DNA of 64,000 nucleotides from NCBI GenBank assembly GCA_009711825.1, contig VEMY01000038.1, positions 1 through 64,000 of the forward strand, given 5' to 3'. The notes under the pieces are model-generated. The model was not told where the DNA came from. It made no database searches and was given only the letters and a program-made list of their open reading frames with translations. This DNA comes from Bacillota bacterium. Its GTDB lineage: Bacteria > Bacillota > Proteinivoracia > UBA4975 > VEMY01. The position numbers and the translations under genes are program-made. Shown here piece after piece: positions 1-64,000 of this stretch. The stretch's first letter is position 1. Each line of letters starts with the position of its first letter.

Positions 1-347
1 AACTGATCTTCTAATCCTTGATGAGGTGGGATATGTTCCCACCAGTAAACGGGCATCGGAGTTGCTATTTACTGTCATCTCCAACTGTTACGAGCGGCAA
101 AGCATCATCGTTACCTCGAACCTTGAGCTAGGCCGGTGGAACGAAGTTTTTGGGGATGACAGGCTGACAGCAGCACTGATTGACAGAGTAATTCACCACG
201 CCCACATCCTTGTATTCAAGGGTGAAAGCTATCGCTACAAGCAAGCTCTGAAGAGAAAACAAGAGAACTAGTGTACGTTTACCGGGATGCTATGCGACTA
301 TGAAAAAGTTAGTTGCCAAACTATAAAAATTTAACTTGCCAAAAACA
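1..347 (+). mobile_element. Right end of an IS21-family insertion sequence
   Basis: istB is followed by a non-coding end that carries two spaced copies of TTGCCAAA (313-320 and 336-343), resembling the multiple terminal repeats of IS21 ends. The element appears to stop at 347 (reading inwards from the tip on the minus strand: TGTTTTTGGCAAG). At 348 the reading frame of a C39 peptidase begins, so the boundary comes from where homology to an unrelated gene starts. The other end and any target duplication lie outside the window. Confidence 0.75.
2..271 (+). CDS. istB: IS21-family helper ATPase IstB, C-terminal part (5' end outside window)
   Basis: The frame is open from the left edge, so only the C-terminal ~89 residues are present. 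Visible are a Walker B strand (LLILDEVGY), a sensor segment (IIVTSNLELGRW), and the DRLTAALIDRVIHHAHIL / GESYRYK tail typical of IstB-like AAA+ proteins. IstB assists the IstA transposase in IS21 elements by target-site selection and transposase remodelling. The gene ends 76 bp from what looks like the element tip at 347, the usual place for istB. Whether the upstream part and istA are intact cannot be seen. Confidence 0.9.
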   Translation, partial: TDLLILDEVGYVPTSKRASELLFTVISNCYERQSIIVTSNLELGRWNEVFGDDRLTAALIDRVIHHAHILVFKGESYRYKQALKRKQEN

Positions 348-512
348 TACAACACCTTTTAATGTTGTGCCGTAGGCATCTGTACCAATGGTTTCTCTAA
401 TTTTCATTATCGTGGATTCCCGTTTATACCTTAATAGCACTGTAGAGACCACAGCTGCAGCGCAATCCGATGCATCATGCTGCATTGTACACGGCCATTT
501 AGTTAAGCGCAT
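348..512 (-). pseudogene. C39-peptidase-type bacteriocin exporter, N-terminal fragment cut by an IS element
   Basis: Fifty-five codons match the start of the peptidase C39 domain of peptide cleavage/export ABC transporters. These remove double-glycine leaders while exporting bacteriocins. The fragment has MQHDASDC (catalytic Cys about residue 17) followed by IMKIRETIGTDAYGTTLKG. The ATG at 512 has an AGGGTGG ribosome site 4 nt upstream. After codon 55 similarity stops and the frame runs into the IS end. The catalytic His/Asp, membrane and ATPase domains are missing, so no exporter can be made from here. Local DNA is AT-rich compared with the housekeeping genes to the right, which suggests transfer. 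Confidence 0.75.
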
Positions 513-600
513 ATGTCCACCCTATGATGAGGTTATAATTCTTTTTATAGTATTTCTTCTTAACCATGATACTTTGCTGAAAATGCGTTAATAACATCAC
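499..600 (-). CDS. Small ORF (33 aa) just upstream of the C39 fragment
   Basis: GTG at 600 is preceded by GGGAGG with 7 nt spacing, a good ribosome site. The peptide has a lysine/tyrosine-rich middle (MVKKKYYKKNYN) and ends inside the first codons of the C39 gene, overlapping in another frame. A small peptide gene before a C39 exporter could be a bacteriocin precursor or a coupling leader. There is no double-glycine cleavage motif and I recognise no family, so this is a candidate only. Confidence 0.3.
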   Translation of the reverse strand: MMLLTHFQQSIMVKKKYYKKNYNLIIGWTYALN

Positions 601-1083
601 ATTATTACCTCCCGCCTGGTTAAACTCTTGTTTTTAATACAAAGCCCACATCAAATCTAGTTAATCCACGTAGGAATCAGGTGCAGCTATGGACCTTCGT
701 GGGGTAAATTTTTTCTTCAGATATCCCGATGCAAACAAACACAACGCCTGAAAAGGCGGATTAAACACAAACTCTAGACCAGGCAGGAAGCCCAGGATGC
801 AAAAACACCCGTGCATACATTTGTAGAAGCTCTTCTACCCCCCACCTTCCAACAACTGGACTATGTTGCCAATACTATCACATTTTTATCTATTTTGGGG
901 CAACTTCCGGTGAAAGTGCACTTTTTTCCGGTGAAAGTGCGCCTTTCGACAGGAATCGACAATATCTTTTCAATTAAACCGGTTCTTAAGCTAGCAGCCT
1001 TACATCTCATCCCAAATTAATAAAAAACGTAGCCCATTCCGAATTGTCCCGATAGTCAAAAATGGCTGCCAGCAGGCAGCCAT
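601..1083. other. AT-rich intergenic debris
   Basis: No convincing gene was found. A short hairpin lies near 747-761 (CGCCTgaaaAGGCG). A stretch near 895-945 holds two tandem copies of CCGGTGAAAGTGC, similar to the reverse complement of sequence near 36625-36650; both may be relics of IS21-type ends. Short open frames here have no ribosome site or recognisable motif. Confidence 0.4.
895..945. repeat. Tandem repeat resembling an IS21-type terminal region
   Basis: CCGGTGAAAGTGC occurs twice 21 bp apart, directly after GGGGCAACTT. A related string (TTTGGCAAACTTCCGGTGAA) occurs on the minus strand at about 36631-36650. Repeated short blocks next to a TTGGCAA-like motif fit the multiple terminal repeats of IS21 elements. 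No transposase gene is attached. Confidence 0.35.
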
Positions 1084-1320
1084 TTATAATTTATCCAAAT
1101 GCCAGCGGCCCGTCTGGGGGTAATAGCTAAGCTGGGCCAGTCGGGTTTCCGTCTCGACAACAAATGTGTGAATTTGCTCTTCCAAGAGGGCAAATTGCTG
1201 CCAGTCCCGGATCACCTGGGTCACGGACCAGCGGCGGCCCTGGTATTTGAAAGCCAGGGGGCGCACCTTACCCTGCTCGAAGACGGCCAGCACCGGCACC
1301 GGGCAGTTTAGCTGTTTCAT
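1084..1320 (-). CDS. DUF6504-like small protein coupled to dnaE paralogue
   Basis: This 78-residue protein has a compact beta-rich pattern: PLAFKYQGRRWSVTQVIRDW near the middle and a C-terminal YYPQTGRWHL. That matches my memory of DUF6504, a small domain often found near Y-family or DnaE2-type mutagenesis polymerases. Its ATG overlaps the stop codon of the upstream polymerase gene (ATGA), so translation is probably coupled. The context suggests a role with the second DNA polymerase, for example as an accessory factor; this is inference. Family assignment is from memory of the motif, not a search. Confidence 0.6.
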   Translation of the reverse strand: MKQLNCPVPVLAVFEQGKVRPLAFKYQGRRWSVTQVIRDWQQFALLEEQIHTFVVETETRLAQLSYYPQTGRWHLDKL

Positions 1321-4253
1321 CGGGCCACCGCCTCCTTCCCGGACTTGTCGGGACTTAACTCCAGCGGGGTGAGCTGGACTTGGTCGAGGACAGTGCCAGC
1401 GGTGCCGGTGGCCCAGACCCAGCGACTAGACACGGGACCTTTGTAGCGGGCTTCAATCTGGCCACTGAAATCGTCCAAAGTGATATACCCGGAGCGACGA
1501 TTGACAACGGCAGCAGCGATTGTCACCCGTTTCCCGGGCGCTGTCTTCTTTAGTTCGGCGGCCCGGATTCGCTCGCCCCCTGGGGGAGCGCTGCGCCACT
1601 CCAGCCAGCGCTGGTCCAGAAGCAGACCTAGACTTGCATATTCGCCGGCAACCTTCTGATCAAAGGTGAGTTCGGGGAGGTCAGGCAGGTGAATTTCCGG
1701 TGTCCACTGGGCAAGGAGGCCACCAGCGCTCTTTTCCTCCACCCCGGGCAGGGCAGCCAAAAGCGCCCGTCGGTTAGGCTCCAGGCAATCCAGGGCGCCA
1801 GCACTGATCAGACCGTGCCATTCAACGGCGCCTGGCGGGCATCGCCGGGCAAAATCGTCCAAGCTCCGGAAGGGTTTATCGCCCCGTGCCGCCACCAGCC
1901 GCTGGGCGCCGGCACCCAACCCCTTGATGTAATCCAGGCCGAGGCGGATTACCCCTGGGGCCTCCACCGTGGTCTCCACTTTGCTCCGGTTCACACAGGG
2001 CGGCTGCACCGGTAGCCCCAGACGCACAGCCTCATTTACATAGACCTGCAGCGGATAGTAACCCATGCGGCTGGCGAGGATTGCCGCCAGAAAATGGTCG
2101 GGAAAATGCGCCTTAAGATAGACCGTGGCCATGGCGAGAATCCCATAGGCGGCGCTGTGGGCGCGGTTAAAGGCGTAACCGGAGAATTCCACCAGTGTGT
2201 TAAGCAGCTGCTCCGCCAACTCCGCCGGATATCCCCGGGCTGTAGCGCGTTTGCAAAATTCCCGGGTCAACTCCTCCAGCTTGCGCCGCTGCAATTTGGC
2301 AATCGCCCGGCGCAGAGAATCGGCTTCGCCGGCATCGTAACCACCGATGATCTGGGCAACCTGCATCACCTGCTCCTGGTAGAGCAATACGCCATAGGTA
2401 TCCCGGAGCACCGGCTCCAGGTCGGGGTGGTAGTATTCCACCCTTTCCCGGCCATGGCGGCGCTCGATATAGCGCTCGACCATCCCCGCTTGCCACGGGC
2501 CCGGCCGGTAGAGGGAGAGCACTGCAATCACATCCTCCAGGGCCCGGGGGTGCAGGCGGCGCATCAGCCCCCGCATCCCCTCGCTCTCCAGCTGAAAACA
2601 GCCCAAAGTCTCACCCCGCTGCAACAGCCGCAGGGTGGCAGAGTCCTGATAACTAAAATCCTTTGCCGCCTTCTTCCTACCAACACCGACAATCACGTCC
2701 TGATTCACCGTCAGGCCGCGCACCGCCAGCAAATCCATCTTCAGTAGCCCCATATCCTCCACATCATCCTTGTCCCACTGACTACAGACATCACCGCCGC
2801 TGGCCCGCTGCAGTGGCACCAACTCATCCAGGGGCAGGGGCGTAATCAAGAGTCCGGCCGGGTGCACCGAGGTGTGCCGGACCCGGCCTTCCAGTTGGGC
2901 GGCGACCGCAAACCATTGGGACCAGGGGGGACGTGCGGCCATCTGCTTCAAGCGGGGGCTAGAGGCAACAATCTCGGGCAAATTGCCCCGACCCGGCACC
3001 TGGCGGCAAAGGGCATCGACCTCATGACGGGGCAAGCCCAGGGCGCGGCCGGCGTCCCGGAGACTGCCCCGGGGGCCAAAGGTTGTGTATGTGGCCACTT
3101 GGCAGGTGCGGTCGCGGCCGTAGCGCTCCACCGCATAAGCAAAAACCTCGTCCCGGCGCCGGTAGCAAAAGTCGATATCGATATCCGGCAGGCTGACCCG
3201 CTGGGGATTGAGAAAACGCTCAAATATCAGGTTATGTTCTAAGGGGTTGACCCGGGTGATATCCAGCACATACGACACGATGCTGCCGCCAGCAGAGCCT
3301 CGACCCGGCCCCACGGCAATTCCCCGCTCCCGGGCAAAGCGCACCAAATCCCAGGCAATCAGGAAATAAGCAGCGAACCCCATTTCCGCAATCACAGCCA
3401 GTTCCCGCTCCAGACGCTCCCGGGCTTCCCGGTTCTTGCGGGGGAATTTACGGCCTAGTCCCTGCTTGCAGAGGACACGAAGCTGCTGCAGGTCATCGTC
3501 GCCAAAGCGGGGCAGGTAAATCTGTCCCAGGTCCAGTTGGGCGCCAGCCATTTCCGCCACCCGACAGGTGCCGACCAGGGCCTCGGGCAGTTGTCTGTAT
3601 TCTGCCTTGACTGCTTCGCCTGTTGGCAAAAGCGCCTGTTCCTGGGGGAGACCGGGATTCAGCGCCTGTAAGACCTGGTAAGCCAGGGCCTGCTTGGGCT
3701 GCACCCAGCGCACCGGCGGGCAGGCCGCGATGCCAATTGTCAACTCCCGGGCCAGAGCCCGAAGTTGGGGCCAAAGCGAGCGGTCGGCCGGGGCTGCGCC
3801 CAGCCAGAGCCGCTCCGCGCCCAAGATGTCTCGCCAGCGGCCCAGTAGCTCCCGGGCGCCGGAGTAGTCGCTGCGGCGCAGCATGGACAGGGGCAGGCTT
3901 TCATCGGCGGCAACAACAATCAGGTCTTCCAAGCAGGCCTGGGGAGCAACGCCCTGGAGCGCAGCCCGATTGACCGTGGTAATGAGGGGAGCGAGTTTAC
4001 CGTCCCGTGCCGAAAGTAAAAGTAAACGCCCGCCCTCTGTCACATCGACCCGGGCCCCTGGCAGGGGCCGCAGGCCGGCATTCCCGGCGGCCCGGACAAA
4101 GCGGACCAGGCCGTGGAGCGAATTGACATCAGTGAGCGCCAGCTCCTGGTAGCCGGCCGCGGCTGCCGCCGCCACCAGTTCATCCGGCGTAGATACGGCC
4201 TGTAAAAAACTAAACTGACTATAGACATTGAGCAGGGGAATCACCCTGGTCAC
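1317..4253 (-). CDS. DNA polymerase III alpha-subunit paralogue, short form (DnaE2/error-prone-like)
   Basis: The product is about 975 residues, shorter than the 1145-residue DnaE also in this window. It has the polymerase signature LPDIDIDFCYRRRDEV with two catalytic Asp, the third Asp in LLKMDLLAVRG, a finger domain, helix-hairpin-helix region and C-terminal OB fold. The N-terminal PHP domain is degenerate: the metal-binding HLHNH of the other copy is LLNVYS here, and the TDH motif reads TDV, so PHP nuclease activity is unlikely. GTG at 4253 is the first start; GTG at 4244 fits the GGGGGTGA ribosome site better. A LexA-like box and sigma-A promoter lie immediately upstream. A damage-inducible, error-prone role is inferred from the short length, dead PHP site and SOS-type control. 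Confidence 0.85.
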   Translation of the reverse strand: MTRVIPLLNVYSQFSFLQAVSTPDELVAAAAAAGYQELALTDVNSLHGLVRFVRAAGNAGLRPLPGARVDVTEGGRLLLLSARDGKLAPLITTVNRAALQGVAPQACLEDLIVVAADESLPLSMLRRSDYSGARELLGRWRDILGAERLWLGAAPADRSLWPQLRALARELTIGIAACPPVRWVQPKQALAYQVLQALNPGLPQEQALLPTGEAVKAEYRQLPEALVGTCRVAEMAGAQLDLGQIYLPRFGDDDLQQLRVLCKQGLGRKFPRKNREARERLERELAVIAEMGFAAYFLIAWDLVRFARERGIAVGPGRGSAGGSIVSYVLDITRVNPLEHNLIFERFLNPQRVSLPDIDIDFCYRRRDEVFAYAVERYGRDRTCQVATYTTFGPRGSLRDAGRALGLPRHEVDALCRQVPGRGNLPEIVASSPRLKQMAARPPWSQWFAVAAQLEGRVRHTSVHPAGLLITPLPLDELVPLQRASGGDVCSQWDKDDVEDMGLLKMDLLAVRGLTVNQDVIVGVGRKKAAKDFSYQDSATLRLLQRGETLGCFQLESEGMRGLMRRLHPRALEDVIAVLSLYRPGPWQAGMVERYIERRHGRERVEYYHPDLEPVLRDTYGVLLYQEQVMQVAQIIGGYDAGEADSLRRAIAKLQRRKLEELTREFCKRATARGYPAELAEQLLNTLVEFSGYAFNRAHSAAYGILAMATVYLKAHFPDHFLAAILASRMGYYPLQVYVNEAVRLGLPVQPPCVNRSKVETTVEAPGVIRLGLDYIKGLGAGAQRLVAARGDKPFRSLDDFARRCPPGAVEWHGLISAGALDCLEPNRRALLAALPGVEEKSAGGLLAQWTPEIHLPDLPELTFDQKVAGEYASLGLLLDQRWLEWRSAPPGGERIRAAELKKTAPGKRVTIAAAVVNRRSGYITLDDFSGQIEARYKGPVSSRWVWATGTAGTVLDQVQLTPLELSPDKSGKEAVAR

Positions 4254-4256
4254 CCC

Positions 4257-4270
4257 CGAACATTTGTTTG
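4257..4270 (-). promoter_or_regulatory. LexA/DinR-like SOS box before the dnaE paralogue
   Basis: CGAACATTTGTTTG matches the Bacillus-type SOS box (GAAC-N4-GTTY core). It lies between the predicted -10 element and the start codon, where a bound repressor would block transcription. Confidence 0.6.
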
Positions 4271-4278
4271 GTATGGTT

Positions 4279-4308
4279 ATTATGCCACGGAACAGGCTTG
4301 TCCGTCAA
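4279..4308 (-). promoter_or_regulatory. Sigma-A-type promoter for the dnaE paralogue
   Basis: On the minus strand: TTGACG (4308-4303), 18 bp spacer, CATAAT (4284-4279). The start point would fall a few bases before the LexA-like box. Confidence 0.5.
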
Positions 4309-4380
4309 AGGGGAAAAACTGTCAATCCCTTTTTATTTCCCTCCCGGTGGTTTACAATGTAAAAGCAAGGGGGGTTCCCA

Positions 4381-5016
4381 ATGGTCAAGCGTTTAAAATA
4401 CTTTTTAAGTGCACTAACTCTTTTACTGATAATCTTGGCAATAGTCTTCCTTTTCCACCCCAGCGCACCCTCGCCGGCGGAACGTTTGGAAACGCTGAGC
4501 ACTGCGCCCTGGGCCCCATTCGCTTATGTCTTTATCTACCTGCTGGCCACCGGCCTGGGCTACCCGGCCTCGCTGCTGACAATAGTCGCCGGTCCGCTTT
4601 TTGGCCTCTGGAAGGGGTTTATCTATGTCCTAGTTGCATCCAATCTAACGGCGGTGCTCTGTTTCGGGATTGCCCGCAAGCTGGGCACAGGATTTGTCGA
4701 CAAATTTATGGGCTCCAGCCCTCTGCGCCGGAAGCTGGATACGCTTTTACATGAACGGGGGTTTGAAGCAGTATTCTTGCTGCGCCTGTTTCCAATCCAC
4801 TTTGCCCTCTTCAATTACGTCTCCGGCCTGTCCACTGTGACCTTTCGCGATTACACCCTGGGCACCATACTGGGAAAAGCCCCGGGCATGTTTCTCTATG
4901 TCTGGTTCTCGGTAACCATGACCAGCCTCGATTGGCGGAGTGCGATTATCGCCGGACTGGCCTTGGCTGGCTTCCTTGTCCTTGGGCAGAAGGTGCGAGC
5001 ACGTTTACTAGTATAA
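4381..5016 (+). CDS. TVP38/TMEM64-type (VTT domain) membrane protein
   Basis: This 211-residue protein has about five to six hydrophobic segments. The VTT/DedA-like core shows GYPASLLTIVAGPLFGLWKG, then ARKLG, then a LRLFPIHFALFNYVSGLS block with the conserved Arg/Pro and Asn. Proteins of this family are implicated in lipid scrambling or membrane homeostasis; the substrate here is unknown. ATG at 4381 follows AAGGGGGG at a suitable distance. It is 22 bp upstream of sucC on the same strand and may share a transcript. Confidence 0.85.
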   Translation: MVKRLKYFLSALTLLLIILAIVFLFHPSAPSPAERLETLSTAPWAPFAYVFIYLLATGLGYPASLLTIVAGPLFGLWKGFIYVLVASNLTAVLCFGIARKLGTGFVDKFMGSSPLRRKLDTLLHERGFEAVFLLRLFPIHFALFNYVSGLSTVTFRDYTLGTILGKAPGMFLYVWFSVTMTSLDWRSAIIAGLALAGFLVLGQKVRARLLV

Positions 5017-5038
5017 TCTAATCTTGGGAGGAGTTAAT

Positions 5039-6151
5039 TTGAAACTGCTTGAACACATGGGGAAAAATTACTTTCAGGATTTTCAGATTCCGGTTCCCGC
5101 TGGCGAGCTCATCCAGTCGCCGCAGGCCGCAGCAGCTGTCGCTGAACGCCTGGGCCCGGTGGCGCTGAAAGCACAAGTGCCTGCCGGCAAGCGGGGCAAA
5201 TCCGGCGGCATTGCCTTCGCCGATACTCCCCAGCAGGCCGTGGCCGCGGCCCAAACCCTACAGACCCAGACAATTGGCGGACACCAGGTTGAGAAACTGT
5301 TGGTTGAGGAAAAACTGACTATAGATAAAGAGTTTTATCTGGCCCTGAGCATTGACAACGCTGCCCGCAAACCGGTGTTGCTGGCCTCGGCCCAGGGTGG
5401 AGTTGATATCGAAGCGGTGCCGGAAACTGAGATTATCCGCATACATATTGACCCCTTGCTGGGTATTCAGCCCTTTGTCCTTAGAGAGCTAAACCGGCGC
5501 CTGGCGCTTACTGGGGCGCTTAGCGATCAGATGGGCGCAATTCTTACCCGGCTCTATCGTTTGTTTACGGAACGGGATGCAGAACTGGCGGAAATCAACC
5601 CGCTGGCTCTGTGCGGGGACAAGTTAATCGCCGCCGACGCCAAGGTGGTTATTGATGATGACGCCCGCTTTCGCCAGCAGGATTTGCCCACCAGCGAAAA
5701 CGTAAGCAGCCGGGAACAGCGGGCCCGGGAACTGGGCTTCGCTTATATTGAACTGGACGGCGATATCGCTGTGATGGCCAACGGCGCTGGGATCACCATG
5801 GCCACCCTGGACTTGCTGCAGCATCATGGCGGACGGGCGGCCAATTTCCTGGATACCGGCGGCGGCGCCAGCGAGGAGATCACCGCCCGCGCCCTGGAGT
5901 TGATGTTGGATTCCCAACCCCGGGCAATCCTTTTAAACATTTTCGGCGGCATCACCCGCTGCGATGATGTGGCCCGGGCCTTTCTCCGCGTCAAAGAGCG
6001 CCTGAACATCAAGGTGCCGGTCATTATCCGCTTGGTGGGAACCAATGAACAGGCTGGCCGCGAGCTTCTGGAGGCCCATGGCATTATGGCCTGCCGTCAA
6101 ATGGATGAGGCGGCGGCCCAGGCAGTTGCCGCGGCAAAGGAGGGTGCCTAG
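5039..6151 (+). CDS. sucC: Succinyl-CoA synthetase beta subunit (ADP-forming type)
   Basis: The 370-residue product has an N-terminal ATP-grasp domain (ALKAQVPAGKRGKSGGIAF), ELAEINPLAL with the metal-binding Glu/Asn, and a C-terminal CoA-ligase domain (FLDTGGGAS, NIFGGITRCDDVA). It binds nucleotide and, with SucD, interconverts succinyl-CoA + ADP + Pi and succinate + CoA + ATP. I chose TTG at 5039 because GGGAGGAG lies 6 nt before it and the protein then begins LKLLEHMGKNYF as in the family; TTG at 5024 would sit upstream of the ribosome site. It is one base from sucD. No other TCA-cycle genes are nearby, so the pair may serve substrate-level phosphorylation or a partial cycle. Confidence 0.93.
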   Translation: MKLLEHMGKNYFQDFQIPVPAGELIQSPQAAAAVAERLGPVALKAQVPAGKRGKSGGIAFADTPQQAVAAAQTLQTQTIGGHQVEKLLVEEKLTIDKEFYLALSIDNAARKPVLLASAQGGVDIEAVPETEIIRIHIDPLLGIQPFVLRELNRRLALTGALSDQMGAILTRLYRLFTERDAELAEINPLALCGDKLIAADAKVVIDDDARFRQQDLPTSENVSSREQRARELGFAYIELDGDIAVMANGAGITMATLDLLQHHGGRAANFLDTGGGASEEITARALELMLDSQPRAILLNIFGGITRCDDVARAFLRVKERLNIKVPVIIRLVGTNEQAGRELLEAHGIMACRQMDEAAAQAVAAAKEGA

Positions 6152-6152
6152 A

Positions 6153-7025
6153 ATGGCGATATTCATCAATGAAAAGACCCGGGTTCTGGTCCAGGGCATC
6201 ACCGGCAAGCAGGGCTCTTTTCACGCCCGGCAGATGCAGGAATTTGGCACGCAAATTGCTGCCGGAGTCGCTCCCGGCGCTGCCGGTGCCACGGTGGCGG
6301 ATGTGCCGGTCTATCCGACGGTCGCCGCGGCCTGTAGAGACCATGAACTCGACGCCTCGGTATTGTTCGTGCCCGCTCCCTTTGCCAGGGACGCGGCCCT
6401 AGAAGCGTTGGCAGCCGGCATCCGGCTGGTGGTAATTATCAGCGAACATATTCCCGTCCATGACGCCATGCAGATTCTCGCCTACGCCAATGCCCAGGGC
6501 GCTACGATAATCGGTCCCAATACCTTTGGCATCGCCGCCCCGGGCAAAGCAAAGCTCGGAATTGCCCCCAACCAGATTTTCGCCCCCGGACCGGTGGGTG
6601 TGGTTGCCCGCAGCGGCACCCTGACCTATGAACTGGTGGCCAACCTCCGGGACGCCGGACACGGCGCCAGCGCGGTAGTCGGTCTTGGCGGCGATCGGGT
6701 GGCAGGTCAGAGTTTTGTCGATGTCCTGGCAAAGCTGGAGGAGGATCCGGAGACAGAAGCAATCCTTATGGTGGGTGAAATTGGCGGCAGTGCCGAAGAA
6801 GAAGCCGCAGAATTTATTAAGGGCCATGTCCGCAAACCGGTGCTGGCATACCTGGCCGGCAAAAGCGCCCCTCCCGGCAAACGCATGGGCCATGCCGGCG
6901 CAATCATCGAAAGGGGTCGGGGCTCCTTTGCCGGTAAAGTTAAAGCTCTGAACGCCGCCGGAGTCGCTGTGGCGGAACTGCCAAGTCAGGTTCCGGACCT
7001 GGTGCAAACCTTGCTAACTAGATAA
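6153..7025 (+). CDS. sucD: Succinyl-CoA synthetase alpha subunit
   Basis: This 290-residue protein has an N-terminal Rossmann CoA-binding domain (RVLVQGITGKQGSFHARQM, then GTQIAAGVAPG) and the C-terminal half with the phospho-histidine in KRMGHAGAII. It carries the phosphorylated His and binds CoA. ATG at 6153 follows the sucC stop by one base, and the AAGGAGGG at the end of sucC is its ribosome site, so the two are translated together. Length is normal and the active-site residues are present. Confidence 0.95.
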   Translation: MAIFINEKTRVLVQGITGKQGSFHARQMQEFGTQIAAGVAPGAAGATVADVPVYPTVAAACRDHELDASVLFVPAPFARDAALEALAAGIRLVVIISEHIPVHDAMQILAYANAQGATIIGPNTFGIAAPGKAKLGIAPNQIFAPGPVGVVARSGTLTYELVANLRDAGHGASAVVGLGGDRVAGQSFVDVLAKLEEDPETEAILMVGEIGGSAEEEAAEFIKGHVRKPVLAYLAGKSAPPGKRMGHAGAIIERGRGSFAGKVKALNAAGVAVAELPSQVPDLVQTLLTR

Positions 7026-7030
7026 CAAAA

Positions 7031-7069
7031 GCCCCCGGAAAGTTCGCGACAAGCGGACTGTCCGGGGGC
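7031..7069 (-). terminator. Hairpin terminator between sucD and the MATE gene
   Basis: GCCCCCGGA and TCCGGGGGC pair around a 21-nt loop. On the minus strand the stem is followed by TTTTG, so it best serves the MATE gene; it may also stop sucCD transcripts. Confidence 0.65.
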
Positions 7070-7073
7070 ATGT

Positions 7074-8453
7074 TTATGCTGTTTTCAGGGCTGTGTGGGG
7101 TTTGATTAGTTTCCACTGACCGCTGCGGTAACGACCGACCAGGAATATCGCCCTGATAAAATTGTCGGCAACCATGGCAATCCAGATGCCGGGGAGCCCC
7201 ATTCCCAGATAGATGCCCAAGAACCATGCGATTACCACCCGACTGCCCCAGGTGCCAATCATCGTGACATAAAGCACCCATTTAGTGTCGCCGGCACCCC
7301 TAAGCGCCCCGGCCAGAACCATTACATACGCCAAAGCAGGCTGGGAGATTGCCAAGAGCTTCATATTCTCGCCGGCTGCCATTTGAACTGCCGGATCGCT
7401 GGTAAAAAGCCCCGCCAATTGATGGGAAGCCAGGAAGAACAAAAGACCGACGCCGGACATAAAGATTGCCGCCAGCTTGGTTGCTTCATAGCCGCTGCGT
7501 TCAGCCCGCTCCGGCTGTTCAGCGCCCAGATTTTGCCCCACCAAGGTGGTCGCCGCCAAACCGAAACCAAAGCCGGGCATGAAAGACATAGACATCGCCT
7601 TCATTATGATTTGGTTGGCCGCAAGGGCCACGGGACCGAGACCGGCCACAAGCATTGTGAACACCAACTGACCGCTGCTGCGCACTAATTGCTCTCCTGC
7701 CGAGGGAATCCCGATATCGAGAATGTCGCGAATTTTGTCCTTTTTGGGCAAAAAACTATCCTTCAGGCGCAGTTTCAGAGGACCGCGGCCGCTGAACAAA
7801 TAAATCAATCCACCCAAAGCTCCGATATTACGGGCCATGGATGTGGCAACCGCAGCGCCGGCCACTCCCATTTCCGGGAAAATCCCAATCCCGAAAATCA
7901 ACAACCAGTCAAATAGAACGTTAAATACATTGGTAAATGCCATAATATACAACGGCGTCTTCATGTCGCCGGCGCCCTGCAAGACGGAATTGCAGTTCAT
8001 CATTACAAAAGAGAGCGGCGCCGAATAGGCGATTATTCGCAGATAAATCGTGCCCAGACGCACAACCTCGGGATCTGGTGTCTCCGAAGCCGCCAACATA
8101 AATCGAATAATATGCTCCGCGCCCAGCACTCCAACAAGACCGATTACCGTCCCGAGGCCAAAGGTAAGCACTAGAGACTGGCGGGCGTATTCCTCTGCCT
8201 TGTCTTGCCTGCCGGCACCGATCATCCGCGCCACCAAGGCGGTACTGCCAACAGTAAAGGCCGTTATTACACCAACAGCCAAAAAAAACAGCTGGTTGCC
8301 CAGCCCGACGGCACTGATTGCGTAATGACTGATGCGGCCAACCATCGCCAAATCGGCTAGACCCACCAACATCTGCAAAAACATCCGCATTACAACCGGC
8401 GCCGCGAGAATTATAACACTTCGTCGTAAATTTCCTTTGAGTATGTCTGCCAT
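7074..8453 (-). CDS. MATE-family multidrug/Na+ antiporter
   Basis: The protein is about 459 residues with twelve hydrophobic segments in two MatE halves. The N-terminal RRSVIILAAPVVMRMFLQML and the second-half DIGIPSAGEQLVRSSGQLVF are family-typical. Such proteins export cationic drugs or metabolites in exchange for Na+ or H+. I start it at ATG 8453 (MADILKG), as normal for the family; the open frame extends about 100 codons further with a sequence unlike any MATE N-terminus. The ribosome site (GGGG) is weak. It diverges from the HAD gene at 8574. Confidence 0.88.
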   Translation of the reverse strand: MADILKGNLRRSVIILAAPVVMRMFLQMLVGLADLAMVGRISHYAISAVGLGNQLFFLAVGVITAFTVGSTALVARMIGAGRQDKAEEYARQSLVLTFGLGTVIGLVGVLGAEHIIRFMLAASETPDPEVVRLGTIYLRIIAYSAPLSFVMMNCNSVLQGAGDMKTPLYIMAFTNVFNVLFDWLLIFGIGIFPEMGVAGAAVATSMARNIGALGGLIYLFSGRGPLKLRLKDSFLPKKDKIRDILDIGIPSAGEQLVRSSGQLVFTMLVAGLGPVALAANQIIMKAMSMSFMPGFGFGLAATTLVGQNLGAEQPERAERSGYEATKLAAIFMSGVGLLFFLASHQLAGLFTSDPAVQMAAGENMKLLAISQPALAYVMVLAGALRGAGDTKWVLYVTMIGTWGSRVVIAWFLGIYLGMGLPGIWIAMVADNFIRAIFLVGRYRSGQWKLIKPHTALKTA

Positions 8454-8573
8454 GAGTAAACCCCGTTTCCAACGATTATAATTCGACCCCAAAACATTTC
8501 GACACAAGTAATAGAATTTCCTGCAGGAAAAATTTGATTTTGTAGAGAACAATTCTTTACAGGAGGTGTGCAA

Positions 8574-9206
8574 ATGTTTAAAGCGGCAATCTTTGATTTG
8601 GACGGAACGATTATCGACAGCTATGACCTCATCCTGGAGGCATTTGCAAAAACACTGCGTCAAACCGGCCAAGAATATGCGCCTGAAGACATATATCGGC
8701 TCTTTGGACCGCCGGAAGAAATCATCTTCAAAAAATTGGACCCTGATAACAAACACAATTTAATGAACATATACATTAAATGCTATGCCGACTGCCATCA
8801 GGATTATGTGCAACTGTATCCCGGAATCAAGGACCTCTTGGACTGGCTGCAGGTGAAAAATGTCGCCCGGGCGATAATCACCGGCAAGGGTCATGCTGCC
8901 ACCCAAATTACCCTCCGAGAGCTGGGCATCGAAAATTGTTTTCAAACAATAGTCACCGGTTCCTGTGTCAACGCTTATAAGCCGGAACCGGATGGAATGC
9001 TGAGAGTGCTTGAGGAATTGGCAGTCAAACCCGGGGAGGCCTTCTACTTGGGCGACTCGCCTGTGGACATTCAAGTGGCCAAAGCAACCGGAGTCGTGCC
9101 CCTGGCTGCCCTTTGGGGAAGCGCCGACCCTGGCGCCCTATTGGAGCTTGACCCCCATCGCGCTTTCACCAGTCCTGGAGAAATGCTGGACTGGCTGCAA
9201 AACTAA
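8574..9206 (+). CDS. HAD-superfamily phosphatase, phosphoglycolate-phosphatase-like
   Basis: The 210-residue product has the four HAD motifs: FDLDGTIID near residue 8 with nucleophile and acid Asp, a Thr in AIITGKG, Lys in NAYKPEPDGM, and the acidic GDSPVDIQVAK. The helical cap between motifs I and II fits the PGP/pyrophosphatase subgroup, which acts on small phosphorylated metabolites in the cytosol. ATG at 8574 has AGGAGG 7 nt before it; GTG at 8568 is too close. The substrate cannot be told from sequence. Confidence 0.85.
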   Translation: MFKAAIFDLDGTIIDSYDLILEAFAKTLRQTGQEYAPEDIYRLFGPPEEIIFKKLDPDNKHNLMNIYIKCYADCHQDYVQLYPGIKDLLDWLQVKNVARAIITGKGHAATQITLRELGIENCFQTIVTGSCVNAYKPEPDGMLRVLEELAVKPGEAFYLGDSPVDIQVAKATGVVPLAALWGSADPGALLELDPHRAFTSPGEMLDWLQN

Positions 9207-9229
9207 AAATCCGCCGCGGCAGATTTTTT
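9207..9229. terminator. Bidirectional terminator between HAD and M28 genes
   Basis: A near-perfect palindrome (AAATCCGCCGCGGCAGATTT) is flanked by A-rich and T-rich runs, so it can serve both converging genes. Confidence 0.75.
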
Positions 9230-10411
9230 TTATCTGTATTCCTGGCCCCATAGCTGCCGGGCAATGGACTGCACCAGTTTGCTGGCAGTGGCCAGGTTTT
9301 GCAGACTTACATTTTCGGCCTTGTCTGTTGGCCAATGCCAGTGGGGTAAAATTCCATCTTCGGTAAACGCCATGATACTCATCGTCTTATAACCGCGCAC
9401 CAAAGCTGGCGTGGCATCGGTGGTTAGGGCCTGGTAGACATGAGGACCGACGGTCAAATCCGGATTGGAGCGGGCAAAGGCAGCAGCAGCCAAAACTAGG
9501 TCTCGATCCGCCGGCATTGGACTGAATAAACCTTCGCCGTCGATATATTTGACATTGCCAATCCCGAGGTTATCCAAATTGATGATATAATCATCCCGGA
9601 TTTCTTCTCCATATTCCTCAAGGAAGCGCAGCATACCAACGGTCCCGGCCTCCTCACAGCCTGTTGCCAGGGCCCACACTTCCGCTCCCTCTGGCAATGT
9701 TTGGGCCAGTTCATTGAAGCTGTGGAGCATTACCGCCACCCCCGAAGCGTTATCGTTTCCGCCTGCCACATGTACACCGAACAGCTCCCGATGCACCAGC
9801 ATCCCGAACACAACCAATAGGTAGAGCCCGAATGGCAGCGCCAGCCACGGGTACCAGCCAGGAAGTTCCAGCCCCGCCAGGGCAGCAACACCGGCAAAAA
9901 ATGCAAGAATTGTAATTACAGCCATACTTACATTCAACACTATAAACGACTTGCGAAAACCGGCCACCAAATTTGGATGAAAATTTAAGCCAGAGCGGGA
10001 TGTATCGTAATGGGCGACAATAATAATCCGCGGAAGTTTTTCTGCATCAGTTGATCGAAGCGACTTTTTGGCCAAGACGTTCTGACTTTTGTTCTTGGGT
10101 AAAATTCTGGTGAAGAACTCATAGGTGTAACTTTCCAGCAAATAGCCAGCGCCGTTGACCAAAGCAACCACCGCCGCCAGCATCGGCCAGAAGCCGAGAC
10201 CAAAGGCCGCCAGAGCCATCAGCAGGTAATGAAGGCCAAAGGCCCAGGAAAACGTTGGCACCGATTTAAACGGTTGCACCTCCACAGTGTCCGCGCCTAT
10301 TTGCAGCTCTGCCTTCAGATATTGAGCAGCAGTGCGCTCTGCCCGGGTGGTAGACCCCCGGGGACCAATCTTTTCTGCCAAATCCTCCACATATCTGAAC
10401 AACCATCCCAC
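9230..10411 (-). CDS. M28-family zinc peptidase with membrane segments
   Basis: The 393-residue protein carries M28 ligands: VAHYDTS (His, Asp), GGNDNASG (bridging Asp), GCEEAG (catalytic and metal Glu), NLDNLG (Asp) and PHWHWPTD (His). Two hydrophobic stretches precede the first ligand (about residues 55-95). Further membrane helices lie between HYDTS and GNDNASG (about 165-215), so the catalytic domain is interrupted by membrane helices. It is probably a membrane-bound aminopeptidase-like enzyme; substrate unknown. The stop is next to a bidirectional terminator. fxsA lies just upstream on the same strand. Confidence 0.85.
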   Translation of the reverse strand: MGWLFRYVEDLAEKIGPRGSTTRAERTAAQYLKAELQIGADTVEVQPFKSVPTFSWAFGLHYLLMALAAFGLGFWPMLAAVVALVNGAGYLLESYTYEFFTRILPKNKSQNVLAKKSLRSTDAEKLPRIIIVAHYDTSRSGLNFHPNLVAGFRKSFIVLNVSMAVITILAFFAGVAALAGLELPGWYPWLALPFGLYLLVVFGMLVHRELFGVHVAGGNDNASGVAVMLHSFNELAQTLPEGAEVWALATGCEEAGTVGMLRFLEEYGEEIRDDYIINLDNLGIGNVKYIDGEGLFSPMPADRDLVLAAAAFARSNPDLTVGPHVYQALTTDATPALVRGYKTMSIMAFTEDGILPHWHWPTDKAENVSLQNLATASKLVQSIARQLWGQEYR

Positions 10412-10459
10412 TCCTCTCCTCTAGACCGGGATTCCTTTCTTCTGAGCTGCTACACAAAC

Positions 10460-10858
10460 TTACCAGCGGCGAATATACACATTCATGCTGCCATCAGCCA
10501 TCATTTGCGCCAGCTTACGTTTTAAAAACAATCGTAGTGGCAGCCTGGTCAGGGGGACAAGGAATAAAAAGCCGAATGTGTCAGTTATTAAGCCGGGAGT
10601 GAGCAAAAACGCGCTTCCTACCAGGATAAAGAGGCCGTCCAGCAATGCATCGCCGGGTAACTCTCCTCCCTCAAGCTGATATCGCAAACGACCTAATACC
10701 GCTAACCCCTCAGCCTTGGCCAGAATAACGCCAATAAACCCGGTTATACCCACCAGCACAATCGTCAGCGGCGCACCCACCACTTTACCCAATTCTATAA
10801 GCAAATAAAGTTCCACTAGCGGAACAATGGTAAATAACAATAACAGTTTAAAAAACAT
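10460..10858 (-). CDS. fxsA: FxsA-family membrane protein
   Basis: This 132-residue protein has three to four hydrophobic segments and FxsA features: FTIVPLVELYLLIELGKVVG at the N-terminus, ILAKAEGL, then LLLTPG-like FLLTPGLITDTFGFLFLVP. FxsA proteins are small inner-membrane proteins; in Escherichia coli the name comes from suppression of phage T7 exclusion by F, and the cellular role is unknown. In Bacillus subtilis the homologue lies right after pyk, as here apart from one inserted gene. ATG at 10858 follows AAAGGAGG. Confidence 0.88.
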   Translation of the reverse strand: MFFKLLLLFTIVPLVELYLLIELGKVVGAPLTIVLVGITGFIGVILAKAEGLAVLGRLRYQLEGGELPGDALLDGLFILVGSAFLLTPGLITDTFGFLFLVPLTRLPLRLFLKRKLAQMMADGSMNVYIRRW

Positions 10859-10952
10859 GCCAAGCCTCCTTTATCCTTATCTAATTAGTATATTACATCT
10901 TGGAGGCGTTTCCTTCAATACCAATCGAGAACCGTCCTGAATTTGTGCGCAA

Positions 10953-10992
10953 AAAAAGCGGGAAGGTCATTTGACTCTTCCCGCTTATTTTT
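10953..10992 (-). terminator. Terminator after the FMN-binding lipoprotein gene
   Basis: GCGGGAAG and CTTCCCGC form a stem with an 11-nt loop; on the minus strand it is followed by seven Ts. Confidence 0.85.
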
Positions 10993-10995
10993 GAA

Positions 10996-11733
10996 TTACC
11001 GGCGTGCGTTATTCAGGGCTTCTACTACAGCTTCAATAGCTTTTTCGGAAGTACCAGTAGCGCCGGAAACCAGTTCTACATCGGTGTCGTTAGCTTCTAC
11101 AAACCGGGCAGCCATGGTCTCATGGGCTTCCTGGAGGTCTTCGCCAGTGAAACCAGCAGCTTCGCTACCATAGGTTTCGTAGTCTTTGAATTCCAGGGCA
11201 TCGTCAACGCGAGTGGTTTCACGGAGGTTAACAGCAGTGATTTCATCGTTGTTAATTGTAACCAGGGCTACAACCATACCACCACGGTCGTCCATGCTGG
11301 AAACGCCCATGAAAGTGCCGTTTACGAACTCGGAATCAGCGTCTACCAAAGCTTTGTCCAAAGCGACTTCAACAGCCAGCTTGGCTTTTTCGGAAGTGCT
11401 GGTGGCGCCAGTCACATCGTCAACTTCCCAGCTGTTGGCTTCTACCATGGCGGCAGCCAGGGCTTCGTGGGCTTCCTGGAGGTCGTTGCCGTCAAAGGTG
11501 CCTTCACGGCCGTAGGTAGCGTAGTCTTTAGCTTCGTCAAACTGAGTGTACTCAACAAAGCTAATGTTGGTGATTTCGTCACCTTCGATGGTTACAGTGG
11601 CTTCTACATAACCACGGTCACCAACAACACCTTGTGCGGTGTAGGTGCCATCTTCATAGGTGGAGCTGCCACCGCAAGCGGTTAGGGCCATGGCCAAAAC
11701 TATTACCAAAGATACAGCAAAAAGCTTCTTCAT
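10996..11733 (-). CDS. Lipoprotein with two FMN-binding domains (PplA-like)
   Basis: The 245-residue precursor has a lipoprotein signal peptide (MKKLFAVSL..., lipobox LTACGG). Two tandem FMN_bind repeats of about 105 residues follow. Each ends in the covalent flavinylation motif: DDVTGATSTSEKA and ELVSGATGTSEKA, where ApbE-type enzymes attach FMN to the Thr. Each repeat also has a YxTYG-DLQEAHE block. Listeria PplA, a lipoprotein of extracellular electron transfer, has the same two-flavin layout, so an extracytoplasmic electron-carrier role is likely. ATG at 11733 follows GGAGAGGAG. A strong terminator follows, so it is likely monocistronic. No ApbE or Ndh2-like gene is in the window. Confidence 0.85.
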   Translation of the reverse strand: MKKLFAVSLVIVLAMALTACGGSSTYEDGTYTAQGVVGDRGYVEATVTIEGDEITNISFVEYTQFDEAKDYATYGREGTFDGNDLQEAHEALAAAMVEANSWEVDDVTGATSTSEKAKLAVEVALDKALVDADSEFVNGTFMGVSSMDDRGGMVVALVTINNDEITAVNLRETTRVDDALEFKDYETYGSEAAGFTGEDLQEAHETMAARFVEANDTDVELVSGATGTSEKAIEAVVEALNNARR

Positions 11734-11979
11734 TAAAATACTCCTCTCCAACCGGAAATTTTTATGTGAAACTCCGTCGCCGGAGCTATCACCTGGGATT
11801 GTGCTCACAAGAACAACATCTTCAAAAAATAAAGTGAAATCTTGTACGTAGTTGAGCGCGAAAACTGTTGAAAATAGGGATTGGCGGGCACAGCTGACTG
11901 CGCCCAGCCATAAGTAATCTTTATCACTACCTATTTTACTCATAGAGCGGTAATTTTGCAATACCCAATTGGGGCATTT

Positions 11980-13734
11980 TTAGCCAGCCACATTTGCCTG
12001 GCCCCGATAGACCAGCCCGCGACCTGTGTCAATACTCACAACCTGGCCATCCCCTAGAATACCGGTAGCGCCCTCGGCGCCGGAAACAACGGGGATTCCC
12101 AGCTCCAGGCCTAAAATTGCAGCATGGGATGTAAGCCCGCCTTCCTCGGCGATAATGGCAATTATTCCCTCCATATGCTGGACCATTTCCCGATCAGTGC
12201 TGTGGGTAACGAGAATCTTGCCCGGAGCGGCCTTTTCCTTCAACTCACGGGCGTTTTTGGCGACTATCACCGGGCCAAAGGCGGGACGGGAGCCAATACC
12301 CTGGCCGCGAACTACCACATCGCCAACCACATGCACTTTGAGCAAATTGGTGGTTCCCGGTACGCCCACAGGCACACCGGCGGTAATTACCACCAAGTCG
12401 CCCTTTTTGATTAGTTCTTTGCGCAAAGCAGTAGTAATCGCCTCATATATCATTTGGTCGGTGTTGTCTGTTGCCCTGCCAATCAGAGGCATAACTCCCC
12501 AGGTCAGAAGCAGTCGCCGCATGACTTCCACCTTAGGTGTAACAGCAATCACCGGCGCCACTGGTCTGTATTTGGAGACCATGCGGGCAGTGTGGCCGGA
12601 CTGGGTAGACGTGATAATTGCCGACGCTCCCAGTTGTTGTGCTGTCTGGCGACTGGCGAAACTGATGGAATCGGTCACTGTCCACTGGCGCCCGTTTTTG
12701 TGTATAGCCAGGAAACGCTCACATTCCAAGGACTGTTCGGTATGAATTGCCAGTCGGGCCATGGTCGCCACCGATTCCACCGGGTAGCGACCGGCGGCGG
12801 TTTCACCGGAAAGCATGATCGCGTCGGTACCGTCAAAGATGGCGTTGGCCACATCGCTGGCCTCCGCCCGAGTCGGCCGCGGATTACGAATCATCGAGTC
12901 CAGCATTTGGGTGGCGGTTATCACCGGCTTGGCCATCAAATTGCAGCGGCGAATCATGTCCTTCTGGGCAAGGGGGACCTCCTCGGGGGGAATTTCCACG
13001 CCCAGGTCGCCCCTGGCCACCATTAACCCGTCTGCCACCTTGAGGATGCTGTCGAGATTATCGAGCCCCTGGCGGTTTTCGATTTTGGCAATGATTGGGA
13101 TATCGCTATCATGCTCCTCCAGCAGCCGCCGAATCGCCAGAATATCGCCGGCGTCACGCACAAAGGAAGCAGCAATGAAGTCCAAACCTTGTTCAATACC
13201 GAAGAGAATGTCCGCTATGTCCTGTTCGCTCAGGGCTGGCATTGAGACTTTGGAGCCCGGCAAGTTAACACTCTTGCGGTTGCTGACCTCGCCTCCATTG
13301 ACAACACGGCAGTTGATATCGGAGCCGGCGACAGCTTCGACAACCAGCTCTACCAGCCCGTCATCGATAAGCACCGTGCGGCCGATTTCCACATCCTCCG
13401 GCAAATCGGCGTGATTGACGCTAACTCGGTTTTCGTCACCTTCCAACTCCCGGGTGGTAAGAGTAAACTTTTGACCAGCTACCAGTTGAACCTTGCCATT
13501 TTTAAAAGTGCCCAGGCGAATCTCGGGGCCCTTGGTATCCAGGAGAATTGCCACTGGCAGTCCGGTTTCATCACTGGCCCGACGCACCAATTCAATGCGT
13601 TCTTTATGTTCAGCATGGGTGCCATGGGAAAAATTCAGGCGGGCAACATTCATACCGGCCTGCAGCATCGTTTTAAGCACCCCCAGCTCAGTGCTGGCCG
13701 GTCCGATGGTGCAGACTATCTTGGTTCGGCGCAT
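11980..13734 (-). CDS. pyk: Pyruvate kinase with C-terminal PEP-utilising-type domain
   Basis: This 584-residue protein begins MRRTKIVCTIGPAS and has the barrel motifs NFSHG, KIENRQGLDNLD and MVARGDLGVEI, plus TATQMLDSM. It makes ATP and pyruvate from PEP and ADP. Beyond the usual ~470 residues it carries a mobile domain with GGLTSHAAI, the histidine loop of PEP-utilising enzymes, as in Bacillus and Geobacillus pyruvate kinase. ATG at 13734 follows AGGAGG. It is 11 bp downstream of pfkA and surely co-transcribed. Confidence 0.96.
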   Translation of the reverse strand: MRRTKIVCTIGPASTELGVLKTMLQAGMNVARLNFSHGTHAEHKERIELVRRASDETGLPVAILLDTKGPEIRLGTFKNGKVQLVAGQKFTLTTRELEGDENRVSVNHADLPEDVEIGRTVLIDDGLVELVVEAVAGSDINCRVVNGGEVSNRKSVNLPGSKVSMPALSEQDIADILFGIEQGLDFIAASFVRDAGDILAIRRLLEEHDSDIPIIAKIENRQGLDNLDSILKVADGLMVARGDLGVEIPPEEVPLAQKDMIRRCNLMAKPVITATQMLDSMIRNPRPTRAEASDVANAIFDGTDAIMLSGETAAGRYPVESVATMARLAIHTEQSLECERFLAIHKNGRQWTVTDSISFASRQTAQQLGASAIITSTQSGHTARMVSKYRPVAPVIAVTPKVEVMRRLLLTWGVMPLIGRATDNTDQMIYEAITTALRKELIKKGDLVVITAGVPVGVPGTTNLLKVHVVGDVVVRGQGIGSRPAFGPVIVAKNARELKEKAAPGKILVTHSTDREMVQHMEGIIAIIAEEGGLTSHAAILGLELGIPVVSGAEGATGILGDGQVVSIDTGRGLVYRGQANVAG

Positions 13735-13745
13735 ACATGCACCTC

Positions 13746-14751
<1,006 letters not shown>

Positions 14752-14806
14752 AAGTTCTTTACTTTCTATTTTAGTGCTAAACTGCCATAGGTTGCAAGGG
14801 AAAAAA

Positions 14807-15148
14807 CTAATTTTCTCCCCCGAGAAACTGTTCCATTTCCTCCCGGTGAGCGAGGCCAATCAAGCTAAGGACCGGGAGCACGAAGGCAATGCCCGTGCCG
14901 GGGCATTTAAGATTGCCGGCCTCAACCAAACCGGCGGTGATCTCCTTGGTTTTATCGGCCTCAGAGAGGATTACCACCACTTCTTTGGCAGCATCCATGG
15001 TCAAGCCGAAAAATTTATGGGCCTCGTGTATACCCGTCCCCCGGGCATAAAAGACAGTCGCCCCTTTGGCGCCAGCGGCCTTAGCCGCCTCCACAAGTTT
15101 ATCTGCCTTCCCCCGCTGGACAATCACGAAAATTGCGTTGAACTCCAT
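14807..15148 (-). CDS. PII-like (GlnB-family) protein linked to DUF1538
   Basis: This 113-residue protein has the PII-like ferredoxin fold pattern: FNAIFVIVQRGKADKLVEAAKAAGAKG, a loop GTGIHEAH, then KEVVVILSEADKTKEI and a C-terminal PGTGIAFVLPV. It lacks the classic uridylylated-Tyr T-loop of GlnB/GlnK. It lies 12 bp after a DUF1538 membrane protein gene, a pairing I recall from other bacteria. By analogy with GlnK-AmtB it may bind a nucleotide and gate the partner; this is inference. GGGAGG precedes ATG 15148. Confidence 0.75.
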   Translation of the reverse strand: MEFNAIFVIVQRGKADKLVEAAKAAGAKGATVFYARGTGIHEAHKFFGLTMDAAKEVVVILSEADKTKEITAGLVEAGNLKCPGTGIAFVLPVLSLIGLAHREEMEQFLGGEN

Positions 15149-15160
15149 ATGTTTACCTCC

Positions 15161-15862
15161 CTAGAATCTAAAAATCAGCCCTGCCAGCTGTACGGTGATG
15201 ATTGGTCCTGCGGAAGCCAGGGCGATGATGCCAAATCCATCTAAAAGCGGGTCCCGCCCACCCAGAACAGCCGACAGGCCAACTGCCAGGGCAAGATTTA
15301 GGGGAACCGTCACCGGACCTGTGGTCACCCCCGCGGAATCGTAGGCAATTCCGGTCGATGCCTCTGGGGAAAGCCATGTCAGCACTATAACCAGCAAATA
15401 CACGGGAATCAGAATATATGAGTTGGGCACTTTGTATATAATCTTGGCCAAACCACCGGCCACACCCACAGCCACGCCCAAGGCAACGATATGCACCATC
15501 ATCCGGCTGGAGATTGCCCCCTGGGTCAGATTGTCTACTTCCTGGGACAGGGCCAAGAGCGCCGGTTCCGCCAACGTCGCCAAATAACCGAGGAAAAAGC
15601 CGAAAACGATGACCAGCAGCACGCTCTCCCGTTTGGGCAAATTTGTGCCCAAGGTCTCCCCCAGGGGCAATAGCCCGATTTGTAAACCCACTGAAAACAA
15701 GAACAGGCCTGTAGCGGCTAACCCCACTCCCAGTACCAGGGTCCGGATATTCTCCAGTGGTTGGCGCAGGACCAGGAGTTGAAAGCCAATCAAGAACACT
15801 GTAATCGGCACAATTCCGCGCATCGTTTCCGCAAACAGACGGCCAACTTCGCTTATGTGCAT
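15161..15862 (-). CDS. DUF1538-family membrane protein
   Basis: The 233-residue protein has seven or so hydrophobic segments. Characteristic strings are FLGYLATLAEPALLALSQEV and DSAGVTTGPVTVPLNLALAVG, with a conserved acidic residue in each half. The function of DUF1538 is not established; the topology suggests a transporter or channel. The gene for a PII-like protein follows directly, suggesting ligand-controlled transport. GGGGGG precedes ATG 15860-15862. Confidence 0.8.
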   Translation of the reverse strand: MHISEVGRLFAETMRGIVPITVFLIGFQLLVLRQPLENIRTLVLGVGLAATGLFLFSVGLQIGLLPLGETLGTNLPKRESVLLVIVFGFFLGYLATLAEPALLALSQEVDNLTQGAISSRMMVHIVALGVAVGVAGGLAKIIYKVPNSYILIPVYLLVIVLTWLSPEASTGIAYDSAGVTTGPVTVPLNLALAVGLSAVLGGRDPLLDGFGIIALASAGPIITVQLAGLIFRF

Positions 15863-15916
15863 TATATCCCCCCTTGTTTCAAAGTAGCAAAAGGGCCTGG
15901 TGGCAGGCCCATGCTT

Positions 15917-16675
15917 CTATTCTTTAAATTCCGGCTTGCGACGCTCAATAAATGCCGTCATACCTTCTTTTTGATCGACGCCGGTGAAGAGCTGGGCAAA
16001 TAATTCCTGCTCCCGGGCAAGACCGGGGTCGTCGCCTGCAGTCACAGCTGCCTTGGCCGCCCGCAACGCCCGCAGGCTTTTTGTCGCCAGCTTGTTGGCA
16101 AAGGCCAGGGTTTCCGGCAGCAAATCTTCGGACGCAAAGACCCGTTCCACCAAGCCCAGCTCCAGGGCCCGGGCTGCATCCAGGGTGTCACAACCGTAGA
16201 TCAATTCCAGGGCCCGGCCCCGCCCTACCAAGCGGGCCAGTCGCCGGGTGCCGCCAAAACCGGGAATGATCCCCAGGCCCAGTTCCGGCTGGCCGAATTT
16301 GGCTTTTTCAGAAGCAAAGCGCAAATCCGCCGCCAGCGCCAGCTCACAGCCGCCCCCCAGGGCGTAGCCGTTGACAGCGGCAATCACCGGCTTGGGCAGA
16401 CTTTCCACCAGGGCAAAAACCCGGTGGCCAAGGCCGGAAAACTCAAAGGCCTCCCGTTCGGTCATATCCTTCATCTCGGCAATATCTGCACCGGCGACAA
16501 AGGCCTTGCTGCCGGCGCCAGTGAGCACCACCGCTTTGACATTGTCATCGGTCTTGAGAGCAGTCAACTCCAGCTCCAGCTCCTGCAGGGTCCGCACGTT
16601 CAGGGCATTGAGTTGTTTTTCCCGGTCTATGGTAACAACAGCCACCCCCGCATTGGTTTCCACCCGAACCGGCAT
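15917..16675 (-). CDS. crt: Enoyl-CoA hydratase/crotonase
   Basis: The 252-residue protein has the crotonase oxyanion-hole segments SKAFVAGADIAEMKDM and NGYALGGGCELALAADLRFAS, and the catalytic Glu region FGQPELGLGIIPGFGGTRRL. It hydrates crotonyl-CoA to 3-hydroxybutyryl-CoA or runs in reverse. I use ATG 16675 (MPVRVETN), with GGGAGGGG before it; the open frame upstream is the end of hbd in another frame. The start overlaps the hbd stop (TAATG). With hbd it forms a fatty-acid/butyrate-type pair. Confidence 0.9.
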   Translation of the reverse strand: MPVRVETNAGVAVVTIDREKQLNALNVRTLQELELELTALKTDDNVKAVVLTGAGSKAFVAGADIAEMKDMTEREAFEFSGLGHRVFALVESLPKPVIAAVNGYALGGGCELALAADLRFASEKAKFGQPELGLGIIPGFGGTRRLARLVGRGRALELIYGCDTLDAARALELGLVERVFASEDLLPETLAFANKLATKSLRALRAAKAAVTAGDDPGLAREQELFAQLFTGVDQKEGMTAFIERRKPEFKE

Positions 16676-17529
16676 TATTGCCCCTCCCGGTAATCGTAGA
16701 AACCGCGGCCGGATTTGCGGCCCAGCCACCCCGCCAGCACATATTTCCGCAGCAACGGACAGGGCCGGTATTTGTCGTCGCCCAGGTCCTTATGCAGCAC
16801 CTCCATAATTGCCAGGCAGACATCGAGACCGATCAAGTCCGCCAGAGCCAGGGGGCCCAGAGGATGGTTGGCGCCCAGAGTCATGGCCTGGTCTATGTCC
16901 TTGGCTTCGGCCACACCTTCCATTAACAGGTAGCTTGCCTCGTTAATCATCGGGATCAATACTCGGTTGACAACAAAGCCGGGAGCGTCGTTGACCTGCA
17001 CCGGGGTCTTGCCCATGGCCAGGGCTGCTTCCCGGGTCCGCGCCAGATTATCTGCACTGGTGGCGGCGCCACTGATCAGCTCCACCAGCTTCATCACCGG
17101 CACCGGATTCATGAAATGCATGCCAATCACCCGCTCCGGACACTTGGTATAGCCGGCGATTTCGGTAATCGAAATTGACGAAGTGTTGGTGGCGAGGATT
17201 GCCGTTTCTTTACAAACTCCCGCCAATTCAGCAAAGAGCTGCCGCTTGATGCTGCGGTCCTCAATTACCGCCTCGATCACCAAATCGGCAGTATCGGCCT
17301 CAGCCAGCGATTTGGCAATGGCGATTCGCCCCAGGATCTCCTGTCGGGTCGCTTCCTCCAGCCGTCCCTTGGCCACCTGCTTCGCCAGCCCCTTGTCGAT
17401 GCGGCCAACTGCCTTTTCCACCAATTCATTCTTGATGTCATAAAGCTTGACGGCAAAACCTGCCTGGGCCGCAACCTGGGCTATACCGGCGCCCATTTGT
17501 CCCGCACCAACAACAAATACATTTTCCAT
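16675..17529 (-). CDS. hbd: 3-hydroxybutyryl-CoA dehydrogenase
   Basis: This 284-residue enzyme has an N-terminal Rossmann motif ([19 protein letters not shown]), [11 protein letters not shown], the catalytic His in [15 protein letters not shown], and [19 protein letters not shown]. It uses NAD(P) to interconvert acetoacetyl-CoA and 3-hydroxybutyryl-CoA in the cytosol. Its stop overlaps the crt start. No thiolase, acyl-CoA dehydrogenase or etf genes lie in the window, so the rest of the pathway must be elsewhere. Confidence 0.93.
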
Positions 17530-17597
17530 CGATAAGACCTCCCCTTTTCCGCTTTTTTCCTAGTATAGTATTCTCTGATTCACCAAAGATTACCTGC

Positions 17598-17625
17598 AAA
17601 AAGGAGGGGCGCCTGCGCCCCTCCT
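17598..17625 (-). terminator. Terminator after the malic enzyme gene
   Basis: AGGAGGGGCGC and GCGCCCCTCCT form a strong stem; on the minus strand TTTTTG follows. It separates the malic enzyme from hbd. Confidence 0.85.
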
Positions 17626-17630
17626 GCTGT

Positions 17631-18854
17631 TTATTTAATGCTTGCCAGTTCCCGGGTGCGCTTGGCGACCGCTTCCGGGTCGACGGTGATGCCGGCCACG
17701 CCGGTGTCCATGGCTGTCTGGGCCACCGCCGCCGCCACAGCTGGCGCCACACGGGGATCAAAGGGGCCAGGGATGATGTACTCGGGCTTCAGTTCCTCCG
17801 CGCTAACCAAGTCGGCAATCCCCTGGGCGGCAGCGATCTTCATTTCTTCGTTAATATCGCTGGCCTGGGCGTCCAGGGCGCCCCGGAAAAGACCGGGGAA
17901 GGCAAGAACGTTGTTAATCTGGTTGGGATAATCGCTGCGACCGGTGCCGATTACCGATGCGCCTGCCTCTTTAGCCAAAGCAGGATCAATTTCCGGTGTC
18001 GGGTTGGCCATGGCGAAAATTATCGGGTCCGGCGCCATCGAACGCACCATCTCGGGGCTGAGCACATTGCCTACCGAAAGGCCGACAAATACATCGCAGT
18101 CTTTGACTGCATCGCCCAGTTTGCCGCTGATCCGCTCCGGGTTGGTCATTTCCGCAATCTGCTCTTTAAAGGGATTCATCCGCTCGGTGCGGCCCTTATA
18201 AATAGCTCCGGTTGTGTCACACATAATCACTTTTTCCACGCCCATGCTCATCAAAAGCTTGGTAACGGCAATTGCCGAAGCACCGGCGCCGTTTACCGCT
18301 ACCCGAATATCGGCGATGTTTTTCTTTGCCAGTTTCAGGGCGTTGAGCAGGGCTGCGGCGGTAACAATCGCGGTGCCGTGCTGATCGTCGTGAAAGATGG
18401 GAATGTTTGTTTCCTTCTTTAACCGCTCTTCAATCTCAAAACAGTCAGGGGCAGCAATATCTTCAAGGTTGATGCCACCGAATGTGGGCTGCAGCAGTTT
18501 TACAGTCCGGACGATCTCATCAATATCGGTGGTGTCCAGGCAAATCGGGATGGCATCGACGCCGGCAAATGATTTAAAGAGCACTGCCTTGCCTTCCATT
18601 ACCGGCATTGCCGCTTCTGGTCCGATATTGCCCAGGCCAAGTACCGCGGTGCCATTGGAGACGACGGCGACAAAGTTGCCCCGGGCGGTGTATTCATTAA
18701 CTGTCTTCACGTCCTTATGTATTTCCAGACACGGTTCAGCAACGCCGGGGGAATAGGCAAGACTCAAATCATTGGCATCCCGCAGGGGAACCTTGCTGGT
18801 GACGGCAAGTTTACCCTGGTTGTCACGGTGGAGTTTCAGTGCTTTTTCGCGCAT
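17631..18854 (-). CDS. NAD(P)-dependent malic enzyme (YtsJ-type)
   Basis: The 407-residue protein begins [16 protein letters not shown] and has [15 protein letters not shown], the metal/substrate site [20 protein letters not shown], and the Rossmann segment [17 protein letters not shown]. It decarboxylates malate to pyruvate and gives NAD(P)H. ATG at 18854 has GGGAGGG before it; the upstream extension of the frame is not conserved. In Bacillus subtilis the related ytsJ lies directly downstream of dnaE; here only a pgpA-like gene intervenes. Confidence 0.92.
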
Positions 18855-18928
18855 CAAATACCCTCCCAAAATAAATTTTTCACAAATATTATATGGCCTC
18901 AGATTCGGCAAGTCAACCAAAAGCCCAC

Positions 18929-19387
18929 CTATTGGTGGGCCAAGCGAGCAGCGGCGGCTGCAGCCACAGCTGCTACCAAGTCATCCAAAAAGGTGTTTAC
19001 AACCCCTTTTTGCTTGCTATTGATATTCTCAAGAATCCCCGTCTTTACTTTGTCCAGGTAACCAAAATTGGTAAAGCCGATACTCCCGTAAATGTTGGTG
19101 ATGCTCAGGGCCAGAACTTCATCGATGCCGTACAAGGGATCGTCTCGGGTCAAAATCCCCAACAAAGGTTCCGGGAGCAATTCTTTCTCCGCGTAAATAT
19201 CCAAAGTGATTCCCGTCAGCATTGCATGGAGCACTTCCCGCTTTTCCAGCACCCGCTGGACATTTTCCAGGCACTCCTCCAACGTCAGCTCCGGATTGTA
19301 TGGAAGTTGGAGTTCCAGCACCAACTGGGCAATGCTCTCTAAACTCACGCCTCGCTCGTTTAGCATTTTAACGACTATTTCCCGCAC
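18929..19387 (-). CDS. Phosphatidylglycerophosphatase A-like protein (YutG type)
   Basis: This 152-residue protein resembles the PgpA domain of Gram-positive YutG proteins: GILTRDDPLYGIDEVLALSITNIYGSIGFTNFGYLDK, then an Asp-bearing C-terminus (FLDDLVAAVAAAAAARL). PgpA enzymes dephosphorylate phosphatidylglycerol phosphate at the membrane. I start at GTG 19387 because GGAGGTG lies 5 nt before it; the ATG at 19420 lacks a ribosome site. It lies 22 bp after dnaE on the same strand. Confidence 0.78.
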   Translation of the reverse strand: MREIVVKMLNERGVSLESIAQLVLELQLPYNPELTLEECLENVQRVLEKREVLHAMLTGITLDIYAEKELLPEPLLGILTRDDPLYGIDEVLALSITNIYGSIGFTNFGYLDKVKTGILENINSKQKGVVNTFLDDLVAAVAAAAAARLAHQ

Positions 19388-19409
19388 CGCTAACACCTCC
19401 ATATACAGA

Positions 19410-22400
19410 CTATTCGCCACCGGCTGCCTGTTTTACCTTTTTTAGAACGACACAAGATTTTCCCAGCAACTCTTCCAGCTGCCGGATCAGGTTTTCACAG
19501 GGGTCGACGGGAAATTGATCCAGTAAGCGCGTGCGGTTGATCTCCGGCAAGTACAGATAGACAGCTGTATCACCGGGAAACTGTGCCAGGGCATAAAACA
19601 CCCGATTCAACAAATCTTCGTTCTCGCGGTCCTCGAATTTTAGATACAATTTGTGGGTCCCATTGGGCGCCTGGAGCCGGGTGACCGAGGCGGGCATCAG
19701 TTTGGGCTGGTCTTGGGTCTGGAATTCCGCCCTTCCCCGTACCAAAAGCGGCCCCTTTTCCTTGAGCAGCTCGCCGCAAGTCCGCAGCATCTCCTCAAAG
19801 AAAATTAGTTCCACCGAGCCGAACTGATCCTCTAAGGTCACAAAGCTCATGGGCGAGCCGCGGCGGGTGATAATCGTGCGCCTGGCTGTGACAATCCCCG
19901 CCACCGTTACCTCCTTGCCGTCATGGGTATCGGCATTGAGGCCTGATATTGGCAGCACATTCAGGGAATCTAAAAGTTCCAGGTACTCCTCCAGAGGATG
20001 CCCCGTGATATACAGCCCCAGCGCCTCTTTCTCGGCGGTCAATATCGCATCCCGGGACAGAGGCTCCACAGGTGGCAGGGCTTCTGCTGCCGGTCCATCA
20101 TCTTCAATCAGCGAGAAGATGTCCATCTGGCCGCTGATTTTCTGCTTGTGGATGCGCGCCGCCCGGGCCAAGACATCCTCCAGAGCAGCCAGCTTCTGAC
20201 CACGGTGCCCGGGCAGGCCGTCGAAGGCGCCGCCTTTGATCATATATTCCAGCATCCGCTTGTTGCAGCGGCCGTTCATTCGCTCGCAAAAGTCCGAGAG
20301 ACTGGTGAAATCTCCACCTTGTTCCCGCTCTTCCAGCATTTGCTCCACCGCGGCGGCGCCGACATTTTTCACGGCGCCAAGGCCAAACCGAATTTTATCT
20401 TCCACCACAGTGAAACTGACGCCGCTCTCGTTGATATCCGGCGGCAAAACTTCAATGCCCAGACGGCGACAGTGGTCGATGTAAAAGGCGACCTTATCGC
20501 TGTTACCCATGGCGCCGCCCAACATCGCAGCCATGAATTCAATCGGGTAATTGGCCTTGAGCCAGGCGGTCTGGTAGGCCACCAGGGCATAGGCGGCCGA
20601 GTGGGATTTATTGAAGCCATAATCGGCAAACTTGACAATCAAATCATATATATCCCCAGCCTGCTTCTCGGTAAGGCCGTTTTTGTCCTTACAGCCCTGG
20701 ATAAAGATCTTGCGCTGCTCCTTCATGACATCCAGCTTCTTTTTGCCCATGGCCCGGCGCAGGAGGTCGGCTTGTCCCAGGCTAAACCCGGCCAGTTCCG
20801 CAGCGGCCAACATGATCTGCTCCTGATAGATCATGATCCCATACGTCTCTTTCAGCAGCTCCTCCAGTTTCGGGTGGGGGTATTTGACCGGCGTCTCCCC
20901 GTGTTTACTGGCGATAAAGGCAGGAATCTGTTCCATGGGGCCGGGCCGATAGAGGGCAACCAGCGCGACGATATCCTCAAAGGTCGAGGGTTTGAGTTCG
21001 GTCATCACCTTGCGCATGCCGTCGCTCTCCAGCTGGAACACGCCCAGGGTGTTGGCATCGCACAGCAGCTTATATGTGGCCAGATCGTCCAGGGGAATGT
21101 TGGCAATATCCACATCAATGCCCCGGGTTTGGCGAATGTTCTGCACCGAATGATTGATGATAGTCAGCGTCCTCAGGCCGAGGAAGTCCATTTTTAAGAG
21201 GCCCAGTTCTTCCAGAGTGGTCATGGGGAACTGGGTTACCAGCCCTTCCTCGTCATTGCCCTGGAGCGGCACATAATTGACCAGCTCCTCTTTGGCGATT
21301 ACGACCCCGGCGGCGTGCATCGAGGCATGGCGGGCCAGCCCCTCCAGTTTGCGGGCGATGTCTATCAGTTTGGCCACCCGCTCGTCTTCCTTGACCAAAG
21401 TTCTCAGCTCGGGCTGCGCCTCTAAAGCCTTGTCGATGGTCATCTTCAATTCCTCGGGGATCAGCTTGGCGATGCGGTCGGTCTCGGCAAAGGAAAAACC
21501 CATGGCCCGGCCCACATCCCTCACCACCGCCCGGGCGGCCATTGTCCCGAAGGTGATGATTTGGGCAACCCGTTCCCGGCCGTATTTATGCATAACATAT
21601 TCCATGACCTCTCCCCGGCGTTCATAGCAGAAGTCGATATCAAAGTCGGGCATCGACACCCGCTCCGGATTGAGGAAGCGCTCAAACAGCAGCTTATAGG
21701 GCAGAGGGTCGATATCGGTGATCCCGAGGATATAGGCGACGATGCTGCCGGCGCCGGAGCCCCGGCCGGGACCGACGAGGATGTTATTGCGCCGGGCAAA
21801 ATCAACAAAGTCCCAGACGATGAGAAAATAACCGGAATAGCCCATGCGCTTGATTACCGAGAGTTCGAATTCCATGCGCTCCCGGACTTCCTCAGTCGGT
21901 TCCGGATAGCGCCAGGTCAGTTGCTCTTCGCATAAGTGCCGCAACCAGGTATCGGGGTTATGCCCTTCCGGCACCGGGTAGTCGGGCATGTGCATGGTCT
22001 CAAAATCCAGCTCCACATGACAGCGCTCGGCTATTTTTAACGTATTTTCCACGGCCTCCGGACACCAGGCGAAGAGTTTGGACATCTCCAGGGGCGATTT
22101 TAAGTAAAACTCGTCATTGGGAAACCGCATCCTGTTTTCATCATCCACCTGCTTGGCGGTTTGGATGCACAGGAGAATATCATGGGCCTCGGCATCCTCC
22201 CGGCGCAGGTAATGGAGGTCATTGGTGGCCACCAACGGAATATCCAGTTCTTTACTCATCGCCGCCAACGCCTCGTTAACTTCCTTTTGCTCCAGCATCT
22301 GATGATCCTGGAGTTCGAGATAAAAATTTTCCGGGCCGAATATATCTCGGAATTCTCTGGCCAGTTCCCGGGCGCCCTCAGTGTTGCCGCGCATCAGCAA

Positions 22401-22847
22401 AGTTGGAATCTGACCGCCCAGGCAGCCGGAGAGGCAAATCAGGCCCTGGGAATGCTTGCGCAATAGCTCCCGGTCCACCCGGGGTTTGTAATAAAAGCCC
22501 TCCCGGTTGCTGAGGGTGACCAATTCCATCAGATTTTTGTATCCCTGGTTGTTTTCCGCCAAAAGCACCAGGTGGTAGAGATTGTCCTCGCGGCTGCCTT
22601 CCTTGACGAAGCGCGACTCCGGGGCCACATACACCTCGCAGCCCAGAATCGGCTTGATGCCTGCCTTATGCGCCGCTTTGTAAAAATCCACAACTCCGTA
22701 CATAGTACCGTGGTCGGTAATTGCCATGGCCGGCATCTTCATTTCTACCGCCGCCGCCACCAGTTCTTTTATCTTGGCGGCGCCGTCCAGCAGCGAGTAT
22801 TCAGTATGGTTGTGCAGGTGGACAAAGCCACCGGTTTTTGTAGTCAT
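19410..22847 (-). CDS. dnaE: DNA polymerase III subunit alpha, full-length DnaE
   Basis: The 1145-residue polymerase has an intact PHP domain (HLHNHTEYSLLDG at the N-terminus, AITDHGTMYG), the palm MPDFDIDFCYERRGEV with two catalytic Asp near residue 400, the third in LLKMDFLGLRTL, helix-hairpin-helix region and a C-terminal OB fold (VTVAGIVTARRTI). In Gram-positives with PolC, DnaE extends primers at the fork. It differs from the short copy at 1317-4253 in having the PHP metal ligands. ATG at 22847 is divergent from ytrH. Gene order (dnaE next to malic enzyme and ytrH) matches Bacillus subtilis. Confidence 0.95.
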   Translation of the reverse strand: MTTKTGGFVHLHNHTEYSLLDGAAKIKELVAAAVEMKMPAMAITDHGTMYGVVDFYKAAHKAGIKPILGCEVYVAPESRFVKEGSREDNLYHLVLLAENNQGYKNLMELVTLSNREGFYYKPRVDRELLRKHSQGLICLSGCLGGQIPTLLMRGNTEGARELAREFRDIFGPENFYLELQDHQMLEQKEVNEALAAMSKELDIPLVATNDLHYLRREDAEAHDILLCIQTAKQVDDENRMRFPNDEFYLKSPLEMSKLFAWCPEAVENTLKIAERCHVELDFETMHMPDYPVPEGHNPDTWLRHLCEEQLTWRYPEPTEEVRERMEFELSVIKRMGYSGYFLIVWDFVDFARRNNILVGPGRGSGAGSIVAYILGITDIDPLPYKLLFERFLNPERVSMPDFDIDFCYERRGEVMEYVMHKYGRERVAQIITFGTMAARAVVRDVGRAMGFSFAETDRIAKLIPEELKMTIDKALEAQPELRTLVKEDERVAKLIDIARKLEGLARHASMHAAGVVIAKEELVNYVPLQGNDEEGLVTQFPMTTLEELGLLKMDFLGLRTLTIINHSVQNIRQTRGIDVDIANIPLDDLATYKLLCDANTLGVFQLESDGMRKVMTELKPSTFEDIVALVALYRPGPMEQIPAFIASKHGETPVKYPHPKLEELLKETYGIMIYQEQIMLAAAELAGFSLGQADLLRRAMGKKKLDVMKEQRKIFIQGCKDKNGLTEKQAGDIYDLIVKFADYGFNKSHSAAYALVAYQTAWLKANYPIEFMAAMLGGAMGNSDKVAFYIDHCRRLGIEVLPPDINESGVSFTVVEDKIRFGLGAVKNVGAAAVEQMLEEREQGGDFTSLSDFCERMNGRCNKRMLEYMIKGGAFDGLPGHRGQKLAALEDVLARAARIHKQKISGQMDIFSLIEDDGPAAEALPPVEPLSRDAILTAEKEALGLYITGHPLEEYLELLDSLNVLPISGLNADTHDGKEVTVAGIVTARRTIITRRGSPMSFVTLEDQFGSVELIFFEEMLRTCGELLKEKGPLLVRGRAEFQTQDQPKLMPASVTRLQAPNGTHKLYLKFEDRENEDLLNRVFYALAQFPGDTAVYLYLPEINRTRLLDQFPVDPCENLIRQLEELLGKSCVVLKKVKQAAGGE

Positions 22848-22907
22848 CGGGTAAACCCTCCCGGAAGCGTAATATAGCCACCTCCCGGCCCATAAACTCT
22901 AGGGGAG

Positions 22908-23249
22908 GTGAGAAAACTGTCTACTAATTATGTATATACTTTGGTCCTCGACTTCCTGATTGCACTGGGTGTCGTTGTCGGCGGCGCCCTGGTGGGGGCG
23001 CTAGCGGCAATCCTAACCAACCGCCCACCGCTGCACCTGATGGTTGACTTGGCTGAACGCCTGAAAATCTGGGCCCTGGTCAGCGCCTTGGGTGGCACAT
23101 TCGGCACCATCCGCGCCCTGGAAAGCGGACTGTTTGGCGGACAGCTTGGGGTAGTGGCCCGTCAGAGCACAATCGTGCTCAGCGCCTTTTTGGGCGCCCA
23201 TCTCGGTTACTTGCTGATTACCTATCTGGCCCGGGGCAGCCTGAAATGA
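22908..23249 (+). CDS. ytrH: Sporulation membrane protein YtrH
   Basis: This ~110-residue protein has three hydrophobic segments and the YtrH pattern DFLIALGVVVGGALVGALAA-LTNRPPLHLMVDLAERLKIWALVSALGGTF. YtrH and YtrI are sigma-E-controlled membrane proteins of the mother cell needed for efficient sporulation in Bacillus subtilis. GTG at 22908 is the first start; the strong AGGGGAGG (22901-22907) sits on it, so CTG at 22917 would have better spacing. The gene overlaps ytrI by 4 bp. Confidence 0.85.
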   Translation: MRKLSTNYVYTLVLDFLIALGVVVGGALVGALAAILTNRPPLHLMVDLAERLKIWALVSALGGTFGTIRALESGLFGGQLGVVARQSTIVLSAFLGAHLGYLLITYLARGSLK

Positions 23250-23704
23250 GAATCGTCGCCGCTCTTCTCCTGGGCGCGCTAGCAGGGGCAGTGCTGACCG
23301 CTTTGACGGCAGGTCGCCAGCTGGACGCAAGCCACTTAGAACGCCGCGCCTTGCAAAACAAGGTCGTGGAGCTCCAGGAGACGGTGGAACGTCTGGAAAA
23401 CTCGCTGGCTGAACAAAGGCAACAGTTCATGACCGTCCAAGAGGTAAAGGTCAGCCTGATCGAGCCCCCCGACCCCTTTGTCGCCCTCGAGTTGGAGGAA
23501 GCCGCCCACCGCCTGCTCAGCGACCTGATTGGCAAGGATGTAGCAGAGCTGGACTTACGGCTGGTCCACAACCTCCTGGACCAGCGAATCGTGGAAGCAG
23601 AGGGCAAACGCTTTCAGTTTGAGGTGCAAGGTCTGCACCTCTACCAGCGGGTAGAAGTGCTCTTGAAGCCGAAAGCGCTCAGCGACCAGCAGGACGAAAT
23701 GTAA
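23246..23704 (+). CDS. ytrI: Sporulation protein YtrI
   Basis: The 152-residue protein has one N-terminal membrane helix (about residues 3-22), then a coiled coil (LQNKVVELQETVERLENSLAEQR) and a C-terminal alpha/beta domain ending in LKP. Position after ytrH, size and layout fit YtrI. The assignment rests largely on context, since YtrI sequences are poorly conserved. ATG overlaps the ytrH stop (ATGA). Its stop codon abuts that of the converging ytoI gene with no spacer. Confidence 0.75.
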   Translation: MRIVAALLLGALAGAVLTALTAGRQLDASHLERRALQNKVVELQETVERLENSLAEQRQQFMTVQEVKVSLIEPPDPFVALELEEAAHRLLSDLIGKDVAELDLRLVHNLLDQRIVEAEGKRFQFEVQGLHLYQRVEVLLKPKALSDQQDEM

Positions 23705-25000
23705 TTAGTCCAGACTCTGGAGTGATGCCACCGCCTTGCACACTACTTCGTTTCCACACTTCACCACTAAATCCACCTTGCCAAAATGGCGGCCGGAATC
23801 GATGACGCCGGCGCGAATCTCCATTTCCGACTCCGGCGGCACCGGATGCAGGAAGTATACTGAAATTGAGTCCAACACGAGATCTTTGAAGCCCGCTCGC
23901 TGCATGGCGAATTCAGAGGCGGCGGTGAGCAAAGTCATCAGCGACCCCGGGGACACGCTGCCGCCCCGGTCCATGGCCACCGGCGGCATCTGCCCTTTGA
24001 GGACAGTGGCCGTTTCTAAACTCTGCTTGCTGAATTGGCTAAGCAGGATGTCGCCGTGGGTCATCTGCACCTGAGGCTGGCGCTGGGCCAGCTGCAGTGC
24101 TTTCAGGACATCCTGACGGGTGACAACCCCCAACAGCTTTCGCTCCTCCACAACCGGTACCAACTCGATGCCCTGCCAAACCATCAAATGGGCCACCGAG
24201 GCCAGCGAAGAGCGGGGAGTAACAGTGTAAGGTTTGGTGGTCATTATCCGCTCCAAGGGCGTTTCCGGATCAACCCCCGCTACATCCCGGTTGGTGACCA
24301 TGCCCACTACACGTTCCTGGACATCGACCACGGGGAAACGGCTGTGTCCGCTTTGCCGCGCCTGAATCAGCCATGCTTCGGCCAAATCATTTTCCTGCAG
24401 AAAGATTGGGTCGCGCACCATAATATCCTCCACCCGCAGGATATCCTTTTTGATCATTCGGTCAAAGATTGCCCGGTTAATCATTGTCGCGATTGTAAAT
24501 GTGTCGTAACTGGAAGATATTAAAGGCATTTGCAAATCGTCTGCCATGTCCCGGATTTCCCCAGCGGCATCAAAGCCGCCAGTGATCAACACTGCCGCTC
24601 CCATCTGCAGGGCCAAGCGCTGGGCCTCCTCCCGATCGCCGACAATCAGCAGGCTGTCGGGTTCTATGTATCTGGCCATCGAGCCCAATTCCATTGCGCC
24701 GATGAGAAACTTGTTCAATGACTTATGCAATCCATCCCTGCCGCCCATGATTGAACCGTCGACAATATTGACTACCTCGGCAAAGGTCAGGTGCTGAATG
24801 TCCCGCTTGACTTTCTTTTCGATGCGAACGGTGCCGACCCGGGGCATCGAGCTGACGAGCCCCAGATTTTCCGCCTCTTTAATCGCACGATAGGCAGTTC
24901 CTTCGCTCACTTCCAGGGAGCGGGCCATCTGGCGCACCGAAATCTTTTCTCCCACCGCCAACCCTTCTATATGCTTTAGAAGCTGTTGATGCTTGGTCAT
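23705..25000 (-). CDS. ytoI: YtoI-type regulator: HTH, DRTGG, two CBS domains, hotdog domain
   Basis: The 431-residue protein has, in order, a GntR-like winged HTH (residues 5-65: SVRQMARSLEVSEGTAYRAI), a DRTGG domain (about 75-180), a CBS pair (about 190-310; VEDIMVRDPIFLQENDLAEAW and VPVVEERKLLGVVTRQDVLKAL) and a hotdog-fold C-terminus (about 320-431). CBS pairs bind adenine nucleotides, so it is probably a nucleotide-sensing regulator, but its targets are unknown. Its place beside dnaE and ytrHI matches Bacillus subtilis ytoI. ATG follows GGGGAGG. Confidence 0.85.
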   Translation of the reverse strand: MTKHQQLLKHIEGLAVGEKISVRQMARSLEVSEGTAYRAIKEAENLGLVSSMPRVGTVRIEKKVKRDIQHLTFAEVVNIVDGSIMGGRDGLHKSLNKFLIGAMELGSMARYIEPDSLLIVGDREEAQRLALQMGAAVLITGGFDAAGEIRDMADDLQMPLISSSYDTFTIATMINRAIFDRMIKKDILRVEDIMVRDPIFLQENDLAEAWLIQARQSGHSRFPVVDVQERVVGMVTNRDVAGVDPETPLERIMTTKPYTVTPRSSLASVAHLMVWQGIELVPVVEERKLLGVVTRQDVLKALQLAQRQPQVQMTHGDILLSQFSKQSLETATVLKGQMPPVAMDRGGSVSPGSLMTLLTAASEFAMQRAGFKDLVLDSISVYFLHPVPPESEMEIRAGVIDSGRHFGKVDLVVKCGNEVVCKAVASLQSLD

Positions 25001-25042
25001 CGTTAACCCCTCCCCGCCTGAACTGTATTTAATTATAGCATA

Positions 25043-25309
25043 TCAGACGCCATGCTGCCTGTCTCGAACCGGCAGTTTTTTATGCTGCCGGGAGCGGGAA
25101 AGCCGGCGCAAAAGCGCCTGGCTGCGCGCCCTGGCCTGCGCCTTATCCAGTTTATGCCAGTAGCCCAGCGCCGCTGCCAATGCGCATAAATACCAGAGTA
25201 AACTAAACCAACCCCGAACACCGCCGGCAAAGGGCGACGGCAAAATATAGAGCGCAACTGCAGTCATCAAAATAACAATTGCAATCCCCAACCCATAAAT
25301 AAATGCCAA
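25043..25309 (-). CDS. Small membrane protein, YtpI-like by position
   Basis: This 88-residue protein has two clear hydrophobic segments (about 3-24 and 34-50) and a very basic C-terminus rich in Arg. In Bacillus subtilis the membrane protein gene ytpI is beside ytoI, and size and topology fit, but I see no decisive motif. TTG at 25309 is the start given by AAGGGGG about 10 nt upstream. It lies 42 bp upstream of ytoI on the same strand. Confidence 0.5.
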   Translation of the reverse strand: MAFIYGLGIAIVILMTAVALYILPSPFAGGVRGWFSLLWYLCALAAALGYWHKLDKAQARARSQALLRRLSRSRQHKKLPVRDRQHGV

Positions 25310-25350
25310 CTCCCGAACCCCCTTTTTGCTAACCTATGACAGCTTGTCAA

Positions 25351-25389
25351 AAAATACGACAGCCAGCGGGGATGTTTCCCACTGGCTGT
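25351..25389 (-). terminator. Terminator after the DUF418-like gene
   Basis: ACAGCCAG and CTGGCTGT pair, with TTTTTT shortly after on the minus strand. Confidence 0.7.
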
Positions 25390-25392
25390 TTG

Positions 25393-26505
25393 TCAGGCAG
25401 CTGCCTTTCTGTTGGACTCCCACTTCCACTTGGCGGCAATTCGCAACAGGCACTCCAGCGGGCCTTTTTTGTAATAGCGGTAGAACCAGTTACTGAAGCC
25501 CGAAGCCAGCAGCATGTAAAGGATTGTAACAACAGCTGGTAGCCAGAAGGGATAGAGCAGGGGACCGGCGGCGGGCCACAGTGTATGAACACCGGGAACC
25601 AGGAGTGCAAGAAAAACTGTGTGGGAGATATAAACTGTCAGCGCCATTCTTCCGACCCGGCCCAAGCCCCGGCCCCAGTGTTGGGACAGAAGCTGACAAA
25701 CGGCAATAATCAGGGCCGATGAAGCTGCGGTAGATACCATGTATAGCGGCGTATGGGGCAGGATATCAATTTCCAGCCACATCGAATCTGTGAACGCTGG
25801 AATTAGCAGGGTAACGGGCAGGACCAGGACCGCACCGGCCAAAAGGCGCTTGAGCACCCGGGTACTGGTGAGGTTTAAGCGCCCAAGGGTCATGCCCAAA
25901 AGCACCAGTCCAAACTTGGGAATCAGCGGATACATCCCATTATACAAAGTGTGCTGGATGAATCCAAGCGGTGACCAAAAAACAGAGTTCACATAGGTGA
26001 TCGTATACGAGGTGCGGGGAAATTCGTCGAAACCGGCGGCCACCAGAGCCCGTTTTGTGGTCCAAAAGGAATCATAATCCGTAAGACCATACACCACCGG
26101 CACGGCCACAACCAAAGCTGCGGCCAAGAGCAGCAGATAGCGAGAACGGACTTTCAGGAGCGGAATTGCCAGGACGGTCATAATCCCCATGATATGCAAA
26201 ATGTCCCCGGAATAATAAATCCGATAGACCAAACCGCAGAGAATTAAGGTCAGGCCCCGACGCAATAGCTCCAATCTGAGCCGGGGAAAGTCGGACCGGC
26301 GACCAACCTGGAGCGACCAACCGACCCCGGCCAGGACCAAAAACAGGCCCGCGCCCCGGCCCTGAAAAAACTGATACAGTCCAAAGTAAGCGGCCTCCAG
26401 TCCTTCCCGGGCAGTAACAGCCAATTGAAAGCGGTTGGTGGCATGAATCATTACCATCATGATGATTGCCACTCCCCTGGCCGTGTCAATACCGTTTAAT
26501 CTGAT
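25393..26505 (-). CDS. DUF418/YeiB-like multi-pass membrane protein, apparent non-AUG start
   Basis: About ten hydrophobic segments and the C-terminal GPLECLLR (compare GPLEWLLR of DUF418) place it in the DUF418/acyltransferase-like group; the function is unknown. The first ATG/GTG-type start is GTG 26472, but the conserved family N-terminus (GIDTARGVAI) extends upstream in frame to 26505. There AGGAGG (26520-26515) is followed after 9 nt by ATC. I take ATC 26505 as the most likely start, giving 370 residues; the GTG would yield 359 and lacks a ribosome site. A strong terminator follows. Confidence 0.7.
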   Translation of the reverse strand: MRLNGIDTARGVAIIMMVMIHATNRFQLAVTAREGLEAAYFGLYQFFQGRGAGLFLVLAGVGWSLQVGRRSDFPRLRLELLRRGLTLILCGLVYRIYYSGDILHIMGIMTVLAIPLLKVRSRYLLLLAAALVVAVPVVYGLTDYDSFWTTKRALVAAGFDEFPRTSYTITYVNSVFWSPLGFIQHTLYNGMYPLIPKFGLVLLGMTLGRLNLTSTRVLKRLLAGAVLVLPVTLLIPAFTDSMWLEIDILPHTPLYMVSTAASSALIIAVCQLLSQHWGRGLGRVGRMALTVYISHTVFLALLVPGVHTLWPAAGPLLYPFWLPAVVTILYMLLASGFSNWFYRYYKKGPLECLLRIAAKWKWESNRKAAA

Positions 26506-26592
26506 ATTTTTTCGCCTCCTTCCCTGCCAACGGGGACGTTTCAGTGTCTCTCAGTTCAAACCATGCACATCCCCATACCTAAACAACGCGAA

Positions 26593-26626
26593 TAAAAGCG
26601 GCCAGTGGCATCTCTCCACTGGCCGT
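26593..26626 (-). terminator. Terminator after the lipoprotein gene
   Basis: CGGCCAGTGG and CCACTGGCCG form a perfect 10-bp stem; on the minus strand CTTTTATT follows. Confidence 0.85.
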
Positions 26627-26634
26627 CAGTCACC

Positions 26635-27150
26635 TTAATTGCTGTATCGGGCTTCAATATCAGCGGCCAAATCGGCAATCATATCTTCGCCAACCGGACC
26701 ATCGCCGGTCAACTCCCGAAGCTCCACAATAAAATTGAATAACCTTTGGGAGCTGGTCTGATAGGATTTACGCCTTGCTTCCGGCCCTTCGCCCAGGAAG
26801 TGCTCCATGTAGAGCACAGCATCCCTGTCCCGGGTGTACAGGGCGTAAAGCACCAGGCGCTCCTCATCCCCCATTTTCATAACCAAAATGTTGAAGGCTC
26901 GGTCATCTTGAAAATAGCTCCCAGGCAGGGTTTCGTTCAATTCCTGGGGGCGCCGGGACTCTTCATACCAGGATACCAATTGTTGGTGTACCGCTTCCGA
27001 CTCAATATAAGTTGTGTCCGCATCTAAATCAGATTGAAATATAAATACCTCGCTGAGGGCATCCTGTCTTATTTCCGGTAGCTCAGCAGTGCTGCCGCAG
27101 CCGGCAAGAATCGCCAGGGCCAGAACGGCAATGATTAGTAACTTTTTCAT
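26635..27150 (-). CDS. Lipoprotein of unknown function
   Basis: The 171-residue precursor has a type II signal peptide with lipobox LAGCGS (Cys about residue 18). The mature part is acidic and mixed alpha/beta (FNILVMKMGDEERLVLYALYTR); I recognise no family. It is anchored to the outer face of the membrane. GGAGGG precedes ATG 27150. It lies 12 bp after the threonine aldolase gene, but a functional link is not evident. Confidence 0.7.
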   Translation of the reverse strand: MKKLLIIAVLALAILAGCGSTAELPEIRQDALSEVFIFQSDLDADTTYIESEAVHQQLVSWYEESRRPQELNETLPGSYFQDDRAFNILVMKMGDEERLVLYALYTRDRDAVLYMEHFLGEGPEARRKSYQTSSQRLFNFIVELRELTGDGPVGEDMIADLAADIEARYSN

Positions 27151-27162
27151 TTTGACTCCCTC

Positions 27163-28176
27163 CTACAGAAGCTCCCGAGTGTTGTTGAGAACCGTGTCAA
27201 TCTGGTCTGAACTAATTTGATAATGGGTGACCATCCGCACGCTCCGCTCACCGGTGGCATTGGCCAACACACCCCGTTCTTTCAGGGCGGCTACAAATGT
27301 CTCCGCCGAACCAGAAATATTGAAGCGCACGATGTTGGTCTGGACAGTATCCATGTCGATTTCAGCGCCCAACTCCGCCAGCCCCCTGGCCAATTGGGCC
27401 GCTGTCTGCTGGTCTTCATCCAGGCGCAAACGCATTTCATCGAAAGCAATCAGGCCTGCTGCCGCCAGCACCCCGGCCTGACGCATGCCGCCGCCCACCA
27501 TCTTGCGGGCGCGGCGCGCCTTCTCGATAAACTCCGCCGGACCAACCAACAAAGAGCCCACCGGTGCCGCCAACCCTTTAGACAGGCAGAACATCACCGA
27601 GTCGGCCCCAGCCACCAGCGCATCCGGCTCGACATTCAGAGCCGTGGCGGCGTTAAATATCCGTGCCCCGTCCACGTGCACCCAGAGTCCAGCCTCCCGG
27701 GCAATTGCCGACAGTTTGTCCATATCTTCTTTGCTGACACAGGTGCCGCCACCCCGGTTATGGCTGTTCTCCAAACAGAACATGCGACTGACGGGAAAGT
27801 GAATGTCCCGGGCGCGAATTGCCTGACGCAAATCCGCAGCCGCAGGCGTACCGTTTACCCCGGGGATAGGATGAATTTGCACCCCGGCTAGGGCGGCAAT
27901 CCCCGCCACCTCGTACCAGAACATATGCATCTGGGACTCCATGATGATTTCATCACCGCGCTCACAAACCGCAAGCACAGCAATCAAATTGACCATGGTA
28001 CCGCTGGGCACAAACAGTCCTGCTTCCTTGCCCAGGATTTCCGCGCCCCGGGCTTCTAAGCGTTGCAGAGTTTTATCCTCCTGATAGACATCATCGCCCA
28101 CCGGCGCAGCAGCCATGGCAGCCCGCATTGCGTCAGTAGGTTCGGTCACAGTGTCGCTCCTGAGATCTATAACCAT
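27163..28176 (-). CDS. ltaE: Low-specificity L-threonine aldolase
   Basis: This 337-residue PLP enzyme begins MVIDLRSDTVTEPTDAMRAAM and has GDDVYQEDKTLQRLE, VPSGTMVNLIAV, HVDGARIFNAA and the PLP lysine in CLSKGLAAPVGSLL. It cleaves threonine/allo-threonine to glycine and acetaldehyde. Length and all fold-type I motifs are normal. GGAGTG lies upstream of ATG 28176. It shares its strand with the lipoprotein downstream. Confidence 0.93.
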   Translation of the reverse strand: MVIDLRSDTVTEPTDAMRAAMAAAPVGDDVYQEDKTLQRLEARGAEILGKEAGLFVPSGTMVNLIAVLAVCERGDEIIMESQMHMFWYEVAGIAALAGVQIHPIPGVNGTPAAADLRQAIRARDIHFPVSRMFCLENSHNRGGGTCVSKEDMDKLSAIAREAGLWVHVDGARIFNAATALNVEPDALVAGADSVMFCLSKGLAAPVGSLLVGPAEFIEKARRARKMVGGGMRQAGVLAAAGLIAFDEMRLRLDEDQQTAAQLARGLAELGAEIDMDTVQTNIVRFNISGSAETFVAALKERGVLANATGERSVRMVTHYQISSDQIDTVLNNTRELL

Positions 28177-28282
28177 TCCTTACACCACTCCCTTAATTAG
28201 AAAGAGCTTTTTCGCTTCTGATTAGTATTCAATAAACGGAGTTAAATCCCTGCAAGCAAAGAATGTTAAGTCAGAGTCGGAA

Positions 28283-28308
28283 TAAAAAAACGACCCCAAC
28301 CGGGGTCA
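28283..28308 (-). terminator. Terminator after perR-RCKP
   Basis: GACCCCaaccGGGGTC forms the stem; on the minus strand seven Ts follow. Confidence 0.85.
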
Positions 28309-28316
28309 GGGATAGA

Positions 28317-28424
28317 TTATTCCTTTTTTTCAAATGAATTGGCGGCGCCACACTCGGCGCATTTACGGGGCTTGCAACGTCCTTCCCGCTCGGCATTGCA
28401 TTCTTTACAGACAAAAACAGCCAT
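28317..28424 (-). CDS. RCKP-type rubredoxin-like mini-protein (35 aa)
   Basis: The whole protein is 35 residues with Cys at 6, 9, 17, 22 and 25: a CKEC pair, the GRCKPRKC signature that names the RCKP family, and CAEC. It should bind one Zn or Fe. The ATG overlaps the stop of the perR/fur gene by one base (TAATG), and AGGAGG at the end of that gene serves as ribosome site, so the two are translationally coupled. RCKP-type domains occur in oxidative-stress proteins such as rubrerythrin relatives, which fits a PerR partner. A terminator follows. Confidence 0.8.
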   Translation of the reverse strand: MAVFVCKECNAEREGRCKPRKCAECGAANSFEKKE

Positions 28425-28831
28425 TAATCTTCCTCCTCTAAGTTTTTTCGGGTGCAGCTGGGACAACATCCGTAGACCTCCAGACGATGCCCCTCAATAG
28501 TATGACTGGGCATGCATGACTGGATATTGGCGAGAAGATCCATGCAATTGGGACCCTCTATGTCCTCAACCTGGTCGCACTGGTCACAAAAGAAGTGATA
28601 ATGTGGTTCGGGGTTGCCGTCATACCGACACTGACTGCCAGCATGCCGGAGTTCCTGTATAATCCCCTGCTGTTTAAGGATGCCAAGGTTTCTGTAGACT
28701 GTACCCAAAGAAACATTGGGCATTGTCTCCCTGACACGTTGATAGAGCCAGTCGGCTGATGGGTGGGCGGTTGTGCCTTTCAACAAATCCAAAATCAGCT
28801 GACGCTGTTTAGTATTACGTATCTTTGTCAC
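28424..28831 (-). CDS. perR: Fur-family regulator, probably PerR
   Basis: This 135-residue protein has a winged HTH (TKQRQLILDLLKG, SLGTVYRNLGILKQQG) and a dimerisation domain with HYHFFCDQC and CCPSC, the structural Zn Cys pairs. Fur-family repressors sense Fe, Zn or peroxide. The layout and the coupled RCKP protein favour PerR, but the metal-sensing subtype is inference. GTG 28831 follows GGAGGG; ATG 28855 has no good ribosome site. Confidence 0.8.
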   Translation of the reverse strand: MTKIRNTKQRQLILDLLKGTTAHPSADWLYQRVRETMPNVSLGTVYRNLGILKQQGIIQELRHAGSQCRYDGNPEPHYHFFCDQCDQVEDIEGPNCMDLLANIQSCMPSHTIEGHRLEVYGCCPSCTRKNLEEED

Positions 28832-28895
28832 ATCCGGCCCTCCTTTCAGTAACAATTACTATTAAGATACACCTTTTAAGGGCGTTTGTCAAATT

Positions 28896-29591
28896 CTATT
28901 CTAAAATTTCTAGGAGCTGGTCCCAACTTCCCCGCCATGTTGGCTGATATTTGCTGTTGCGCTCAATCATATGGTCTTCCAACAAAAAGGTGTCAAAATC
29001 CAGCTCAGAAGCGGCCAGGTCCTCCAAGGGGTCATTGCCCACCATCAGGCAATCTTTGCCCTGCAGGTTAAATTTGTCGAGAATCTCTTGGTAGTAGGCT
29101 GGATTCGGTTTACAAAAGCTGCTGTTTTCGTAACTAGTAATGTGATCAAAGGGCATATCCGCCAGCCCCGCCCAGTGCAAGCGGGTCTCGACAGCGATAC
29201 GCGGAAACAGTGGATTGGTGGCTACTACCACCTTAGCACCATGCTGTAGGGCCAGTTCCACCGCTTTCCGGGCCGAAGGTAAGGGCTCGATGCCATCGCC
29301 CAAGGCTTTGTATTCATTGGCATAAAAATCGTCAAACAGCGGCATCAGTTGTTCGGGCTGAGAATCAACTTTGGCAAAGAAGCTTTGTGCGAACACCTGC
29401 TCATTGGTGCCCCGGCCATCATTGGTTTGCATATCTTTGGTAGCAGCCATCAGGGATTTGACAAAATGCTCCGGAGGCACATGTCGGGCCACCTTTCCTG
29501 TCAGACCTCTGAGGTATTGCTCCAAAAACCGATCCATATCCAGTGCCAGCAATGTTCCGTCTAAATCAAAAAATATCCCCTTATATTTCAT
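28896..29591 (-). CDS. HAD-superfamily hydrolase
   Basis: The 231-residue protein has GIFFDLDGTLLALD with the Asp pair, VVVATNPLFP as motif II region, KPNPAYYQEI and the acidic VGNDPLEDLAA. The large helical cap (about residues 20-100) resembles uncharacterised HAD phosphatases. The substrate is unknown. Its ATG overlaps the end of the endonuclease IV-like gene by 4 bp, so the two are co-translated, perhaps with the second HAD gene upstream. Confidence 0.82.
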   Translation of the reverse strand: MKYKGIFFDLDGTLLALDMDRFLEQYLRGLTGKVARHVPPEHFVKSLMAATKDMQTNDGRGTNEQVFAQSFFAKVDSQPEQLMPLFDDFYANEYKALGDGIEPLPSARKAVELALQHGAKVVVATNPLFPRIAVETRLHWAGLADMPFDHITSYENSSFCKPNPAYYQEILDKFNLQGKDCLMVGNDPLEDLAASELDFDTFLLEDHMIERNSKYQPTWRGSWDQLLEILE

Positions 29592-30448
29592 GCCTTCGCC
29601 TCCTGTGCTTTTGTATATAGTGCTTTCATCGTTAATGCATCTTCTGTCTGGGTACCTGCAGATTCACTGATAATCACCGGCGTCAGTTTGTCCCGGACAA
29701 TTATTTCCGCCAGGGGTTCAAAATGGGGTCCATACTCGGTTTCAGCCATGGTCCGGTGGCGAATTTCCCCCTTGGCGCCGTATTCGATGGGACTGAAATG
29801 AACATGCAGGTTTTGCACCACTTCTGCCCCCAGGGCGCTGTCAATCTGGTCCAGCACCGCTTCAAATTCCTCACCGCTATTCACTTTGCCAAGCCCGCGG
29901 GTATGGAGATGGCCAAAGTCTATGGTGGGAATGAATTGATTGTCCAGCGTACATAAATACAGTACCTCTTCCAAATCACCCAATTGGTTCAGCTTGCCCA
30001 TTGTTTCCAGGCATAAATAAATTCCGGGGTAGTCGGGCAGCAATTCCTCCACCACGCGACCCAGTAGTTTCTCCGCCCGGTGCAATGCCTCTTTACGGGT
30101 ACTATCCTTGGCCACCGAACCGGGATGCACGACAATCCGACTCGCTTCCATCGCAGCAGCCGCCACCAGGGATTTGCGAATATGATTCAGCGAGCTCTCC
30201 ATTACCTTGGCTTCTTTGGTGGCGAGATTGATGAAATAGGGTGCATGCAAACTGAGGGCGACCTGATTTTCGCTGGCCTTTGCCGCCAACTGCCGGCAGA
30301 AGTCCTCCTTAACCCGCACACCGCGCCCACATTGATATTCATAGGCATTCAGGCCCTGGGCAGCCAGGAATTCCGGCACATCCAACGATGATTTATAACC
30401 CGCGTCATAAAAGCTTTGGGAGTTGCCCGCTGGTCCAAATTTTATCAT
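29588..30448 (-). CDS. nfo: Endonuclease IV-type AP endonuclease
   Basis: This 286-residue TIM-barrel protein has the metal ligands of endonuclease IV: SLHAPYFINLA (His), VVHPGS (His), CLETMGKLNQLG (Glu), TIDFGHLHTRG (Asp, His), HVHFSPIEYG (His) and IISESAG (Glu). Endonuclease IV cuts DNA 5' to abasic sites in base excision repair. A uracil-DNA glycosylase gene lies 1.8 kb upstream on the same strand, which fits that pathway. It is followed with a 4-bp overlap by a HAD gene. Confidence 0.85.
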   Translation of the reverse strand: MIKFGPAGNSQSFYDAGYKSSLDVPEFLAAQGLNAYEYQCGRGVRVKEDFCRQLAAKASENQVALSLHAPYFINLATKEAKVMESSLNHIRKSLVAAAAMEASRIVVHPGSVAKDSTRKEALHRAEKLLGRVVEELLPDYPGIYLCLETMGKLNQLGDLEEVLYLCTLDNQFIPTIDFGHLHTRGLGKVNSGEEFEAVLDQIDSALGAEVVQNLHVHFSPIEYGAKGEIRHRTMAETEYGPHFEPLAEIIVRDKLTPVIISESAGTQTEDALTMKALYTKAQEAKA

Positions 30449-30450
30449 TA

Positions 30451-31110
30451 TTAGCTCCCTTCAACAATTGTCAGGATTTCCGAGATATTCTCAATAATAT
30501 ACGCGGCGTCGCTGTGTTCCTCCGGGCTACCATAGCCATAAGTACAGGCCACGGGCACAAATCCATTGCCCCGGGCGGCGGTGATATCCGAATCCCGGTC
30601 ACCCACCATCCAGCCCGGCGACAGCTTATGCTCCCGGACGGCGGCCGCCAGCAATTGCACCTTGGTTTCCGTCTTGTATTCGCCGGCGCTGTAAATACCG
30701 GTTAGATACGGGGCCAGGCCGTGATGACGACAGACGGATTTGACATAATCCTCGCCGCCGTTGGAGACTACAAACAATTGGTGTCCCCCCGCGGCCAAAG
30801 TGGCCAACGTTTCTGCTGCTCCGTCAAAGAGTTTGCCGGCATCCAAATCGATATTCCTTAGCTCATTATCCTCAATGATTTCCCGGGCAAGCTTCTTGAC
30901 CTCGGGCTCGGCCCCGGGCAGAAGATAATCCCAAATTTCCTTGTCGGTCATCCCGTAGACACCCTTGATTTTTTCATCATCGGGAACCTCTGGCCAAAGA
31001 CCGCGCTCCCGCAGGGTCTCAAACCCCTGGCGCATAGCCGGCAACGAAATCAGGTGCACCTGAAACAACGTACCATCAAGATCAAACATAATTGGTTTTT
31101 TATTATTCAT
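30451..31110 (-). CDS. HAD-superfamily phosphatase (PGP/Gph-like)
   Basis: The 219-residue product has FDLDGTLFQV, the Ser/Thr motif VVSNGGEDYV, Lys in EYKTETKVQLL and VGDRDSDITAARGNG. The cap between motifs I and II has MTDKEIWDYLLPG. It belongs to the same broad group as the gene at 8574, and its substrate is unknown. It lies 2 bp upstream of nfo and 3 bp after the IMPACT-family gene, so it is part of an operon. Confidence 0.82.
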   Translation of the reverse strand: MNNKKPIMFDLDGTLFQVHLISLPAMRQGFETLRERGLWPEVPDDEKIKGVYGMTDKEIWDYLLPGAEPEVKKLAREIIEDNELRNIDLDAGKLFDGAAETLATLAAGGHQLFVVSNGGEDYVKSVCRHHGLAPYLTGIYSAGEYKTETKVQLLAAAVREHKLSPGWMVGDRDSDITAARGNGFVPVACTYGYGSPEEHSDAAYIIENISEILTIVEGS

Positions 31111-31113
31111 GTA

Positions 31114-31740
31114 TTAGATACCCCTCACAAAATTATAATATTCTTCGCCGCGAATCAGTTCCAGCTGACCGTTGCAAAAGTCAGTGAGCCAGGCTGCCAG
31201 CTGCTCAATTTCCCCCACAGCAATCCCCAGTTCCACACGAACTACATCAGTAAAGGCAGTGTCCAAAACAGTCAGTTTCCGTTCCCGCAACTGGTTTTCC
31301 AGCTTTCCGTACGCGGTGTAATCAATCACCGCTGTCAACCTTTGAAACAGCAGCTGCCTGCCCATGCCGGCGGCATCAAGTCCCGCTTTGGTCGCCTGGG
31401 AGTAGGCACGAATCAGACCGCCGCCCCCCAGGAGAATCCCCCCGAAATAACGGGTGACGACTACAGCGGTGTGCTCCAAATTTTCTTTGCGCAACACTTC
31501 CAGCATCGGGCGCCCGGCAGTCCCCGAGGGCTCGCCGTCATCGCTGGAACGCTGGGTGATGTTATCGACTATGTACGCATGACAGTTGTGGGCCGCATTC
31601 ACATGTTTTTTGCGGATAGCGGCAATAAATTCTGCCGCCTCCGCTTCGTCAGCCACCGGACTGACCTGGGCGATGAACCGAGACTTTTTGATTACAATCT
31701 CGGCCTCGGCCGGGCTCGCCACAGTGCGATATTCACGCAT
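31114..31740 (-). CDS. IMPACT/YigZ-family protein
   Basis: The 208-residue protein has the UPF0029 domain: KKSRFIAQVSPV, AHNCHAYIV, SSDDGEPSGTAGRPML, and TRYFGGILLGGGGLIRAYS, followed by the DUF1949 domain. IMPACT proteins act in translational control or protease-like roles; the bacterial function is not settled. ATG 31740 has AAAGGAG before it. It is 19 bp after trmL and 3 bp upstream of the HAD gene. Confidence 0.9.
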   Translation of the reverse strand: MREYRTVASPAEAEIVIKKSRFIAQVSPVADEAEAAEFIAAIRKKHVNAAHNCHAYIVDNITQRSSDDGEPSGTAGRPMLEVLRKENLEHTAVVVTRYFGGILLGGGGLIRAYSQATKAGLDAAGMGRQLLFQRLTAVIDYTAYGKLENQLRERKLTVLDTAFTDVVRVELGIAVGEIEQLAAWLTDFCNGQLELIRGEEYYNFVRGI

Positions 31741-31759
31741 CAAATCTGCTCCTTTCCAT

Positions 31760-32215
31760 CTAAACCAACCCGGGATACTGCCATTGGCGCAGCCACTCAT
31801 AAGCGGCCACGGCCACGGTATTCCCCAGGTTCAACGAACGATTGTCGGGGCGCATCGGTAGCCGGATGACCTCGCCCGCCGCCAACACTTCCGGGGGCAG
31901 ACCCGTGGTTTCGCTGCCAAAGAGCAGCATGGCGTCCTCGGGATATGCAACTGCCGTGTGCCAGCGCGTTCCCTTGGTGGAAAAACAATAGAGCGGACGT
32001 TCCGGGAACATGTCCCGAAACTCATCCCAACTTTTATGCAGCTCCCAGTCCAGATGCTGCCAATAATCCAGGCCGGCCCGCTTCATATATTTATCAGCCA
32101 GTGAAAACCCCAAGGGTTCCACTAAATGCAGGCGAGCGCCCACAGAAACACAGGTCCGCCCGATATTCCCGGCGTTTTGGGGAATCTGCGGATGGACAAG
32201 GACAATTTCCAACAC
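31760..32215 (-). CDS. trmL: tRNA (cytidine/uridine-34 2'-O)-methyltransferase TrmL
   Basis: The 151-residue SPOUT enzyme has VLVHPQIPQNAGNIGRTC at the N-terminus, LLFGSETTGLPPE and LPMRPDNRSLNLGNTVAVAAYEWLRQ at the C-terminal knot. It methylates the wobble ribose of leucine tRNAs using S-adenosylmethionine. All three SPOUT motifs are intact and the length is typical. It is 5 bp downstream of the uracil-DNA glycosylase gene. Confidence 0.93.
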   Translation of the reverse strand: MLEIVLVHPQIPQNAGNIGRTCVSVGARLHLVEPLGFSLADKYMKRAGLDYWQHLDWELHKSWDEFRDMFPERPLYCFSTKGTRWHTAVAYPEDAMLLFGSETTGLPPEVLAAGEVIRLPMRPDNRSLNLGNTVAVAAYEWLRQWQYPGLV

Positions 32216-32220
32216 AAAAA

Positions 32221-32799
32221 CTACTCCTTCCTCAGCTCACGATAACGGTCGCGGATGTTTTGAAAGTCTATCCACACCGGGCGCTTTTGTCGCGGGTCCC
32301 GGAGCAGGTAGGCGGGATGAAAGGTGGCAATAATCGCCGCCCGGCCCAGTTGGCGCCACTGGCCCCGATCCTTGGTGATACGCAGTTTCGGGTCAATCAG
32401 GGTGCGGCCCGCCAGCGCGCCCAGGCAGACGAGAATCTCCGGATCGACTAGCTCCAGTTGCCGTTCCAGCCAGGGCAGGCAACTCTTGACTTCATCTGGC
32501 TTGGGCAGCCGGTTGTTGGGTGGTCGGCATTTGACCACATTGGTTATGTAGACATCCTCCGGCGGCAGTTCGGCTGCGGCGAGTATTTTATCCAGCAGCT
32601 GGCCAGCTTTGCCGACAAATGGTTCGCCCAAGCGGTCTTCGTCGCCGCCCGGCCCCTCGCCCACCAGCATCACCCGTGCCCCGGGCGTGCCCCGGGCCAC
32701 AACCACCTGCTTGCAGCCCGCCCGCAGCGAACAAGCAGTACATTTATAATTGGCTTCTGTCAAACTTTCAATGTCCGGATAGTGTAACATGTCCAGCAT
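32221..32799 (-). CDS. Family-4 (4Fe-4S) uracil-DNA glycosylase
   Basis: The 192-residue protein has the family 4 iron-sulphur pattern (CTACSLRAGC, then later Cys), the active-site VGEGPGGDEDRLGEPFVGKAG, ITNVVKCRPPNNR and the C-terminal ATFHPAYLLR. It removes uracil from deaminated DNA. ATG 32799 follows GGGGGG; the longer frame from 32829 has no better ribosome site. It is the first gene of a leftward group ending in repair gene nfo and a HAD. Confidence 0.92.
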   Translation of the reverse strand: MLDMLHYPDIESLTEANYKCTACSLRAGCKQVVVARGTPGARVMLVGEGPGGDEDRLGEPFVGKAGQLLDKILAAAELPPEDVYITNVVKCRPPNNRLPKPDEVKSCLPWLERQLELVDPEILVCLGALAGRTLIDPKLRITKDRGQWRQLGRAAIIATFHPAYLLRDPRQKRPVWIDFQNIRDRYRELRKE

Positions 32800-32867
32800 T
32801 TCAGTTCCCCCCTGCCAATAAAGTACCATAACTTATACATTTCGGCAAAGTCTGGCCGGTTCCTGCC

Positions 32868-32896
32868 TTGACAGCCCTGGGGCGCTGTGGTAAAAC
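32868..32896 (+). promoter_or_regulatory. Sigma-A promoter for the ABC-2 exporter operon
   Basis: TTGACA (32868-32873), 17-bp spacer, TAAAAC (32891-32896); the start codon is at 32921. Confidence 0.7.
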
Positions 32897-32920
32897 AGGA
32901 GAAATCAGGGGGTGAAAATT

Positions 32921-33919
32921 ATGGATATAGTGACTGTTGAGAATCTACGCAAGGACTTCCGGGTGAAGCTTAAAGACCCGGGCTTGGGCGGCAGCCTGCG
33001 CGCCCTTGTCAAGGCCAATTACCGGGATGTACCGGCAGTGAAGGGCATTTCCTTTGCGGTGGCGGAGGGGCAACCCCTAGCCTTCATCGGCCCCAACGGC
33101 GCCGGCAAGTCGACGACGATAAAAATGCTCACCGGTATTCTCCATCCCAGCGGTGGCGAGGCACGGGTGCTTGGCCTCACGCCTTGGCAGCAGCGGCAAC
33201 AGCTGGCCAAGCATATCGGCGCCGTCTTTGGCCAGAAGTCCCAGCTCTGGTTTCACCTGCCGCCCCGGGACAGCTTCGACCTCCTGGCCAAAATCTATGA
33301 GGTGCCATACCGCACCTACACCGACCGCCTGGCGGAGCTGATTGACCTCTTTGAGCTCACTGAGCTCCTGAATACACCGGTGCGCAAACTCTCCCTGGGC
33401 CAGCGTATGCGCTGCGAAATTGCCGCCTGCCTGCTCCACGGACCAAAGATCCTGCTTCTGGACGAGCCGACCATCGGCTTGGATGTGGTAGCCAGGGGCC
33501 GGATCCGCGCCCTCATCTCCCGACTCAATTCCCTGGCGGGAACCAGTGTGTTTTTGACCTCCCACGATGCCGGCGATATCGAGAAAATCTGCAAGCGGGT
33601 GCTGGTCATCAACCACGGCCAGATCATCCTCGACACCTCGGTCACGGAGCTTAAACGGCGCTACCTCAGGACCAAAATTGTCAGCGCCCGCCTGGCCACG
33701 CCTGTGCCCGAGTTCCAGATGAACGGCGTCGAAGTGCTCAAAAACCGGGAACACGGCATCAAACTCCAGGTGGACACCAGCTGCACCGCGGTGGAAACGG
33801 TAATCAGTCAGTTGATGCAGCGGGCCAGTCTGCCAGATATCAATATCACCGATCCGCCTTTGGAAGAGGTTATTGAACGGATCTATCAGGAGGGTGAAGG
33901 CGATGGCCCGGGCTGCTAA
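32921..33919 (+). CDS. ABC-2-type exporter ATPase
   Basis: The 332-residue ATPase has Walker A GPNGAGKST, Q-loop near FGQKSQLWF, signature LSLGQRMR, Walker B ILLLDEPTIGLD and H-loop TSHD. An N-terminal extension DFRVKLKDPGLGG precedes the core, as in the exporter group that works with two DUF990-type permeases. ATG 32921 follows GGGGGTGA. The next gene starts 17 bp before its stop. The operon likely exports a lipid, peptide or drug; the substrate is unknown. Confidence 0.9.
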   Translation: MDIVTVENLRKDFRVKLKDPGLGGSLRALVKANYRDVPAVKGISFAVAEGQPLAFIGPNGAGKSTTIKMLTGILHPSGGEARVLGLTPWQQRQQLAKHIGAVFGQKSQLWFHLPPRDSFDLLAKIYEVPYRTYTDRLAELIDLFELTELLNTPVRKLSLGQRMRCEIAACLLHGPKILLLDEPTIGLDVVARGRIRALISRLNSLAGTSVFLTSHDAGDIEKICKRVLVINHGQIILDTSVTELKRRYLRTKIVSARLATPVPEFQMNGVEVLKNREHGIKLQVDTSCTAVETVISQLMQRASLPDINITDPPLEEVIERIYQEGEGDGPGC

Positions 33920-34691
33920 GTACCTGCACGTGGCCCGGATCAGCCTTACCAATCAGCTGGTCTACGCCTGGGACCTTCTGGGCCGCAGCCTCTTCTTCGT
34001 AGTTGTGCTCTTGATCTTCAACCAGCTTTGGCAGGCCACGGCCAGCGACACCCTCGCGGGCTTGAGCCGCAATCAATTGATCTGGTACTTGGTGCTCACC
34101 GAAACGATCATGCTTTCCACCCCCTCAGGGGTGATGCTGGGCATCGACAACGAGATTAAATCCGGCGACATCGCCTATTTGATCAACCGGCCGTATAATT
34201 ACCCGTTCTTCATGTTCGGCCGCTACTGGGGCGAAACCCTGGGCCTGCTTGTGGTCAATGCCACCATCGGCACAGTGACCGCCCTGATTCTGGTGGGGCC
34301 GCCCGCCTTTGCCCTGGCCGCCCTGCCGGGCTTTGCCATCATGCTGGTTATGGCAATCTCTCTGCGCTTTTTCCTCAGCATGCTGATCTCCCTCAGCGCC
34401 TTTTGGGTGGAGGAGAGCCAGCCCTTCCACTGGATCAACGGCAAGCTGCTCTTCACCGTCGGCGGCATGTTTGTGCCCCTGGAGTTCTTCCCCGACTGGC
34501 TACAAACCCTTGCCGGCATCCTGCCCTTCAACCTGGTGCTCTACGCGCCGGCCAAAATCCTCGTGGACTGGCAGCCGGACTTGTTTGTAACACTCTTAAG
34601 CCGTCAAATCCTCTGGCTTAGCCTAACGGTGATGCTCAGCCAGTATATCTTCAGCCGGGGGGTGAAAAAGCTCAATGTTCACGGCGGTTAG
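33903..34691 (+). CDS. ABC-2-type permease (ABC-2_membrane_6/DUF990 group), first
   Basis: This 262-residue protein has six hydrophobic segments. It starts with MARAAKYLHVARISLTNQLV and has DIAYLINRPYNYPFFMFGRYWGE, typical of the short permeases of this exporter group. It is 17 bp inside the ATPase gene and overlaps the second permease gene by 17 bp. With the second permease it should form the membrane heterodimer. Confidence 0.82.
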   Translation: MARAAKYLHVARISLTNQLVYAWDLLGRSLFFVVVLLIFNQLWQATASDTLAGLSRNQLIWYLVLTETIMLSTPSGVMLGIDNEIKSGDIAYLINRPYNYPFFMFGRYWGETLGLLVVNATIGTVTALILVGPPAFALAALPGFAIMLVMAISLRFFLSMLISLSAFWVEESQPFHWINGKLLFTVGGMFVPLEFFPDWLQTLAGILPFNLVLYAPAKILVDWQPDLFVTLLSRQILWLSLTVMLSQYIFSRGVKKLNVHGG

Positions 34692-35469
34692 AAAGTACTC
34701 GGATCTCTTGCTTCTGAACTTCAAGCTCAATCTCGCCTCGGCCATGGAATACCGGTTCAGTTTTTGGAGCCAGGTGCTGTTTATGATGCTAAACAATTTG
34801 TTCCTGCTTTTCTTCTGGTGGGTGTTTTTCAGCCAATTCGCCCTGCCAGGCTGGGACATGTCCGACATTCTCCTGCTCTACAGCCTGGTTTCCGGCTCCT
34901 TTGGGATCGCCGCCATGCTTGCCGGCAACAGCACCCGACTAGGGGAAATTATCGCCCGGGGAGAGCTGGATTACTACCTGCTTTTGCCCATCAACCCACT
35001 GTTCAATGTGCTCACTTCCCGGCTCCAGGTCTCGGCCGCCGGCGATTTGGCCTTCGCCTTGATGCTCGCACCCATCGCCCTGAATTTCGACCTGGCTTCA
35101 GTCGCCCTCTTCCTGGCGCTACTCTGCTGCGGGGCCCTAGTGCTCACCGCCTTTTGGACCAGCGCCGGCTGCCTCAGCTTCTTCTGGGGCTATAGTCAGG
35201 GCCTGGCCTCACTGGTCAGGGATTCGGTGGTGATGTTCTCCACCTACCCGGAAGCGATTTTTTCCGGCGGCATCCGCTTCATGCTCTTTACCATCATTCC
35301 CGCTGGCTTTGTCACCCATCTGCCCCTGACTCTACTCCGGGAATTCAGCTGGCTACGCCTGGGCGTGCTCCTGGCGGCAACGGCGCTCTTGCTCTCCCTG
35401 GCCTGCTGGTTGTTCCACGCCGGCCTCAAACGCTATGAGTCGGGCAACCTGATGGTTACACGGGTGTAA
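34675..35469 (+). CDS. ABC-2-type permease, second
   Basis: The 264-residue protein has six hydrophobic segments and the conserved GELDYYLLLPINPLFNVLTSRLQ coupling segment seen in the same group, parallel to DIAYLINRPYNYP of the first permease. It overlaps the preceding gene by 17 bp and completes a three-gene exporter. No terminator hairpin with a T-run is evident right after it. Confidence 0.82.
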   Translation: MFTAVRKYSDLLLLNFKLNLASAMEYRFSFWSQVLFMMLNNLFLLFFWWVFFSQFALPGWDMSDILLLYSLVSGSFGIAAMLAGNSTRLGEIIARGELDYYLLLPINPLFNVLTSRLQVSAAGDLAFALMLAPIALNFDLASVALFLALLCCGALVLTAFWTSAGCLSFFWGYSQGLASLVRDSVVMFSTYPEAIFSGGIRFMLFTIIPAGFVTHLPLTLLREFSWLRLGVLLAATALLLSLACWLFHAGLKRYESGNLMVTRV

Positions 35470-35615
35470 AAAGATTATTACACAGCTCTACAGTTCGTTT
35501 ACACTTCCTTTACCGGCAGCAATTCCGACCAAAACTTGTATATAATACATCTACAAACAAGTGACCTGTCTAGCAGGCAGACACAAGTAAGAAGCATTGT
35601 AACAAGGAGGATGGA

Positions 35616-35813
35616 ATGAAGAAATTGGCTTCTATGACCATTTTCGCCAGCGCTGTCGTCTGGGCCAGTGTGATTCTTGCCCTATTCTTTATCGCTCCGG
35701 AGTCTGTAGCGATGATAATCCCCTTCATCGGCGGCGGTATCGCCATCCAACTGGGATTCATCGCCAACCTGGCCAATCGGGTCATTGAATTGGAAAAGCA
35801 AAGCGCCAAGTAA
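35616..35813 (+). CDS. Small two-helix membrane protein (65 aa)
   Basis: AAGGAGGATGGA precedes ATG 35616. The protein is a pair of hydrophobic segments (about 6-26 and 30-50) with the short C-terminal tail VIELEKQSAK. I recognise no family. A TATAAT-like -10 lies near 35539-35544. A strong terminator follows, so it stands alone. Confidence 0.7.
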   Translation: MKKLASMTIFASAVVWASVILALFFIAPESVAMIIPFIGGGIAIQLGFIANLANRVIELEKQSAK

Positions 35814-35823
35814 TCCTATACGT

Positions 35824-35853
35824 AAACAACCCCCGCCCACGCGGGGGTTGTTT
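35824..35853 (+). terminator. Terminator after the 65-aa protein
   Basis: AACAACCCCCGC pairs with GCGGGGGTTGTT, followed by a short T-run. Confidence 0.85.
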
Positions 35854-35965
35854 GCATTCCGGGATTAACAGCAAACAAGAACAGGAAGGAAATGTAAGGA
35901 AAATGTTGAATAGATTAAGAAGGAAATGGAAATTCAAGGGTTAATGATGGGAGTGGGAGTTATTT

Positions 35966-36466
35966 ATGAGAAGATATCTTAAACGTATCTTATTCGCAAT
36001 CTTGATTGCCTTTATAATCTACTCCGGTTATAATCTCGTGGCGCATTTGACAAAACCATACCCGGAGCAGGAATTTTCTTTGAGCCAGCACTTATCTGCC
36101 AATGAGTGGGAGGTAAGTTTTGATACGTTGACTACTGACGGAAGCCGGTTACCCGGATACGAAAACAGGAGTTGGGTTCCTAGTGTTATTTGGGCGATTG
36201 ATCTCACCATAATAAATAACGGGGAAGACAGTAGCTATGTCCGTAATGATATGTTCCATGTTTCCCCTACTGCAGGAACACCAGACCGAATATATGACGA
36301 GCCCAACAAAGCGATAATCTCTGAACTTGTTCAGCCAGGCGAAGCAATTCACCATCAGCTTGTGTTTCTTGTCAGGCGAAACAGCCGCTCGGTGCATGTT
36401 TTTTTCACACCTGATGGGCCTGAAGGAGAGGGGTTCTCCACTACAATTTCATTGCCCAGGGAATAA
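35966..36466 (+). CDS. Membrane-anchored protein of unknown function
   Basis: The 166-residue protein has one N-terminal membrane helix (about 8-27) and a beta-rich extracellular part with SVIWAIDLTIINNGEDSSYVRNDMFHVSP, which resembles the strand pattern of DUF4352-like immunoglobulin domains. That link is weak. GGGAG precedes ATG 35966. It opens the accessory region of lower GC. A REP palindrome lies 9 bp after its stop. Confidence 0.6.
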   Translation: MRRYLKRILFAILIAFIIYSGYNLVAHLTKPYPEQEFSLSQHLSANEWEVSFDTLTTDGSRLPGYENRSWVPSVIWAIDLTIINNGEDSSYVRNDMFHVSPTAGTPDRIYDEPNKAIISELVQPGEAIHHQLVFLVRRNSRSVHVFFTPDGPEGEGFSTTISLPRE

Positions 36467-36474
36467 TGACAAGC

Positions 36475-36501
36475 CGGACAGGGGGACAGGTCCCTTGTCC
36501 G
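36475..36501. repeat. REP-like 27-bp palindrome, single copy
   Basis: Ends CGGACAGGGGGACAGG and TCCCTTGTCCG pair into a hairpin. The same unit recurs at 39911, 40070 (inverted), 41695 and 41856 (inverted). Confidence 0.8.
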
Positions 36502-36777
36502 GTTAACCCACAGATTACAAAAAATGCTCCCTTGGCGAGGTGATGATTTACGTCTAACGGAAAGAAGCATTCGTTATGTCCCTTTATTTTTCTATTGCTC
36601 CTAACCGAGGAGAGTTATTACCAGGGAAAATACACTTTTCACCGGAAGTTTGCCAAAAATTTCTATCAATTTGCTATGCTTAGAATGTTACAAGTTTGGT
36701 TATTTTGCCAAAAGTGATGCGATTTCAGGGGATGCTCAGACTTACGTCATACCTTAATTAGTTAGGAGTGAAATACC
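36502..36777. other. Intergenic stretch with IS-end-like motifs
   Basis: No gene is visible. Near 36605-36655 the reverse complement resembles the IS21-like terminal block at 895-945 (TTTGGCAAACTTCCGGTGAA). TTTTGCCAAAA-type motifs occur near 36651 and 36706. It may be the remains of an insertion sequence end; the promoter of the following ABC operon must lie here but is not obvious. Confidence 0.35.
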
Positions 36778-37449
36778 TTGGGACAAGCGCATATCTCAAC
36801 GCATGAACTAACCAAAACCTATCCAAATGGCTATACAGCGGTTAAAGATGTTTCGCTTGAGCTTCATCCCGGCCGCTTTTATCTAATAATGGGGCGCTCA
36901 GGGGCCGGAAAAACAACCTTACTGCAAATCCTTGGCCTCCTCGACGATTTTTCCTCAGGTCAGTTATTCGTGGACAATGTAGACACAAAAACTCTTAATG
37001 AAGCTGACAAGGCCCGGTTAAGAATGCAGAAATTTGGCTTCGTATTTCAGTCTTACTATTTGAACGAAAAAATGAAGGCTTATGAAAACGTAATGCTGCC
37101 AATGTATATAAACCCTGAGATCGCTGACAAAAAAGAGCGTGCTGAACAGTTGCTGGCAACAGTCGGCTTGACACAAAGGGCCGACAACTTTCCCCGACAA
37201 CTTTCTGGCGGAGAACAGCAGCGAGTCGCCCTGGCGAGAGCTCTCGCCAACGCTCCGAGCTGTATCTTTGCTGACGAGCCAACTGGCAACTTAGACACAG
37301 AAAACGAAACTAAAATTTTAGAACTTCTAAAACGGATTAGTCTCGAAAACAATAAGTGCGTTATGGTTGTCAGCCATAACGAAGCGGTCAGGCATTATGC
37401 GGATGAAGTCTTTCTCATGCAGGATGGAGTGTTGTCTCGTGAAGGCTAA
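36778..37449 (+). CDS. MacB/LolD-type ABC ATPase
   Basis: The 223-residue ATPase has Walker A GRSGAGKTTL, signature LSGGEQQRVALARA, Walker B CIFADEPTGNLD and H-loop VVSHN, as in the LolD/MacB/FtsE group. TTG 36778 follows TTAGGAGTGA. Its stop overlaps the start of the permease by 11 bp. With the two FtsX-type permeases it forms a mechanotransmission-type transporter used for lipoproteins, antimicrobial peptides or peptide sensing; the substrate is unknown. Confidence 0.9.
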   Translation: MGQAHISTHELTKTYPNGYTAVKDVSLELHPGRFYLIMGRSGAGKTTLLQILGLLDDFSSGQLFVDNVDTKTLNEADKARLRMQKFGFVFQSYYLNEKMKAYENVMLPMYINPEIADKKERAEQLLATVGLTQRADNFPRQLSGGEQQRVALARALANAPSCIFADEPTGNLDTENETKILELLKRISLENNKCVMVVSHNEAVRHYADEVFLMQDGVLSREG

Positions 37450-38680
37450 GCACTATTTCCGACTAGCAGCAATTAATTTGTCGCGTCGCAAAATTTCGGT
37501 GCTCTTTAATCTGCTCTTCCTGGTGTCCATGCTGGTACTAGTGATCCTCACCTTTTCTTTGTCGGCAGGCTTAAGCAAATTTGTTAACATGACCATGTTG
37601 AGCGTTTCAACCAGAACGCTGGCAGTTGATTATAATCCAAACCAATTTGACGCAGATTCGGTTTTAGCTACCCTAGAGACCCTACCGAATGTAGTCGCAA
37701 CAGTCCCGCCCGGCAGCAGCCGAACCGGCGGTCAGATTCCAACGCTGGAGGACCAGGCACAAGGATATAACGGGCGCATTACCTTTATCGGTGCCAATGA
37801 ACACACTCATCCGCCAGTTATATCGGGCAGTGGCCTGGGCGGCTCAAGTAACACTGGGGTGATTCCCAGTAAATTCATTCCCACCTCAGTTCCAGCCGAA
37901 GCTACAGGTGGATATATTGATGGAGAAACCCTTCTAGGTGAAACAATTACAGTGGAGTACTATGAACACGACTATTCAGATATGGAAAATATCAGCCGTG
38001 GCCAAAAGCATACTTATAGTTTTCAGGTGATTGGAGTCTACGATTCAGACAACCTCTTGGACCATGAAAACATTATTTACATCTCTTATGAGGACGTTGG
38101 GCAAATAACCCTTGCATCTTTAGGTAATCACGACCAGTACCTTCCTTCCGACACCAATTCTGTGCAGGTGGTGGCTGACAGTAACGAGAACCTGATGGCA
38201 CTTCAGTCTGAAATTCGCGCAGTCGGCTTTAATGCCCGGCCAATCGCATTTACAAACACCAGTTTCGCAGTTACGATTGTGGGTATCGGCGCTGGGCTTT
38301 CACTGCTGGCGGCGATAGTTGCGTTCATTAATATTATTGCCGCCTCGGTTAATGCCGTGAAAGAAAGGACTTCAGAAATCGGGATGTTGAAGGCGATAGG
38401 CTATCAAGATGGAAATGTTGCCCTTATTATGCTTGTGGAAACAGTGCTGCTGGGCGTTGCGGCCTTCTGTATGTCAGTGGGAACAGCAGCTCCGGTACTG
38501 CGCTACCTTTCAAATCATTGGGCGGATTCGCAAACACTATCTGTATTACTAGCGCAAGTCAGTGGCAATGGTTTATTATTTGCCTCGCTGGCAGCAATCG
38601 GTGTCCCCATTGTCGGCTACCTCTTTGCCCTTGATAAAGCCTTGAAAATACCACCGTCCTCTGCTTTAAGAGAGCAATAG
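37439..38680 (+). CDS. FtsX-like ABC permease, first
   Basis: The 413-residue protein has an N-terminal membrane helix, a large extracytoplasmic domain (about 40-280) and three C-terminal helices beginning with FAVTIVGIGAGLSLLAAIVAFINIIAASVNAVKERTSEIGMLKAIG, the FtsX/MacB signature (RTSEIGMLKAIG). GTG 37439 overlaps the ATPase gene and follows GGAG at 37425-37428. The longer frame from 37367 is an overlap artefact. Confidence 0.87.
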   Translation: MKAKHYFRLAAINLSRRKISVLFNLLFLVSMLVLVILTFSLSAGLSKFVNMTMLSVSTRTLAVDYNPNQFDADSVLATLETLPNVVATVPPGSSRTGGQIPTLEDQAQGYNGRITFIGANEHTHPPVISGSGLGGSSNTGVIPSKFIPTSVPAEATGGYIDGETLLGETITVEYYEHDYSDMENISRGQKHTYSFQVIGVYDSDNLLDHENIIYISYEDVGQITLASLGNHDQYLPSDTNSVQVVADSNENLMALQSEIRAVGFNARPIAFTNTSFAVTIVGIGAGLSLLAAIVAFINIIAASVNAVKERTSEIGMLKAIGYQDGNVALIMLVETVLLGVAAFCMSVGTAAPVLRYLSNHWADSQTLSVLLAQVSGNGLLFASLAAIGVPIVGYLFALDKALKIPPSSALREQ

Positions 38681-38711
38681 GACAATACGCACCGCGATAG
38701 GAGAGGTGACA

Positions 38712-39899
38712 ATGAAGCCCGCAGATATTTTCAGCCTTGCCCGGAACAATCTCGCCCGGGGCAAGTTAAAAAATGCCCTGTTTGTTGTAATGTTTGTTGT
38801 CACAATCAGCGGTTTACTAATAACCCTTACTTTTTACTTCGTTGCCATACAGATTAAATCTGACTATATTGACGAGAACATTACTAATCGTGAGCTAATT
38901 GTCAGTGCTGACTACGCCGTCTTAAGCCCCCAGAACCCGGAACATGGGGTCCTCAGGGATTTAAACACGCTGGAAAATATTAAATATGCATATCCATTTG
39001 TGCACGATATCAGCGCCGCCGCAAAGATAAACGGCAACCTTCCTGACTTCGAATGTGTATTGGTTTCCGGTTCTCCCGATCACTTTCCCGCAGTCGCTGA
39101 AGGCGACAGCTTAGTTTCTGACAAAACCGCCTTGCTTCCAGACCCATTGTTTATTCCATTAGAGTATGGCGTCGGTTACACGACGATTGACGCGGGGGAT
39201 TATATCGGTCGGGAACTTAAAATAGCCCATCCTGATGGTGAAAAATCAGTGAAAGTAGCAGGGATATACGACCGGGAACTTGACCGACCTGTGAATGAAA
39301 TTTGGCTCCCGCTGGCGAACATGCAGGCCTTATCCCTTGACACACCATCCGAAGATTCAGGCCTGTTTACTGTGGTCATTACCCACTCCAGTCACAGAGA
39401 TGAAACGCTGAACGCGATTAATAATCTACCCGGACTTACTGCCTCAGCCATCGAATCTGACATGAATCCAACGACAGCCAGACTCTACAACCAGGCTTTA
39501 GAGCTTCTGACTGTCATTATCCTGATTATTACAGTGCTTCTAATCAGTCTCTATGTAGTGACGATTTCCAATAAGATTCGTCAGCAAAGAAAAATGATTG
39601 CCCTACTAAAAGCAATCGGTTACCGAAATGCAATCATTTTTCGAGTCCTTCTGGCAGAGATATTGATGATTACGCTTCTCGCCTACTCGCTTAGTATTCT
39701 AAGCGCATTTATTGTTTCTGGTATCGCACTTTCCCTGCAATCTGCCCTGGCCTTCCCTTTCCAACAGCTGGTTCAAATTTACTCAACGTTAATTCTATTT
39801 GCTCTTCCACTAGTTAGCTTCATCGGATTTGCCGCCTGCTTAATCGCCATCGGCAAGGTTCGAAAAATCAGCCCTACCATCCTACTAAAAAACGCATAA
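38712..39899 (+). CDS. FtsX-like ABC permease, second
   Basis: The 395-residue protein has the same layout as its neighbour, with an N-terminal helix, an extracytoplasmic domain and a C-terminal RKMIALLKAIGYRNAIIFRVLLAEI block plus three helices. It has little obvious identity with the first permease beyond that, so the pair is a heterodimer. ATG 38712 follows GGAGAGGTGA. A REP/MITE-like element starts 11 bp after its stop. Confidence 0.87.
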   Translation: MKPADIFSLARNNLARGKLKNALFVVMFVVTISGLLITLTFYFVAIQIKSDYIDENITNRELIVSADYAVLSPQNPEHGVLRDLNTLENIKYAYPFVHDISAAAKINGNLPDFECVLVSGSPDHFPAVAEGDSLVSDKTALLPDPLFIPLEYGVGYTTIDAGDYIGRELKIAHPDGEKSVKVAGIYDRELDRPVNEIWLPLANMQALSLDTPSEDSGLFTVVITHSSHRDETLNAINNLPGLTASAIESDMNPTTARLYNQALELLTVIILIITVLLISLYVVTISNKIRQQRKMIALLKAIGYRNAIIFRVLLAEILMITLLAYSLSILSAFIVSGIALSLQSALAFPFQQLVQIYSTLILFALPLVSFIGFAACLIAIGKVRKISPTILLKNA

Positions 39900-39910
39900 A
39901 GCTACATCCT

Positions 39911-40096
39911 CGGACAGGGGGACAGGTCCCTTGTCCGGTTCGAGAGGCGCTTAGTACAAGTAAAACTACACCATAGCTACTTAATTAAAGCAATAAAAAA
40001 ACTGTGCAAGGCAGGTAATTTGTTTTTTACGCTGGCCGTGTAACTAGAGGTTTCAGGGTTCATGCATCTCGGACGAGGGACCTGTCCCCCTGTCCG
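39911..40096. mobile_element. MITE-like element A (about 186 bp, inverted 27-bp ends)
   Basis: Left end CGGACAGGGGGACAGG...TCCCTTGTCCG and right end CGGACGAGGGACCTG...CCTGTCCG are inverted repeats with one mismatch, each itself a palindrome. The interior (39938-40069) has no gene and is similar to 41722-41855. No transposase is encoded, so it would need help in trans, perhaps from a REP-associated tyrosine (RAYT/IS200-like) transposase; this is inference. Confidence 0.6.
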
Positions 40097-40180
40097 AATT
40101 ACTTTGCAACGTGCTGCTTGGTTAACCCGGGCAGATTTCTACGCGGAGGACAGATTGGTCAATACCATCGACAGGTGACC
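40097..40180 (+). pseudogene. Truncated copy of the 3' end of the lipoprotein gene at 44663
   Basis: From about 40111 (TGCTTGGTTAACCCGGGCAG) to 40176 the DNA is nearly identical to 44909-44969, the last ~20 codons of the gene near 44663-44971. Only the tail is present, and the upstream boundary is a REP element. Confidence 0.75.
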
Positions 40181-40225
40181 AACCAGCCTTCAACTTGAGG
40201 ATCATCCCAAGAGAGGAGGTGCATG

Positions 40226-40744
40226 ATGCAGAGAAAAATATACCTCTTACTATTTGTGTCCATTCTTGCAATTGCCGTCCTTACGCTGGTATTCAGCTCC
40301 CCGGTGGTTGACAAACTTCAGGAAGGCAGTTTAAGTCTCACAAGGTCACGACCCTGGTTTGGCAACAATGATTTCACAGATAATCAGGTATATTATTTAG
40401 GTCATGATTTAGTATGGGACGGGATGCTCAACCCCACGCTTGAAAAAATAGAGGTATACTCCAATTCTCAACCCCATTCTGACGATCTAATCGCTGTCTA
40501 TATCGATACTGTAGGCTCACTGGTTCTGGCCCCGGACCCCTTCCCCCAGGACAGTGAAGTGGTAAACCTGGTGACGCCAGTGGACCATACCATGGATGAC
40601 AAACGGGCAAAAGTGGTATTCAAATTTGATACTGGCTTTTGGGACGAACTGGGGCAGATGAACCGAGTAGATGTTACCTATAAGGTCCTGGGCAAACAAA
40701 AGGTCCAGTCGATTGACATTATCTTGTTTCCTGAATGGCATTAG
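40226..40744 (+). CDS. Secreted or membrane-anchored protein of unknown function
   Basis: This 172-residue protein has an N-terminal hydrophobic segment (YLLLFVSILAIAVLTLVF) and a beta-rich extracellular part containing DLVWDGMLNPTLEKIEVYSN. There is no lipobox and no recognised family. AGAGGAGG favours ATG 40226 over ATG 40223, which would be only 3 nt away. It follows the MacB-like transporter but is separated from it by repeats. Confidence 0.6.
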   Translation: MQRKIYLLLFVSILAIAVLTLVFSSPVVDKLQEGSLSLTRSRPWFGNNDFTDNQVYYLGHDLVWDGMLNPTLEKIEVYSNSQPHSDDLIAVYIDTVGSLVLAPDPFPQDSEVVNLVTPVDHTMDDKRAKVVFKFDTGFWDELGQMNRVDVTYKVLGKQKVQSIDIILFPEWH

Positions 40745-40972
40745 AGGGAACAGATCCCGCATCCGATTTGACTGCACAGATTACGAAGAATAGGGACAGG
40801 CCGCAGAACTTAACGAGGCAGCGCCGATTATAGCCCGGTGCGGAATCGAGGCGCTGACGTCAACGAATGTCAATTCTTCCTAGATTATTATAATCAGATT
40901 GCACGCTAAGGGAGGCAGTGCACTTTGCAGCGTATAAGCTGGGTAGTAAGTAAGTCAGGAGGTGAGTATGAG

Positions 40973-41383
40973 ATGATTAGAGTGGATGCAGTATATGCGT
41001 TAATTTACAACGAGGATAAAAAGAAAATCCTTATGGTTAATAACAAAGGTGGAGATTGGTCGCTTCCTGGCGGTGCAGTGGAACAAGGGGAAACTTTAGA
41101 ACACGCAGTTATCCGAGAGGTTATGGAAGAAACAAACTTAACAATTGAAGCTGATGAAATTGTCGCTGTCAATGAAGCAATCTTTAAAGAGAAGGGACAT
41201 CACGTATTATTTATAACTTTTAAAGCAAAAATCATTGGGGGAGAAATCTCAATTAAAGACACGGAGGAAATTACAGAAATAGAATGGGTAGACATACAGA
41301 AGGCTAACGAACTAATGCCTTATCTTCCTAATGGAGTTGATAGCTTACTTAAAGCTTCGTCTCCTTATACATTTCAGGTTTAA
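40973..41383 (+). CDS. Nudix hydrolase
   Basis: The 136-residue protein has a Nudix box, GGAVEQGETLEHAVIREVME-ETNL, with the catalytic REVMEE; the usual Gly near the end is Asn. It hydrolyses a nucleoside diphosphate linked to some group X; MutT-like or ADP-ribose-type substrates are possible. ATG 40973 has AGGAGGTGA upstream. GC content is clearly lower than that of the housekeeping genes, suggesting transfer. Confidence 0.85.
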   Translation: MIRVDAVYALIYNEDKKKILMVNNKGGDWSLPGGAVEQGETLEHAVIREVMEETNLTIEADEIVAVNEAIFKEKGHHVLFITFKAKIIGGEISIKDTEEITEIEWVDIQKANELMPYLPNGVDSLLKASSPYTFQV

Positions 41384-41396
41384 CTAAACCCTGAAC

Positions 41397-41690
41397 CAAA
41401 ACAAGCAGATTAGCCATCAAGGGCCAACCTGCTTGTTTTTTCTTACGCCAGCCGGGTGTCGGCCGGCAGCATCGAGACCTGGGGTTTATCCCGCCGGGGA
41501 TGGCGGAAGATCTCCACCTCGCAGCCATACAGCGCCCGGATGTTGGCGGCTGTAATCACCGTATCTACATCGCCGGTGGTCATAACCCTTCCCGCCTTCA
41601 TCGCCACCAATCGCCGGGGGCCTCGGTCTGCCAGCGCTTCAGGCAGGGCAGGCGTCCCATGCGCACCACTTCCTCAACAGTGAACTCAAC
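41397..41690 (-). pseudogene. Truncated, internally deleted copy of btuD
   Basis: The DNA matches 44988-45556 at roughly 94 percent by eye, including the shared terminator hairpin (41397-41440). A 277-bp internal stretch is missing: 45202-45210 and 45479-45487 are both AATCGCCGG, and only one copy is left here at 41609-41617. 277 is not a multiple of three, so the frame shifts and the ATPase signature, Walker B and H-loop are lost. It ends in a REP element. Confidence 0.85.
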
Positions 41691-41694
41691 ACCC

Positions 41695-41882
41695 CGGACA
41701 GGGGGGCAGGTCCCTTGTCCGGATGGGGAGGCACGTTAGCATAAAAGTAAAACTACACCATAAGCTACTCAATTAAAGCAATGAAAAATCTGTGCAGGGA
41801 GGCAATTTGTTTTTTACGCTGGCCGTCAACTGGTAGCTTCAGGGTTCATGCATCCCGTACGAGGGGCCTGTCCCCTCGTCCG
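41695..41882. mobile_element. MITE-like element B (about 188 bp, inverted 27-bp ends)
   Basis: Same build as the element at 39911, with palindromic ends (CGGACAGGGGGGCAGG... and ...CCTGTCCCCTCGTCCG) in inverted orientation. The interior is similar to that of element A (for instance AAAGTAAAACTACACCATA). It interrupts or abuts the btuD remnant. Confidence 0.65.
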
Positions 41883-42012
41883 AATTTTCTTATCGGCGGC
41901 TTCTTAGTTAGTGGTCATGATAAATACACAATGCATATTTGTAGCATGGCCAGGTTTATTTTCGTAAGCTGTATAGATAACAGTTTGAGAAAGTATAGAT
42001 GGAGGGATATGA

Positions 42013-42243
42013 ATGGGAATTAGATCTTGTCAGTGTCCAGAACGCCTTACTGATTTTATTGGCCAGGAAATAACTGTTGAGACCATGTGTGGTGATGCCA
42101 AAACCGGGACATTGGTAGAAGTAGCAGATGACTATATTGAACTGAGTGCTGTTTCCGAGGAATTTGGTCCAATAATAATCCTTGTTCTTTGTTGCTATAT
42201 ATGTTCTTTTGAAGTAATAGTAGCTGGCAACTTTATTGAATAA
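42013..42243 (+). CDS. Small Cys-rich LSm-like protein (DUF2642-like), first gene of ATP-grasp cassette
   Basis: The 76-residue protein starts CQCPERLTDFIGQEITVETMCG and continues TGTLVEVADDYIEL, then LCCYICSF. Strand pattern and G-x-L-x-V motif resemble the small LSm-like DUF2642/YuzF domain of Bacillus. Six Cys are present (6, 8, 26, 60, 61, 64). The same N-terminal pattern CPERLxDxIG recurs in the protein at 43354. GGAGGG lies 6 nt before ATG. It is 50 bp upstream of the ATP-grasp gene. A spore-coat or surface role is plausible by association. Confidence 0.65.
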   Translation: MGIRSCQCPERLTDFIGQEITVETMCGDAKTGTLVEVADDYIELSAVSEEFGPIIILVLCCYICSFEVIVAGNFIE

Positions 42244-42293
42244 TTCAGGTCATACCGCTGTTAAAAATACTCTCCACAAGAGGAGGGATTGTT

Positions 42294-43316
42294 ATACTAA
42301 ATCAACTACTAATTGGGCTGCTAGTCAATAATCTTAGGGTAAGGCCAAAACCCTATTTTTTATCTAGTTCGCTAGGAGCCATGGTTTTCTGCTTTAGCCC
42401 AGCTGGTATTAACTGGTCAAAAGAAACAATCTCTGGTCTGTATTTTGTGAACGAAGAATGGAAGCGAGCTGTGTTTCCGTTTCCGGATGCGGTGTATAAC
42501 CGTTTATACAATAAGAAGCAGACCGGAGCCATGAAAAGCTTAGAAAGAAGCATCGGCTGGCAAAAGATTTTTAATAAAGTTACCCATCTAGATAAATGGC
42601 AAATTAACAACGCTCTAAGTAGCAATTCGCTACAGGCAAAACTACCGGGTACACAGCTTTATAATAAAGAGAATTTGTTTGATATGCTTGATCACTACCA
42701 TCATATTATTATCAAACCGCGTTACGGTTGTTTTGGTAGAAACATTTACTGTATTGAAAGTAACAATGACAAGTTTTTTATATATAGGCAAACCACCACA
42801 GCGAATTTGGTATTTACTGATCAAGGGGAGTTGTTAAATAAACTAGATAGCCTAATGCAGGGCAAAAAATACATTATCCAACAAAAAATTAAGCTTGCAG
42901 AAATTGATGGGCGATTATTTGACATTCGGGTCCTTGTTCAAAAAAACAAACATGGAAACTGGGTTGTTACCGGAAAATTATCTAGAATTGCAGTAAAAAA
43001 CTTTTATATAACCAACGTCTGCCAAGAAATAAGGCCGGTAACAGAAACCTTGCAGGAGTCTGGGCAGTTTACACCAGAATTAATAGCGGCTGTCGATGCC
43101 AGCAGTATTGAAGCAGCTAAATTGCTGGACAAAAAGCTCGGTCATTTAGGCGAAATTGGTATAGATTTTTGCATTGATTATAGAAACAAACTTTGGCTTC
43201 TTGAAGTAAATGGAAAGCCGATGAAAAATTTGTTTGAGCAACTAGATAATCAAAGGTTAATCAAGACCGTATATTTCCGCCCTTTGGAATATGCCGCTTT
43301 TTTAGCACAGAAATAA
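42294..43316 (+). CDS. YheC/YheD-family ATP-grasp protein, apparent non-AUG start
   Basis: The frame opens before the first ATG (42381). The conserved family N-terminus (IGLLVNNLRVRPKPYF, then CFSPAGINW and FPFPDAVYNR) is coded upstream of it, and AGGAGG (42281-42286) stands 7 nt before ATA 42294, so I take ATA as the probable start (340 residues). ATP-grasp motifs are intact: HHIIIKPRYGCFGRNIY (Lys, Gly-rich loop), DIRVLVQKN and FCIDYRNKLWLLEVNGKP (Asp, Glu, Asn metal ligands). YheC/YheD are endospore coat-associated in Bacillus subtilis; ATP-grasp enzymes form amide bonds through acyl phosphates, but the substrate is unknown. Confidence 0.8.
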   Translation: MLNQLLIGLLVNNLRVRPKPYFLSSSLGAMVFCFSPAGINWSKETISGLYFVNEEWKRAVFPFPDAVYNRLYNKKQTGAMKSLERSIGWQKIFNKVTHLDKWQINNALSSNSLQAKLPGTQLYNKENLFDMLDHYHHIIIKPRYGCFGRNIYCIESNNDKFFIYRQTTTANLVFTDQGELLNKLDSLMQGKKYIIQQKIKLAEIDGRLFDIRVLVQKNKHGNWVVTGKLSRIAVKNFYITNVCQEIRPVTETLQESGQFTPELIAAVDASSIEAAKLLDKKLGHLGEIGIDFCIDYRNKLWLLEVNGKPMKNLFEQLDNQRLIKTVYFRPLEYAAFLAQK

Positions 43317-43353
43317 TCTGGCTGCCCTCATAGTTTATTTGGGAGGTGTTAGG

Positions 43354-44250
43354 ATGATTGGTGTTCAGTGTCCAGAACGGTTAAATGACTGTATTGGACA
43401 TGATTTAATAGTAGAGACACTCTGTAATAGTTTTACAGGAGAGTTGGTGTCGGTAAATAACAATGAAATTGAACTTCTAATGGAAAACAATAATCTGCAG
43501 GTGATTTTATGCAACACAATATGTTCTATTACAATTCTGCCAATTTCAATGATCGACCAACCGTTTTTTGATAACTTTGAAGACTACCCCTTGGGAGATG
43601 TAGGTCCTGGCGCCAATGACGGCCCCTGGGCTGGGGCAACAGATGGTTTTGCTTTTGTAGTAAATATTGATGACGAAGGTATTCGTGCCAACACTCCCAT
43701 TGATCGATTTGGCTTTCAGCTACTTTACTTTGATAATCCCTTTGCGGCAAACAGTCCACCATCAATGGTCATTGATCAAGCCAGTAGAGAATTCAACAGT
43801 ACGACAGTTGGTTTGGAGTTCCCCACACCGATAATTCTCACTTTTGATATTCGGACGGTACAGACAGAATCTTTAGATCCGGGTATTCATGCCGAAGTAA
43901 ATATAGGCCGGGCCCGTGCAGGGAGATTTGTGCTTGCAACCAACGGCAATGGTGAATTGCGTGTTGCCCTTTTTTCCGGCAGCCCGCCTGATCCAGTTTT
44001 TGTATCCGATCCTTTGGTTTTTGGCCAGTGGTATCGGATAAGTTACGAATTGGATGTAGCTAACAACCGCTATAATTACATTGAAATAGACGGAGAGCGC
44101 TTTGACAATAATGGGGCAGGATGGGAAGCGAACGTTGGCGTCTTTGGTAATGATATCCAGCATATACTTTTAATTCAGGGAAGCTCCGATGCAGACCAAG
44201 AAGGGATCTATCTCGATAACGTATCAATCTGGGCCCCTATTTCTTGCTGA
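43354..44250 (+). CDS. LSm-like/jelly-roll fusion protein
   Basis: The 298-residue protein begins MIGVQCPERLNDCIG and has an N-terminal domain (about 1-65, with LCNTICSI) like the 76-residue protein at 42013. It is followed by a ~225-residue concanavalin-like jelly roll: FFDNFEDYPLG, WYRISYELDVANN and IYLDNVSIW. Such folds often bind carbohydrate. GGGAGG lies before ATG 43354, 37 bp after the ATP-grasp gene. No signal peptide is seen, consistent with a mother-cell spore-coat protein; that is inference. Confidence 0.72.
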   Translation: MIGVQCPERLNDCIGHDLIVETLCNSFTGELVSVNNNEIELLMENNNLQVILCNTICSITILPISMIDQPFFDNFEDYPLGDVGPGANDGPWAGATDGFAFVVNIDDEGIRANTPIDRFGFQLLYFDNPFAANSPPSMVIDQASREFNSTTVGLEFPTPIILTFDIRTVQTESLDPGIHAEVNIGRARAGRFVLATNGNGELRVALFSGSPPDPVFVSDPLVFGQWYRISYELDVANNRYNYIEIDGERFDNNGAGWEANVGVFGNDIQHILLIQGSSDADQEGIYLDNVSIWAPISC

Positions 44251-44662
44251 TGGCCGAAATGTGATTTTCCCCCTGCCTTTCCGTTCAAGTAATTGCCTTA
44301 CATTCTGGACAAGGGACAGTGGTCTGAACCCCTCTATGTTGACAGTTTATTAATGGTAAACTGGGACAGGGAGGGGTTAAAATTGACTAGACATTCTCTT
44401 GATGTAAAACTTCAAACTGTCATGATGTACCTGGATAATCCTGAGATGCTTATGCTGACGTTTCAAGAGCAGTTGGTTTAAGCCGTGGCCAAATCCAGAG
44501 CAGGGTAGTTGCGTTTATCTTTAACTGCGATCTTATTTCTCCCGATTAACGTATCTGCAAGCGAAGAAGTTTGACAACCTACAGCAAGGATTACCCTCAC
44601 CGAAGTTAAAGAAAACTGAGACCCGGAAATGCGAACATTGAACACCATCTTAACTTCTGCTC
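44251..44662. other. Decayed intergenic region with an IS3-like fragment
   Basis: The stretch holds TGGACAAGGGACAGTGGTC (44307-44325), a GGGAGGGG ribosome-like site and a short frame from TTG 44383 starting LTRHSLDVKLQTVMMYLDN. That resembles the first helices of an IS3-family OrfA transposase but stops after about 33 codons. The rest has no gene. Confidence 0.4.
44383..44481 (+). pseudogene. Possible IS3-type OrfA transposase N-terminal remnant
   Basis: TTG 44383 follows GGGAGGGG. The peptide LTRHSLDVKLQTVMMYLDN looks like the start of an IS3 OrfA helix-turn-helix, then the frame diverges and stops after 32 residues. No OrfB follows. Confidence 0.35.
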
Positions 44663-44971
44663 TTGGGCTGTGAACTGGTAGCTACTGGCGCCATACACCC
44701 GGTTGGGCGAGAAAAAGGCTACAGCGCCACCGGTGTTATGCATTCTGGAGAGTGGTCACTGTATTATGGATTCACTACCAATGACGAGGTCACAGATGTG
44801 GTTGTAAATTTTCAACCAAGAGATACAGATAGTATGGAGGTTGTCGAACTAGAGGTTAAATCCGGATTCTTTGTCCATGCAGTGCGGGCGGATAACCCGG
44901 TGCATACTGCTTGGTTAACCCGGGCAGATTTCTACGCTGATGAGAGATTGGTCAATACCATCGACAGGTAG
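44663..44971 (+). pseudogene. Lipoprotein gene lacking its normal start
   Basis: The frame from a stop at 44651 reads LLLLGCELVATG, which looks like the end of a lipoprotein signal (LLGC), but no proper start or full signal peptide precedes it. The 102-residue body has YYGFTTNDEVTDVVVNFQPRD and ADNPVHTAWLTRADFYADE; no family is recognised. The last ~60 bp are duplicated at 40111-40176. It may be a 5'-truncated gene. Confidence 0.5.
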
Positions 44972-44985
44972 ATTTGCCAGCTCAG

Positions 44986-45034
44986 AAAAAAAACAAGCAG
45001 ATTAGCCATCAAGGGCCAACCTGCTTGTTTTTTT
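44986..45034. terminator. Bidirectional terminator of the btuFCD operon
   Basis: AAACAAGCAG and CTGCTTGTTT pair around a GC-bearing loop, with T-runs on both strands. A duplicate is at 41397-41440. Confidence 0.8.
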
Positions 45035-45035
45035 C

Positions 45036-45830
45036 TTACGCCAGGCGGGTGTCCGCTGGCAGCATCGAAACCTGGGGTTTATCCCGCCGAGGATGGCGGA
45101 AGACCTCCACCGGGCAGCCATACAGCGCCCGGATGTTGGCGGCTGTGATCACCGTATCTACATCGCCGGTGGTCATAACCCTTCCCGCCTTCATCGCCAC
45201 CAATCGCCGGCAATAGAGGGCCGCCAGGTTGAGGTCATGAAGCACCGCAACAATCGTCACGCCCTGGCTGTTGAGCCGGGCCATTAGGTTAAAAAACTCC
45301 TGCTGGTGGGCCATGTCCAGATAGGTGGTGGGCTCATCCAAGAGCAGCACCTTGGGTTGCTGGGCCAGGGCCTGGGCCAGCAGCACCCGCTGGGCTTCAC
45401 CGCCGCTGAGGCGGGCCAGCTGCCGGTGCCGGAAAGGGGCAATGCCGGTGGTCGCCAGCGCCTCCTCGACAATCTCCGAATCGCCGGGGGCCTCGGTCTG
45501 CCAGCGCTTCAGGTAGGGCAGGCGCCCCATGCGCACCACTTCCTCGACGGTGAACTCAAAATCGGTGGCAGTCCCTTGGGACACCACGGCCACTTGCTTC
45601 GCCACCTGATTGCGGGAGAGCTTGCTGATGTCCTTATTGGCCAACAACACGCGGCCTTTCTGGGGTCGCAGGTAGCCCGCCAACAAGCGCAGGGCGGTAG
45701 ACTTGCCCGAACCGTTGGGGCCGATGATTCCGAGGAAATCTCCTGGGGGCACTGTCAAATTCATGTCCTGGAGCGCAAAAGAACCATTATGGCGGAATTC
45801 AACATGCTCCATGGCCAACAAAGCGTCCAT
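45036..45830 (-). CDS. btuD: Cobalamin/iron-complex ABC transporter ATPase (BtuD/FecE type)
   Basis: The 264-residue ATPase has Walker A GPNGSGKST, signature LSGGEAQRVLLAQAL, Walker B VLLLDEPTTYLD and H-loop VLHDL, as in FecE/BtuD. ATG 45830 overlaps the permease stop (TGATG). The cobalamin riboswitch at the head of the operon indicates vitamin B12 or a related corrinoid as substrate. A truncated copy lies at 41397-41690. Confidence 0.92.
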   Translation of the reverse strand: MDALLAMEHVEFRHNGSFALQDMNLTVPPGDFLGIIGPNGSGKSTALRLLAGYLRPQKGRVLLANKDISKLSRNQVAKQVAVVSQGTATDFEFTVEEVVRMGRLPYLKRWQTEAPGDSEIVEEALATTGIAPFRHRQLARLSGGEAQRVLLAQALAQQPKVLLLDEPTTYLDMAHQQEFFNLMARLNSQGVTIVAVLHDLNLAALYCRRLVAMKAGRVMTTGDVDTVITAANIRALYGCPVEVFRHPRRDKPQVSMLPADTRLA

Positions 45831-46843
45831 CAGTTCACCCTCCTGTTCTTGAGCAAATAGAGGAAAAACGGTCCGCCGATTAACGCTGTCACCAGGCCCA
45901 CCGGCAGGACCTCCGGCGCAATCAGCACCCGGGCGACGATATCGGCGCCGGCCAGGAACACTGCCCCGGCCAGGGCCGCCGCCGGCAACAGATAGCGGTG
46001 ATTGGGGCCGCCCAGAATCCGCATGGCGTGGGGCACCACCAGGCCTACAAAGCCAATCAGGCCGCTGACGGCAACGGCACTGGCCGCCAGCAGCGAGGCC
46101 GACCAAAGCAGGCGGCGCTTAATCCGCTCCACGTCCACGCCCATATAGTAGGCCTGCTCTTCACCCAGGGCCAGGGCATCCAACTCCCGGCCGTGCCAAA
46201 AGATGACGCCCGAGCCCAGGAGGACGTAGGGCAGAATTGCCACCACATGGAACCAGGTGCGGCCGCCAAAGCCGCCCATCATCCAAAACACAACCTGCTG
46301 CAATTGCTCACCGCTGAAATACATCAGCATCGATACAATTGCGCCCAGGAAAATACTCACCGCCACTCCCGCCAACAGGAGATTGAACACTGGCAGGCGG
46401 CCGCCGCTCTTGGCCAGCCAATAGACCAAAAGCAAGGAAAGCAGGGCCCCGGCGAAGGCGAACAGCGGCACAGCCACCGCGCCAAATCCGCTCCAGCCCA
46501 AGCCCAGGAGCATTGCCCCGGCGGCGCCGACAGCGCCACCGGAGGAAACTCCCAACACGTATGGATCGGCCAGAGGATTTTTAAACAGCCCCTGCATGGT
46601 GCTGCCCGCCAGGGCCAGAGCCATGCCCACCTGCAGGGCAAGCAGAACCCGGGGCAGGCGCAGCTGCAGGATAATTGTCTGCCAGTAATCTTGAATTGTC
46701 TCGCCCTGGCCACTTAAGGTTTTTACAATTGCGCCCACGGGAATTTTCACTGCGCCGACGGCGATGCTGAAGATAATCACCAGCAAACAGGCTACCGTCA
46801 AGCTAATGAAAATCCCTGCCCGGTTCAACCTCCCCCGGCGCAT
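45830..46843 (-). CDS. btuC: Cobalamin ABC transporter permease (FecCD/BtuC type)
   Basis: The 337-residue protein has about ten hydrophobic segments and the family motifs LRLPRVLLALQVGMALALAGSTMQGLFKNPLADPYVLGVSSGGAVGAA and GLIGFVGLVVPHAMRILGGPNHRYLLP (EAA-like loop). It sits between btuF and btuD, overlapping the latter. ATG 46843 directly follows the btuF stop. Confidence 0.93.
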   Translation of the reverse strand: MRRGRLNRAGIFISLTVACLLVIIFSIAVGAVKIPVGAIVKTLSGQGETIQDYWQTIILQLRLPRVLLALQVGMALALAGSTMQGLFKNPLADPYVLGVSSGGAVGAAGAMLLGLGWSGFGAVAVPLFAFAGALLSLLLVYWLAKSGGRLPVFNLLLAGVAVSIFLGAIVSMLMYFSGEQLQQVVFWMMGGFGGRTWFHVVAILPYVLLGSGVIFWHGRELDALALGEEQAYYMGVDVERIKRRLLWSASLLAASAVAVSGLIGFVGLVVPHAMRILGGPNHRYLLPAAALAGAVFLAGADIVARVLIAPEVLPVGLVTALIGGPFFLYLLKNRRVN

Positions 46844-47746
46844 TTACTCGTACCGTTCCGGATGAATCATTTTCGCCATGGTTTCGACGGCCTCCACCAT
46901 CCGCGGTCCCGGACGGTTGAAGACATCCTGATCCACATAGTGAATATTGCCGGTTTGCACTGCCTCGATTACAGTCCAACCGGTGCGCTCCGCGAAGTCC
47001 TGAACCGTAGCCTCAGAATGGCCGTGGACAATCAGGGCCGGATTGCGCTCGAACAATATCTCCTCGCTGATGGTCGGGTAACGTTCCATATCGTGGGCCA
47101 GGTTGCGCCCCCCGGCCAAATTGATCATGATATCGATGAAGGTCTCCTGGCCAGCGGTCATCGGCTCGGGATACCATACCTCATAATAGACAACCGGTTT
47201 TTCTTCCTCCGCCACATCGACAAAAGTTTCAACAACAGCCTCCAGGCGGGCCTCCATATCGGCAATCAATTCTTCGCCTTTAGCTTCAGTGCCTGTCGCC
47301 TTGGCCAGCAGGCGGATGTTAGCATATATCTCCTCAAAGGTATCCGGATCCAAAGCCAGCACCGGGACATCCAAATCTTCCAGCGCCTCCACAGTCTCCT
47401 TGTGCAAACTGGCGGCCAGCACCAAATCCGGCTCCTTGGAGAGCATCAATTCCAGATTGGGCTCGTCAAAAGCACCCATCCGGGGGATATCCAGGGCCGC
47501 CTCCGGGTAATTACAATATTCGGTGGCGCCGACAATCCGCTCGCCCACACCCAGGGCAAAGAGAATTTCGGTTGTCGCCGGAGCCAGGGAGATAATTCGC
47601 TCTGCCGGCTGCTCCAGTGTAATTTCCCGGTCAAAATCATCGGTCAGCTCCATAGTCCCGGAAACCGGCTCCGTGCGAAACAGTGAACAACCGCTCAGCG
47701 CCAGTGTAAATACCAACATGCATACCAAGATAATCTGTTTTTTCAT
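46844..47746 (-). CDS. btuF: Cobalamin-binding lipoprotein (BtuF type)
   Basis: The 300-residue precursor has a lipoprotein signal (LALSGCSL, Cys about residue 20) and the helical-backbone binding fold (ERIISLAPATTEILFALGVGERIVGATEYCNYP). It captures corrinoid outside the cell and delivers it to BtuCD. GGAGG lies 7 nt before ATG 47746. It is first of the riboswitch-controlled operon. Confidence 0.92.
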   Translation of the reverse strand: MKKQIILVCMLVFTLALSGCSLFRTEPVSGTMELTDDFDREITLEQPAERIISLAPATTEILFALGVGERIVGATEYCNYPEAALDIPRMGAFDEPNLELMLSKEPDLVLAASLHKETVEALEDLDVPVLALDPDTFEEIYANIRLLAKATGTEAKGEELIADMEARLEAVVETFVDVAEEEKPVVYYEVWYPEPMTAGQETFIDIMINLAGGRNLAHDMERYPTISEEILFERNPALIVHGHSEATVQDFAERTGWTVIEAVQTGNIHYVDQDVFNRPGPRMVEAVETMAKMIHPERYE

Positions 47747-47782
47747 TAGCTTTGCCTCCACAATGAATTGTCCAATTGCAGC

Positions 47783-47812
47783 AAAAAACCCTGACTTCCA
47801 AAGTCAGGGTTA
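47783..47812 (-). terminator. Terminator between cobalamin riboswitch and btuF
   Basis: AACCCTGACTTtggAAGTCAGGGTT is followed by six Ts on the minus strand. It is placed to act as the riboswitch expression platform. Confidence 0.8.
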
Positions 47813-47879
47813 ACCTGGCGCTGCCCGTAAATTAATCAACATCCAAGTACCCCCTTTCTCCCGAAGGAACCAGTACTTC

Positions 47880-48055
47880 CAGACATCAGGCAGGTCTCCT
47901 GGCTTCCGGATCAAGCGGTTGCTTCTGCCTTCCCGTTTTTCACAGTGGCATCTGAAGCAACCTCTCCGGTTACAGTGGCGGGACCGCCCGGGACTCTCAC
48001 CCGGTTCCCTATTCTCCCCATACGGGGCACCTGAAGCCGAATTATGTGGTTGTCA
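47880..48055 (-). promoter_or_regulatory. Cobalamin (AdoCbl) riboswitch
   Basis: On the minus strand the conserved core is visible: GGGAACCGGGTGAGAGTCCC, then GGGCGGTCCCGCCACTGTAA and CCGGAGAGG, and the B12 box as GAAGCCAGGAGACCTGCCT. It lies upstream of btuFCD and before a terminator, so effector binding should shut the operon off. Confidence 0.93.
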
Positions 48056-48119
48056 TCGCTATTATATCTATGCTGCAGACCAATTGCAAGTGCAAGAAGC
48101 GGACAGGGGTCGATTAGTG

Positions 48120-48148
48120 TTGACCTAATGTTCGGTTTTTGATACAGT
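48120..48148 (+). promoter_or_regulatory. Promoter of the mgtE M-box leader
   Basis: TTGACC (48120-48125), 17-bp spacer, TACAGT (48143-48148), about 30 bp before the aptamer. Confidence 0.5.
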
Positions 48149-48176
48149 GAGTATGGTAACAATATATTCACAGACA

Positions 48177-48335
48177 CTTCGTTAGGTGAGGTTACTTGCA
48201 TGAGATAGGCTGCTGCCCGGAAATGTCGAGAGACGCCAACGGGTAGAGCAGGCCCCATCGGCTTAAGGTGGGATCTAAGGCAGCTGAGCGCTAAGCTCTA
48301 TGCATGCAAGAGCCAAAGCTCAACAAGGGGGTCGT
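48177..48335 (+). promoter_or_regulatory. M-box (ykoK) magnesium riboswitch
   Basis: The strand reads CTTCGTTAGGTGAGG, then GGCTGCTGCCCGGAAATGTCG and GAGACGCCAACGGGT, then AAGGTGGGATCTAAGGCAGC, followed by GAGCCAAAGCTC. These are the conserved parts of the ykoK/M-box Mg2+ aptamer. It precedes mgtE and a terminator, so high Mg2+ should stop transcription. Confidence 0.9.
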
Positions 48336-48357
48336 GTTTCTGTATGATTGTACACGT

Positions 48358-48379
48358 ATCCCCTTATGGGGATTTTTTT
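48358..48379 (+). terminator. Terminator of the M-box riboswitch
   Basis: ATCCCCttatGGGGAT is followed by seven Ts. Confidence 0.85.
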
Positions 48380-48481
48380 ATTGTCAGGGGGTGGTTGTCT
48401 TCAGTCCACGGCGATGCTCTTTCCGGATGTTTTTAGTGCAATATTTAGGACAGTATAATAGAGATAAAGGAGGAAATGGCC

Positions 48482-49840
48482 ATGACCGAAAGAATCAACC
48501 AACTCCTTACCAACCACCAGTGGGCAGAACTTAAAGATCTGCTTAACGAAGACTTGGGTTTTCAGGAACTTCTGGAGCTGCTGGAAGAGTTTTCACCCCA
48601 ACAACAGGTGGTGCTGTTCCGGTTTCTGACCAAAGACACAGCTCTCGAAGTCTTTGAATTGATGGACCCCACCAGCCAATCCCAGCTGCTGGAGGCTTTT
48701 ACCGATACAGAGGTCCTTGAAATGGTTTCCGGCATCGATTCCTCGGACCAGGTTCGCCTGCTGGACGAATTGCCGGCGAAGGTGGCCAAGGAACTTTTGA
48801 AGGCGATTCCCCGGGAGGACCGGGACGCCGCGGCTATTCTCATGGGCTTCCAGCCCGGCACTGCCGGCCGGGTCATGTCGCCCCACTACCTGCGCCTGCG
48901 CCAGGACGATACGGTGGCGACAGCTTTAGAGCGGATCCGCCGCCTGAAACCGGACCGGGAAATGCTCCTGGACATGTGGGTCACCGACAAGCACCGGGTG
49001 CTGGAAGGCGTTGTCACCCTGCGTGACCTGGTGGTCGCCGACCCGGCAGCAAAGATTGGCGATCTCATGGATGATGATGTCGTGTTCGTCACCGCCGACA
49101 CCGACCAGGAAGACGCCGTCAACATCCTACGTAAATTTGACCTGGTCAGCCTACCAGTTGTCGACTCGGAAAACCGTCTGGTGGGTGTGCTGGAATTTGA
49201 CCGGGCGCTGGACATCATGCAAGAGGAGGCCACCGAAGACTTGTTGGAAACCGGGGGGTTGCTCACCCTCCAGAAGCGGGAGGAAAATCTCAGCCAGAAA
49301 CTGATTGGAGGCAGCATCTTCCAGGTGCTCTCGGTGCGTCTGCCCTTTCTCGCCATCACCTTGATTGGCGGCCTGCTGGCCGGTTTGGTAATCAGCCGCT
49401 TTGAAGAGGCGCTGGAAACTGTAGTTGCCCTGGCCTTCTTTATTCCCATCGTCATGGACATGGGCGGCAATGTCGGCACCCAATCCACCACAATTTTTAC
49501 CCGGGGCCTGGTGCTAGGCCATGTGCGCCCCAATGAATTCGGCATTGCCCTGCGCCGGGAAGTACTGCGGGGAATTACAATTGGCATCATTGTCGGCTTT
49601 TTTACTGCACTGATTGCCGCCATCTGGCAGGGAGATCCCAGAATTGGCCTGGTCGTCGGACTGTCGTTGGCCCTGACCGTCACTTTAGCTGCCACCTTGG
49701 GCTTTTTCATTCCCTGGATTTTGTTCAAACTGGACTTTGACCAGGCGGCGGGCGCCGGTCCCATCCTCACGACCATCAAGGATATTACCGGCCTCTTGAT
49801 TTACTTCTACCTGGCGGCCCTGTTTATAGATCTGATTTAG
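48482..49840 (+). CDS. mgtE: Magnesium transporter MgtE
   Basis: The 452-residue protein has the N domain (about 1-130), two CBS domains (about 135-255; VVTLRDLVVADPAAKIGDLMDD) and five C-terminal membrane helices with VMDMGGNVGTQSTTIFTRGL, the pore signature. It is a Mg2+-gated channel. AAAGGAGG gives 8 nt to ATG 48482; ATG 48476 would be only 2 nt away. It is under the M-box riboswitch just upstream, doubling Mg2+ control. Confidence 0.95.
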   Translation: MTERINQLLTNHQWAELKDLLNEDLGFQELLELLEEFSPQQQVVLFRFLTKDTALEVFELMDPTSQSQLLEAFTDTEVLEMVSGIDSSDQVRLLDELPAKVAKELLKAIPREDRDAAAILMGFQPGTAGRVMSPHYLRLRQDDTVATALERIRRLKPDREMLLDMWVTDKHRVLEGVVTLRDLVVADPAAKIGDLMDDDVVFVTADTDQEDAVNILRKFDLVSLPVVDSENRLVGVLEFDRALDIMQEEATEDLLETGGLLTLQKREENLSQKLIGGSIFQVLSVRLPFLAITLIGGLLAGLVISRFEEALETVVALAFFIPIVMDMGGNVGTQSTTIFTRGLVLGHVRPNEFGIALRREVLRGITIGIIVGFFTALIAAIWQGDPRIGLVVGLSLALTVTLAATLGFFIPWILFKLDFDQAAGAGPILTTIKDITGLLIYFYLAALFIDLI

Positions 49841-49844
49841 ACAC

Positions 49845-49876
49845 AAAACTGCGACCAGCTCCGGTCGCAGTTTTTT
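49845..49876. terminator. Bidirectional terminator between mgtE and glp operon
   Basis: ACTGCGACC and GGTCGCAGT pair; A-rich and T-rich flanks serve both strands. Confidence 0.85.
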
Positions 49877-49882
49877 CATGTC

Positions 49883-50248
49883 TCAATTTAAATCCCGACT
49901 GGCAATGATATCGATCCCCGTCCCAAGGATATTCGCAACCACCACCTGGCCACATTTCACCGGGGCCCGAACCTGCACCTGCCTTAGTGCGTCCATAATC
50001 TCGAAAATCTTATCCTTGGGCACCGCGCCCGCGCTGCGCACCGGCAGGCGCGGAAGACCTCCACCGCTTACCTGCACTGTGGTAGTCAACACCCGGGTGG
50101 GATTGGTCATTTCCGTTATCCCATACTTTTCGCCCCGGGGGCAGAGGTGACCGCTGACCCGATACCCCGAGGTGCCCGTTGTATCCCGCTGCACTTCCAG
50201 CTCACACCCCCGGGGACAGACAATGCAGATCATCTTTTTGGCGCTCAC
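49883..50248 (-). CDS. DUF1667 protein of the glycerol operon
   Basis: The 121-residue protein has CIVCPRGCELEV and HLCPRGEKYG, two Cys pairs likely to bind a metal or Fe-S cluster, as in DUF1667. This family is typically adjacent to GlpA/GlpB-like oxidoreductases and may act as an electron-transfer partner; function is inferred from context. It overlaps the FAD oxidoreductase gene by 4 bp and is last in the operon. Confidence 0.82.
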   Translation of the reverse strand: MSAKKMICIVCPRGCELEVQRDTTGTSGYRVSGHLCPRGEKYGITEMTNPTRVLTTTVQVSGGGLPRLPVRSAGAVPKDKIFEIMDALRQVQVRAPVKCGQVVVANILGTGIDIIASRDLN

Positions 50249-51501
50249 TTGTCTGTCGCCTCCTCTACTTGAACTGTGATACTGTCGGCAGCGGTCAAAT
50301 CTTCGGCAGCCAGCTTCACCGACTCCATTTCCCCCGGCGCCATATGCAGACGTTTCAGGGATTTTATCACCTTGTCCCCAGATTTCACTTGCAGGCGGGC
50401 GTTATTGTAAATATCCGTCACCCGCAGCAATAGCTCGATTTTTCCCGTCAGATTCTCGCGGCATATTTGCTGCGGCACCACATAGCGAACACCGGGTCCG
50501 GGGCGGGCAGATATTCTGGCGCCTTTGGCCGCGATCCCTTGTAGATATCGGGCAGCGCCCCGGGCCGCCCGCTGCGCTTCCTCGCTGACCCAGTCGGCGA
50601 GATCGTGGACGTGGACCACGTTGCCGCAGGCAAAGATTCCTGGCGCCGAAGTCTCTAATGCTTCAGTGACCACCGGCCCGCCGGTGCGGGGATCCAACTC
50701 AATTCCCACCTCCCGGGAAAGCTCATTCTCCGGGATCAGGCCGACAGATAAAAGCAGAGTATCGCATTCATAGCGCTTTTCTGTTCCCGGTAGCGGGCGT
50801 AAATTCTCGTCCACCCGGGCAATCGTCACTGCTTCAACCCGTTTTTGCCCCTGGATATCCACCACCGTATGGCTGAGAAGAAGGGGGATGTCGTAGTCGT
50901 GGAGGCATTGCACGATATTCCGGTTCAGACCGCCGGAATAGGGCATCAGCTCGGCCACTGCCAGCACTTCAGCCCCTTCTAAGGTCAGGCGCCGGGCCAT
51001 AATCAGCCCGATATCTCCGGAGCCGAGGATAACCACCTTGCGCCCCACCATATACCCTTCCATGTTCACAAAGCGTTGAGCGGTACCGGCGGTGAACACC
51101 CCGGCGGGGCGGGTGCCGGGAATCGCCAGGGCGCCCCGGGTCCGCTCCCGGCAGCCCATGGCGAGGATTATTGCCCCGACCTGGAGTTGCAGCAAACCGT
51201 CGCGACTGTTGAGGGCGGTGACACTGCGGTCTTCCGCTATTGAAAGCACCATCGTGTCAAGTTTGTATTCAATCCCTAAGCTGTGCAGTTCATCGATAAA
51301 GCGCTGGGCGTATTCGGGTCCGGTCAGCTCCTCCTTGAACACATGGAGACCGAAGCCATTGTGTATGCACTGCTGGAGAATTCCCCCCAGCTCCCTGTCC
51401 CGCTCCAGGATGAGGATTTTCTCTAAGCCATTCTTTTTTGCCTCGATGGCCGCCGCCAGGCCTGCCGGGCCGCCACCAATGATAATCAGCTCGTAGTTCA
51501 T
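50245..51501 (-). CDS. FAD/NAD(P)-dependent oxidoreductase of the glycerol operon
   Basis: The 418-residue protein has the N-terminal FAD-binding IIGGGPAGLAAAIEAKK and ILERDRELGGILQQC, a second dinucleotide motif VVILGSGDIGLIMARRL and the pyridine-dinucleotide-disulphide-type ATG motif GIFACGNVVHVHD. It lies between glpA-like and DUF1667 genes with ATGA overlaps, which fits transfer of glycerol-3-phosphate electrons to NAD or a carrier. The C-terminal part (about 320-418) is a less familiar beta domain. Confidence 0.85.
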   Translation of the reverse strand: MNYELIIIGGGPAGLAAAIEAKKNGLEKILILERDRELGGILQQCIHNGFGLHVFKEELTGPEYAQRFIDELHSLGIEYKLDTMVLSIAEDRSVTALNSRDGLLQLQVGAIILAMGCRERTRGALAIPGTRPAGVFTAGTAQRFVNMEGYMVGRKVVILGSGDIGLIMARRLTLEGAEVLAVAELMPYSGGLNRNIVQCLHDYDIPLLLSHTVVDIQGQKRVEAVTIARVDENLRPLPGTEKRYECDTLLLSVGLIPENELSREVGIELDPRTGGPVVTEALETSAPGIFACGNVVHVHDLADWVSEEAQRAARGAARYLQGIAAKGARISARPGPGVRYVVPQQICRENLTGKIELLLRVTDIYNNARLQVKSGDKVIKSLKRLHMAPGEMESVKLAAEDLTAADSITVQVEEATDK

Positions 51502-52946
51502 GCCTCTTCCCCTCCTGTCTTGGTGGCGCCGGTGAGAATATAGGAGCCCTGACGATCTTTGTAGATAGACAGCATATCCCGACCCAGCTCCCGGGCGAGG
51601 ATTTCCATCACCCGGGGCAGACAAAACCCGCCCTGGCAGCGCCCGGCCCCCGGCCGTACCCGGCGCTTGATGGCATCGACAGTGGTGGCCACGGGTTGCC
51701 GGTGAATGGCTGCCACAATCTCCCCCTCGGTAATCTGTTCGCAGCGGCAGATTACTCGGCCGTAGCGGGGGTCCCGGGCCAGGAGCGCCGCTTGCTCCGT
51801 TGGTGATAGTTCCATGAACACCGGTGACGGCTCCCGTTGGGGCTGAAAGTCTGGTTTCACAGCCAACTCTCCCAACTGTTCCGCCACCAAATCGGCCACA
51901 TACCGGGCGATTGCCGGTGCTGCTGTCAAACCCGGCGAGGCAATGCCGGCGACATTGATAAAGCCAGGGATTTCGCTTGCGCCCAGCTCAAAATCTCCGT
52001 GCTCTGTCTTGGCCCGGAGCCCGGCAAAACTGGTTATTACCTCCCTGAGTGGCAAATCCCTGAACCGCTTGCGCGCATATTCCCGGATATAGTCCAGTCC
52101 GGCCGCCGTGGTTTCGGTGTTTTCCGCGCTGTCTGCCGCTTCTGCGTTGGGGCCCAGGAGCAGATTGCCGTGCGCCGTGGGCAAGAGAACTACGCCCTTG
52201 CCCTGGGGTCCGGGGACGCCGAAAACCGTCCGCTGAGCGGTAAACCCACCTGCGCTCTTGTCAAAGAGCAGGTATTCACCCCGGACGGGAGTGATGGTAA
52301 ATGGCGGCGGGGCCAAGAGACGATGAATTTGATCTGCCTGGAGCCCGGCACAATTTATAACCAACCTGGCCGCAAGCGCCTGCCCGCCGGCGTGGATCTG
52401 AAAGCCTGCGTCGGATGGCGCCAGGGCAGTGACCGGTGCGTTGAGGAACAAATCCACGCCATTTTGAACTGCATTCTCCACCAGCGCAAGCGTCAACTCC
52501 CAGGGCCCGACAATACCGGCGCTGGACGCATAGAGGCCGCCGACGACTGAATCGGCAAGATTGGGCACCAACTGCCGGGCCCGGGCCCGGTCTAGAATCT
52601 CCAGCCCCGGAACACCGTTTTCGCGGCCCCGGGCCATGAGCGCTTCCAGCTTGCCCAGTTCGTCCTCAGTAAAAGCCGCCACCAACGAGCCATTGCGCAC
52701 AAAGGGCACCGCCAGCTCATTACACAAATCCTCATAAAGGGCGTTTCCTGCCGCGCAAAACCGCGCTTTCATGGTGCCGGGTCGGGCATCATAGCCGGCG
52801 TGGACAATGGCGCTGTTGGCCCTGGTCGTTCCCAGGGACACATCATTCTCCTTCTCAAGCAAAGCAATCCGCAGCGCATAACGGGAAAGCTCCCGGGCAA
52901 TTGCCGCGCCGGAGATACCGGCGCCGATTATCGCCACATCATACAT
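51498..52946 (-). CDS. glpA: Glycerol-3-phosphate dehydrogenase-like FAD oxidoreductase with Fe-S domain
   Basis: The 482-residue protein has an N-terminal DAO-type FAD site (AIIGAGISGAAIARELSRY) and C-terminal BFD-like [2Fe-2S] domain with CRCEQITEGEI and GRCQGGFC. This architecture is that of anaerobic GlpA, which oxidises glycerol-3-phosphate to dihydroxyacetone phosphate. ATG is at 52946. A hairpin with a T-run separates it from glpK. It overlaps the next gene by ATGA. Confidence 0.88.
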   Translation of the reverse strand: MYDVAIIGAGISGAAIARELSRYALRIALLEKENDVSLGTTRANSAIVHAGYDARPGTMKARFCAAGNALYEDLCNELAVPFVRNGSLVAAFTEDELGKLEALMARGRENGVPGLEILDRARARQLVPNLADSVVGGLYASSAGIVGPWELTLALVENAVQNGVDLFLNAPVTALAPSDAGFQIHAGGQALAARLVINCAGLQADQIHRLLAPPPFTITPVRGEYLLFDKSAGGFTAQRTVFGVPGPQGKGVVLLPTAHGNLLLGPNAEAADSAENTETTAAGLDYIREYARKRFRDLPLREVITSFAGLRAKTEHGDFELGASEIPGFINVAGIASPGLTAAPAIARYVADLVAEQLGELAVKPDFQPQREPSPVFMELSPTEQAALLARDPRYGRVICRCEQITEGEIVAAIHRQPVATTVDAIKRRVRPGAGRCQGGFCLPRVMEILARELGRDMLSIYKDRQGSYILTGATKTGGEEA

Positions 52947-52970
52947 ATCAAGTCCTCCTTATAGGTAGAT

Positions 52971-53024
52971 AAAAAGCCACGCAAATTCACCTCTGCTTGC
53001 ACACAGGCATTTTGCGCGGCTTCT
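52971..53024 (-). terminator. Terminator/attenuator between glpK and glpA
   Basis: GAAGCCGCGCAAA and TTTGCGTGGCTTTTT pair on the minus strand and end in five Ts. In Bacillus, GlpP antiterminates glp leaders; as glpP is first in this operon, this hairpin is a candidate target, which is inference. Confidence 0.6.
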
Positions 53025-53050
53025 CCATTTACTCAGCCAAAAGTATCAGA

Positions 53051-55140
<2,090 letters not shown>

Positions 55141-55308
55141 AGCACTTTCCCCCGTTTCGCCGGGTGATAAAAGTAAAGAAACCGCACCAATGAAAACCTG
55201 CCTAAACAGGAACCATTCAGCGCGGCTCTCAATATCTCCAGCCGTATTATGCTTCTTAATCTATTCTATTCGCCACTGGCCGGGGAAATCCTCTTTTTTA
55301 CGGCAACA

Positions 55309-55341
55309 AACGGACGCACCCGATTGCAAGGTGCGTCCGTT
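55309..55341 (-). terminator. Hairpin after copA
   Basis: CGGACGCACC and GGTGCGTCCG form a 10-bp stem with an 9-nt loop. On the minus strand only TTTGTTG follows, so its strength is uncertain. Confidence 0.55.
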
Positions 55342-55415
55342 GACGCAATGTCCAATCTTGTCGATTTTGGCGCATCCAACCTCCGTCCCCGGGTGCGCGT
55401 CCCCGGTGCGCCAGG

Positions 55416-58088
<2,673 letters not shown>

Positions 58089-58103
58089 GTTCCTCCTCCT
58101 CTC

Positions 58104-58120
58104 ATACCGCTGGGGGGTAT
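58104..58120 (-). promoter_or_regulatory. CsoR-like operator before copA
   Basis: ATACCCCCCAGCGGTAT (minus strand) fits the CsoR-type consensus TACCCC-N-GGGGTA with one change. It lies between promoter and start codon. Confidence 0.6.
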
Positions 58121-58137
58121 GTATATATGCTAACCAA

Positions 58138-58167
58138 TTTATAGGTCCCTTGTCAATACCTAGTCAA
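58138..58167 (-). promoter_or_regulatory. copA promoter
   Basis: Minus strand: TTGACT (58167-58162), 18-bp spacer, TATAAA (58143-58138), just upstream of the CsoR-like site. Confidence 0.6.
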
Positions 58168-58196
58168 TTGCTCAAATTTGCTTACCGTTATATAAT
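58168..58196 (+). promoter_or_regulatory. Promoter of the NusG-II domain gene
   Basis: TTGCTC (58168-58173), 17-bp spacer, TATAAT (58191-58196). Its -35 abuts that of the divergent copA promoter. Confidence 0.65.
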
Positions 58197-58235
58197 ATAC
58201 TCATGACTACATTACCCGAAATGAGGCGATTTCAT

Positions 58236-58601
58236 ATGCGGCGTGGCGACATAATTATGATTCTGGCAGTTTTGGCAGTAGCCGTTACCTGGCTAGTCTG
58301 GCCCAAGTCCTTGGAACCGGCGGCGATGGCCGCAGTGCTTGTGGACAATGAAGAAGTTGCGACAATCGATTTGTCCAAGGACGGCCTGTATCCAGTGCAA
58401 GGCAGCCCCGGCGCCGGCATTCTTGAGGTTAAGGACGGTCGCATCCGCATGCAGCCGATGGAGCGGGACATCTGCCCGGCCGGGATTTGCTGCCGGGTCA
58501 CCGGCTGGATCGAGTCGGCGACCCAATCAATTATCTGCCTGCCCAACAGGATTGTCGTCAGCTTAGGGCAATATGATGATTTGGACTTTATTACCAGCTG
58601 A
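58236..58601 (+). CDS. NusG domain II-containing exported protein
   Basis: The ~121-residue protein has an N-terminal membrane helix (IIMILAVLAVAVTWLVWP) and a small beta domain with AAVLVDNEEVATIDLSKDGLY, EVKDGRIRM, and DICPAGICCRVTGWI and ICLPNRIVV. That is the NusG-II (KOW-less, DUF1312-like) pattern found in clostridial genes beside redox proteins. ATG 58236 is preferred because ATG 58203 would be almost at the transcription start. It diverges from copA, sharing the promoter region. Function is unknown. Confidence 0.75.
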   Translation: MRRGDIIMILAVLAVAVTWLVWPKSLEPAAMAAVLVDNEEVATIDLSKDGLYPVQGSPGAGILEVKDGRIRMQPMERDICPAGICCRVTGWIESATQSIICLPNRIVVSLGQYDDLDFITS

Positions 58602-58621
58602 CTTACCTGTGATTGAACGAT

Positions 58622-58673
58622 ACTCCCTTTTTGGCTGCAGATTTTTTAAGTCTGTTGCAAGGGAGTTTTTTAT
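58622..58673 (+). terminator. Terminator after the NusG-II gene
   Basis: ACTCCCTT pairs with AAGGGAGT, followed by six Ts. Confidence 0.75.
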
Positions 58674-58741
58674 TTGACCACTTCTCATATGCACATTTCG
58701 CCTAATGGTATTTCAATAACTCAACCAAACCAATTAAACAA

Positions 58742-58760
58742 CCCCGCAGAATGTGCGGGG
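58742..58760 (-). terminator. Terminator after the UPF0182 gene
   Basis: CCCCGCAGAATGTGCGGGG forms a tight hairpin downstream of the stop, with TTGTTT following on the minus strand. Confidence 0.75.
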
Positions 58761-58768
58761 CTGTAGAT

Positions 58769-61489
58769 TTATTCATCTGCAGATAGCAGGTCTTCCAGCT
58801 GAGCCAGTAGACTGCCCAGTTCTTCAACTTTGTCACCATAATCAGCCCAGCGGCCGTCCCGGGCAGCAGCTTCCATGTCATCGTAGGCAGTGTTGATTTG
58901 CTCCAGCAGTTCTTGAACTGTGCCGGGAATCACTGGCTGCCCCGGATCCACAGGTGCGCCCGGATCGCCGGGTTCACCAGGTTCACCTGGCTCGGACGGC
59001 TCGGGATCGTCTTCAAGGATGCCGAATATCGCATCGAGGGCCTGGTCAAGAGTGCTTTCCATGGCCAACTCACCCTGGTAATAGACGATTACCTGACGCA
59101 TTTCCGGCACGCTCCGGTTCTCAGACTGCAAATACAGGGGTTCAACATAGAGGACAGAACCATTCAGGGGGATAACCAGCAAATTACCCCGGTTGACAGT
59201 GGATCCGCCCTGGCTCCAGAGGGTCAACTGGCTGGAAATATCGGGGTGCTGATCAATTGCCGCCTCCACCTGGCTGGGGCCCTCCACATGCTCGCCCCGG
59301 GGGAAGCTGTAGAGTACCAGCTCGCCATAGTGCTCACCGTCATTGCGGGCAGCAAGCCAGGCAGTCATATTGTTCCGATTTTGAGGAGTGAAGGGAAGCA
59401 TCAGAACATACTCAGCTTCTTCGCCCTCCGGCAACTGCATCGTCACATAATAGGGCTCCACTTCTGTCTCCCGGCCGGCATACTGTTCCACGGGAATCTC
59501 CAGCACATCGCCGCCCTGATAGAGCATGTTGGGGCTGTTGACATGATACTTTCTCAGGATATCCGCTTGGATATTGAAATAATCCACCGGGTAGCGAACA
59601 TGCTCTTCCAGGTAGGCAGGAAATTCTGAGCGTTCCTGGATCAAGCCGGGAAACACGCCTTGCCAGGCGTCAATTATCGGGTCATCTTCGGCGAACTTGT
59701 AGACATCCACCGTGCCGTTATAGGCATCGACAACAACCTTCACCGAGTTGCGGATGTAGTTGTATCGGCCTCGGGGTTGGGAATAGGGATAATTATCCGC
59801 TGTGGTATAGCCGTCAATTATCCAGAACACACGGCCATCGGCCACAACCGGGTATGGGTCGCTGTCGGTGTGGATAAAGGGCGCTACTTTGTTCACGCGC
59901 TCCACCACATTGCGATGGAACAAAATCCTGCTCTCGGGAGTAATTTCATCGGAAAGCAGCAATATCGGTTTTTGGTATTTGAGGGCAAAGAGCAGGCGGC
60001 GCATCGGATTCAGTTCCACACCGTCTGTGCCCTGATAATCGACCTGGGTATTGTCATCGCCATCGGGATAGCCATATTCCTGGCCCCGGGAGTTGACGAC
60101 TACAAACTGGTTAGTCATTTCACCAAAATAAATTTCCGGACGATCCAGTGGCAGGTCAATCGTGCTTTCCACAGGAATGTTGCGGTAGAAATAGGTTGGG
60201 TGGCCAGTAGAAGTAACTGCGTTCACCGGCGACATCACCACACCATAACCATGGGTGTAGCGAAAATGCTCGTTGATTGGGGTGCGCTGGGGCAGGGCAT
60301 TTATGTCCAGCTCCCGCACCGCCAGCATTACCTGACGGTATTCATCGTCCAAGCGATAGCGATCGATATCAATGTCGTTGAAGGTATAATACAGACGCAA
60401 AGATTGATTTTGCAGATAATGTTGTTTCAAAGGCCGGTAGTCAAGAATCCGGATATTCTCCAAAGTGGTATCTTTTCCAGCCAGGGCCTCGCGGGTGATT
60501 TCTTCCTGTCTGTCCAACGGGAATGTGCGGCGGTCGATTGCGTCCAACCCGTAGGCCTGACGAGTGGCCAGGAGATGGTGTTCCAAATAAGGCAGTTCCC
60601 GGGCCTGTTCGTTGGGATTGACGATAAATGACTGATAGACAGCGCCAGCGATGCCGGTTACAGCCAGCATCAGCACCAGGGCCACAGGCACCGCATAGAC
60701 AATTACTGAACGCCTGAGGCCAACATTCACCAAAACCAGAGCGCCTAGAACCACCGCCACCACCTGTTGAACACGGATCAGTGGCAAGCGCACATTCACA
60801 TCGGTATAACCGGCGCCAAACAGGGCAGTCGAATCAGAGGTGAGTAAGTCGGCCATCGCCAGAAATCTGCTGGCGGCGAACCAAAGCAAGAACAAAGCCA
60901 AGAGCACCGAGAGATGGGTGCGGGCTTTTCCGTCAAATTGAAGCCGGTTGTTGACAATAGCGATATTGCCACCAGCAAAATAAGCAAGTGCCACCGGTAT
61001 CACGGCAAAAAACAGCAAACTGATAAAGGCGCCGCTCAATAATTGAAGCAACGGGTACTGGAACAGATAAAAGGCGGTGTCCCAACCAAGAATTGGGTCA
61101 ACTTCGCCAGTGGGGACTGAGTTAAGGAACAACAGAACCCGGTCCCAGAGCGCCGGAAGCACCAGGGCCCAGAAGGCGGACACGGCCAGGGCAACATAGA
61201 CTGCATGCTTCTTCTTCAGACCTGGGGCGCTGTCGCTACTGGCATCAATTACCCGCAAGCGACGCAAGCTCAAGCTCTTGGTCAAAGGCAAGAAGTTGGC
61301 CAGCAGGAAACCGAAGGCAAAGACAAACAACACAGCCTTGATCGCCAAATTGGCGACAAACGGTTTTAAAAACACCTCGGTAATCCCCATGCTGCTATAC
61401 CAGAGATACTCGGTATAATAACTGGTCCCCAGCATCAGCAGCAGAACAACAGCTACTAAAATCGCGGGAATCAAAATTGATTTCTTCAT
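58769..61489 (-). CDS. UPF0182-family large membrane protein
   Basis: The 906-residue protein has about seven hydrophobic segments in the first 290 residues, followed by a long extracellular domain with HGYGVVMSPVNAVTSTGHPTYFYRNIP and QPRGRYNYIRNSVKVVVDAYNGTVDVYKF, typical of UPF0182. A Gly/Pro-rich linker (SEPGEPGEPGDPGAPVDPG) near residue 845 precedes a short helical tail. Its function is unknown. ATG 61489 follows GGAGAG. Its terminator lies just after the stop. Confidence 0.9.
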   Translation of the reverse strand: MKKSILIPAILVAVVLLLMLGTSYYTEYLWYSSMGITEVFLKPFVANLAIKAVLFVFAFGFLLANFLPLTKSLSLRRLRVIDASSDSAPGLKKKHAVYVALAVSAFWALVLPALWDRVLLFLNSVPTGEVDPILGWDTAFYLFQYPLLQLLSGAFISLLFFAVIPVALAYFAGGNIAIVNNRLQFDGKARTHLSVLLALFLLWFAASRFLAMADLLTSDSTALFGAGYTDVNVRLPLIRVQQVVAVVLGALVLVNVGLRRSVIVYAVPVALVLMLAVTGIAGAVYQSFIVNPNEQARELPYLEHHLLATRQAYGLDAIDRRTFPLDRQEEITREALAGKDTTLENIRILDYRPLKQHYLQNQSLRLYYTFNDIDIDRYRLDDEYRQVMLAVRELDINALPQRTPINEHFRYTHGYGVVMSPVNAVTSTGHPTYFYRNIPVESTIDLPLDRPEIYFGEMTNQFVVVNSRGQEYGYPDGDDNTQVDYQGTDGVELNPMRRLLFALKYQKPILLLSDEITPESRILFHRNVVERVNKVAPFIHTDSDPYPVVADGRVFWIIDGYTTADNYPYSQPRGRYNYIRNSVKVVVDAYNGTVDVYKFAEDDPIIDAWQGVFPGLIQERSEFPAYLEEHVRYPVDYFNIQADILRKYHVNSPNMLYQGGDVLEIPVEQYAGRETEVEPYYVTMQLPEGEEAEYVLMLPFTPQNRNNMTAWLAARNDGEHYGELVLYSFPRGEHVEGPSQVEAAIDQHPDISSQLTLWSQGGSTVNRGNLLVIPLNGSVLYVEPLYLQSENRSVPEMRQVIVYYQGELAMESTLDQALDAIFGILEDDPEPSEPGEPGEPGDPGAPVDPGQPVIPGTVQELLEQINTAYDDMEAAARDGRWADYGDKVEELGSLLAQLEDLLSADE

Positions 61490-61570
61490 AGAACTCTCCT
61501 CTCAAAACCTTCTGGATTTAGCTTACCACAGATGACAATCGCATGACCATAGCTTGATTACAAAAACAAC

Positions 61571-62338
61571 CTATACCGGCAGCTGCCGTCGCTCCCGCCA
61601 GATATCCCAGCCCCAGACCAGGGCAAAACCAAGGGCAAAGAGCATAATAACAGGCAAGGTCACCGCCGTAGGTAGCAGTGTCCGGGCGCTGCCGACAATT
61701 AAGCCGGAAAACAGCCAGGCAATGGTTGTTTGGTAGCGTGAATAGAAGCGATCTACTGCAGTAGCCAGCATGAAGATGCCAGCCAAGCTACCAAACAGAA
61801 ACACAAGCAAAGGAATCAAACTGACCTCAGCCAGATAACGGAGCACATCATCATAGATGCCAAATAAAATCAGCACGGTGCTTCCAGGCACACCGGGAAT
61901 CAACATCGCCACGCTGGCCAGCGCTCCGCCAATTGCCAAGCGCACTAATCCGGGCTCAGGTCCTACTCTCACTCCCCCCAGGGGTTCACTGGCCAAAAGC
62001 AGGCCGGCACCAAAGCCAATCAAGGCAATCAGCAGCAACTTACCACTGACCTTGGGCCGGGGGCCAAGTACCGGTCGCACCGAAGCGAGCACGCCGCCCA
62101 TCAAAAATGCCACCGTCAAATCTCGATGAGTCTCAAATAAAGCCGTAAAGGCAAATCCGCTGGCAAACACCCCCAGGGCAGCGCCGGCGGCAAAGGGCAG
62201 GTAGGGTAGCAATTTTAATCGGGACAAGTCAGAAAGTAATTTTTCATACAAACCAAAAATCAAGAGCAACGTACCGCCGCTCATCCCAGGCAATACAATG
62301 ATAAATCCCAGTATCATTCCCTGTATAAGTAATTGCAT
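61571..62338 (-). CDS. DUF368-family membrane protein
   Basis: The 255-residue protein has about eight hydrophobic segments. The DUF368 motifs are FIIVLPGMSGGTLLLIFGLYEKL near the start and AMLIPGVPGSTVLILFGIYDDVL in the second half, an internal repeat. Related proteins transport undecaprenyl phosphate in Gram-positive bacteria (PopT), so polyprenyl-phosphate recycling is plausible. ATG 62338 is chosen because the family starts near this point; the frame extends 11 codons further without support. Confidence 0.85.
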   Translation of the reverse strand: MQLLIQGMILGFIIVLPGMSGGTLLLIFGLYEKLLSDLSRLKLLPYLPFAAGAALGVFASGFAFTALFETHRDLTVAFLMGGVLASVRPVLGPRPKVSGKLLLIALIGFGAGLLLASEPLGGVRVGPEPGLVRLAIGGALASVAMLIPGVPGSTVLILFGIYDDVLRYLAEVSLIPLLVFLFGSLAGIFMLATAVDRFYSRYQTTIAWLFSGLIVGSARTLLPTAVTLPVIMLFALGFALVWGWDIWRERRQLPV

Positions 62339-62444
62339 TATAGATCGTCCCTTCAGAACTCTTAACCGCATTATTGTCTCATATTTAGGCTTGAAATAAC
62401 AGTCCCGCCTGATTGCGCTTTAGTTACGGGCAGTTTTGGCGCTG

Positions 62445-62473
62445 TTGAAATGAGATTCAAATTACATTATAAT
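62445..62473 (+). promoter_or_regulatory. Promoter of the zinc-ribbon mini-gene
   Basis: TTGAAA (62445-62450), 17-bp spacer, TATAAT (62468-62473). Confidence 0.75.
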
Positions 62474-62521
62474 ATTGATATGTGTCTACTGGCATAATAC
62501 CGTATTTTAAGGAGTGGAAAT

Positions 62522-62680
62522 ATGTCTAAACAGCATCGTGGCAAAGGCCTCTGGGGCACAGTCGGCCGTGGAAAAGGCACCTGCCCCCTGTGTTCCCGCA
62601 CCAACACCAAACTGCTGTGGCAGCGGAAGGACGAGAACGACCAGGAAATTAACGTCTGCAAGCGTTGTCGCAACAAATAA
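62522..62680 (+). CDS. Zinc-ribbon mini-protein (52 aa)
   Basis: AAGGAG lies 8 nt before ATG 62522. The protein has a basic N-terminus (MSKQHRGKGLWG) and four Cys in two pairs, CPLC (21, 24) and CKRC (46, 49), spaced as in a zinc ribbon of ribosomal or nucleic-acid-binding type. I do not recognise the family. The strong promoter and terminator show it is a real, solitary gene. Confidence 0.8.
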   Translation: MSKQHRGKGLWGTVGRGKGTCPLCSRTNTKLLWQRKDENDQEINVCKRCRNK

Positions 62681-62682
62681 GC

Positions 62683-62715
62683 AAAAAAGCCAAACCTAAC
62701 GAGTTTGGCTTTTTT
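62683..62715. terminator. Bidirectional terminator between zinc-ribbon gene and feoB
   Basis: AAAAAAGCCAAAC and GTTTGGCTTTTTT form a stem flanked by runs that suit both strands. Confidence 0.9.
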
Positions 62716-62766
62716 ATTTGGCTCTTTCCAAAGCAATCAAAGACTGTGGGAATGATGAACCAGGTG

Positions 62767-64000
62767 CTACAAAATATATCCCACCAGGCGCACCAATTGG
62801 GTGAAGGCGATGCAGACCACAATCCCGGCGATGGTCGGTATCAAGAAGGAAAAGACAGTCCAACGCCAGCTATTAGTCTCTTTGCGGATGGTCAGTAAAG
62901 TAGTACCGCAGGGGAAGTGAAGCAAAGTCAATATCATTACATTGACAGCGGTCAGCCAGGTCCAACCATTTGCCGCCAGTAAATCCCTGAGGGCAGTCAG
63001 CGAATCAAATTCCAACATCGCACCAGTAGCCAAGTAACTCATAATTATAATTGGGATCACAATCTCATTGGCCGGCATTCCCAGGATGAAGGCCATGAGA
63101 ATAAAGCCATCCAGGCCCATTAAATCTGCCAATGGTGAAAGGAAATTTGCCCCATGATTTAAGATACTGACTCCGCCGACATCGATATTGGCCGCCACCC
63201 AAATTATGAGGCCGGCCGGAGCCGCGACCAGTATCGCCCTGCCCAGGACAAATATCGTGCGGTCAAAAATCGAGCGCACAATCACTTGCCCAATTTTTGG
63301 ACGTCGGTATGGAGGCAACTCCAGAGCAAAGGACGATGGGATACCCTTTAAAATTGTCAGCGAAAGAAGTTTCGAGACCAGGAGAGTGATGACAATCCCG
63401 AGAACAATTACCGCCACCACCGACAGCGTCGCCAAGTTGGTGGACCCGATGAAAATCAGGGCCATGGCAATCAGGATCGGGAACCGACCGTTGCAGGGCA
63501 CGAAGTTATTGGTAATGATTGCAATCAAGCGTTCCCGGGGCGAATCAATGATTCGGCAGCCAATTACGCCAGCAGCATTACAGCCAAAGCCCATGCACAT
63601 GGTCAGAGCCTGCTTACCATGGGCACCGGCCCGCTTGAAAAACCGGTCCATGTTAAACGCAACCCGCGGCAGATAACCCAAATCCTCCAACAAGGTAAAT
63701 AGCGGGAAAAATATTGCCATCGGTGGCAGCATGACCGCAACCACCCAGGCCAACGTCCGATAGACGCCCAAGACTAAGATGCTGTGGAGCCAATCCGGCG
63801 CCGAGAGGCTGACAAATAAATTGCTTAACTGCGCCTCAACCCAAAACAAACCATCAGCCAGCATTTCCGAGGGATATTCTGCCCCTTCTATGGTAATCCA
63901 GAAAACCAGGCCCAAAAGCAATAACATGCTGGGGAAACCGAAAATTCGCGAGGTGAGGATGCGGTCAATTTTGCGGTCCCGGTCGCTGCGTCCGTTCAGG
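62767..64000 (-). CDS. feoB: Ferrous iron transporter FeoB, C-terminal part (5' end outside window)
   Basis: The frame continues off the right edge, so only the membrane half (about 410 residues) is here. It has two Gate domains and the FeoB_C core: LLEDLGYLPRVAFNMDRFF, LTMCMGFGCNAAGVIGCRI with the conserved Cys, and ITNNFVPCNGRFPI. FeoB imports Fe2+ driven by an N-terminal G-protein domain, which would lie beyond 64000. FeoA is not visible. The gene ends in a bidirectional terminator shared with the mini-gene. Confidence 0.92.
   Translation of the reverse strand, partial: LNGRSDRDRKIDRILTSRIFGFPSMLLLLGLVFWITIEGAEYPSEMLADGLFWVEAQLSNLFVSLSAPDWLHSILVLGVYRTLAWVVAVMLPPMAIFFPLFTLLEDLGYLPRVAFNMDRFFKRAGAHGKQALTMCMGFGCNAAGVIGCRIIDSPRERLIAIITNNFVPCNGRFPILIAMALIFIGSTNLATLSVVAVIVLGIVITLLVSKLLSLTILKGIPSSFALELPPYRRPKIGQVIVRSIFDRTIFVLGRAILVAAPAGLIIWVAANIDVGGVSILNHGANFLSPLADLMGLDGFILMAFILGMPANEIVIPIIIMSYLATGAMLEFDSLTALRDLLAANGWTWLTAVNVMILTLLHFPCGTTLLTIRKETNSWRWTVFSFLIPTIAGIVVCIAFTQLVRLVGYIL

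Follow-up and report, generated by a model that had tools for sequence, protein, structure and literature searches.

A YheC/YheD ATP-grasp gene between genes for two Cys-rich Sm-like proteins: a putative spore-surface assembly cassette in a Bacillota bacterium

Introduction

On what do YheC and YheD, the ATP-grasp proteins of Pfam family PF14398, act? Bacillus subtilis spores are encased by YheD, a protein that associates strongly with itself and whose function is stated to be unknown (PMC7911427). No substrate for YheC/YheD was found in the literature that we searched. In another spore system, an E3F3 hexamer of alternating MnxE and MnxF subunits holds the manganese oxidase MnxG, an enzyme of spores (PMC5622069).

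Here we analyze a 64,000-nucleotide stretch of a Bacillota genome (contig VEMY01000038.1; hereafter the window) in which a gene for a YheC/YheD enzyme is flanked on both sides by genes for proteins with a Cys-rich, predicted Sm-like domain. We tentatively propose that the three genes form a cassette for the assembly of the spore surface.

Results

The cassette comprises three open reading frames on the plus strand, at 42013-42243, 42294 (or 42381)-43316, and 43354-44250. The intergenic gaps are about 50 bp and then 38 bp, and the three tight genes of the preliminary description are real. The first gene (42013-42243), preceded by the ribosome-binding site GGAGGG, encodes a 76-residue Cys-rich Sm-like protein, the first partner. 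The second encodes the ATP-grasp enzyme, and the third encodes a 298-residue protein consisting of an N-terminal Sm-like domain (43354-43551), the second partner, and a C-terminal passenger domain of 232 residues (43552-44250, with the stop codon). A good ribosome-binding site precedes all three genes, provided that the enzyme starts at the ATA codon at position 42294, in the context GAGGAGGG-ATTGTT-ATA. The first standard start codon of the enzyme reading frame, ATG 42381, has no good ribosome-binding site and lies downstream of the codons for the conserved N-terminal residues Leu18 and Gly21; thus, translation probably begins at ATA 42294, a rare start codon. The alternative is that the start codon of the enzyme gene has been mutated. 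Sigma-K-like sporulation promoters were considered and rejected: such sites occur at about the frequency found in shuffled sequences, and the transcription start implied by the one before 43354 falls inside the ribosome-binding site.

The G+C content of the cassette is 40%, versus 52.5% in five stretches of its own genome, in which 0.4% of 2.2-kb segments are as low. Direct repeats of 182, 81, and 49 nt with 95-96% identity connect the left flank (41393-41689) with the right flank (44985-45559). The right-hand sequence belongs to the 3' end of an intact ABC-ATPase gene on the minus strand, and its left-hand counterpart is a truncated duplicate of that 3' end and of the hairpin region downstream, with an internal deletion. 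The A+T-rich cassette and the fresh partial duplication flanking it suggest that the cassette was probably acquired recently, and insertion by recombination is the likely route. Two decayed-looking fragments of a similar gene are also present, one on either side, at 41821-41858 and 44663-44971 (74% identity over 38 nt).

The enzyme matches PF14398 over profile positions 3-255 of 255 with an E-value of 1.3e-65 (221.6 bits against a cut-off of 26.8). Across an alignment with 113 homologues, eight polar positions stand out as the most conserved (at least 97% each), namely Lys114, Lys154, Gln209, Asp223, Arg225, Asp304, Glu317, and Asn319, and all eight are intact in the window enzyme. Consequently, the enzyme looks active, in agreement with its first description as a YheC/YheD ATP-grasp protein with an intact active site. 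Its relatives among PDB sequences are weak and are mostly tubulin-tyrosine ligases. YheC/YheD genes are common in the phylum (104 of 399 sampled genomes), and the window's own genome (G000) contains several more, of which one is disrupted by in-frame stops; such stops are carried by the enzyme gene on contig C35.

Residues 1-66 of the 298-residue protein are 43% identical to the 76-residue protein, and both domains match one profile at 1e-24 to 1e-27. An AlphaFold2 model of the 76-residue protein built from 18 alignment rows has a pLDDT of 85.7 and displays a helix (residues 10-15) and five strands. The best Foldseek matches of this model are Sm-fold proteins, including Gemin6/7, LSm, and Hfq, with modest E-values (best 5e-3) and a probability of 1.00; at rank 5 is 9bxa_E, a chain of the Mn-oxidase complex Mnx. 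The Sm (LSm/Hfq) fold is therefore confidently predicted, and the earlier designation of this protein as LSm-like stands. At the sequence level, the protein falls short of the DUF2642 (PF10842) cut-off, with 18.1 bits versus 22.7; profile-profile comparison links the domain to DUF2642 at 93%. No sequence-level match to MnxE/F was found. Kinship with GerQ was considered and set aside, as the profile-profile comparison reached just 27% and the genome has no GerQ match.

The Sm fold itself would agree with RNA-binding regulators of the Hfq/LSm type, next to which the enzyme would be an unrelated neighbor. The Sm2 RNA-binding motif is absent, however, with Cys60-Cys61 aligned to its Arg-Gly position, which makes an RNA role for the domain unlikely and a Cys-lined interface plausible. 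The domain is moreover fused to partners of surface type (LysM, a beta-propeller, and the window passenger). We consider the regulator explanation highly improbable.

Pfam, NCBIfam, and PDB sequences contain no match to the 232-residue passenger, nor was a relative found among 379 phylum genomes, 72,556 plasmids, and 50,697 phages. A single-sequence fold prediction of the 298-residue protein was meaningless (pLDDT 31). Thus, of the architecture first described for this protein, the shared N-terminal domain is upheld by the identity and the common profile, and the jelly-roll C-terminus is not confirmed.

A gene for a Cys-rich Sm-like protein directly adjoins a YheC/YheD gene in six further genomes (G007, G009, G010, G140, G309, and a Clostridiaceae MAG, locus L172). 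The G007, G009, and G010 cases were found by reading the neighborhoods of YheC/YheD genes identified with PF14398. In G010 (L138/L074) and G009 (L140) the pair is convergent and conserved, and the G009 enzyme gene is itself interrupted. In G007 (L142) the neighboring protein carries its Sm-like domain in fusion with a YNCE-type beta-propeller, and its gene overlaps that of the enzyme. A search of 80 YheC/YheD-bearing genomes with an enlarged profile revealed one divergent pair each in G140 and G309. A scan of a genome collection found the G140 Sm-like protein, of 85 residues, again in a MAG named Thermincola ferriacetica; in the Clostridiaceae MAG, the two genes are again divergent and closely resemble the G309 pair, and a BclA-like gene lies at a distance of about 3.8 kb. 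With a profile containing none of the newly found members, L140 scores 4.5e-4, and G007 scores 0.0065 when it is left out of the profile. The first profile scan, covering about 40 neighborhoods, gave no Sm-like neighbor outside the window, and the neighbors came with the remaining loci of the class. A first scan of genome-collection contigs with the enzyme alone returned nothing, a plasmid search returned distant YheC/YheD proteins only and no Sm-like domain, and further genomes of G140's class yielded no second Sm-like gene.

The Sm-like domain also occurs apart from the enzyme. Contig C9 (L005) of the window's own genome has no YheC/YheD gene but encodes another two Sm-like proteins in overlapping reading frames, one a LysM-Sm fusion and the other solo. 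Similarly, the class relative G011 keeps only the LysM-Sm plus Sm pair, with no ATP-grasp gene nearby and six YheC/YheD genes elsewhere in its genome. These two pairs, at 5324-5954 of L005 and 1273-1930 of L024 (G011), are conserved across two families of the class. Their LysM domains are SafA-like; that of C9 reaches 59.5 bits with the SafA coat-assembly type, whose cut-off is 67.85. Among 399 genomes of the phylum, the strict Sm-like domain is strong only in G000 and G011; DUF2642 domains are found in 19 genomes. A broad linkage of DUF2642 with YheC/YheD was rejected, the DUF2642 matches being either distant from the listed YheC/YheD genes or on different contigs. Small proteins from one family that begin with CICPDVLEQFI and resemble the Sm-like domain are encoded at L150, L151, L152, and L154 (genomes G110, G245, G173, and G072), with no YheC/YheD gene within 1.5 kb.

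In the preliminary description, the domain shared by the two proteins was suggested to be the recognition or modified module of a ligase-substrate pair, a view against which free occurrence of the domain would count. Adjacency to YheC/YheD holds in the six other genomes, and the domain is a repeated neighbor of the enzyme and a constant module. What does not hold is exclusive dependence on the enzyme: a candidate substrate expected only with its ligase occurs in C9 and G011 with no ATP-grasp gene nearby, as do DUF2642 or similar domains elsewhere, so that the objection is partly sustained. The passengers vary, comprising the window passenger, the beta-propeller in G007, and LysM in C9 and G011. 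Since the Sm-like part is constant and these partners are variable, we read the domain as a putative anchoring or assembly module.

Could such a module simply hold the enzyme in place? A mixed Sm-like ring might retain the enzyme on the spore surface with no modification taking place, the enzyme acting elsewhere or being mainly structural. The Mnx chain at Foldseek rank 5, the MnxG-bound alternating hexamer of MnxE and MnxF (PMC5622069), the strong self-association of B. subtilis YheD (PMC7911427), and the paired Sm-like genes in the window, C9, and G011 are all consistent with this arrangement. However, a single Sm-like gene, not two, lies near the enzyme in G007, G009, G010, G140, G309, and L172, and the likeness to MnxE/F does not extend to the sequence level. 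We consider a scaffold of this kind rather unlikely.

The window enzyme belongs to an 11-member clade with 100/100 support, the others being the enzymes of G007, G009, G010, G309, L172, G000:C48c, G000:C35, G002:C13, G002:C14, and G017:C42. The enzyme from Thermincola is not a member. The tree was built with the two G009 enzyme fragments joined and all bases left as they are. If the window is left out and the count is confined to loci to which the enzyme itself led, an Sm-like neighbor is present at 3 of 8 clade loci and at none of about 35 others (p=0.0045); once loci are collapsed to lineages, it is present in 2 of 7 clade lineages (p=0.024). Here the 35 is approximate, the numbers are small, and the sampling is uneven. 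Most YheC/YheD genes have no Sm-like neighbor.

Other gene company bears on whether the pairing reflects plain clustering of coat genes, in which the Sm-like proteins would be one kind among many and would not interact with the enzyme. Other YheC/YheD loci adjoin CotE genes (a cluster in five genomes), a Cys-rich FGFCPxPP protein recurs near YheC/YheD in five genomes, also at C48 of the window's own genome, and BclA-like collagen genes are divergent from clade enzymes at C35 of that genome and at G002:C13. Given these other neighbors, co-assembled coat proteins explain the data almost as well, and the Sm-like domain does live without the enzyme in C9 and G011. Yet the same pair recurs in several families, its genes being arranged in tandem, convergently, or divergently, and the Sm-like neighbors are concentrated in one enzyme clade. 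We judge plain clustering to be unlikely.

Several of these neighbors deserve a description of their own. The BclA-like collagen proteins are encoded at 1916-2527 of L017 (minus strand; G000:C35), 7133-8371 of L094 (G002:C13), and 248-1060 of L172. The Cys-rich protein of 195-233 residues ending in FGFCPxPPxC is encoded at 4103-4759 of L015, with relatives in L083, L086, L089, and L101; neither of the two members scanned has a Pfam match, and it may thus represent a new coat protein family. Genes for COOH.NH2 ligase type 2 (assigned to PF14395 through the one member tested) recur near YheC/YheD in 10 genomes (7422-8912 of L122 and relatives), which suggests a multi-enzyme set forming amide bonds.

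Discussion

Because the same pairing is found in six other genomes, the three genes probably serve to build or tailor the spore surface (coat or exosporium). We tentatively favor, from comparison of sequences and gene neighborhoods, a cassette for spore-surface assembly in which variable passengers are anchored by the Sm-like domain, with the ATP-grasp enzyme as its tailoring partner. First, the Cys-rich Sm-like domain, as the constant module, would form rings or chains, in which the two paralogues may be mixed. Second, this module would attach the variable passenger to the spore surface as the latter forms. Third, the YheC/YheD enzyme, as the dedicated tailoring partner of the Sm-like proteins, would use ATP to activate a carboxylate and would add or cross-link a group on the proteins bearing the domain or at their site of assembly. 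We infer the spore-surface location, the oligomerization, and the enzyme-substrate relation from gene company and predicted fold, and the coat-type genes suggest that the source organism sporulates.

A more specific version, possible but doubtful, is that a dedicated YheC/YheD ligase covalently modifies or cross-links the Sm-like domain, which would act as a tag for sorting or anchoring so that variable passengers are displayed on the spore surface. If true, YheC/YheD would gain a substrate, and spores would have their own counterpart of sortase-like or RiPP-like tailoring. The nearest rivals of the tailoring explanation are the MnxE3F3-like scaffold and the clustering of coat genes, and a recognition or modified module is compatible with both tailoring and scaffolding. 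A compact cassette that contains a candidate partner of 76 residues, is repeated across lineages, and has its partner domain joined to differing passengers makes the question of the YheC/YheD substrate directly testable. It also suggests that spore surfaces repeatedly use the Cys-rich Sm-like module as a building block.

How does the cassette compare with known systems? The window enzyme resembles the coat-associated YheC/YheD of B. subtilis in its full-profile match to the family, its conserved active-site residues, and its spore-surface gene company; it differs in belonging to a clade with a short N-terminus, in its two flanking Sm-like proteins, and in its probable ATA start. Likewise, MnxE and MnxF of the spore Mn oxidase (PDB 9bxa) share the Sm-like fold according to Foldseek and the combination of two small, paralogue-like proteins with a spore-surface enzyme, whereas their partner is a multicopper oxidase and the window proteins do not match them in sequence. 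The DUF2642 proteins, small Sm-like proteins of Bacillota of which one is encoded beside a Mn-catalase gene, are homologous by profile-profile comparison and of the same size. In contrast to these, the window domain scores below the family cut-off, is Cys-rich, begins with CxC, has CC/CxxxC at the Sm2 position, and is fused to passengers. Finally, BclA-like collagen/C1q-type proteins, which are encoded beside the same ATP-grasp clade at C35 and G002:C13 and at some distance from it in L172, have no counterpart of their BclA_C domain in the 298-residue protein; like them, this protein combines an N-terminal part with a C-terminal display domain, the collagen stalk being replaced by the Sm-like domain.
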